Virus record (IMG/VR): IMGVR_UViG_3300031963_000875
Coordinates: 1 to 24,998 of that record
Reading direction: 5' to 3' (one strand)
Origin: a virus
DNA: 24,998 bases
The notes under the pieces were generated by a model. That model had not been told where the DNA came from, did no database searches, and worked only from the letters and a program-made list of their open reading frames with translations. Position 1 is the stretch's first letter. Every line of letters starts with the position of its first letter. Made by a program: the position numbers and the translations under genes. This document shows positions 1-24,998 of the stretch, in pieces.

Positions 1-336
1 ACAACGTCGCAAATTCTGATTCAAAACCCCGGCGTTTTTAACTTTAACTTTTCGATACAGTTTGACAAAACGTCTGGTGGTGACGCGATTGCTGACGTAT
101 GGTTCCGCAAGAACGGAACGGATATTGCCGACTCAGCATCCCGTATCCGCATTAAAGGAAACGCGGGAGAAATTTTTGCGTCCGCCAGCGTGTTCCAAGA
201 AGCGTCTAACGGCGATTACATTCAGATCATGTGGGCAACTGACAGCACTGACGTACAACTTGCTTATTTTGCGGCGGCAGCGCCCGTTCCGGCCATTCCG
301 TCGATTATTCTTACCGTTACTCAGGTGAATTTATGA
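1..336 (+). CDS. Phage tail structural protein, C1q/TNF-like fold (5'-truncated)
   Basis: The reading frame is open from the first base and ends with TGA at 334-336, leaving 111 C-terminal residues; the start lies outside the window. The fragment carries the pattern VWFRKNGTDI, then ADSASRIRI, then GDYIQIMWATD, which resembles the beta-rich C1q/TNF-like domain found at the end of many phage tail and structural proteins. The stop overlaps the ATG of the next tail gene (ATGA), so the two are probably translationally coupled. A role as a virion surface or tail-tip component is inferred from the motif and from the fibre genes that follow. The missing N-terminus could carry another domain. Confidence 0.75.
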   Translation, partial: TTSQILIQNPGVFNFNFSIQFDKTSGGDAIADVWFRKNGTDIADSASRIRIKGNAGEIFASASVFQEASNGDYIQIMWATDSTDVQLAYFAAAAPVPAIPSIILTVTQVNL

Positions 337-1133
337 GCGTATTTCTTTCATCTTTTGCCGGTGCCGGAGCGCAGTTCTTCGACAACAACGGCCTTATCCT
401 GTCGGGCGGTAAGATTTGGACGTATACCGCTGGCACCACGACCCCGCAGGCGACCTACACGGACTCGTCTGGTGCAACGCCGAACACGAACCCGATCATC
501 CTAAATGCTGCCGGTCGTACCGCGCAGGCGATCTGGTTGACTGAGGGCGTGTCGTACAAGTTCGTGCTGATGACCTCTGCGAACGTCGTGATCGGCACGT
601 ATGACGATATTGCCGGTGTCAACGACTTCAGCATTGAGGGCATTAACTGGTCGGACATTATCGGCACGCCGACGACCCTTTCGGGCTACGGCATTACCGA
701 CGCATTGTCTGCGGCCACGGCTGCGGCAACGTATGCGCCGAAGGCCAGCCCGACCTTTACGGGCACGGCGCTGATCCCCGACAACGCACCGTCAAACACG
801 AACCATCCTGTTGGGTATCGAGAAGCTCCGCAGAACAGCCAAACCGGCAACTACACGCTGATTGCGGCTGATGCGGCCAAGTCCGTCGTGATGAACGCGA
901 CGAGCGGTACGCTGACGATTCCGGCTAACGCGTCGGTGCCGTTTGCGGTTGGCACGGTCGTAATTATTATCAACGTCAATTCCACGGCGCTGTCAATTGC
1001 GATTACCTCAGACACGCTGACGCTTGTAAACAGCACTTCAACCGGCACGCGCACTTTGGCGCAAAATGGCGTGGCAACCTGTATCAAGATCGGCGCGACT
1101 TCGTGGCTGATTAGCGGAGCAGGCTTGACCTAA
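333..1133 (+). CDS. Tail fibre / receptor-binding protein with tailspike-type N-terminus
   Basis: 266 residues. Residues 15-95 match the particle-anchoring pattern common to phage tailspikes and fibres: FFDNNGLILSGGKIWTY, then a TTTP..TYTD segment, NPIILNAAGR, and a terminal DDIAG. Residues 105-145 hold the fibre-repeat phrase LSGYGITDA followed by PKASPTFTG, typical of collar or shaft repeats. The last ~110 residues are Ser/Thr/Val-rich and beta-like, suiting a trimeric tip. No enzymatic depolymerase motif is visible, so host adhesion is the likely role. It follows the C1q-like gene by ATGA overlap and overlaps the glycine-rich gene by TAATG. The tail-fibre class is fairly sure; the receptor is unknown. 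Confidence 0.85.
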   Translation: MSVFLSSFAGAGAQFFDNNGLILSGGKIWTYTAGTTTPQATYTDSSGATPNTNPIILNAAGRTAQAIWLTEGVSYKFVLMTSANVVIGTYDDIAGVNDFSIEGINWSDIIGTPTTLSGYGITDALSAATAAATYAPKASPTFTGTALIPDNAPSNTNHPVGYREAPQNSQTGNYTLIAADAAKSVVMNATSGTLTIPANASVPFAVGTVVIIINVNSTALSIAITSDTLTLVNSTSTGTRTLAQNGVATCIKIGATSWLISGAGLT

Positions 1134-1765
1134 TGGGCGGCGCGACTTTAGCAGCGTTTATTAACGGCACGACCGGCGGTGCTGGTGCGGGCGTTTATGA
1201 CGCGTCTGAACCAGGCACGGGGTCAGTGACGATCCCGGCATCGGCTATTGGCGTCACGATTGAATGCTGGGGTGCGGGTGGTGGCGGTGGTTATGGCTAT
1301 TTAGGTTTTATCGCACCGGGCGAACCTGAAGTGTTTCCCGGCGGCGGTGGCGGCGGCGGTGGCTATAGCAAAACCATTTTGGTGTTGACCGGACCAGACT
1401 CTGGCAAAACAATTAACTACACTGTGGGCACTGGTGGTGCGGGTGGTACGGGATTTTCGTCGAACGGCAATCCCGGCACGTTTAGTAACGTCTATAGCGG
1501 CACGTACACGATTACGACCATGACTTCTAACGCCGGTAATGGCGGAGAATCAGGTCAGTTTGCGCAGCAGGGCACGGGCGGTACAGCTTCGGGCGGTAAT
1601 ACGACTAACACGACCGGAAATGGCGGCGCGTTCTATACGCAAGCAGGCGCGGCAGGCGTTGCGGGTGTCGGGTCGTTAACGGCGGGTGGCGGCGGCAACG
1701 GCGGAGAGTTCTTTGACGGCGAGGCCGGATTAAATGGCCGCGTCCGTATGGTCTTTACGTTTTAA
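1133..1765 (+). CDS. Glycine-rich tail-tip/adhesin-like protein
   Basis: 210 residues, starting inside the stop of the fibre gene (TAATG). The protein is dominated by glycine runs (GAGGGGGYGY, GGGGGGGGYS, AGGGGNGGEF) separated by short beta-like, Thr/Asn-rich segments. Such glycine-rich C-terminal domains occur in phage fibre proteins and tip adhesins, where glycine helices can pack into polyglycine-II bundles (known for gp38-type adhesins). The position directly after the fibre gene fits a separate tip or chaperone/adhesin subunit. No catalytic motif is seen. Structural annotation is an inference; the family is not recognised with certainty. Confidence 0.7.
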   Translation: MGGATLAAFINGTTGGAGAGVYDASEPGTGSVTIPASAIGVTIECWGAGGGGGYGYLGFIAPGEPEVFPGGGGGGGGYSKTILVLTGPDSGKTINYTVGTGGAGGTGFSSNGNPGTFSNVYSGTYTITTMTSNAGNGGESGQFAQQGTGGTASGGNTTNTTGNGGAFYTQAGAAGVAGVGSLTAGGGGNGGEFFDGEAGLNGRVRMVFTF

Positions 1766-1773
1766 GGTGACAC

Positions 1774-2109
1774 ATGGCAGTTAGCATCAAAGTCTTAATC
1801 CCGGCAAAAATTGCCGAGTCAAGCCAAACAACGCAGTACGTTGCGACCAACGTATCGACCATTATCGACAAGTTCACGGCGACCAATTACGACACGTCGG
1901 CCCGGACGATCTCGGTCAATCTTGTCACGCAGTTTGACAACGCCGGAAACCAGAACCTAATCGTCAAGGCTAAGACCTTACTGCCGTCTGAGACGTATAC
2001 CTTCCCCGAGTTGGTTGGGCACATTCTGGCCCCCGGCGGGTATATCTCAACGCTGGCCTCTGCGGCTACGGCTATTAACATTCGGGCGTCAGGGCGAGAG
2101 GTGTCGTGA
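1774..2109 (+). CDS. Small phage virion-region protein, function unknown
   Basis: 111 residues with a good ribosome-binding site (AAGGTGAC) just upstream of the ATG. The sequence is beta-like: alternating polar/hydrophobic stretches with TQYVATNVSTIIDKF, ISVNLVTQFDN and LLPSETYTFPEL. That pattern suggests a compact beta-sandwich, as in small head-tail or fibre-associated proteins. No known motif or signal peptide is visible. The gene sits between the tail adhesin and a GNAT-like gene, and its stop overlaps the GTG start of the next gene. I do not recognise the family; a minor virion component is the most likely role by position. Confidence 0.7.
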   Translation: MAVSIKVLIPAKIAESSQTTQYVATNVSTIIDKFTATNYDTSARTISVNLVTQFDNAGNQNLIVKAKTLLPSETYTFPELVGHILAPGGYISTLASAATAINIRASGREVS

Positions 2110-2459
2110 CCGGACTAGTGGACAATCGAGAACTGGCTTTGCGAGTCGGCTACGAGGCGACGGATTGGTCCGCGCCTATGGCTTTTGACGACTATGCTAA
2201 GGCCGTTGCTGATTGGGACATCAAAGCCATTGTCCGAGATGACAAATGTATTGGTGCAGCGTATTTTAACGGCGACGAATTGCATGTTTCGGTTTTGCCG
2301 GAATGGCGTCGAAAATGGGCGACCCGTGGTCTGCTCAAGGCGCTGTTTGCCAAAGATCGTATTACGACGCGGGTAACGCCCGGTCACGAATACATGAACG
2401 GTATTTTGGAACGACTTGGATTTACGAACGATAACGGAATATACGTGAGAGGCCACTAA
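2106..2459 (+). CDS. GNAT-fold (acetyltransferase-like) phage protein
   Basis: 117 residues from a GTG start that overlaps the upstream stop (GTGA) behind GAGAGGTG. The order of elements is that of a short GNAT fold: an N-terminal helix, a strand with CIGAAYFNGDELHVSVLP, a basic WRRKWATRGLLKALF segment in the acetyl-CoA-loop position, and a C-terminal MNGILERLGF motif. Similar small GNAT-like proteins sit in structural operons of podoviruses (T7 gp13 is one example), where they are needed for virion assembly rather than shown to be enzymes. A clear Q/RxxGxG/A loop is not present, so catalysis is doubtful. The fold call is moderate and the role is inferred from location. Confidence 0.65.
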   Translation: MTGLVDNRELALRVGYEATDWSAPMAFDDYAKAVADWDIKAIVRDDKCIGAAYFNGDELHVSVLPEWRRKWATRGLLKALFAKDRITTRVTPGHEYMNGILERLGFTNDNGIYVRGH

Positions 2460-2461
2460 AA

Positions 2462-3193
2462 ATGGGCATCGAAACAGCAATTATTGGTAGCGCACTGGTC
2501 GGTGGCGCAGTCGCGTCACGAGGCGCGAAAAAGGCGGCACAGGCGCAAACTCAAGCCGCTGAATCTGCGGCAGCATCGCAAGAGCGTATGCTCGAACGGC
2601 AACTTGCCGAAACAGCACCGTTCCGCGAACTGTCACTTCAGCAGCTTAATCGCCTCGCAGCCCTTTACGGCCCCGGCGGTGAGTTTACCCGCGAGTTCAC
2701 GGCTGAAGACATGATGCGCGATCCGGGTTATGCGTTCCGTCTTGCAGAGGGCGAGAAGGCGCTGTCCCGTATGCAGGCTGCTCGTGGTCAGTATTTGGGT
2801 GGTGGCGCGATTCGTGCAGGCAGTCGATTTGGTCAAGAGTTGGCTAGTCAAGAATTTGGCGCTGCGGCAACTCGTGAGGCAAACCGCCGCGCTGCGGTCA
2901 GCAATGCACTGCTTGGGATCGGCGGATATGGCCCTGCCATCGCCGGTCAAAACGTCGGCGCAATGGGTTCTGCGGGGCAGAATATCGCCAATATTCAGTT
3001 GGGCGCTGGGCAAGCCCGTGCGTCAGGCTATCTCGGCCAATCTAACGCGTTGGCACAGGCACTTGGTCAAGCGGCGATGGGCTATGGCTTGTCGCGTGGC
3101 GGATATTTTGGCCCGTCCTCTGTGCGACCTGGCGGCAGCGCAAACCTTCAGACGTTGAATTACATGGGTCCGCAGTTCGGCGGGTACGGGTGA
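2462..3193 (+). CDS. DNA ejection/transfer (internal virion) protein
   Basis: 243 residues. The N-terminus has a hydrophobic glycine/alanine segment (residues 5-20) followed by an Ala/Gln-rich helix. A recognisable block follows: ERQLAETAPFRELSLQQLNRL, then MRDPGYAFRLAEGEKALSR, then AARGQYLGGGAIRAGSRFGQ and LASQEFG. This block is typical of proteins annotated as phage DNA transfer or injection proteins, carried in the capsid and delivered into the host envelope at infection. The C-terminal third is Gly/Ala-rich. It is first of three adjacent genes of this kind, as in podovirus ejection modules. The start ATG lies 2 bases after the previous stop; the upstream SD is weak. Confidence 0.8.
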   Translation: MGIETAIIGSALVGGAVASRGAKKAAQAQTQAAESAAASQERMLERQLAETAPFRELSLQQLNRLAALYGPGGEFTREFTAEDMMRDPGYAFRLAEGEKALSRMQAARGQYLGGGAIRAGSRFGQELASQEFGAAATREANRRAAVSNALLGIGGYGPAIAGQNVGAMGSAGQNIANIQLGAGQARASGYLGQSNALAQALGQAAMGYGLSRGGYFGPSSVRPGGSANLQTLNYMGPQFGGYG

Positions 3194-3196
3194 GTT

Positions 3197-4408
3197 ATGC
3201 CAGTTATCGGAACAACCCAACTTGAGCCGGTCAACATCCTTGGAAGCTATGTCCAAGGAATGGAACTAGGCCGCGCTAACCGTCTTGCACGACAGCAAGA
3301 AGCCGCTGCTATGGCGCAAGCGCAACGTGAAGCCGAGATGCGTAACTACTTGGCGACTGCTGACCTTTCGACGCCAGAGGCGCAGAATCAATTGCTGCGA
3401 TTTGGTGAGCCTGGTGCAAAAATGGCGCAGAGCCTTGCAACGATTGGCAAAGAGCGAACGCAACAGGAAAACACTCAACTAGAAATTGCGGGCCGTAAAA
3501 TTAAACGGCAACGCGATCTTTTGGCCCCTGTGGGCGATCAGGCTGGTTGGACGGCTTGGCGTAATAGCACGCTTGATGCCTATGGTGATGTGCCGGAAAT
3601 GGCGCAAGTTATTCCCGAGCAATACAGCCCAGCGGCAAAACAACAGTTGTTGTTAAGCGCAGACGACATCGTTTCGCGCTTGCCCATGTCGCCAGAAAAG
3701 TTTGCGCAAGAACAAGAATTGCGTAGAACTGGCGCGTCACGAACCGTCGTTCAAATGCCCGCTGCTGAAACAGAACGTAGTAAAACAGTTGGCAAGCTTG
3801 GCGGCGAAGCATTGGTTAATGAATTTAATGCAGTGTCCTCTGCCTCTCGCGGCCTTGCTCGTGATTACGAAACACTTGATTTGTTGCGTAAGGGCAAACC
3901 TGCAACGGGTATTACTTCAGAACTTGAAACCAATATCGCTCGATTTCGTTCGTCGGTTGGTAAAGACCCTGAGTCAATTAAAACCGCGTCGGATAGTCAG
4001 TTACTTGAGGCTTTGCTCGGTCAACAAGTGTTTGAGCAAATTCAATCACTTGGTGTCGGCGCTCGTGGTTTGGATACCCCGGCAGAGCGTGAATTCTTGC
4101 GTGAAGTTATCGCAGGCACTCGTAAGTTGGATAAGCAAACCCTTATCCAAATGGCTGAAATGCGTGCGAAGTACAAGGAAGACCTTGTTAACGACTATAA
4201 CGCTCGAATTGAATCTGGCGAACTGGACCAGTTCTTCAGTGATTTTGGCAAACCGAAGCGTGCTTTCAAGGTGCCGCAGCGCCCTGCTGAACCCGCCGCG
4301 CCGAAGACTTTTGCGACGGAAGCCCAAGCAGAGACGGCATTTAAGGCTGGCAAACTTAAAGCTGGTGATCGCGTAACGATTGGTGGTGTCAGCGGAACTT
4401 GGAAGTAA
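3197..4408 (+). CDS. Virion protein, probable ejection-apparatus component
   Basis: 403 residues, mostly helical. It has a long Ala/Gln/Glu-rich coiled-coil-like start (residues ~20-75), a central charged helical region with GVGARGLDTPAEREFL (about residue 290) and EMRAKYKEDL, and a C-terminal tail rich in Pro/Ala that ends in KAGDRVTIGGVSGTWK. Short tails of the type GDxVxIGG..GTW recur at the ends of phage virion proteins. Its size and position between two other internal-virion-like genes point to the ejectosome. It starts 3 bases after the preceding stop. No enzymatic motif is visible; the role is inferred from context. Confidence 0.7.
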   Translation: MPVIGTTQLEPVNILGSYVQGMELGRANRLARQQEAAAMAQAQREAEMRNYLATADLSTPEAQNQLLRFGEPGAKMAQSLATIGKERTQQENTQLEIAGRKIKRQRDLLAPVGDQAGWTAWRNSTLDAYGDVPEMAQVIPEQYSPAAKQQLLLSADDIVSRLPMSPEKFAQEQELRRTGASRTVVQMPAAETERSKTVGKLGGEALVNEFNAVSSASRGLARDYETLDLLRKGKPATGITSELETNIARFRSSVGKDPESIKTASDSQLLEALLGQQVFEQIQSLGVGARGLDTPAEREFLREVIAGTRKLDKQTLIQMAEMRAKYKEDLVNDYNARIESGELDQFFSDFGKPKRAFKVPQRPAEPAAPKTFATEAQAETAFKAGKLKAGDRVTIGGVSGTWK

Positions 4409-4411
4409 ACC

Positions 4412-6001
4412 ATGCCATTTGTTCCTGATAAGCCTAAATTTGTACCTGACGAGCCTGTTGGTGAAATCCCTCAGCGCACAGGGCTTGACCTTGCCTCGCA
4501 ATATGCTGGGGTAATTAGTCGGGCCGTAGCGCCGTATGCGGCAGTTACTGCGGCAGGCGCACCGATCCCCGGTGGAGCCGTTGCAGCGCCTATTGCTTTG
4601 GGCATTACGGATATTGGCGCTACGCTTGCCAATCTTGGCCTGCAAGCGACAGGATCAGAAAGGCGTGTTCCCGTACCATCGGAAGTTATCCGTGGTGGCT
4701 TGGAGCAAGTTGCGCCCTCTGCGTTTCGGCAACCGGAAACGGCTGCACAACGATTTGTTGCGACAGGCGCTGAAGCGGCAACCGGAGCAGCAGCACAAGC
4801 CAACGCTCTGCGTCAAATTGCAACGCAGTATGGTCCTGGCGCTGTTCGCAATGTGTTGACTGCTATGGGTCAAGCTCCGGCTGCGCAGGCCACGGCAGCA
4901 ACGGGTGGCGCAACGGCCCAACAAGCATTGATTGAAACGTCTGAGCCTGATTCTGCGCAGCGTAATCCTGTATTGGTTGCTGCGGTCGGAACACTTGGCA
5001 GCATATTAGCGGGCAAGGTTGGCGTGCGTGGCCCACAGGCGGTGCGAGAACTTTTTGGAAAAGGAACGCCGACTGAAGAACAGGTCTATCAGCAAGCAAA
5101 AGCCAAATACCGTGAGTTCGATAAGGCGGGCGTAGCGTTCTCAAGTACGGCCTATGACCGTATGTTAGGTAACTTGCGGCAGCGCCTTACTGATGCGGGC
5201 TATACCGATCAAAGCGCGATTACGTCCGTATTGAACAAACTTGATAAGTTTAAGGGTCAGCCTCGCAACCTTACGGACATTGACACCGCTCGAAGCGACG
5301 TGACGAAGAGTCTGATTAAGTCGCAGGACGAAAACGTCCGTCGGCTGGGGCGAGAGATTGCTGACGAACTGGATGATTTTGTTGTCAACGCATCGCCGAA
5401 CGATGTGATTAGCGGCAATCTTCCGCAGGCGCTTTCTAATCTGAACGAGGCTCGTCGGCTTTGGACTCAGGTTAGCCGCAGTGAACAAATGAGCGAATTG
5501 TTCCGTCGGGCGAAATTGTCCGACCAACCGCTTGACGTTGCGGTAAGACAAGAGTTCCGCAGCCTTGCTAGGAATCAACGTCGATTTAATAAGTTTAGCC
5601 CTGAAGAACAAGAGTTTATTCAAAATGTCATCGACGGTGGCAAAGTAGCGGAAGCTCTTACAAACTTCAGCGAAGCACTGCGCGTGCAGCGATCTCTTGG
5701 TGGAACGCTGTATTTAGGCGCTGGCGGCCTTGCCACACCATATGCGGCTTCAGTTGGGCAAATTGACCCATTGACTGCAATAACAATTATGGGTGGCGTC
5801 ACTGGAACGCGGGCTCTTACATCGGCGGTTGCCAATCGGTTGGCTGCTCAACGTGCAGCGACGGCAGGCCGTGCGATGCGCGGGTTCCGGCCAGAGCCGT
5901 TGGCTTCATTGGCTTTGCCGACTGCACAAGCTGCTATTCGTCCTGGCGATGTTAACTTCCTACAACAGTCGGAAGTCCTTAATGCCTTATCTGGGAGATA
6001 A
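4412..6001 (+). CDS. Large virion protein with membrane-active segments, probable ejection protein
   Basis: 529 residues, preceded by GGAAG. The N-terminus repeats a PDKPKFVPDEP phrase. Residues ~35-80 and ~180-210 are long Ala/Gly/Ile/Val segments that could insert in a membrane, and another hydrophobic stretch lies near residues 430-480 (YLGAGGLATPYAASV). Between them, residues ~215-420 are charged and helical (EEQVYQQAKAKYREFDKAG, NLNEARRLWTQVSR). Alternating soluble helical and hydrophobic Gly/Ala parts are typical of podovirus ejection proteins that form a trans-envelope conduit. The last gene before the lysis cassette is a common position. No lytic transglycosylase motif was found. Confidence 0.7.
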   Translation: MPFVPDKPKFVPDEPVGEIPQRTGLDLASQYAGVISRAVAPYAAVTAAGAPIPGGAVAAPIALGITDIGATLANLGLQATGSERRVPVPSEVIRGGLEQVAPSAFRQPETAAQRFVATGAEAATGAAAQANALRQIATQYGPGAVRNVLTAMGQAPAAQATAATGGATAQQALIETSEPDSAQRNPVLVAAVGTLGSILAGKVGVRGPQAVRELFGKGTPTEEQVYQQAKAKYREFDKAGVAFSSTAYDRMLGNLRQRLTDAGYTDQSAITSVLNKLDKFKGQPRNLTDIDTARSDVTKSLIKSQDENVRRLGREIADELDDFVVNASPNDVISGNLPQALSNLNEARRLWTQVSRSEQMSELFRRAKLSDQPLDVAVRQEFRSLARNQRRFNKFSPEEQEFIQNVIDGGKVAEALTNFSEALRVQRSLGGTLYLGAGGLATPYAASVGQIDPLTAITIMGGVTGTRALTSAVANRLAAQRAATAGRAMRGFRPEPLASLALPTAQAAIRPGDVNFLQQSEVLNALSGR

Positions 6002-6003
6002 TC

Positions 6004-6198
6004 ATGCTTAAAGGCGCACTCAAATCTAAAACTGTTTGGTTCAACGTTCTAATCGCTGTGCTAGGCGGCCTCGAACTGGTCGGCGCACACCTCACGACAT
6101 TGTTTGGTAATCAGATCGCCGCAGCAATTCTGCTGGCCGGTGGTATCGCTAACCTTGCCCTGCGTGCTGTCACCACACAGGCATTATCGGAGAAGTGA
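6004..6198 (+). CDS. Putative holin (two transmembrane segments)
   Basis: 64 residues behind a good SD (GGGAGA). There are two hydrophobic segments, about residues 12-30 and 37-57, separated by a short polar linker, with a basic N-terminus (LKGALKSKT) and a charged C-terminal end (TTQALSEK). The KSKTVWFN opening and the two-helix layout resemble small phage holin-like proteins. It is the first gene of a holin-spanin-endolysin cluster, which supports a role in forming inner-membrane lesions at lysis. An accessory membrane protein is the alternative, because the next small gene also has a membrane helix. Confidence 0.65.
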   Translation: MLKGALKSKTVWFNVLIAVLGGLELVGAHLTTLFGNQIAAAILLAGGIANLALRAVTTQALSEK

Positions 6199-6199
6199 C

Positions 6200-6436
6200 G
6201 TGGATGAGATGCAAGTTTTGTTTAATGTCGCGGTCGGTATCGCAGGCGTTTTTGGTGGCTGGATACTGAACAACATCAGTCGAGCGATTGAACGGCTTGA
6301 TAGGGAAGTCCGTGATTTCCCGCATGTGTATGTCCGCCGGGAAGATTACAAAGACGACATTAAGCACATCAAGATTACGCTTGACCGCATCTTTGATCTG
6401 ATCGGCGATCTGCACCAGAGCAAGGCTGACAAATGA
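6200..6436 (+). CDS. Small membrane protein of the lysis cassette
   Basis: 78 residues from GTG 6200, chosen because GGAGAAG precedes it at good spacing; an in-frame ATG at 6209 is the alternative. One N-terminal hydrophobic helix (VLFNVAVGIAGVFGGWIL) is followed by a charged cytoplasmic or periplasmic helix with ERLDREVRDFP, YVRREDYKDDI and a C-terminal LDRIFDLIGDL. A single helix plus coiled-coil-like tail next to a holin suggests an antiholin or second holin, but that is inference. Its stop overlaps the ATG of Rz (ATGA). Confidence 0.7.
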   Translation: MDEMQVLFNVAVGIAGVFGGWILNNISRAIERLDREVRDFPHVYVRREDYKDDIKHIKITLDRIFDLIGDLHQSKADK

Positions 6437-6900
6437 TCCCTTGGTGGCTGTGGCGTGTCGCGCCATACGCCATAGGCGTAGTTGTCATTGTTGTAGCGTC
6501 ATGGGGCGCGTTGAATAACGCTAGAGAGGAAGGACGCAATGAGCTTCGGCCAGAGATTGAAAGACTTGAAGCCGAATTGGCAGCGGAGCGATCTGCCCGA
6601 GCGCGTGCGCAAGCTGCTTCAAATGCGTATCGGAGTGAGATGGATGGTCTTCGTAATCGTCCTCCTGTGTCTCGCCCTGTCCGCTTGTGCATCAACCCCG
6701 CGCCAGTGCCCAGCCCCCGCGACTCCGCCCCCGGAACTGATGGTTCCTCCACCCCCACCGGGAGCAACGCAAGACCGTCTGGACCAAATACTCAAGCAGG
6801 GCCGGACATCGGCCCCGACCTCTACGCCCTAGCACAATCATGCGATGCGGAGATTGCCAAGCTCCGCGCATTACAGGGGTGGGTCCGTGACGTTCGATGA
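6433..6900 (+). CDS. Rz: Rz-like i-spanin (inner-membrane subunit)
   Basis: 155 residues. An N-terminal transmembrane anchor (residues ~4-24, rich in Val/Ile/Ala) is followed by a periplasmic coiled coil (about residues 30-72: EIERLEAELAAERSARARAQ) and a Pro/Ser/Gly-rich stretch. It ends in a charged helix (SCDAEIAKLRALQGW). This is the architecture of i-spanins, which bridge the inner membrane to an outer-membrane Rz1 lipoprotein and fuse the membranes in the last step of lysis. The low-complexity Pro/Ser region (residues ~76-125) is where the Rz1 frame is read, which explains its composition. The 3' end overlaps the endolysin start. Confidence 0.85.
   Translation: MIPWWLWRVAPYAIGVVVIVVASWGALNNAREEGRNELRPEIERLEAELAAERSARARAQAASNAYRSEMDGLRNRPPVSRPVRLCINPAPVPSPRDSAPGTDGSSTPTGSNARPSGPNTQAGPDIGPDLYALAQSCDAEIAKLRALQGWVRDVR
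6539..6832 (+). CDS. Rz1: Rz1-like o-spanin lipoprotein, embedded in Rz in another frame
   Basis: The gene lies wholly inside Rz in the +1 frame. A signal segment VFVIVLLCLALSAC has a lipobox (LSAC, Cys50 when counted from 6539), followed by a proline-rich mature part (CPAPATPPPELMVPPPPPG), the hallmark of Rz1 outer-membrane lipoproteins. Two starts are credible. ATG 6539 has an excellent SD (GAGGAAGGA, 6526-6534) but gives a 35-residue leader before the hydrophobic core. ATG 6644 has GGAG at 6632 and gives a conventional 62-residue precursor. The long form is listed because its SD is the stronger. Together with Rz it forms the envelope-spanning spanin complex. Confidence 0.85.
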   Translation: MSFGQRLKDLKPNWQRSDLPERVRKLLQMRIGVRWMVFVIVLLCLALSACASTPRQCPAPATPPPELMVPPPPPGATQDRLDQILKQGRTSAPTSTP

Positions 6901-7363
6901 AGCGTTTAACCTATTGCTGCTGCACGAAGGCGGCTTTAGCGATCACGCTGCTGATCCTGGCGGCAAGACCAAGTACGGCATCACTGAGGCCGTAGCCCGA
7001 GAAGAAGGCTATCACGGCGATATGAAGCGATTGCCGCTGACGACAGCACATCGTATCTATCGCAAGAACTATTGGGATGCCATGCGGCTCGATCAGTGCC
7101 CGCCCGAAGTACGGTTCGATTTATTTGACGCGGCGGTCAACTCTGGTGTGCGACAAGCTACACGTTGGGCGCAGCGTATCCTCTCACTTAAAGACGACGG
7201 AATCTTAGGCGCACTCACCGTACAGGCGCTTAACACCTGTAACCGTCAAAAATTTCTTGCTAAATTCAATGGTCAGCGCCTATTCTTTATGACAAGTCTA
7301 CCCGGCTGGGCATCTTTTAGCCGTGGATGGGCGAGGCGAATCGCAGAGAATCTAATGCGATAA
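6887..7363 (+). CDS. Endolysin, GH108-type N-acetylmuramidase
   Basis: 158 residues from GTG 6887, preceded by GGGGTGGG and overlapping the end of Rz. The N-terminus has the family signature LLLHEGGFSDHAADPGGKTK (20 residues) followed by YGIT; the Glu of HEGGF (residue 14) is the expected catalytic acid. A C-terminal peptidoglycan-binding part (about residues 100-155) contains DDGILGALTVQALN and a final Arg/Trp-rich helix, as in the two-domain GH108 plus PG_binding_3 lysozymes. It should cleave the glycan backbone of peptidoglycan once the holin opens the inner membrane. No signal peptide or SAR segment is seen, so release is holin-dependent. The upstream in-frame ATG at 6845 lacks a comparable SD. 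Confidence 0.9.
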   Translation: MTFDEAFNLLLLHEGGFSDHAADPGGKTKYGITEAVAREEGYHGDMKRLPLTTAHRIYRKNYWDAMRLDQCPPEVRFDLFDAAVNSGVRQATRWAQRILSLKDDGILGALTVQALNTCNRQKFLAKFNGQRLFFMTSLPGWASFSRGWARRIAENLMR

Positions 7364-7374
7364 AGGGGGTAGGA

Positions 7375-7671
7375 ATGCGCTCTGACGGTATCCCGGCGAG
7401 TTTCCAGCTTGCGGGGCACACGATTAAAGTCAGGGTGGTTCCGCCGTCAAAGTGGCGACATGGCAAAGACTGCATCGGCATCTGGCTGCCAGAACATTAC
7501 CGAATTGACATCTTGAGTACTGTCAAAGGCTCTCATCGGCAACAAACTTTCTGCCATGAGGCTATCCATGCCATTTTGGACGTTGCTGGACACGAGGACT
7601 TGTCTCGTCAAGAGGCGCTCGTGGACAGATTGGGCCACCTCCTGCAACAAATGTTAACGACAATGGAGTAG
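7375..7671 (+). CDS. Small HExxH putative metallopeptidase-like phage protein
   Basis: 98 residues from ATG 7375 behind GGGGGTAGGA. The notable motif is CHEAIHAILDVAGHED (about residues 61-76): HEAIH is a zincin-type HExxH site, with the downstream ED..SRQEALVDRLGHLL helix giving a possible third ligand (Glu or His). The N-terminus is a small beta-rich part (IKVRVVPPSKW, IGIWLPEHYRIDI). Small HExxH proteins like this recur in phages next to lysis or DNA-metabolism genes, and their substrates are mostly unknown. Zinc binding is inferred; an inactive structural use of the fold is also possible. Confidence 0.7.
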   Translation: MRSDGIPASFQLAGHTIKVRVVPPSKWRHGKDCIGIWLPEHYRIDILSTVKGSHRQQTFCHEAIHAILDVAGHEDLSRQEALVDRLGHLLQQMLTTME

Positions 7672-7674
7672 GTT

Positions 7675-8745
7675 GTGGCAGCTAGAAAAGCAACAGACGA
7701 AGAGATACTAGACGCGTTAAAGAAAGCCAACGGTATACGGGCAGTCGCCGCAAGGGCGCTGAAGATCAACGTCCGAACCTTGCAATTTAGGCTTGATAAC
7801 TTCAAAGCACGCGGCGTTGCGATCCCTGAATCGTCCTACGACGGTTATCCTACCCAAGAAGTCTACAAAGACTTTGAATTCACGCCGATTCCAGACGATG
7901 ACGTACCCATCGAGGAACTCATCGCCCAGCGTAAGCGCAAGTTTAGCCATAAGCGCGAACACGAAGAGGCCAGCAAACTTATAACGGTCCGCGTTAAGCT
8001 CAACGGACCTATCGGTATCCTGCACTTTGGCGACCCGCACGTTGACGACGACGGGTGCGACATCGAGGCCATTGAGCGTCACACGGCCCTCGTCAACAAC
8101 ACTAAGGGCATGTTCGCAGCCAATGTTGGAGACACGACCAACAACTGGTGCGGACGCCTTGCACGGCTTTACGCTGACCAAGCGACCTCTGCCTCACAAG
8201 CTTGGCGATTGGCCGAATGGTTCGTCAATCGTTGCACTTGGCTGTACATGATCGGCGGTAACCACGACCTTTGGTCAGGCTCAGGCGACCCGCTGAAATG
8301 GATAGCGCGACAGCAGAATGCGCTCTACAAGGCGTCTGAGGCGCGTATTGCGTTACGGTTCCCGAACGGGCGTGAAGTGCGCGTCAATGCGCGGCACGAT
8401 CACTCAGGTTCGTCGATATGGAACCCGGCGCACGGACCGATGAAGGCCGCGATTATGGGAACCCGCGACCACGTTTACATCGCGGGTCACAAGCACGAGT
8501 CGGCGTACAGCGTCCTCAAAGACCCCATCAGCGGCATTGCCATGCACGCGGTCAAGGTGAGCAGCTACAAGATTTACGACCGCTACGCCAAGGAGCGAGG
8601 GTTCCGAGACAACACCCTCTCGCCGTGTTGTGTGACGACGATTAACCCGCTACTCCCTGAAACTCATCCAGACTTGGTGAAGGTGTGGTGGGAGCCGGAG
8701 GAAGGCGCGGACTATCTAAACCATTTGCGGAGCAAGCTTGCCTAA
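7675..8745 (+). CDS. Calcineurin-like metallophosphoesterase with N-terminal HTH
   Basis: 356 residues from GTG 7675 (GGAG upstream). Residues ~8-45 form a Fis-type helix-turn-helix (ILDALKKANGIRAVAARALK, then VRTLQFRL). The metallophosphoesterase domain follows, with all classical metal ligands in order: GDPHVD at 119-124, GDTTNN at 152-157, GNHD at 195-198, ARHDHSG at 239-245 and GHKHE at 271-275. Such enzymes hydrolyse phosphodiesters or phosphomonoesters with two metal ions; DNA or cyclic nucleotides are possible substrates. The HTH fusion suggests action on nucleic acid. Its last 104 bp overlap the convergent gene at 8642-8905. Confidence 0.85.
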   Translation: MAARKATDEEILDALKKANGIRAVAARALKINVRTLQFRLDNFKARGVAIPESSYDGYPTQEVYKDFEFTPIPDDDVPIEELIAQRKRKFSHKREHEEASKLITVRVKLNGPIGILHFGDPHVDDDGCDIEAIERHTALVNNTKGMFAANVGDTTNNWCGRLARLYADQATSASQAWRLAEWFVNRCTWLYMIGGNHDLWSGSGDPLKWIARQQNALYKASEARIALRFPNGREVRVNARHDHSGSSIWNPAHGPMKAAIMGTRDHVYIAGHKHESAYSVLKDPISGIAMHAVKVSSYKIYDRYAKERGFRDNTLSPCCVTTINPLLPETHPDLVKVWWEPEEGADYLNHLRSKLA

Positions 8746-8905
8746 AGAGTTCGCGTTCGCGCTTGGCGCGTAGGGCGCAATACCGCTGGTGCAGTCGGTT
8801 TACGATTGTCCAGCGGCGCTTGCCGTCAATCTCTTCGTTGAGAGCGGTTAAAACTTCGTCCTCGGTAAAGGACGAGATGGCTTCGTTCAGTTGTTTCCAG
8901 TTCAT
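8642..8905 (-). CDS. Small helical phage protein, function unknown
   Basis: 87 residues from the ATG at 8905; a longer frame exists, but its extra N-terminus is arginine/glycine-rich and unlike a real protein. The sequence MNWKQLNEAISSFTEDEVL, then LNEEIDGKRRWTIVNRLHQR and YCALRAKRERE, matches a pattern I have seen in short phage proteins (acidic helix, KRR linker, RLHQRY helix). The function is unknown. The C-terminus is Pro/Ser-rich. It is the last gene of the leftward cro-like operon, and its 3' end overlaps the end of the convergent phosphoesterase gene by 104 bp. The SD is weak. Confidence 0.65.
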   Translation of the reverse strand: MNWKQLNEAISSFTEDEVLTALNEEIDGKRRWTIVNRLHQRYCALRAKRERELFRQACSANGLDSPRLPPAPTTPSPSLDEFQGVAG

Positions 8906-8922
8906 GCCAGAACTGTAAAACT

Positions 8923-9231
8923 TTATTTGGTACGTTGCAAGTAAAGCGTTTGCAGGGCGACGACCGTTTCCTCGGCGTCCCGACCCTCGTACCACTCGCC
9001 CTTTGGCTCAAATATCGCCTGAAACCGCTTTTGGCCCTCTGAGAGCCGTCCTTGCTTCGACTTGACCTCTACCCAGCAGGTATAGGCCAAACCGTCCATT
9101 AGAGGCTTTACGGCCAATATATCGGGTATGTCGTGTCCGACCGACCCAAAGTCGATCACCTCAAACCCTGCTTTGCGCAGGGCTGAGACGATCTCGGTAT
9201 GGTTCAAATCACGACGTTTGGCGTAGCGCAT
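8923..9231 (-). CDS. VRR-NUC / PD-(D/E)xK-like nuclease
   Basis: 102 residues, starting at a TAATG overlap with the gene before it. The core reads GHDIPDILAVKP (Asp37), then CWVEVKSKQGRLSEGQKRFQ (20 residues, with Glu55, Lys57 and Gln59). This is the D-(15-20)-ExK pattern of the restriction-endonuclease superfamily, and the KQGxLSxGQKxF phrase is characteristic of VRR-NUC-type and resolvase-like phage nucleases. The likely role is structure-specific DNA cleavage in replication or recombination. It sits in an operon with a replication-type protein. Metal-dependent activity is inferred from intact ligands; the substrate is unknown. Confidence 0.75.
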   Translation of the reverse strand: MRYAKRRDLNHTEIVSALRKAGFEVIDFGSVGHDIPDILAVKPLMDGLAYTCWVEVKSKQGRLSEGQKRFQAIFEPKGEWYEGRDAEETVVALQTLYLQRTK

Positions 9232-9545
9232 TACTTCCGTTGGCGGATCAACCTTTCAGCGTCTGCGCTGAATTCAAACCCGTCTACCGGGTAAGAATAC
9301 ATCGAGCCGTCGTTCCACAACACAAACATCTGGCCGTTGACGTAAGCGTAGCAGCCGAAAATGCCGATCTCACCGCCGTTGCCCGTTGTGTAAACGAGAT
9401 GCTGGCCGTCCTTGCACTCGCTTTTAATCAGCGTAAAGACGATCTGCCCTTGGTCTTTGTTGCGCATCGTCCCGAGAATCGTCACCTCTTGGGCTGTTGC
9501 TACTGTCGTCAACGCCGCCATCGCGGCAATCCATAGACTTTTCAT
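9231..9545 (-). CDS. Small secreted (periplasmic) phage protein, paralogue of 15715-16089
   Basis: 104 residues from ATG 9545, which overlaps the upstream stop (TGATG) and follows GGGAGGTG. A signal peptide is clear: basic start, hydrophobic core WIAAMAALTTVATA, probable cleavage before QE. The mature part has two cysteines (SECKDG and FGCYAY), with YTTGNGG and FVLWNDG and SYPVDGF between and after them. The same order (Cys, YTGxG, GCW, VLVW, WPIxxF) occurs in the secreted protein at 15715-16089, so the two are distant paralogues. A disulphide-linked periplasmic protein is predicted. An effect on the envelope, such as superinfection exclusion, is speculation. Confidence 0.75.
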   Translation of the reverse strand: MKSLWIAAMAALTTVATAQEVTILGTMRNKDQGQIVFTLIKSECKDGQHLVYTTGNGGEIGIFGCYAYVNGQMFVLWNDGSMYSYPVDGFEFSADAERLIRQRK

Positions 9546-10078
9546 CACACACCTCCCGTTCGAGCTTTGAGTCGTTGAACACCTTTCTCGCCATAAACTT
9601 CGCGGATAAACGACACGAGAGACGGGTCGCCAAGTATGTCACCGGGTGGCATAGAGCGAACGATCTCGCCGACTTTATCCTTGAGCCATTCGCGGTTGTC
9701 CTGCCCGAACGGGGCTAGGTCTACCGTGTACCGCGCCCACAGGGCTTCCGCGAGTCGCAGTTTTCCAATTGGGGTAATGACGACTTCCTGCCAAGTCTTC
9801 GATGACCGGGCTACGTCAGCCTCAAGGCGGGCTTGTTCGAGGGCGACTTGTTTGTCTGTTTTAACCGGCTTCTCGCCAGGTTGAGGCAGGGCTTTCTTGA
9901 GGTCGAACAGCCCTTGCCACTGATTGCTGATGCTCTGGTCTACAACTTCAGCCTGATCTTTACCGTATCTAGCCAGCTTCAACTTCATCGCGTTTTCGCT
10001 TGCAGGCTTGATCGGTTTCTTGATTGCAGTTCGATAGGCTTTCCATCTCTCCCATGCCTCTGTATCTAGTTCTTGCAT
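9545..10078 (-). CDS. Replication-associated protein (DnaT / phage O C-domain-like)
   Basis: 177 residues behind a strong SD (GGGGGTAAGAG). The N-terminal part reads WERWKAYRTAIKKPIKPAS, then LKLARYGKD and VVDQSISNQWQGLFDLKK. This WxxWxxYR..KKP......Q/SI.N.WQGLF pattern is known from the C-terminal region of phage replication proteins and DnaT-like helicase-loading proteins. Here that block is N-terminal and is followed by a Lys/Pro linker and a helical C-terminal part ending in KARTGG. A role in loading the helicase or organising replication is inferred. It is the first sizeable gene after the cro-like regulator in the leftward operon. Confidence 0.65.
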   Translation of the reverse strand: MQELDTEAWERWKAYRTAIKKPIKPASENAMKLKLARYGKDQAEVVDQSISNQWQGLFDLKKALPQPGEKPVKTDKQVALEQARLEADVARSSKTWQEVVITPIGKLRLAEALWARYTVDLAPFGQDNREWLKDKVGEIVRSMPPGDILGDPSLVSFIREVYGEKGVQRLKARTGGV

Positions 10079-10081
10079 CTC

Positions 10082-10210
10082 TTACCCCCGATGACTGATG
10101 GTGAATTCTGCACGGTACACAGGGATTACGCCTGTAGTAACTCGTGCAGAGATTGATGACTGACGGAGCCATCCTGCTGTCGGCGACTTTTGACGCTTTC
10201 GCGTTGCCAT
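10082..10210 (-). CDS. Possible small basic protein (42 aa)
   Basis: A short frame from ATG 10210 to TAA 10084-10082, preceded by GGGAAG, whose stop lies just inside the SD region of the replication-type gene at 10078. The product is basic at the start (MATRKRQKSP) and then mixed (GWLRQSSISARVTTG, PVYRAEFTISHRG). The tight junction with the next gene and the plausible SD favour a real gene, but it overlaps the alternative frame 10126-10446 and no homologue is recognised. Either or neither may be translated. Confidence 0.4.
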   Translation of the reverse strand: MATRKRQKSPTAGWLRQSSISARVTTGVIPVYRAEFTISHRG

Positions 10211-10446
10211 TCACGCTTCCCGACTACACGCCGCGTGCCCACAGGCTGGCTGCCCCGGTGTGGGTTTAAGTTCAATCTGCGCGTAGTTTCCCCGACCAGA
10301 TCGAACCGAGCGTGTAAGGTAGGTTGACAAACCCAGAACGGGCGGTCACTATTCTGACACGCGAATCTCGTAACTTCAGCGTATGGCAACCAGATTGCCA
10401 CGTCAAGCCCCCGACCGTCCCCCGTTCGGGGGTTTTTCGTTTTCAC
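10126..10446 (-). CDS. Possible arginine-rich protein overlapping an antisense RNA locus
   Basis: A 106-residue frame whose GTG start overlaps the stop of the cro-like gene (GTGA), the junction seen throughout this genome. The protein is Arg/Pro/Trp-rich (GLDVAIWLPYAEVTRFA, FWVCQPTLHARFDLVG, RRVVGKREWQRESVK) without a motif that I can name. It superficially recalls the small Ash-type frames of temperate phages. Against it: no SD, odd composition, competition with the 42-residue frame at 10082-10210, and a promoter plus terminator on the opposite strand inside it. Treat as doubtful. Confidence 0.3.
   Translation of the reverse strand: MKTKNPRTGDGRGLDVAIWLPYAEVTRFACQNSDRPFWVCQPTLHARFDLVGETTRRLNLNPHRGSQPVGTRRVVGKREWQRESVKSRRQQDGSVSHQSLHELLQA
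10324..10352 (+). promoter_or_regulatory. Candidate sigma-70 promoter for a short antisense RNA
   Basis: A perfect -35 hexamer TTGACA (10324-10329), a 17-bp spacer, then CACTAT (10347-10352) as a moderate -10. Transcription would start near 10357-10359 and run rightward, against the leftward operon, to the terminator at 10437. The cro-side promoter at 10648 has the same TTGACAA start and an ACTAT element, so the two may share a regulator. Confidence 0.5.
10357..10437 (+). ncRNA. Candidate ~80-nt antisense RNA (lambda OOP-like)
   Basis: Between the promoter at 10324-10352 and the rho-independent terminator ending at 10437 lies a segment of about 80 nt with no rightward gene. It can form a 6-bp stem (TGGCAA 10384-10389 with TTGCCA 10395-10400, 5-nt loop) and then the terminator hairpin. 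It is antisense to the leftward operon mRNA immediately downstream of the cro-like gene and upstream of the replication-type gene. In lambda, OOP RNA is a ~77-nt transcript of this kind between cII and O. The placement, size and terminator are visible; expression is inferred. Confidence 0.5.
10419..10437 (+). terminator. Rho-independent terminator (rightward)
   Basis: CCCCC (10419-10423), loop GTTC, GGGGG (10428-10432) and TTTTT (10433-10437). It works only in the plus direction, since the complementary strand has no U-run. The neighbouring genes on both sides run leftward to 8642 or start beyond 10709, so it most likely ends the short antisense RNA and keeps rightward transcription out of the cro/early region. 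Confidence 0.8.
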
Positions 10447-10619
10447 GGCTGGCGCTCGTTCACGACAAATTTATTTTTCGTCATCTTTTGAATTTGGTAT
10501 TGCCGCAAGAGCGGTATCCCGCCGTCTTTCCACTGGTAAATGGCCTGCGGATATATGTCGAGCGCCTTTGCCATTGCCTTGACGCTGCCGAAATGTTTGA
10601 TGACCGTTTCTAGTTTCAT
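10443..10619 (-). CDS. Cro-like transcriptional regulator
   Basis: 58 residues from ATG 10619: MKLETVIKHFGSVKAMAKAL (20 residues), then DIYPQAIYQWKDGGIPLLRQ (20 residues), then a basic C-terminus. This is a Cro/YdaS-type helix-turn-helix: GSVKAMAKALDI is the first helix-turn and YPQAIYQWK the recognition helix, close to lambdoid Cro pattern and size. It should bind operators in the divergent region 10620-10708 and control both the leftward operon and the rightward recombination operon. The in-frame ATGs at 10637 and further upstream lack an SD. The chosen ATG starts about 7 nt after a -10 element, so the mRNA may be leaderless. No CI partner is visible in the window. Confidence 0.8.
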   Translation of the reverse strand: MKLETVIKHFGSVKAMAKALDIYPQAIYQWKDGGIPLLRQYQIQKMTKNKFVVNERQP

Positions 10620-10625
10620 GGCGGC

Positions 10626-10654
10626 AGTATGGGCCATAAAAGATTTCTTGACAA
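10626..10654 (-). promoter_or_regulatory. Leftward promoter of the cro-like operon
   Basis: Reading the minus strand: TTGTCA (10654-10649), 17-bp spacer, CATACT (10631-10626; 4 of 6 matches to TATAAT). The predicted start falls at or next to the ATG at 10619, so the regulator mRNA would have essentially no 5' leader, as for lambda cI made from PRM. The -35 overlaps the rightward promoter's -35 almost completely. Confidence 0.6.
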
Positions 10655-10675
10655 GTTTACTGGAAAGCGTACTAT
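10648..10675 (+). promoter_or_regulatory. Rightward early promoter of the recombination operon
   Basis: TTGACA (10648-10653), 16-bp spacer, TACTAT (10670-10675; 4 of 6). It gives a start near 10682 and a ~27-nt leader with AGGAGA before the ATG at 10709. Overlap of its -35 with that of the leftward promoter means that one bound repressor, or one RNA polymerase, would exclude the other direction. Confidence 0.65.
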
Positions 10676-10708
10676 CGACTGCGGGGATTGGCCCCACAGG
10701 AGAAAAAC

Positions 10709-10912
10709 ATGACCTTTCAAGAAGACGAACGGCAGTATGGCCGCGACCTACAGGAACTGACCGAGGCGCAGCTTGCCGCAGAACAGCGTATCCACGCGTT
10801 CCAATGCACTCTCAACGAAATGATGGAAGCCGAAGCGAAGCAAGACGCTTTGCTGCGTCAGGCTATTGACGACATCCGAAAGGCACTTGATGGCCTTGGG
10901 AGAAACACATGA
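10709..10912 (+). CDS. Small helical early protein, function unknown
   Basis: 67 residues from ATG 10709, chosen because CAGGAGA lies 6-7 bases upstream; the longer in-frame start at 10688 has no SD. The protein is a near-continuous charged helix (YGRDLQELTEAQLAAEQRIH, 20 residues, then NEMMEAEAKQDALLRQAIDD) and probably forms a coiled coil. It is the first gene of the rightward operon and overlaps the ERF gene by ATGA. Coupling to ERF suggests a recombination accessory, but no family is recognised. Confidence 0.75.
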   Translation: MTFQEDERQYGRDLQELTEAQLAAEQRIHAFQCTLNEMMEAEAKQDALLRQAIDDIRKALDGLGRNT

Positions 10913-11484
10913 AGGTTTACGAAAAGATTGCTGCCATTACGGCAGAACTCAGCAAGATCGGCATTAGCAAAGACAGCAAGAACCAGTCGCAGGGCTATGC
11001 CTTCCGTGGCATCGACCAGGTGTACGGTGCGCTCTCGCCGCTTCTTGCCAAGCACGGCCTCTGCATCTTGCCGCGTGTCAAAGACCGCGAGGTTATCGAA
11101 AGGCAGAACCGCCAGGGCACGGCGCTTTTCTACGTCACCCTCACCGTAGAGTTTGACTTTGTGGCCGCTGAAGACGGCAGCAAGCACACGGTCGTGACGG
11201 TCGGCGAGGCGATGGACTCTGGCGACAAGGCCAGCAACAAGGCGATGTCTGCGGCTTACAAATACGCCGCGTTTCAGACTTTCTGTATCCCGACGGAGGG
11301 CGACAATGATGCGGACTCTACGACTCACGAGGTGGCTGCTGCGGCGACTGATCCGGGCATTGAGACGGCCATTGACCTCTGCAATACGGTCGAAGACTTA
11401 AACAACCTTTGGAAGTCGATCAGCGAAGCCGAGCGCAAAACCCATACGACGCTATTTAGTAAACGCAAGAAGGCGCTTGCATGA
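10909..11484 (+). CDS. erf: ERF-family single-strand DNA annealing protein (recombinase)
   Basis: 191 residues. The core has GYAFRGIDQVYGALSPLLAK (residues 29-48, 20 residues), a strand-rich segment around FYVTLTVEFDF, and the diagnostic GEAMDSGDKASNKAMSAAYK (99-118, 20 residues) followed by FCIPTEGDNDAD. These are the hallmark blocks of the P22 Erf / ERF superfamily, which anneals complementary single strands and promotes circularisation and recombination of phage DNA. The C-terminal ~50 residues are a helical, less conserved tail. With the YqaJ exonuclease three genes downstream it forms a two-component recombination system. Start ATGA is coupled to the gene before. Confidence 0.92.
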   Translation: MKVYEKIAAITAELSKIGISKDSKNQSQGYAFRGIDQVYGALSPLLAKHGLCILPRVKDREVIERQNRQGTALFYVTLTVEFDFVAAEDGSKHTVVTVGEAMDSGDKASNKAMSAAYKYAAFQTFCIPTEGDNDADSTTHEVAAAATDPGIETAIDLCNTVEDLNNLWKSISEAERKTHTTLFSKRKKALA

Positions 11485-11705
11485 GCGGCGCTTACTACGC
11501 ACAGATGACGGATGGCGAGTTGGTGGGGCACGTTATGGCCCTCGCCGATGATGCCAGCGAAATCTCACAGGCTTTGGCGATGCGCTTACGGGTGCAGAAC
11601 AAACTGCGTAGTGATTCGGAGATGCGAGAGCGACTCGCACAAGAGCGTATCTACAAACTGGAGCGAGAGATACGCGAACTCAAACAAATACTGGAGAGCG
11701 AATAA
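11481..11705 (+). CDS. Small coiled-coil early protein, function unknown
   Basis: 74 residues, coupled by ATGA to the ERF stop and ending in TAATG with the exonuclease gene. The N-terminus is mixed (MSGAYYAQMTDGELVGHVMA, 20 residues) and the second half is a strongly charged helix (RERLAQERIYKLEREIRELK) likely to form a coiled coil. Its position between the annealing protein and the exonuclease suggests a partner or adaptor of that pair. No motif identifies it. Confidence 0.75.
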   Translation: MSGAYYAQMTDGELVGHVMALADDASEISQALAMRLRVQNKLRSDSEMRERLAQERIYKLEREIRELKQILESE

Positions 11706-12319
11706 TGGAACAGCGTTCCGACGATTGGTTCAAGGCACGGCTAGGTAAGGTCACGGCCTCTCGTGTCGCCGATGTGGTCGCTAAGACCCGCAACGGGTAT
11801 GGCGCAAGTCGAGCGAATTACATGGCTGAACTTGTGGTCGAAAGGCTCACGGGTAAACCCACGGAAGGGTTCTCCAATGCAGCAATGCAGTGGGGGACGG
11901 AGCAGGAACCGTTTGCCCGTGATGCTTACGCAGCGCGGTACGGTGAACTTGTGACTGAGGTGGGATTCGTTGACCACCCGAAGATCGCCATGTCTGGTGC
12001 GTCACCCGATGGTCTGGTCGGTGCAACAGGCTTGGTTGAGATCAAGTGTCCGAACACGGCAAACCATATCGAGTATTTACTGAGCCGTGAGCCGCCGCAG
12101 AAGTGGCTGTATCAGATGCAGTGGCAAATGGCCTGCACTGAGCGCGATTGGTGCGATTGGGTGTCCTTTGACAGCCGTATGCCCGAATCGTTGCAGCTTG
12201 TGATCGTGCGCATCCCGCGTGACGACGACACGATTGCGATGCTCGAAGCAGAGATTCAGATTTTCTTGGATGAACTCAACAGCAAGGTCAAAGCCTTGGA
12301 GGAACTGAAAAATGGATAA
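11705..12319 (+). CDS. YqaJ/lambda-Exo-type 5'-3' DNA exonuclease
   Basis: 204 residues. It starts with RSDDWFKARLGKVTAS, the usual opening of YqaJ-type nucleases, which hold the substrate end here. Catalytic positions of the PD-(D/E)xK fold are intact: WGTEQEP (63-69), SPDG with Asp102, and VEIK (Glu112, Lys114), followed by the QMQWQMACT helix. The enzyme should degrade 5' strands of double-stranded DNA ends and give 3' single strands for the ERF protein. Length is typical. It overlaps the next gene by 8 bases. Confidence 0.92.
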   Translation: MEQRSDDWFKARLGKVTASRVADVVAKTRNGYGASRANYMAELVVERLTGKPTEGFSNAAMQWGTEQEPFARDAYAARYGELVTEVGFVDHPKIAMSGASPDGLVGATGLVEIKCPNTANHIEYLLSREPPQKWLYQMQWQMACTERDWCDWVSFDSRMPESLQLVIVRIPRDDDTIAMLEAEIQIFLDELNSKVKALEELKNG

Positions 12320-12590
12320 GCCGTATGTGATGGCCGTGAACAGCGGCAACCTCTTTGCTAATGACAAGGGCGAGAATCCTGCGCGACCCGATTTTACGGG
12401 CGAGGCGAACGTCGATGGCATCGTGTATCGCGTGTCGCTTTGGAAGAAAACGGCAAAGACGGGCAAGACGTACTTGTCGCTGTCGTTCCAAAAGAAGGAC
12501 GCACCCCGTTCTGCGCCACAGAACACTCGTCCTGCGGCAAAAGCCGTGAACGATGAGCCGTTCCACGACGATGAAAAGCTGCCGTTTTGA
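12312..12590 (+). CDS. Putative single-stranded DNA-binding protein
   Basis: 92 residues. The N-terminal part is beta-rich (YVMAVNSGNLF, DFTGEANVDGIVYRVSLWKK), as expected for a small OB-like fold. A short Pro/Gln/Ala linker leads to an acidic, aromatic end, DDEKLPF (residues 86-92), that mimics the DDxIPF tip of bacterial SSB proteins. In SSB that tip recruits nucleases and replication proteins. Location directly after the exonuclease and two genes after ERF supports a ssDNA-binding role. The fold itself is inferred, so the assignment is moderate. Confidence 0.65.
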   Translation: MDKPYVMAVNSGNLFANDKGENPARPDFTGEANVDGIVYRVSLWKKTAKTGKTYLSLSFQKKDAPRSAPQNTRPAAKAVNDEPFHDDEKLPF

Positions 12591-12910
12591 TGATTAGCGA
12601 AGACCGCGCAGAAAAGGCACTACGCTTTCTCGTTGAGACCGACGAGCCGTGCGCGATGGCAAAGGGCGAGGTCGAGCGTACTGAGTTTGCTTACAAGCGA
12701 ACACGGGAAGCCGTCTTCACCCATTCCGAAGGCACGGTGGCAGAGCGTCAAGCTGCGGCAGCGCAGCACAAGACGACACTGGCCGCACACGATGAGTACG
12801 TCAAAGCCTTGCAGACGTACTCGCACATGGCGAACAAGCGTGACACCGAACGGATTGTCTTAGACGTTTATCGGACTATTTCAGCCAACAAACGCATGGG
12901 GAACGTATGA
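12590..12910 (+). CDS. Helical phage early protein, function unknown
   Basis: 106 residues from ATG 12590, overlapping the upstream stop as TGATG; a TTG immediately before is the only longer start. The sequence has RAEKALRFLVETDEPCAMAK (20 residues), then VERTEFAYKRTREAVF and EGTVAERQAAAAQHK, a helical pattern that I have seen in other phage recombination operons, where no function is established. A C-terminal basic segment (ISANKRMGNV) follows. The operon context (ERF, exonuclease, SSB-like) suggests a DNA-metabolism accessory. Confidence 0.75.
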   Translation: MISEDRAEKALRFLVETDEPCAMAKGEVERTEFAYKRTREAVFTHSEGTVAERQAAAAQHKTTLAAHDEYVKALQTYSHMANKRDTERIVLDVYRTISANKRMGNV

Positions 12911-13119
12911 CACAGACAGACGCGATTAGGGCGCATCTGCTGACGGGTGCGCATCTCACACCACTTGAAGCTTTGGACCGCTATGGATGCTTCCGGCTTG
13001 CCGCACGCATTGACGAATTGCGCAAAGAAGGCTTGGACATTGAAACCGTGACTGAGACGAGGAACGGCAAGAAGTTTGCACGGTACGTGCTAAAGGGCCA
13101 GGTGGAGATGTTCGCATGA
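12907..13119 (+). CDS. Small winged-HTH protein (HTH_39-like)
   Basis: 70 residues. The sequence TDAIRAHLLTGAHLTPLEAL, then DRYGCFRLAARIDELRKEGL and DIETVTETRNGKKFARYVL, has the layout of the HTH_39 winged-helix family often seen in phage early operons: a helix, a TPLEAL turn, an RLAARIDELR recognition helix and a beta wing. It could act as a DNA-binding regulator or replication accessory. ATGA-coupled on both sides. The family match is by pattern, not search. Confidence 0.75.
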   Translation: MTQTDAIRAHLLTGAHLTPLEALDRYGCFRLAARIDELRKEGLDIETVTETRNGKKFARYVLKGQVEMFA

Positions 13120-13370
13120 CCCGCGACGACATCATCCGACTGGCGCGAGAGGCAGGAGCGGCGACAGGTCGCCATAGCCCGTACCAGAAAAATGAATCGA
13201 TTATGCCGTTGTGTATGGACGTTGAACGCTTTGCCAACCTCGTTGCCGCAGCCGAGCGGGAGGCGTGTGCAAAAACGTGTGATCAGTTGTCGTGGTCACA
13301 CCCTGACGAAATTACTCGCGTGGCGTTCACTATGGCTGCGGATAAGATTCGGGCGAGGGGAGCCGAATGA
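13116..13370 (+). CDS. Small early protein, tandem paralogue A
   Basis: 84 residues, ATGA-coupled to the HTH gene. It opens with MTRDDIIRLAREAGAATG and contains a helical DVERFANLVAAAEREACAKT (20 residues) segment and a basic end (AADKIRARGAE). The same opening (MTRDELSRLA) and FA-LV helix occur in the gene that follows, so the two look like a tandem duplication. Small proteins with an ERFA..VAAAERE..A helix are common in phage early regions and have no assigned function. Confidence 0.75.
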   Translation: MTRDDIIRLAREAGAATGRHSPYQKNESIMPLCMDVERFANLVAAAEREACAKTCDQLSWSHPDEITRVAFTMAADKIRARGAE

Positions 13371-13684
13371 CCCGTGATGAACTTAGCCGATTAGCCGCAC
13401 AAGCTCTGGCTGACACGCCGAGCAACGGCACGACGAACGAATGGCTCTTGCGGTTTGCCGATTTAGTGACCGAACGGGTCAAGGCAGAGCAAAAGAAAAT
13501 TTGTCCATACGTACAAGGCGAGGAGACGCATTGGTGCTTGCTTGCCGAGAAGGGCCAGCCGCTTACAAATGACGCCATCCAGTTCAAATTTAGTACGATG
13601 GGCGAGGCGTTTACCCCGCTCGAACTTGAGGCATTTCGCTCTGGCGTGCGCTTTGCCGAGCGTAGCCACGGCATCACGGGCTAA
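13367..13684 (+). CDS. Small early protein, tandem paralogue B
   Basis: 105 residues, ATGA-coupled. The opening MTRDELSRLAAQALADT and the helix LLRFADLVTERVKAEQKK mirror the upstream gene, followed by a different C-terminal part (PLELEAFRSGVRFAERS). The pair probably arose by duplication and then diverged in their tails. It is the last gene of the first rightward block, followed by a hairpin with a minus-strand terminator, then the primase/helicase gene. Function unknown. Confidence 0.75.
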   Translation: MTRDELSRLAAQALADTPSNGTTNEWLLRFADLVTERVKAEQKKICPYVQGEETHWCLLAEKGQPLTNDAIQFKFSTMGEAFTPLELEAFRSGVRFAERSHGITG

Positions 13685-13709
13685 AAAAAAGCCCCGAACG
13701 GGTCGGGGC
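13683..13709 (-). terminator. Rho-independent terminator (leftward)
   Basis: On the minus strand: GCCCCGA (13709-13703), 5-nt loop, TCGGGGC (13697-13691), then eight U residues (13690-13683). No U-run follows in the plus direction, so rightward early transcription can pass into the helicase gene. Leftward transcripts coming through 15083 would end here, before running antisense to the recombination operon. It shares CCCGTTCGGGG plus a T-run with the rightward terminator at 10419-10437. Confidence 0.75.
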
Positions 13710-13742
13710 GAGAGAGGGTAAACAGGTGCAGTTTAGGGGGTC

Positions 13743-15068
13743 ATGGTGACTGAAGCAAGCCCACGGGACATTTCAACGCTGACCCCTGCTGAGTGGTACA
13801 AGCGTTTCGTTTACGTTGTGTCGGATGATTGCTTTTTTGACATTGAGACGCAGCGCGAATACCCGCGCCAAGCCTTCAACGCCATTTACCGTGGCGTGCC
13901 GTGTTTCAGTATTCACAACAAGCAACGCCGCATTGAGGCCGCAACGTCGTTCGATGAAAACCGCGCAGCTCTTGGGAGTCGCGTTCTCACAGGGCTGACC
14001 TTTGCGCCAGGTGAGGGCGTGCTGGTCGCTCGATCCGATGGGACGGTGTGGGCGAATCGCTGGCGTAATGCTCGGGTCACAGGCACAGACGCCGATGTAT
14101 CCCTTTGGATACAACACGCCGAGCGGATGCTGCCCGACAAAATGGAGCGCGAACACGTTTTCAATGTGCTTGCGTACAAAGTCCAGCACCCGAACCGCAA
14201 AATCAATCATGCGATCCTGCATTGTGGGCTGCCAGGGTCGGGTAAAGACACGCTCTATGCGCCGTTTCTGTACGCGATAGGCGGGCATAGCCTTGTCAAC
14301 GTCACCACCGCACGGGCTGACGATGTGACGGGGACATGGGGCTACGCGCTGGAGTCCGAGGTGCTTGTGCTGAATGAGCTTCGTCAGACCAACACCTTTG
14401 ACCGTCGCGCCCTCGAAAACCAGTTAAAGCCGCTGATTGCCGCACCGCCCGAGTTTCTAAACGTCAACCGCAAGGGGCTGCACCCGTACCCCGCGCTGAA
14501 CCGTTTGCTCGTCATGGCGTTTAGTAACGAACGGATGCCGATTGCATTGTCGCCAGAGGATCGCCGCTGGTTTGTGGTGTGGTCTACCGCTCCACGCATG
14601 ACCGACAAAGAAGGCGCAGAAATATGGAACTGGTACGAGAGAGGCGGGTCTAAGGCCGTCGCGGGATGGTTAGCCGCCCGAGATGTGTCGGCGTTCAATT
14701 TTGGTGCAACCCCGCCGATGACGGACGCCAAGCGGTCGCTCCTCGATTTGTCGCTCTCGCCCGCAGAGGCTTACCTCGCCGAAATGATCCGCTTGCGTGA
14801 AGGCCCGTTCTCGCGTGGGGCGGTCGCGTCACCTTGGGGCGATGTCCTCGCGGAGTGTGGCGGCATGACCGCCAAGGCCACCCGCGAAATGCGGGAGACG
14901 CTCATACAGGCGTTGACGGTCGCAGGGTGGGTCGATATGGGCCGCTGCATGAGTCGCAGCCACCCCAGCCCTAAAACGATCTGGTGCGCCCCAGAACACG
15001 CCAAGCGAACGTCCAGCGAATTGCGGAACATGGTCGAGGATGGCCCCGACCTGTCCGTCGTAAAGTGA
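13743..15068 (+). CDS. Primase/helicase-type ATPase (DUF5906-like, SF3)
   Basis: 441 residues from ATG 13743 (AGGGGG just upstream; GTG 13746 is an alternative with better spacing). Walker A is GLPGSGKDT (162-170), Walker B-like EVLVLNEL (206-213). A downstream RLLVMAFSNE...P then PEDRRWFVVW (about 254-280) matches the arginine/sensor segment of phage D5-type helicase domains. The ~140-residue N-terminal part has no zinc or TOPRIM motif that I can identify. Residues beyond ~340 are a helical, probably DNA-binding, region. The most likely role is replicative unwinding. It follows the recombination operon, separated by a 58-bp gap with the leftward terminator. Confidence 0.85.
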   Translation: MVTEASPRDISTLTPAEWYKRFVYVVSDDCFFDIETQREYPRQAFNAIYRGVPCFSIHNKQRRIEAATSFDENRAALGSRVLTGLTFAPGEGVLVARSDGTVWANRWRNARVTGTDADVSLWIQHAERMLPDKMEREHVFNVLAYKVQHPNRKINHAILHCGLPGSGKDTLYAPFLYAIGGHSLVNVTTARADDVTGTWGYALESEVLVLNELRQTNTFDRRALENQLKPLIAAPPEFLNVNRKGLHPYPALNRLLVMAFSNERMPIALSPEDRRWFVVWSTAPRMTDKEGAEIWNWYERGGSKAVAGWLAARDVSAFNFGATPPMTDAKRSLLDLSLSPAEAYLAEMIRLREGPFSRGAVASPWGDVLAECGGMTAKATREMRETLIQALTVAGWVDMGRCMSRSHPSPKTIWCAPEHAKRTSSELRNMVEDGPDLSVVK

Positions 15069-15082
15069 ACTAACCGAGCGGA

Positions 15083-15142
15083 CTAATCCGAAAGCACTTC
15101 GAGCAATAGCGCGACTGCCAGCGCGACCAATAATGCCGTCAT
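15083..15142 (-). CDS. 19-residue membrane microprotein
   Basis: A minus-strand frame ATG 15142 to TAG 15083, encoding MTALLVALAVALLLEVLSD: one uninterrupted hydrophobic helix with an acidic end. Its ATG overlaps the stop of the gene before it (ATGA), the coupling used all through this operon, and GAGGAGG lies about 10 bases upstream. These three features make translation likely although the frame is too short for usual gene finders. It is the last frame of the leftward early operon. A regulator of an inner-membrane protein is possible but unproven. Confidence 0.55.
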   Translation of the reverse strand: MTALLVALAVALLLEVLSD

Positions 15143-15384
15143 TTGTTCCGCGCCTCCTCAATCAGTCCCATGTAATAGGCCAGCAGCCGTTCCTCTTTGA
15201 GCGCGGACGCTGCCACGGCTTGCAGCATCCAGACCGCAGGGCCACCCCCTGCACAGGCTAGGATGCCGCGCAAGGCTTTCTCGTAACGGTCTGCGCGTTC
15301 GTCGGGCGACTCCCACGCCTTCGGCACGAACGGCTCGTCGGCGAATAAAGCCTCGCGTTCCTCGTCAGATAAAAGCCAACTCAT
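15139..15384 (-). CDS. Small leftward early protein, function unknown
   Basis: 81 residues behind GGGGGTG at good spacing. The sequence opens with MSWLLSDEEREALFADEPF, has DERADRYEKALRGILACAG, and ends in a helix LLAYYMGLIEEARNK. It looks like a small soluble helical protein with an acidic start. No family is recognised. It ends with ATGA overlap on the 19-residue membrane frame and begins 8 bases after the stop of the short gene at 15393-15521. Confidence 0.8.
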   Translation of the reverse strand: MSWLLSDEEREALFADEPFVPKAWESPDERADRYEKALRGILACAGGGPAVWMLQAVAASALKEERLLAYYMGLIEEARNK

Positions 15385-15392
15385 AACACCCC

Positions 15393-15521
15393 CTAGTGAT
15401 AATCGCAGGACGCACTACGCCTTGACGACCGCACGTTAGGGGGCGGGACATACCGCCACGACTCCCACCGTTTGGGCCGCCATGCCGAGGGACGAAAGAG
15501 GGAGAGCAGCCACCGGATCAC
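15393..15521 (-). CDS. Small Trp/Arg-rich protein (42 aa)
   Basis: A frame from GTG 15521 (overlapping the stop of the upstream gene as GTGA) to TAG 15395-15393. The product starts VIRWLLSLFRPSAWRPKRWE (20 residues) and continues SWRYVPPPN, ending in an Arg/Ser tail: a short hydrophobic, amphipathic start, then Trp/Arg-rich, then Pro-rich. It fills what would otherwise be a 130-bp gap, and the gene coupling is the same as elsewhere. Amphipathic Trp/Arg helices often bind membranes, but no function can be given. Confidence 0.6.
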   Translation of the reverse strand: MIRWLLSLFRPSAWRPKRWESWRYVPPPNVRSSRRSASCDYH

Positions 15522-15718
15522 GGGGCTGCCTCCGCCTTACGCTGATCCACAATTCGCTGCGCCAGGTCTAAGCCGTGGTCTAGGCCCATACTGAACACCG
15601 CGTCTGTGAATCGCTCGAACGACTCCGAATCGAACACGAATTCTGGGCCGTCCACCTCGTCGGGAATCACGGTAGCCCCACACGCGGCGGCAACTTTCCC
15701 GAGTTGGTCGAGCGTCAT
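15518..15718 (-). CDS. Small acidic early protein, function unknown
   Basis: 66 residues from ATG 15718, which overlaps the upstream stop (ATGA). The sequence MTLDQLGKVAAACGATVIPD then SESFERFTDAVFSMG and LDLAQRIVDQRKAEAAP suggests a small alpha/beta protein. Longer starts (TTG 15733, or another frame) are not supported. Its stop overlaps the GTG of the 42-residue gene. No motif is recognised. Confidence 0.75.
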   Translation of the reverse strand: MTLDQLGKVAAACGATVIPDEVDGPEFVFDSESFERFTDAVFSMGLDHGLDLAQRIVDQRKAEAAP

Positions 15719-16089
15719 TTGGCATCGTCCCAAGTCGGACGGGTCGCGGCTTGGGCGGGTCGGCCTTCTGCTGTGATTTTGAAGTTACCGATGGGCCAGC
15801 GGCGCATGATGTTCTCGGTCGGCCATACCAGCACCACTGTTCCCGCGTCGTGCTTCCAGCAGCCCTCGTTCGTCATACCGTCGCCCGTGTAATAAAAGGC
15901 GCGGTTCATCTTCCCGAGTAATGCCTTATTCGTTCCGAGTTGGAATGAATCCATTTTGAACTCGCACGGCTCAGTCGTTAGCACGGTGCGGCCTTTGCTG
16001 TCGCCTTTGACGCCACCGATAGCGAACGTCTCCGCGTGAGCAGCCGATATAGAAGCGGCAAGGGTCGCCGCGATAATTAAGTTACGCAT
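15715..16089 (-). CDS. Small secreted (periplasmic) phage protein, paralogue of 9231-9545
   Basis: 124 residues from ATG 16089, preceded by CTGGAGA; the longer start at 16134 would bury the signal peptide. The signal peptide is MRNLIIAATLAASISAAHA, with cleavage after AHA. The mature part has TEPCEFK, then FYYTGDGMTNEGCWKHDAG, VVLVWPTEN and RRWPIGNFKI. The two cysteines and the YTGxG, GCW, VLVW and WPIxxF positions match the order in the protein at 9231-9545, so they are likely paralogues. It should be exported and disulphide-bonded. It has an extra ~15-residue insertion before YYTG and an extended C-terminus. Confidence 0.8.
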   Translation of the reverse strand: MRNLIIAATLAASISAAHAETFAIGGVKGDSKGRTVLTTEPCEFKMDSFQLGTNKALLGKMNRAFYYTGDGMTNEGCWKHDAGTVVLVWPTENIMRRWPIGNFKITAEGRPAQAATRPTWDDAK

Positions 16090-16172
16090 ACAAAGTCTCC
16101 AGTTACCATAATGATGCCGACATTGGCACCCCATAACGCACGGTCGCCCATGCGCTACAGGCTGACAAGGCT

Positions 16173-16355
16173 TTAGGTTTCGTCGTTTGCCTCGCCCTCT
16201 GCGGTGTCATCGTAGGCAGGATCGCGGGAATCTATCCAACGGACGCGACGGCGCGGAACGTAGCCGATAGCGTCGGCTGCGGCCTCTCGCTCCGCTTGGT
16301 GGCGGCTATAGCCCGCGTCCATGTAACGCTCAATTGAGTCTCGATATTCGCTCAT
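16173..16355 (-). CDS. Small acidic/basic early protein, function unknown
   Basis: 60 residues, SD GGAGG, start overlapping the upstream stop (ATGA). The N-terminal half is a helix (MSEYRDSIERYMDAGYSRHQ then AEREAAADAIGYV), followed by a basic RRRVRW patch and a strongly acidic tail ending in EGEANDET. The helix-basic-acidic layout could be a protein mimic or a nucleic-acid-binding peptide, but nothing identifies it. Confidence 0.7.
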   Translation of the reverse strand: MSEYRDSIERYMDAGYSRHQAEREAAADAIGYVPRRRVRWIDSRDPAYDDTAEGEANDET

Positions 16356-16522
16356 ACGGCCTCCAAAAATTGGTTAGGATCGGCGCGGTACTTTTCGCAC
16401 GCCATTACCACAGCAAGGTTGACGCGGACATCTTCGGGCAACCCGATAGAGTTCGGCTGATTCAATAAACGGATGACCTCGGCGGCGATGGCATCGGCAA
16501 GGCGGGTTTCGCTAGCGTTCAT
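16352..16522 (-). CDS. Small helical early protein (56 aa)
   Basis: A frame from ATG 16522 to TGA 16354-16352, too short for many gene finders. The product reads MNASETRLADAIAAEVIRLL (20 residues), then NQPNSIGLPEDVRVNLAVVM and EKYRADPNQFLEAV. It has GAGGAG about 9 bases upstream, and both its start and stop overlap neighbouring genes by ATGA, so it fills the gap exactly and is very probably real. Function unknown. Confidence 0.75.
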   Translation of the reverse strand: MNASETRLADAIAAEVIRLLNQPNSIGLPEDVRVNLAVVMACEKYRADPNQFLEAV

Positions 16523-16725
16523 GCTGCAAACTCCTCGCTAACGTTGGCTTCATATTCAAGCAATAAATCGTCGTCCGACATCTTTTCGTACCCTACAAAC
16601 CCATAAGCAAGGTAGTCGGCAAGCAATCCGATGTCGCCTTGCTGCATGGCTTCGCGGATATAATTGATCGACTCCGCCACGAGCGCGTCGATGAGTTCCT
16701 CACGGGATGGTGTAGCGTTTTTCAT
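16519..16725 (-). CDS. Small acidic early protein, function unknown
   Basis: 68 residues with GAGGGC upstream. It is acidic and helical (REELIDALVAESINYIREAM, then DDDLLLEYEANVSEEFAA). Acidic small proteins of this type are common early-gene products in phages and may bind host proteins, though that is only an inference. Stop overlaps the next gene's ATG (ATGA). Confidence 0.75.
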   Translation of the reverse strand: MKNATPSREELIDALVAESINYIREAMQQGDIGLLADYLAYGFVGYEKMSDDDLLLEYEANVSEEFAA

Positions 16726-16735
16726 GGTTTAGCCC

Positions 16736-16972
16736 TCAATAGACTTGGATAGGGCAGTTATGGAGAGCGGCGCGGCCTTCTGCCCATGTTAGGGCCGCGT
16801 CAAGTGTCGGAAAGTCCATCTCCGCGCCATGGTCAAACGTCCCGCCCTCGTCGGTTACGGTTCGCTCGTAAGCGCACCAGCCGTCTGGGTTGTCGTCTGC
16901 GTCGCAGTATTCAGAGCCTATTTCATTCATCCGAAAACCGTGGACGTAGACTGCCTCAATTGGTTGCTTCAC
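16736..16972 (-). CDS. Small early protein, function unknown
   Basis: 78 residues from GTG 16972, chosen because GGGGGTG lies 5-8 bases upstream and because the start is 2 bases after the previous stop; the longer ATG at 17011 would overlap that gene. The sequence contains VYVHGFRMNEIG, DADDNPDGWCAYERTV, and DFPTLDAALTWAEGRAALHN. The DGWCAYERTV and FxTLDAALxWAE phrases look like a compact alpha/beta protein that I do not recognise. Confidence 0.75.
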   Translation of the reverse strand: MKQPIEAVYVHGFRMNEIGSEYCDADDNPDGWCAYERTVTDEGGTFDHGAEMDFPTLDAALTWAEGRAALHNCPIQVY

Positions 16973-16974
16973 GG

Positions 16975-17238
16975 TTACACCCCCAACGCTCTGTCGATGG
17001 CGTCTCTGCAAACGTCTCCGGTCAAAATCCCGCCAACGTCATCCATGCGACCGTCTAGCCATGCTTCGCGCACCTCTTTAAGAATTGCAAGAAGGTCGGG
17101 CGCGGCTGCGATAAGGTCGCCGTTGAACTGGTCGCGGCGAGGGGTGAGCATACAAACTGCTTTGCCCTCAGAATCGACCACCTTTACGCTTGCGCCGTTG
17201 CTCCCGACGACCCACGGGGCGGGGCTTGCGGAGATCAT
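16975..17238 (-). CDS. Ea22-like/phage early protein with IAAAPDLL motif
   Basis: 87 residues. It has SPAPWVVGSNGASVKVVDSE (20 residues), then DLIAAAPDLLAILKEVREAW, the second being a very common block in phage early proteins related to Ea22-like and DUF-type sequences. Such proteins occur in early leftward regions of many phages with no assigned function. The N-terminus is beta-like, the C-terminus helical. Start overlaps the upstream stop (ATGA). Confidence 0.8.
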   Translation of the reverse strand: MISASPAPWVVGSNGASVKVVDSEGKAVCMLTPRRDQFNGDLIAAAPDLLAILKEVREAWLDGRMDDVGGILTGDVCRDAIDRALGV

Positions 17239-17606
17239 GCGGCCTCCGCGAGAAATGCAACCGTATTGCCGCGACGGTTCGGGACGGGTGACAAGGTAAG
17301 GCCAGCGGCTTCCGCGATGCGGCGCATGGACTCAACACCGCAACCGCCGTCCAGCACGATGCGCCCCGTTCGCTTGCAGCGGCGCATACCGTTGAAAGAG
17401 GCGGCATGGTGCGCGATTGTCTCCAGCCGGTCTTGATAGCGGTCGGCAAGCCAGTTGCCGAGAACTGTCCCGATCATGTCAAAGCCACCGCCACAAGTGC
17501 GGTAGCGTTTGCCGGTGTAAGTGTCCTTTAATCGGCAGATATTCCAGCCATACGAACCCTGCCCACGCGACTTAGACCAGTCGATTAAAAGCGATGTCCG
17601 TTCCAT
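17235..17606 (-). CDS. Conserved phage protein with RYRTCGGGFDM motif
   Basis: 123 residues from ATG 17606, behind GAGAGGT; the longer frame to 17678 is not supported. The central KRYRTCGGGFDMIGTVLGNW (20 residues) resembles a block conserved in small phage early proteins. A second half has GRIVLDGGCGVESMRRIAEA (20 residues). The two Gly/Cys turns could make a metal or nucleotide site, but the function is unknown. It is preceded by the reiterated leader sequence at 17612-17634. Confidence 0.75.
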   Translation of the reverse strand: MERTSLLIDWSKSRGQGSYGWNICRLKDTYTGKRYRTCGGGFDMIGTVLGNWLADRYQDRLETIAHHAASFNGMRRCKRTGRIVLDGGCGVESMRRIAEAAGLTLSPVPNRRGNTVAFLAEAA

Positions 17607-17611
17607 GTGTT

Positions 17612-17634
17612 TACCTCTCAGTAATAGATTGTTT
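17612..17634 (-). repeat. Reiterated early-gene leader, copy A
   Basis: On the minus strand this is an AAACAATCTATTA block followed by the SD GAGAGGTA, ending 6 bases before the ATG at 17606. It fills the 29-bp gap between two genes. Copy B (18212-18233) shares AATAGATTGTTT exactly as read on the plus strand; copy C (18490-18510) differs at few positions. Confidence 0.65.
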
Positions 17635-17635
17635 G

Positions 17636-17785
17636 TTAGTCGTTCAATAGTCGAAAGAAACCGAAACCCAAAGCACACGCTACGCCCAAGTGATAGACCC
17701 CCAAACGTGCGGACGGCTCAACCCATGGGGCGGCGATAAGTAGGCAAAGGGCGAAAGCAAGTAGCAGCGAGGAATAGCGGTTCAC
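17636..17785 (-). CDS. Small membrane protein (49 aa, two helices)
   Basis: 49 residues from GTG 17785, with AAGAGGGTAT upstream and GTGA overlap with the stop of the gene before. Two hydrophobic segments (RYSSLLLAFALCLLIAAPW and YHLGVACALGFGFF) are separated by a polar VEPSARLG turn, so it should be an inner-membrane hairpin. The longer ORF in the same frame is not plausible. Function unknown; a membrane-active early protein is likely. Confidence 0.7.
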   Translation of the reverse strand: MNRYSSLLLAFALCLLIAAPWVEPSARLGVYHLGVACALGFGFFRLLND

Positions 17786-17931
17786 GGGTATACCCTCTTG
17801 GCTGTTAAGTAATGGGTCGGCGTTGACACCATTTCGGAAGCGACAGCGATTGCAGCCCGAGCCGATCTCGCAAGGATTCGAGCGACGGCTAGGTTGGTTG
17901 TGCCAATGTAGTAAACATTCCAAAATGACAT
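17782..17931 (-). CDS. Small early protein (49 aa), possible membrane association
   Basis: 49 residues from ATG 17931, with GTGAGGTG at ideal spacing. Sequence MSFWNVYYIGTTNLAVARIL (20 residues) then ARSARAAIAVASEM and a polar tail. The N-terminus is aromatic and amphipathic and could sit on the membrane. Coupled to the membrane gene at 17636-17785 by GTGA. No family is recognised. Confidence 0.7.
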   Translation of the reverse strand: MSFWNVYYIGTTNLAVARILARSARAAIAVASEMVSTPTHYLTAKRVYP

Positions 17932-17939
17932 GGCGCACC

Positions 17940-18206
17940 TCACAGCACGAAATCGGCAAGCGTGGACGCGAACATCTCGCCCCATTGGTTGCCGTTGGCG
18001 GTGACGAAATAAACTGGCTCGAAACGGTTATAGAGTCCGTTGAACTCTGTTCGGGAATAAGCGATGCCTACGCACTCACCTTGGCGTAGATCGTTAGTGC
18101 CGTTTTCCGTGAAAACATGGGACGCAACCAACGCAGTGCGATAGTTCTTATACTTTTCGGCGTTGCGGTAGTAATCGGCGTAGTTGAAACGGTCATAAAT
18201 TCTCAT
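17940..18206 (-). CDS. Small aromatic-rich early protein, function unknown
   Basis: 88 residues with the SD GAGGGTAT 4-6 bases upstream and the repeated leader copy B in front. Very rich in Tyr/Asn/Arg at the start (MRIYDRFNYADYYRNAEKYK, 20 residues), with a later GECVGIAYSRTEFNGLYNRF (20 residues) segment. The pattern suggests an alpha/beta protein with a strand-rich second half. No motif is recognised. Its position, early in a leftward operon near the control region, points to an immediate-early role. Confidence 0.75.
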   Translation of the reverse strand: MRIYDRFNYADYYRNAEKYKNYRTALVASHVFTENGTNDLRQGECVGIAYSRTEFNGLYNRFEPVYFVTANGNQWGEMFASTLADFVL

Positions 18207-18211
18207 GGTGA

Positions 18212-18233
18212 TACCCTCTTAATAGATTGTTTT
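18212..18233 (-). repeat. Reiterated early-gene leader, copy B
   Basis: On the minus strand: AAACAATCTATTA, then the SD GAGGGTA, ending 6 bases before the ATG at 18206. It fills most of the 32-bp gap between two genes. It shares AATAGATTGTTT (plus strand) with copy A and TACCCTC with copy C. Confidence 0.7.
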
Positions 18234-18238
18234 ATGAG

Positions 18239-18484
18239 TTACGGAATGGCAGGAACGCAAACGGGGCCAAGGATTCGACCAGATTTTGGGAACACGAGAT
18301 CGTGTGCGAACTTGTTTGCGTCGTCGTAATCATTAAAGAACACGACACCAGCCACCATGTCTGCATCGAGATCAGTCAACACAACCTTGTAAGGATGATC
18401 GTTGCCGGTTCGTAACGCTGGCGAACGATAAATGACAGCGGATTCCATGCCGGTTGTCGTGTTCGTGTAAGTTTCAAGTTGCAT
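18239..18484 (-). CDS. First gene of leftward early operon, function unknown
   Basis: 81 residues from ATG 18484. The upstream ATG 18490 touches GAGGGT with no spacing, whereas 18484 has the same 6-base spacing seen in the other repeated leaders, so it is preferred. The sequence has MQLETYTNTTTGMESAVIYR (20 residues) and a second part VVFFNDYDDANKFAHDLVFP. It is mostly beta-like with an acidic loop. As the promoter-proximal gene it may be the first protein made. Function is unknown. Confidence 0.75.
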   Translation of the reverse strand: MQLETYTNTTTGMESAVIYRSPALRTGNDHPYKVVLTDLDADMVAGVVFFNDYDDANKFAHDLVFPKSGRILGPVCVPAIP

Positions 18485-18489
18485 TGTCA

Positions 18490-18510
18490 TACCCTCATAA
18501 AAGACTGTTT
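18490..18510 (-). repeat. Reiterated early-gene leader, copy C
   Basis: On the minus strand: AAACAGTCTTTTA, then GAGGGTA, ending 5-6 bases before the ATG at 18484. It matches copies A and B with a few changes. A fourth, SD-less AAACAATCCTTTA lies at 18535-18547, and a partial copy (TACCCTCTT) precedes the GTG at 17785. Confidence 0.65.
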
Positions 18511-18563
18511 GGTTATCGAACGAATGAGAGTGTAAAGGATTGTTTTACGGAATACACGAAAAC

Positions 18564-18716
18564 CGTAGTCAGTGACCATCACGCGGATAACGGGTGACTA
18601 CGCAAGAAACATCACGGAAAACAATGCTTTTCGCTACCGTGTAGTCAAAAGAGGGTAAAAGGTATAAGAGATAGAATCTCTCTCATCTAAAAGATGAACC
18701 TCCGTAGTCATGACTA
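18564..18716. repeat. GTAGTCA repeat cluster with palindrome
   Basis: GTAGTCA occurs at 18565-18571, 18641-18647 and 18704-18710, and the complement TGACTAC at 18595-18601. The third copy runs into TAGTCATGACTA (18705-18716), a 12-bp perfect palindrome. The CCGT(GT)AGTCA context of the plus copies is constant, so this is a repeated site, most likely for a DNA-binding protein. Confidence 0.6.
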
Positions 18717-18898
18717 TTTACTACATGAGACCCATTCTCATTTAGACTGTTGTATCTACGCAACAACCTTCCCTAGCATAGTTATGGGAATTCCCTTGCA
18801 TGGTCTGTCTGTTGTATCCACGCAACACGTTGCATCTATGCAATATCTCGCATGGTTGTAGCGTCTACGCAACATCCTAGTAATGAGACGCAATCTCA
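18667..18898. repeat. Three GAGA-N5-TCTC dyads
   Basis: Sites at 18667-18681 (AGAGA-N5-TCTCT), 18726-18740 (TGAGA-N5-TCTCA) and 18884-18898 (TGAGA-N5-TCTCA). Each has 5-bp arms and a 5-bp centre, and the second and third flank the iteron cluster. Uniform spacing suggests binding of one homodimeric protein. Confidence 0.6.
18749..18873 (+). repeat. Iteron-like repeats (4 copies)
   Basis: GTTGTATCTACGCAAC at 18749-18764, GTTGTATCCACGCAAC at 18811-18826, GTTGCATCTATGCAAT at 18829-18844, and GTTGTAGCGTCTACGCAAC at 18855-18873. All are direct copies of the same orientation with a weak internal symmetry (GTTG...CAAC). The last is the first sequence with GCG inserted after GTTGTA. Iterons of this kind mark replication origins or operators. 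Confidence 0.8.
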
Positions 18899-18906
18899 AC
18901 ATGACA

Positions 18907-18933
18907 GGGGGGGTGGGGGTAGGGGGTACAGGG
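18907..18933 (+). other. Perfect G-quadruplex motif
   Basis: Four G-runs: 7 G (18907-18913), 5 G (18915-18919), 5 G (18922-18926) and 3 G (18931-18933), with loops of 1, 2 and 4 bases. This satisfies the canonical G3+N1-7 rule on the plus strand. It lies between the iterons and the AT-rich segment, 285 bp before the terminase operon. Confidence 0.85.
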
Positions 18934-18948
18934 CCAGGCTGTGTACCG

Positions 18949-18977
18949 TTGACGTGTACGTAAGGTCCACGAACAAT
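18949..18977 (+). promoter_or_regulatory. Candidate promoter P1 of terminase operon
   Basis: TTGACG (18949-18954), 17-bp spacer, AACAAT (18972-18977). The -35 has 5 of 6 matches and the -10 has 4 of 6. It points rightward to the packaging genes. A second candidate lies 43 bp downstream. Confidence 0.4.
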
Positions 18978-18991
18978 TTTTATTTTTTTTA

Positions 18992-19020
18992 TTTACAAAA
19001 CTATTTGTTACCCGTATCTT
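18992..19020 (+). promoter_or_regulatory. Candidate promoter P2 of terminase operon
   Basis: TTTACA (18992-18997), 17-bp spacer, TATCTT (19015-19020); 5 of 6 and 4 of 6 matches. Starts would be near 19027, giving a ~190-nt leader. It overlaps the AT-rich stretch, so chance similarity is possible. Confidence 0.4.
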
Positions 19021-19217
19021 TCTTGCCACAACGTCTGACGTGGTGCGCACGTAGCGACCGAGAGGAAGCTGAAAGCAGGATGAAATCTCCAGTTACCCGT
19101 TCTGCTGTAAAACTAAGGCAAATGTCCGCCTCGGCACACAGGCTCCATGGTTGTTGGAGATCGCGGCCTCCCGGCAGGATGACCCTGCACGTTACTGGGG
19201 TAGTCTGAGGAGCTTTT

Positions 19218-19562
19218 ATGCCCAAGAATGCGACTTACGTTCCGACCCCTGCTGAACAGGAAGCGTTGAATTACCATCGACGCAACCTTGAGGCTGGTAC
19301 TTACTTGCAGAACCCGGATGGGTCGCTGACCACCTTTTACGGCACTGTCGTCGGTGACGATCAGGGAGCAATGCTTATTCCGACCTTTTGGCACGGAGCC
19401 GTCCGCGACCCTGAGCAGGCCATGCGCTTCGCTATTAAGTCGGGGATTCAGTTTCCTCGATATAAAGACACGGCACGGGCTTTGGCTGCTGAACGAGCGT
19501 TGCACGACATCATGGAAGCCGAAACGTCTGCTTTTGCCAAAAAGAAGGCCGCTAAACGGTGA
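19218..19562 (+). CDS. Phage protein upstream of terminase, function unknown
   Basis: 114 residues behind GAGGAG at good spacing. The sequence has AEQEALNYHRRNLEAGTYLQ, then GAMLIPTFWHGAVRDPEQAM and FPRYKDTARALAAERALHDI, ending in Lys-rich KKAAKR. Such small proteins with LIPT..W and FP.Y.....A...LH are frequent just before terminase genes in podophages. The function is not known; a packaging or head-associated role is inferred by position. Coupled to the next gene by GTGA. Confidence 0.8.
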   Translation: MPKNATYVPTPAEQEALNYHRRNLEAGTYLQNPDGSLTTFYGTVVGDDQGAMLIPTFWHGAVRDPEQAMRFAIKSGIQFPRYKDTARALAAERALHDIMEAETSAFAKKKAAKR

Positions 19563-20044
19563 CTGAACCGTCCTTTCGTTCGATCCCTTTTGAGCCTCGT
19601 GAACTGAAGGCTTCGCCTGACGTTCTGGAGAGGATTTACGAGGCGTCTAAGCTTGGCCTCAAGGGTGATGCCATGGCCTTTGCCGCTGGCCTCTTGCCGA
19701 TAGAGTATCGTCGGCTTTTGCAGTTAGATAAGGCTGCGTCCATTGCCGAGGCTAAGGGTCGTGCCGACAGTGAGGTTGAGGCGGCTACCGTTTTGCGTGG
19801 AGCGGCTCTTGAGGGAGATAGCAAGGCGGCTCTCGCGCTCCTCACCCACTTGCACGATTGGGTTGCCCGCCAGCAAGTTCAGGTCGATATTAAATCGCAA
19901 ATCAGCATCGTTGCGGCACTGCAAGAGGCGGAGTCTCGCGTCATCGAGGGCCGAGTATTGCGAGAGGAAACGCCTGCACTAGAACACTCGCCGAACCGGC
20001 TTTTAGAGTTAGACTCTAAGCACCATGCAACAGCCGATTTATAG
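19559..20044 (+). CDS. terS: Terminase small subunit-like protein
   Basis: 161 residues from GTG 19559 (GTGA overlap). The core has LLPIEYRRLLQLDKAASIAE (20 residues), then GRADSEVEAATVLRGAALEG (20 residues) and SKAALALLTHLHDWVARQQV (20 residues). This pattern, helical with an HDWVAxQQVQV end, is known from small terminase-like proteins directly preceding terL. It should bind the packaging site and recruit the large subunit. Its 3' end overlaps the terL start by 20 bases. The assignment rests on position plus pattern. Confidence 0.75.
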   Translation: MTEPSFRSIPFEPRELKASPDVLERIYEASKLGLKGDAMAFAAGLLPIEYRRLLQLDKAASIAEAKGRADSEVEAATVLRGAALEGDSKAALALLTHLHDWVARQQVQVDIKSQISIVAALQEAESRVIEGRVLREETPALEHSPNRLLELDSKHHATADL

Positions 20045-21551
20045 CCCCGAAGACGAGCAACTCTTGATGTCCAAGGTCTGGGCACCCCAGATTAAAGACG
20101 ACCCGGAAGCGTTCGTGCTGCTCGTGTTTCCTTGGGGGAAACCCGGCACGCCGCTGGAGCATTTTAAAGGCCCGCGCAAATGGCAGCGCAAGATACTTCG
20201 CGATATTGCTGCGCACATTGCCAAGAATAAAACCGCCACCGCCTACGAAGTCTTGCGCATGGCGACGGCTTCGGGACGCGGTATCGGTAAATCCGCACTG
20301 GTGTCGTGGTTAATCCTGTGGATGCTTTCGACCCGGATTGGCTCAACGACCATTGTGTCGGCCAACTCGGAAGCCCAGCTTCGCTCAGTCACTTGGGCAG
20401 AAATCACCAAGTGGGCGGCGTTGTTGCTCAATTCGCATTGGTTTGAGATTAGCGCGACCCGCGTGATGCCCGCTAAATGGATCGCTGAACTCGTTGAGCG
20501 CGACCTTAAAGTCGGCACCCGTTATTGGTCCGTGGAAGGTCGTTTGTGGTCGGAAGAAAACCCCGACTCCTATGCCGGTGTCCACAACCAGGCAGGCGTT
20601 ATGGTGATCTTCGATGAAGCCTCCGGTATTCCCGATTCCATTTGGTCGGTCACGGCAGGCTTCTTTACGGAAAACACACCGCACCGATTCTGGTTGGCGT
20701 TCTCTAACCCCCGTCGTAACGAAGGCTACTTCTTCGAGGCGTTCCATGCGAAAAGAAACTTCTGGCAAACCCAAAACATCGACGCCCGCGAAGTCGAAGA
20801 CACGGACAAAGGCGTCTACGAGCAAATCATCGCGGAATACGGCGCGGACTCAAAGCAAGCGAAAGTCGAAGTCTACGGGCAATTCCCGAGCGACTCCGAC
20901 GACCAGTTCATCCCTCCCAGCATTGTTGACCAAGCAGTTTCTCGACCACGCTACCAGGACGCGCACGCGGTACGAGTTATCGGAGTCGATCCTGCGCGAA
21001 CGGGCGCAGACTCCACGGTTATCGTGGTCCGAGAAGGCCGCGATCTGGTGGCAGTCCGTCGTTACAACGGCGAAGATACGATGGCAACGGTTGGGCGAAT
21101 TATTGATGCTATCGAAGAGTGGCAACCCGCGCTGGTGGTTTTAGACGAAGGCGGATTGGGGTATGGCATTCTTGACCGCTTAAAAGAGCAGCGGTATAAG
21201 GTCGTTAGAGGCGTCAATTTCAGTTGGAAATCTAAAACCCCACAAATGTATGCGAATAAACGCGCAGAACTGTGGGGTTTAATGCGTGAGTGGTTGCAAA
21301 GCGCATCCATCCCGAACGATAAACAACTGAAAGCTGATCTCTCTGCACCGCACCAGAAACCGAATTCGTCAGGTTCGATCCAGTTGGAAAGCAAAAAGGA
21401 AATGAAATCACGAGGATTGCCGTCGCCCGACGCGGCTGACGCCCTTGCGTGTACGTTTGCTTACCCGGTCGCGAATCGCGAATACCGCGAACGACCGCGC
21501 ACCGTTAATGCGTATCAAGGCGGCGTCGTGAACTCATGGATGGGTGCATAA
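20025..21551 (+). CDS. terL: Terminase large subunit
   Basis: 508 residues. The ATPase has Walker A GRGIGKSA (84-91), Walker B VMVIFDEA (192-199), and a coupling segment FSNPRR (226-231). The nuclease domain has VDPARTGADST (Asp322), VVLDEGG (Asp374) and SPDAADAL (467-474), the three acidic positions of phage terminase RNase H-like nucleases. Length is usual. The protein pumps DNA through the portal and cuts the concatemer. It precedes the portal by ~1.2 kb that holds a DUF6321-like gene, an HNH endonuclease and short basic genes. No truncation is seen. Confidence 0.95.
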   Translation: MQQPIYSPEDEQLLMSKVWAPQIKDDPEAFVLLVFPWGKPGTPLEHFKGPRKWQRKILRDIAAHIAKNKTATAYEVLRMATASGRGIGKSALVSWLILWMLSTRIGSTTIVSANSEAQLRSVTWAEITKWAALLLNSHWFEISATRVMPAKWIAELVERDLKVGTRYWSVEGRLWSEENPDSYAGVHNQAGVMVIFDEASGIPDSIWSVTAGFFTENTPHRFWLAFSNPRRNEGYFFEAFHAKRNFWQTQNIDAREVEDTDKGVYEQIIAEYGADSKQAKVEVYGQFPSDSDDQFIPPSIVDQAVSRPRYQDAHAVRVIGVDPARTGADSTVIVVREGRDLVAVRRYNGEDTMATVGRIIDAIEEWQPALVVLDEGGLGYGILDRLKEQRYKVVRGVNFSWKSKTPQMYANKRAELWGLMREWLQSASIPNDKQLKADLSAPHQKPNSSGSIQLESKKEMKSRGLPSPDAADALACTFAYPVANREYRERPRTVNAYQGGVVNSWMGA

Positions 21552-21811
21552 TGGCCCGTAAATCGGTCAGTCTGTCGGTCGGTCGAGGCGAGAAACAGCC
21601 GGTTTCTAAGGGCGCAGGATTGACGGCGAAAGGCCGAGCGAAATATAACCGCGCTACGGGCAGCAAATTGAAAGCCCCGGCTCCTAATCCGAAGACTAAA
21701 ACGGACGCGGGACGTAAAAAGTCTTTCTGTGCTAGAATGGCTCCTATCGCAAAAAAGAGTCCGCGAGGGAGCCGTGCAAGGGCATCAATGCGTCGATGGA
21801 ACTGCAACTGA
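21551..21811 (+). CDS. Small DUF6321-like phage protein
   Basis: 86 residues from ATG 21551 (TAATG with terL). Typical DUF6321 sequence: EKQPVSKGAGLTAKGRAKYN (20 residues), then RATGSKLKAPAPNPKTKTDA (20 residues) and GRKKSFCARM. It has a basic, low-complexity character. The C-terminal part (SRARASMRRWNCN) also keeps the RWNC end of the family, so the gene appears intact although an HNH endonuclease starts inside it in another frame. Function unknown; found in many phage genomes near terminase. Confidence 0.8.
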   Translation: MARKSVSLSVGRGEKQPVSKGAGLTAKGRAKYNRATGSKLKAPAPNPKTKTDAGRKKSFCARMAPIAKKSPRGSRARASMRRWNCN

Positions 21812-22241
21812 ATTGTGGGCAGATGTTAAAGGTTATGAAGGGAGGTACCAAGTCAGCACATTAGGCCGCGTTAAATCCGTTGCTCGGTATCGCAAAACGA
21901 AGCGTGGGGGCCAAACATGGATGCCAGAACGCATCATGAAGCTCCACCGGAAAACGGCAAAAAACAAAACGCGACCATACGAAGAAGTGCATTTGCGTGA
22001 TGGCTCATGTCGAGACGTGCCTAGCAAAGCATTTTTAGTGCATAGACTTGTTGCCAATGCGTTTATTAAACAACTTGGTGCGGGAGAGCAGGTCGATCAC
22101 ATAAACGGCATACATCACGATAATAGAGTGGAAAATTTGCGTGTTATGCATTACATAGAACATGCAAGATTGCACCCGATTGTTGTCAATCCGTTAGATC
22201 GTCACTCAATTACTGGTCAATTCTTAGCGAGAAACAGCTAA
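21774..22241 (+). CDS. HNH homing endonuclease with NUMOD4
   Basis: 155 residues from GTG 21774, with GAGGGAG upstream; the longer start at 21729 lies within the DUF6321-like gene without SD. The NUMOD4 part is ELWADVKGYEGRYQVSTLGR (13-32, 20 residues). The HNH part is HRLVANAF (90-97), then VDHINGIHHDNRVENLR (107-123), with His109, Asn111 and Asn117-type ligands. It is a free-standing homing endonuclease, and its composition is AT-richer than the neighbours. Its stop overlaps the next gene by one base. It is a mobile insertion between packaging genes. Confidence 0.9.
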   Translation: MQGHQCVDGTATELWADVKGYEGRYQVSTLGRVKSVARYRKTKRGGQTWMPERIMKLHRKTAKNKTRPYEEVHLRDGSCRDVPSKAFLVHRLVANAFIKQLGAGEQVDHINGIHHDNRVENLRVMHYIEHARLHPIVVNPLDRHSITGQFLARNS

Positions 22242-22396
22242 TGGCGGCTAAAAAAGGTTTGTACGCGAACATTCACGCTAAACGGAAGCGTATCGCTGCC
22301 GGATCGGGCGAAAAAATGCGCAAAGTAGGTGCAAAAGGCGCACCGACGGCCAAAGCGTTCCGTCAATCTGCCAAAACCGCTAAACGGAGAAAGTAA
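22241..22396 (+). CDS. Short basic phage protein (51 aa)
   Basis: 51 residues from ATG 22241 (TAATG) to TAA 22394-22396. The product MAAKKGLYANIHAKRKRIAA (20 residues) continues GSGEKMRKVGAKGAPTAKAF, ending in a Lys/Arg tail. This is a well-known short phage protein pattern (KKGLYANIHAKR), found before portal genes in many podophages. It is probably a nucleic-acid or assembly accessory; no experimental role is known to me. Confidence 0.85.
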   Translation: MAAKKGLYANIHAKRKRIAAGSGEKMRKVGAKGAPTAKAFRQSAKTAKRRK

Positions 22397-22585
22397 ATGC
22401 CAAGAATGCCTGTCGGTGTTAACCCACGCGCCCTCGTCGGCGACATGATTATCGGCTCTCAGGAAGAGCAGCGTCAGATGCAGCAGCGCCAGAAGCGCCC
22501 TGCCATGATGCGCCGCCCGGATGAGGACATTATCCGCACGACGGTTGCGTTTCGTCCGACGCCGATGCGTAGACGGATGCCGTAA
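22397..22585 (+). CDS. Short Met/Arg-rich phage protein
   Basis: 62 residues starting right after the stop of the gene before. Very rich in Arg, Met, Gln and Pro (QEEQRQMQQRQKRPAMMRRP, 20 residues). The N-terminus is PRMPVGVNPRALVGDMIIGS. No family is recognised. Basic short proteins like this cluster in front of portal genes and may assist in head assembly. Its stop overlaps the next ATG (TAATG). Confidence 0.7.
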   Translation: MPRMPVGVNPRALVGDMIIGSQEEQRQMQQRQKRPAMMRRPDEDIIRTTVAFRPTPMRRRMP

Positions 22586-22725
22586 TGCCTCTCGTTAAGT
22601 CACCGAGCAAGGCTGCATTCCGCAAAAACGTGCGGGCCGAAGTACGCGCCGGTAAGCCTGTCAAGCAGGCCGTAGCGATTGCGTATTCGGTTAAGCGCAG
22701 AGCCCAAGGCAAGAAGCGTAAATAA
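22585..22725 (+). CDS. Short DUF6496-like phage protein (46 aa)
   Basis: 46 residues from ATG 22585 to TAA 22723-22725, overlapping the portal ATG (TAATG). The product MPLVKSPSKAAFRKNVRAEV (20 residues) continues RAGKPVKQAVAIAYSVKRRA, matching the DUF6496 signature GKPxKQAxAIAYSxKR. Basic and helical; function is unknown. It is too short for many gene finders but fully embedded in the coupled operon. Confidence 0.85.
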   Translation: MPLVKSPSKAAFRKNVRAEVRAGKPVKQAVAIAYSVKRRAQGKKRK

Positions 22726-24914
22726 TGGCACGCAACGACCCCACTGGTATTAAAGGCGCAGGGTACGTCTCTGCGACCCCTGAGGATCGCGGTAAAAAAT
22801 CACGCGACCCGGCGGACATCCTAGCGACCGCTCGTCAGCGTATGACGACGGCGATTTCGGCGTATTCCGATAGCCGCGAGGATGAACTTGACGATCTGCG
22901 CTTTATGGCGGGATCGCCCGATAACCAGTGGCAGTGGCCGCAGGACGTATTGGCAACCCGTGGGTCCGTGCAGGGCCAAACGATCAATGCGCGTCCGTGC
23001 TTGACGATCAACAAGCTCCCGCAGCATGTGCGCCAGGTCACGAACGATCAGCGCCAGAATCGCCCTGCGGGCAAAGTCATTCCGGTTGATGACCAAGCCG
23101 ATATTGAGGTCGCCGAAGTATTCGACGGCATCGTGCGGCACATTGAGTACATCTCGGATGCCGATGTGGCTTACGACACCGCCTGTGACAACCAAGTCAC
23201 CTACGGCGAAGGCTATATCCGCATCCTGACGGAATATTGCGACGAGAACACGTTTGACCAAGACTTGAGAATTGGACGCGTTCGCAATTCGTTTAGCGTT
23301 TACATGGACCCGATGATCCAAGACCCCTGCGGGTCGGACGCGGAGTGGTGCTTCATCACCGAAGATGTGCCTAAGACCGACTTTGAGCGCATGTTCCCGA
23401 CTGCTGAACCGATCTCGTCTATTGCCATTCGTGGCGTGGGCGATGCCGCACTTTCGCAGTGGATCAACGAAGATACGGTGCGTATCGCGGAGTATTTCTA
23501 CAAAGAACACTCCAAAGCGACGTTAAACCTGTATCCGGGGAACCAGACGGCGTTTGCCGGGTCGCCGGAAGCCAAGCAGATCGAGATGATGGGCCTAAAG
23601 CCTATCCGTACCCGCGAAGTCGATGTCGTCAAGATCAAATGGGTCAAGACGAACGGGTATGAAATTCTGGAAGAGGCGGATTGGCCGGGTAAATACATCC
23701 CGGTCGTTCGCGTCATCGGAAACGAGTTTGAAGTTGAAGGTCGCCTCTATGTGTCGGGCCTTGTGCGTAACGCCAAGGACGCCCAGCGCATGTACAACTA
23801 TTGGGTATCTCAAGAGGCGGAGATGCTGGCGTTGGCCCCCAAAGCGCCGTTTATCGGCTATGGCGGGCAGTTTGAAGGCTATGAACAACAGTGGAAGACC
23901 GCCAATACGACCAACTGGCCGTACTTGGAAGTCAACCCGGATGTCACCGATGGTCAGGGCGCTGTTCTGCCCCTGCCGCAGCGTGCGCCGCCGCCCTTGG
24001 CCCAAACCGGGCTTATTCAGGCGAAGATGGGCGCAGCGGATGACATCAAAGCGACAACGGGACAATATGATTCGTCTCTGGGCGCTACGTCTAACGAGCG
24101 GTCGGGTCGAGCCATCTTGGCGCGTGAACGGCAAGGCGACACAGGCACATACCATTACGTCGATAACCTGGCTCGCGCCATTCGCTATGTCACGCGTCAA
24201 CTCGTTGACCTAATCCCAAAAATCTACGATACCCAGCGTATTGCGCGGATTATCGGCATCGACGGCGAGACTTCGACGGTGCGCATCAACCCGATGCAGC
24301 AAGAGCCGGTTCGCAAGATCGTCGATCAGGCCGGTATCGTCATTGAGAAGATTTACAACCCGTCCGTCGGCAAGTACGACGTAGCGGTCACGACCGGCCC
24401 CTCGTACTACACGAAGCGGCAGGAAGCGATGGCGGCGATGGGCGAAATCTTGCAGGCGAACCCGCAGCTTTGGGCTGTGGCGGGCGACCTCTTCGTCAAG
24501 AACATGGATTGGCCAGGTGCGCAGGAAATTGCGCAGCGTTTGGCTAAGACGATTGATCCGAAGTTGCTCGAAGCCTCTGACGAAGACCCGGCACTACAGG
24601 CCGCGCAGCAGCAGATTCAAGCGATGGGCGCTGAGATGGAGCAGATGTTCGGCATGTTGCAGAACGTCCAGCAGTCGATGGAAGCCCGCGAGGTTCAGGT
24701 CAAAGAGTTTGAGGCTGAAGTCAAAGCGTACCAGGCTGAGACGGATCGCCTCAAAACCGTTGGCCCTGCGCTCAACGAACAGCAAATTCAAGATATTGTG
24801 ATGGGCACACTTTCCGGTATGCTGTCAAGCGGCGATTTGGTCGCGCCTATGGTTCCACGTGAAACAATGATGCCCATGGAAGAAATGCCCATGCAGGGCG
24901 GAGAAATGCAATGA
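22725..24914 (+). CDS. Portal protein, P22-like
   Basis: 729 residues. The N-terminal part has EDELDDLRFMAGSPDNQWQW (20 residues), INARPCLTINKLPQHVRQVT (20 residues) and NRPAGKVIPVDD, followed by ACDNQVTYGEGYIRILTEY, all typical of P22-type portals. The central GQYDSSLGATSNERSGRAIL (20 residues) is also diagnostic. The C-terminal ~130 residues form a long coiled coil (QQQIQAMGAEMEQMFGMLQN, then EFEAEVKAYQAETDRLK) like the barrel helices of large podovirus portals. The dodecamer is the DNA gate. No frameshift. Its stop overlaps the next ATG (ATGA). Confidence 0.93.
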   Translation: MARNDPTGIKGAGYVSATPEDRGKKSRDPADILATARQRMTTAISAYSDSREDELDDLRFMAGSPDNQWQWPQDVLATRGSVQGQTINARPCLTINKLPQHVRQVTNDQRQNRPAGKVIPVDDQADIEVAEVFDGIVRHIEYISDADVAYDTACDNQVTYGEGYIRILTEYCDENTFDQDLRIGRVRNSFSVYMDPMIQDPCGSDAEWCFITEDVPKTDFERMFPTAEPISSIAIRGVGDAALSQWINEDTVRIAEYFYKEHSKATLNLYPGNQTAFAGSPEAKQIEMMGLKPIRTREVDVVKIKWVKTNGYEILEEADWPGKYIPVVRVIGNEFEVEGRLYVSGLVRNAKDAQRMYNYWVSQEAEMLALAPKAPFIGYGGQFEGYEQQWKTANTTNWPYLEVNPDVTDGQGAVLPLPQRAPPPLAQTGLIQAKMGAADDIKATTGQYDSSLGATSNERSGRAILARERQGDTGTYHYVDNLARAIRYVTRQLVDLIPKIYDTQRIARIIGIDGETSTVRINPMQQEPVRKIVDQAGIVIEKIYNPSVGKYDVAVTTGPSYYTKRQEAMAAMGEILQANPQLWAVAGDLFVKNMDWPGAQEIAQRLAKTIDPKLLEASDEDPALQAAQQQIQAMGAEMEQMFGMLQNVQQSMEAREVQVKEFEAEVKAYQAETDRLKTVGPALNEQQIQDIVMGTLSGMLSSGDLVAPMVPRETMMPMEEMPMQGGEMQ

Positions 24915-24998
24915 AGGCGGCAGATTTCGTAGGTCATTTGTTCCTAGCGCGAGATGTGGCGCATTCAGTGCATTTGAATACCCGTAGTTACGCCAAAC
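24911..24998 (+). CDS. DUF5856-like phage protein (3'-truncated by window end)
   Basis: A frame from ATG 24911 (ATGA with the portal stop) open to the window edge: MKAADFVGHLFLARDVAHSV (20 residues), then HLNTRSYAK. This opening is characteristic of DUF5856-type phage proteins that follow portal genes in P22-like podophages. Only 29 residues are visible, so the rest is unknown. Confidence 0.75.
   Translation, partial: MKAADFVGHLFLARDVAHSVHLNTRSYAK

Follow-up and report, generated by a model that had tools for sequence, protein, structure and literature searches.

A predicted structured RNA at the terminase genes of a P22-portal phage fragment and its uncultured relatives

The non-coding segment and its repeat-rich left half

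The window analyzed here is the entire IMG/VR record IMGVR_UViG_3300031963_000875 (24,998 bases, positions 1 to 24,998), a genome fragment without end repeats; related viral records of complete appearance are ~37-38 kb long. Judged by its sequence, it is a fragment of a P22-portal phage (portal protein PF16510, E 1e-177), and its gene content includes an Erf-like annealing protein, a YqaJ/RecE-type exonuclease, a DUF5906 primase-type protein and, at 10443-10697, a P22-Cro-like regulator. Two gene blocks diverge from a central gap that is bounded by a leftward ORF start at 18490 (-) and a rightward ORF start at 19218 (+). The leftward block consists of small ORFs without known function (15139-18490) and is presumably early, and the rightward block, which carries the terminase genes, is presumably late (Table 1). 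The initial annotation had called the gap a 0.73-kb non-coding segment, which agrees with these boundaries; ORFs within it (e.g. 18852-19208 +) are without support as genes. A homologue of the first rightward ORF is found after terS in relatives L006, L025 and L026.

Table 1 Features of the non-coding segment and flanking genes (window positions; both-side changes are those in the 30-sequence alignment).
Feature	Position	Strand	Remarks
First ORF of leftward small-gene block	18239-18490	-	83 aa, no family
GTAGTCA/TGACTAC repeats, including palindrome TAGTCATGACTA	18565, 18595, 18641, 18704 (span 18565-18716)		Swapped for other 7-8-mers in relatives
Palindrome AGAGATAGAATCTCT	18667-18681
Palindrome TCATCTAAAAGATGA	18683-18697
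Palindrome TAGTCATGACTA	18705-18716
Palindrome ATGAGA-N5-TCTCAT	18725-18741
Imperfect dyads GTTGYRTCTAYGCAAC, n=4	18749, 18811, 18829, 18858 (span 18749-18873)		
Block X: G-run (G-quadruplex pattern), GGGCC, ~40 nt, then ACAATTTTTATTTTTTTT (ACAAAAATTTTTTATTTTTT)	18907-18995		Core pattern 18931-18981
Predicted sigma70-type promoter TTTACA-17-TATCTT	18992-19020	+	Predicted transcription start at about the first base of P1
Predicted structured RNA, ~165 nt	19027-19193	+	7 helices (P1, P2, P1b, P3, P4, P6, P7), 37 consensus pairs
P1 closing stem, AACGT with ACGTT	19030-19034 with 19189-19193	+	7/8 pairs with both-side changes; 8 pairs in many relatives
P2 hairpin ACGTG-GTGCG-CACGT	19038-19052	+	100% paired; four pair types at one position; ACCAG/CTGGT in other phages
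P1b, GCGA with TCGC	19054-19057 with 19161-19164	+	Invariant, hence neutral evidence
P3, 5' strand CCGAG-A-GG	19058-19065 with 19126-19134	+	4/7 pairs with both-side changes; 99.5% paired
P4 variable hairpin AGCAG...CTGCT	19074-19106	+	73% paired in simple alignment; length very variable
P6 hairpin CTCCA-TGGTTGT-TGGAG	19143-19159	+	4/5 pairs with both-side changes; 100% paired
P7 hairpin GCAGG-ATGAC-CCTGC	19174-19188	+	3/5 pairs with both-side changes; 100% paired
First rightward ORF past the RNA	19218-19562	+	114 aa, no family; Shine-Dalgarno GAGGAG at 19207
Putative terminase small subunit (terS)	19559-20044	+	Precedes TerL, conserved; no PHROG match
Terminase large subunit (TerL)	20025-21551	+	PHROG 5902 and 2

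The repeats, palindromes, G-quadruplex motif and AT-rich stretch previously listed for this segment are present and clustered, and they have equivalents in relatives. Allowing up to 3 mismatches, GTTGYRTCTAYGCAAC yields 5 matches (4 sites) window-wide, all in the control region, against 1.29 expected, and the motif also occurs in L013, L004, L010, L094 and L124. All 4 copies of GTAGTCA lie in the control region as well (1.43 expected over the whole window). The G-quadruplex pattern at 18907-18933 is the sole one in the window when both strands are scanned, and an AT-rich stretch covers ~18972-19005. Taken singly, the 7-mer and palindrome counts are modest; the features are considered non-random because they are clustered and because equivalent clusters lie at the same place in relatives.

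A conserved feature among these is a composite block, here called block X (Table 1). Among non-redundant relatives, it lies upstream of the RNA described below, or of the terS promoter, in 38 of the 48 that carry the RNA and in 29 of the 38 that lack it (shuffle maximum 2), counts that rest on a hand-adjusted pattern applied identically to the shuffles. Many more distant TerL relatives without the RNA still have block X. Upstream of it, most lineages carry their own array of 7-8-mers in both orientations, the 7-mer being GTGGGCA, TGACCCA, GTAGGCA, CACTAAC, GTTAGTA, ATGGTCA or GTAGTCA according to lineage, and these arrays beat every shuffle in 26 of 38 RNA-bearing and 24 of 29 RNA-less relatives. 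A fast-changing array next to a constant block fits the action of a phage-specific DNA-binding protein, either an initiator or a repressor. The left half of the segment, comprising block X and the arrays, is a control or origin-like region and a module separate from the RNA.

Two further repeats were seen in relatives. A sequence resembling a Fur-box-type sequence (GAGAATCATTTGC/ATGAGAATCATTAGC) recurs right before the G-run in L013, L016, L019, L021 and L148, and tandem runs of GGCTGAC occur in the control region of L019 (~12 copies, upstream of the RNA) and L048 (~6 copies, upstream of terS).

A structured RNA in the right third of the segment

Positions 18200-20100 of the window were compared with contigs encoding related TerL proteins. 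The non-coding stretch 19029-19197 shows identities of up to 96% over 72 bp among phages with terS DNA of only 73-78% identity. Within it, short segments change together: CCAG/CTGG is replaced by CGTG/CACG, CTCC/GGAG by CTCG/CGAG or CCAC/GTGG, and CCGAG/CTCGG by CTGGA/TCCAG or CCGGG/CCCGG. To assess covariation, 30 diverse sequences were aligned plainly with MAFFT and compared with a structure written by hand. Changes on both sides were found in 23 of 37 pairs and 94.6% of cells were paired, values that 0 of 500 shuffles reach; the covariation score was 0.360, compared with 0.147 for shuffled and 0.05-0.10 for slid partners, and pairing falls to 30-44% when partners are slid by 1-3 columns. 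RNAalifold alone regains most of the same helices, and the covariation picture is unchanged in a fitted alignment that comprises 68 distinct sequences. Covariance model R1 scores the window at 149.7 bits (E 1.9e-33), a value for a sequence that is itself among the 30 behind the model. Support for the RNA is comparative only, because folding energy of the single window sequence is not significant, the fold being no more stable than shuffles (z +1.03). P1 and P3 join strands separated by 60-160 nt, with hairpins of varying length between them, and the natural reading is therefore a fold within a single strand, in practice RNA. On this comparative evidence, 19027-19193 almost certainly encodes a real structured RNA. 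Its length ranges from 119 to 214 nt across loci, and its large unpaired core is invariant. Minimal variants suggest a pseudoknot of AGGC (19116-19119) or GAGG (19062-19065) with GCCUC (19166-19170); the compensating changes of the minimal forms involve the GGCCUCCC strand and the bases concerned are otherwise invariant, and the pseudoknot is not claimed here.

The RNA appears to have its own promoter. Of 44 non-redundant upstream sequences, 39 have the hexamer TAnnnT starting 9 or 10 nt ahead of the element (shuffle single-position maximum 9); since these sequences are related, the 39 matches are not independent of one another. A TTG-type -35 is also present in many, at a spacing of 16-18 nt, and the L163 group has TAGGGT in the same place. 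This fixed offset predicts a transcription start at about the first base of P1. In L016, L013, L087, L111 and L117, direct and inverted copies of a motif, ATCCTTTAYTARC, surround the RNA promoter and in some of these phages take in the -10 box; the motif is likely an operator of the late promoter.

Downstream, a start codon lies within ~50 nt of the RNA in nearly all sequences examined. In L139, L141 and L157 the distance to terS is 2-10 nt, which makes co-transcription hard to avoid there, and transcription of the RNA together with the terminase genes is presumed more generally. No conserved terminator follows the RNA, in that 28 of 38 non-redundant downstream sequences lack, just past the RNA, a 9-nt stretch holding at least 6 T, and in some phages a U-rich tract lies directly past P1. 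Many main-lineage relatives have a second promoter-like sequence, by consensus match only, between the RNA and the next start codon.

The initial annotation missed both the promoter (18992-19020) and the RNA. Its description of the segment as a complex control region holds insofar as the segment lies between divergent gene blocks and next to terS; the right third (19027-19193) is instead an RNA gene or leader.

Phage groups, natural variants and distribution

At least three phage groups, which differ in their TerL and portal proteins, carry the RNA at their terminase genes. In the main lineage, it lies directly before, or up to 360 nt before, the putative terS. In L135, L163 and L231-L234 it follows a TerS-like gene and lies just before the genes leading to TerL (checked in L135, L163, L231 and L232), and in L209, L211 and L213 it lies between small genes and TerS (checked in L209 and L211), 2 nt past the upstream gene of the same operon and without a clear promoter. 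The predicted promoter start coincides with P1 in two of the three groups. TerL proteins of the other groups fall in PHROG 38/2/979 and their portals in PHROG 1216, with one of SU10 type, compared with PHROG 5902/2 and a P22 portal in the window. The gene after the RNA also varies, and may be terS, an orphan ORF, a 59-60-aa gene or a ferredoxin-family gene. In L135, the position directly past the RNA is taken by the counterpart of a small window gene (~22243-22396, KKGLYANIHAKRKRIAAGSGEKMRK...) that has DNA matches to hypothetical genes of many cyanophages, roseophages and pelagiphages. The same locus encodes a 623-aa TerL (1102-2973, -) with an insertion resembling an intein, which is missing from the L163 and L231 homologues.

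Two kinds of natural variant were found. A minimal RNA of 119 nt, in which a short loop replaces the inner P3 domain, occurs in L230 (8103-8221), L231 (9020-9138) and L232 (4961-5079). In L022 (3640-3800) and L023, which come from two metagenomes, a deletion takes the promoter along with the RNA, of which just the last bases are left; these contigs otherwise align with RNA-bearing relatives, and they retain block X, terS and, between them, the second promoter-like sequence. Provided that they represent genuine phage genomes, the RNA forms a module of its own, one that this sub-lineage can do without.

The covariance model detects the RNA in at least ~120 viral loci, made up of 95 of 100 loci of one set and ~25 more; this is a lower bound, and the 100-locus set was gathered mostly by motif and includes the model's own sequences. 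It is single-copy in each of four RNA-bearing phage records of 38-57 kb. Rfam 15 gives 0 matches in the window at gathering score and chance-level matches only with permissive filters, and no tRNA or tmRNA was found. No match to the RNA was obtained among INPHARED phages or PLSDB plasmids. A pattern scan of GTDB species genomes gave eight pattern matches only, none full-length or convincing, and a search of 398 sampled Pseudomonadota genomes, run without a positive control, did not find the RNA. A Streptomyces match (L207, 25.8 bits) was rejected, as the pattern had pre-selected for the same bases and most of the core is missing. TerL relatives of ~78% identity or less gave no match to the RNA, and neither did a few closer ones, although some of these have contigs that end short of the site; the nearest named phage, the metagenome-assembled DSL-LC05, is without it. 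No description of the RNA was found in the open-access literature searched. The RNA family thus appears to be new, with neither an Rfam counterpart nor a description that we could find.

Possible functions and known counterparts

The RNA probably helps to turn on the late genes of the phage. We tentatively read it as a cis-acting leader of the late transcript, with antitermination as its likeliest mode, an assignment by analogy that we consider plausible while still holding it just short of probable. Transcription from its own sigma70-type promoter would place the RNA first in the rightward (late, terminase-first) transcript, the RNA would fold while leaving RNA polymerase, and the folded leader would alter how the long operon that follows is expressed, most plausibly through processive antitermination in the manner of HK022 put, with a fold larger than and unrelated to put. 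The parts of this proposal that find support in comparison are the fold, the place just before terminase-region genes in three groups and the predicted promoter start at P1 in two. Because the next gene varies, an operon-wide leader fits better than single-gene control, and because the core is fixed across different terminases, its partner would be something conserved in the host or a metabolite rather than TerS or TerL; RNA polymerase would be the first candidate for this partner. In G005, a mostly rightward gene block of ~25 kb lies behind the RNA, and put, which needs no dedicated protein, is known to act over distances of 10 kb or more (PMC9378689). Points against a leader are the lack of a clear promoter in L209/L211/L213, the second promoter-like sequences and the loss of the RNA from L022/L023. 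A terminator scan of the late operons of three RNA-bearing phages and one RNA-less phage did not point either way.

Two other roles of the RNA itself are serious rivals. One, somewhat unlikely, is riboswitch-like cis control of translation or attenuation, whereby an aptamer senses a metabolite or state and P1 gates the terminase operon. P1 does close the element, with its 3' strand mostly 2-50 nt before a start codon, and the large invariant unpaired core and the U-rich tract seen past P1 in some phages would suit such a device; however, the first gene differs among lineages, no conserved terminator follows, the T-rich stretch being missing from 28 of the 38 downstream sequences, and no conserved Shine-Dalgarno partner was seen. 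The other, slightly less likely again, is action in trans, for instance in packaging, after the manner of phi29 pRNA, or by binding a host factor. It is favored by the predicted promoter of the RNA, by its paired ends, by its place beside terminase genes in three groups whose terminases differ and, in many relatives, by a second promoter-like sequence behind it, whereas the core stays constant while TerS, TerL and portal families change, a conserved terminator is missing, the RNA is naturally deleted in L022/L023 and some terS start codons lie almost on P1. The narrower version, in which the RNA acts as RNA in packaging or its timing across unrelated terminases and so forms a phi29 pRNA counterpart outside the phi29 group, we regard as distinctly improbable.

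The segment had also been interpreted as DNA, namely as an origin, operator or packaging site. For the whole segment including the RNA part, a cos/pac or origin site is disfavored to the point of being very hard to believe. Proximity to terS and DNA identity of up to 96% over 72 bp between phages would agree with it, but such a site fails to explain 19027-19193, because helix partners up to ~160 nt apart covary; the compensatory changes link strands 60-160 nt apart, a predicted promoter sits exactly at the 5' end, hairpins of variable length lie inside and the deletion in L022/L023 is clean. Confined to 18490-18995, the interpretation may be right, for an origin, an operator and a packaging site alike. 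There, block X and the arrays may be a replication origin or packaging site, which would be compatible with a leader RNA and which we rate as possible though doubtful. An iteron origin would combine direct repeats bound by its initiator with an AT-rich region for unwinding; repeat arrays in both orientations, a G-run and an AT-rich tract are present at the same place in most relatives, the repeat motif differing per lineage, and an O-like/DnaT-like protein is encoded at 9545-10078. Against this, the arrays are equally expected as phage-repressor operators between divergent operons, GC skew, used as an origin test, shows no switch or origin signal at the control region, and block X often ends beside a promoter, that of terS or of the RNA, where an upstream activating element would be expected.

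Whichever role applies, Rfam-based annotation is blind to a complex, strongly covarying RNA that more than 100 viral loci carry, placed where the late genes of common uncultured phages begin. Should it act by modifying RNA polymerase, it would count as the second phage antiterminator made of RNA alone, with a structure unlike the first, and could serve as a portable expression tool. Packaging RNAs are as a rule confined to the phi29 group, and a packaging role here would be an exception. Both ideas lend themselves to direct tests in vitro, thanks to the minimal 119-nt form and the natural deletion.

Among known RNAs, GOLLD and ROOL are likewise structured, and most of what is known of them comes from environmental and phage-related sequences. 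They are several times larger than the ~165-nt RNA, which has no Rfam match to either. Riboswitch aptamers resemble it as multi-helix RNAs with an invariant core in a 5' leader, and in the position of P1 beside a start codon, but it has no Rfam aptamer match, its next gene varies and there is no conserved expression platform. The phi29 pRNA is a phage RNA tied to DNA packaging genes, with paired 5' and 3' ends. The RNA described here likewise lies at packaging genes and has paired ends, but it is without an Rfam match, lies beside ordinary TerS/TerL types and is lost in one sub-lineage; its absence from L022/L023 and from many TerL relatives suggests that it is not generally needed for packaging.

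Phage-encoded structured leader RNAs are already known as a kind of element. In HK022, put contacts the beta' zinc-binding domain of RNA polymerase, with terminator suppression as the effect. It is the nascent put RNA that binds the polymerase. PutL lies directly downstream of its promoter and putR ~270 nt downstream (PMC9378689). Put is ~70 nt long with two stem-loops and belongs to early operons (PMC9378689), whereas the RNA described here is ~165 nt long with seven helices and belongs to terminase or late genes, a difference in architecture that counts against the leader proposal. The likeness drawn here is one of placement. Like putL and putR, this RNA is phage-encoded and lies near a predicted sigma70 promoter, behind which, with the exception of L209/L211/L213, it precedes a long operon whatever the next gene is.
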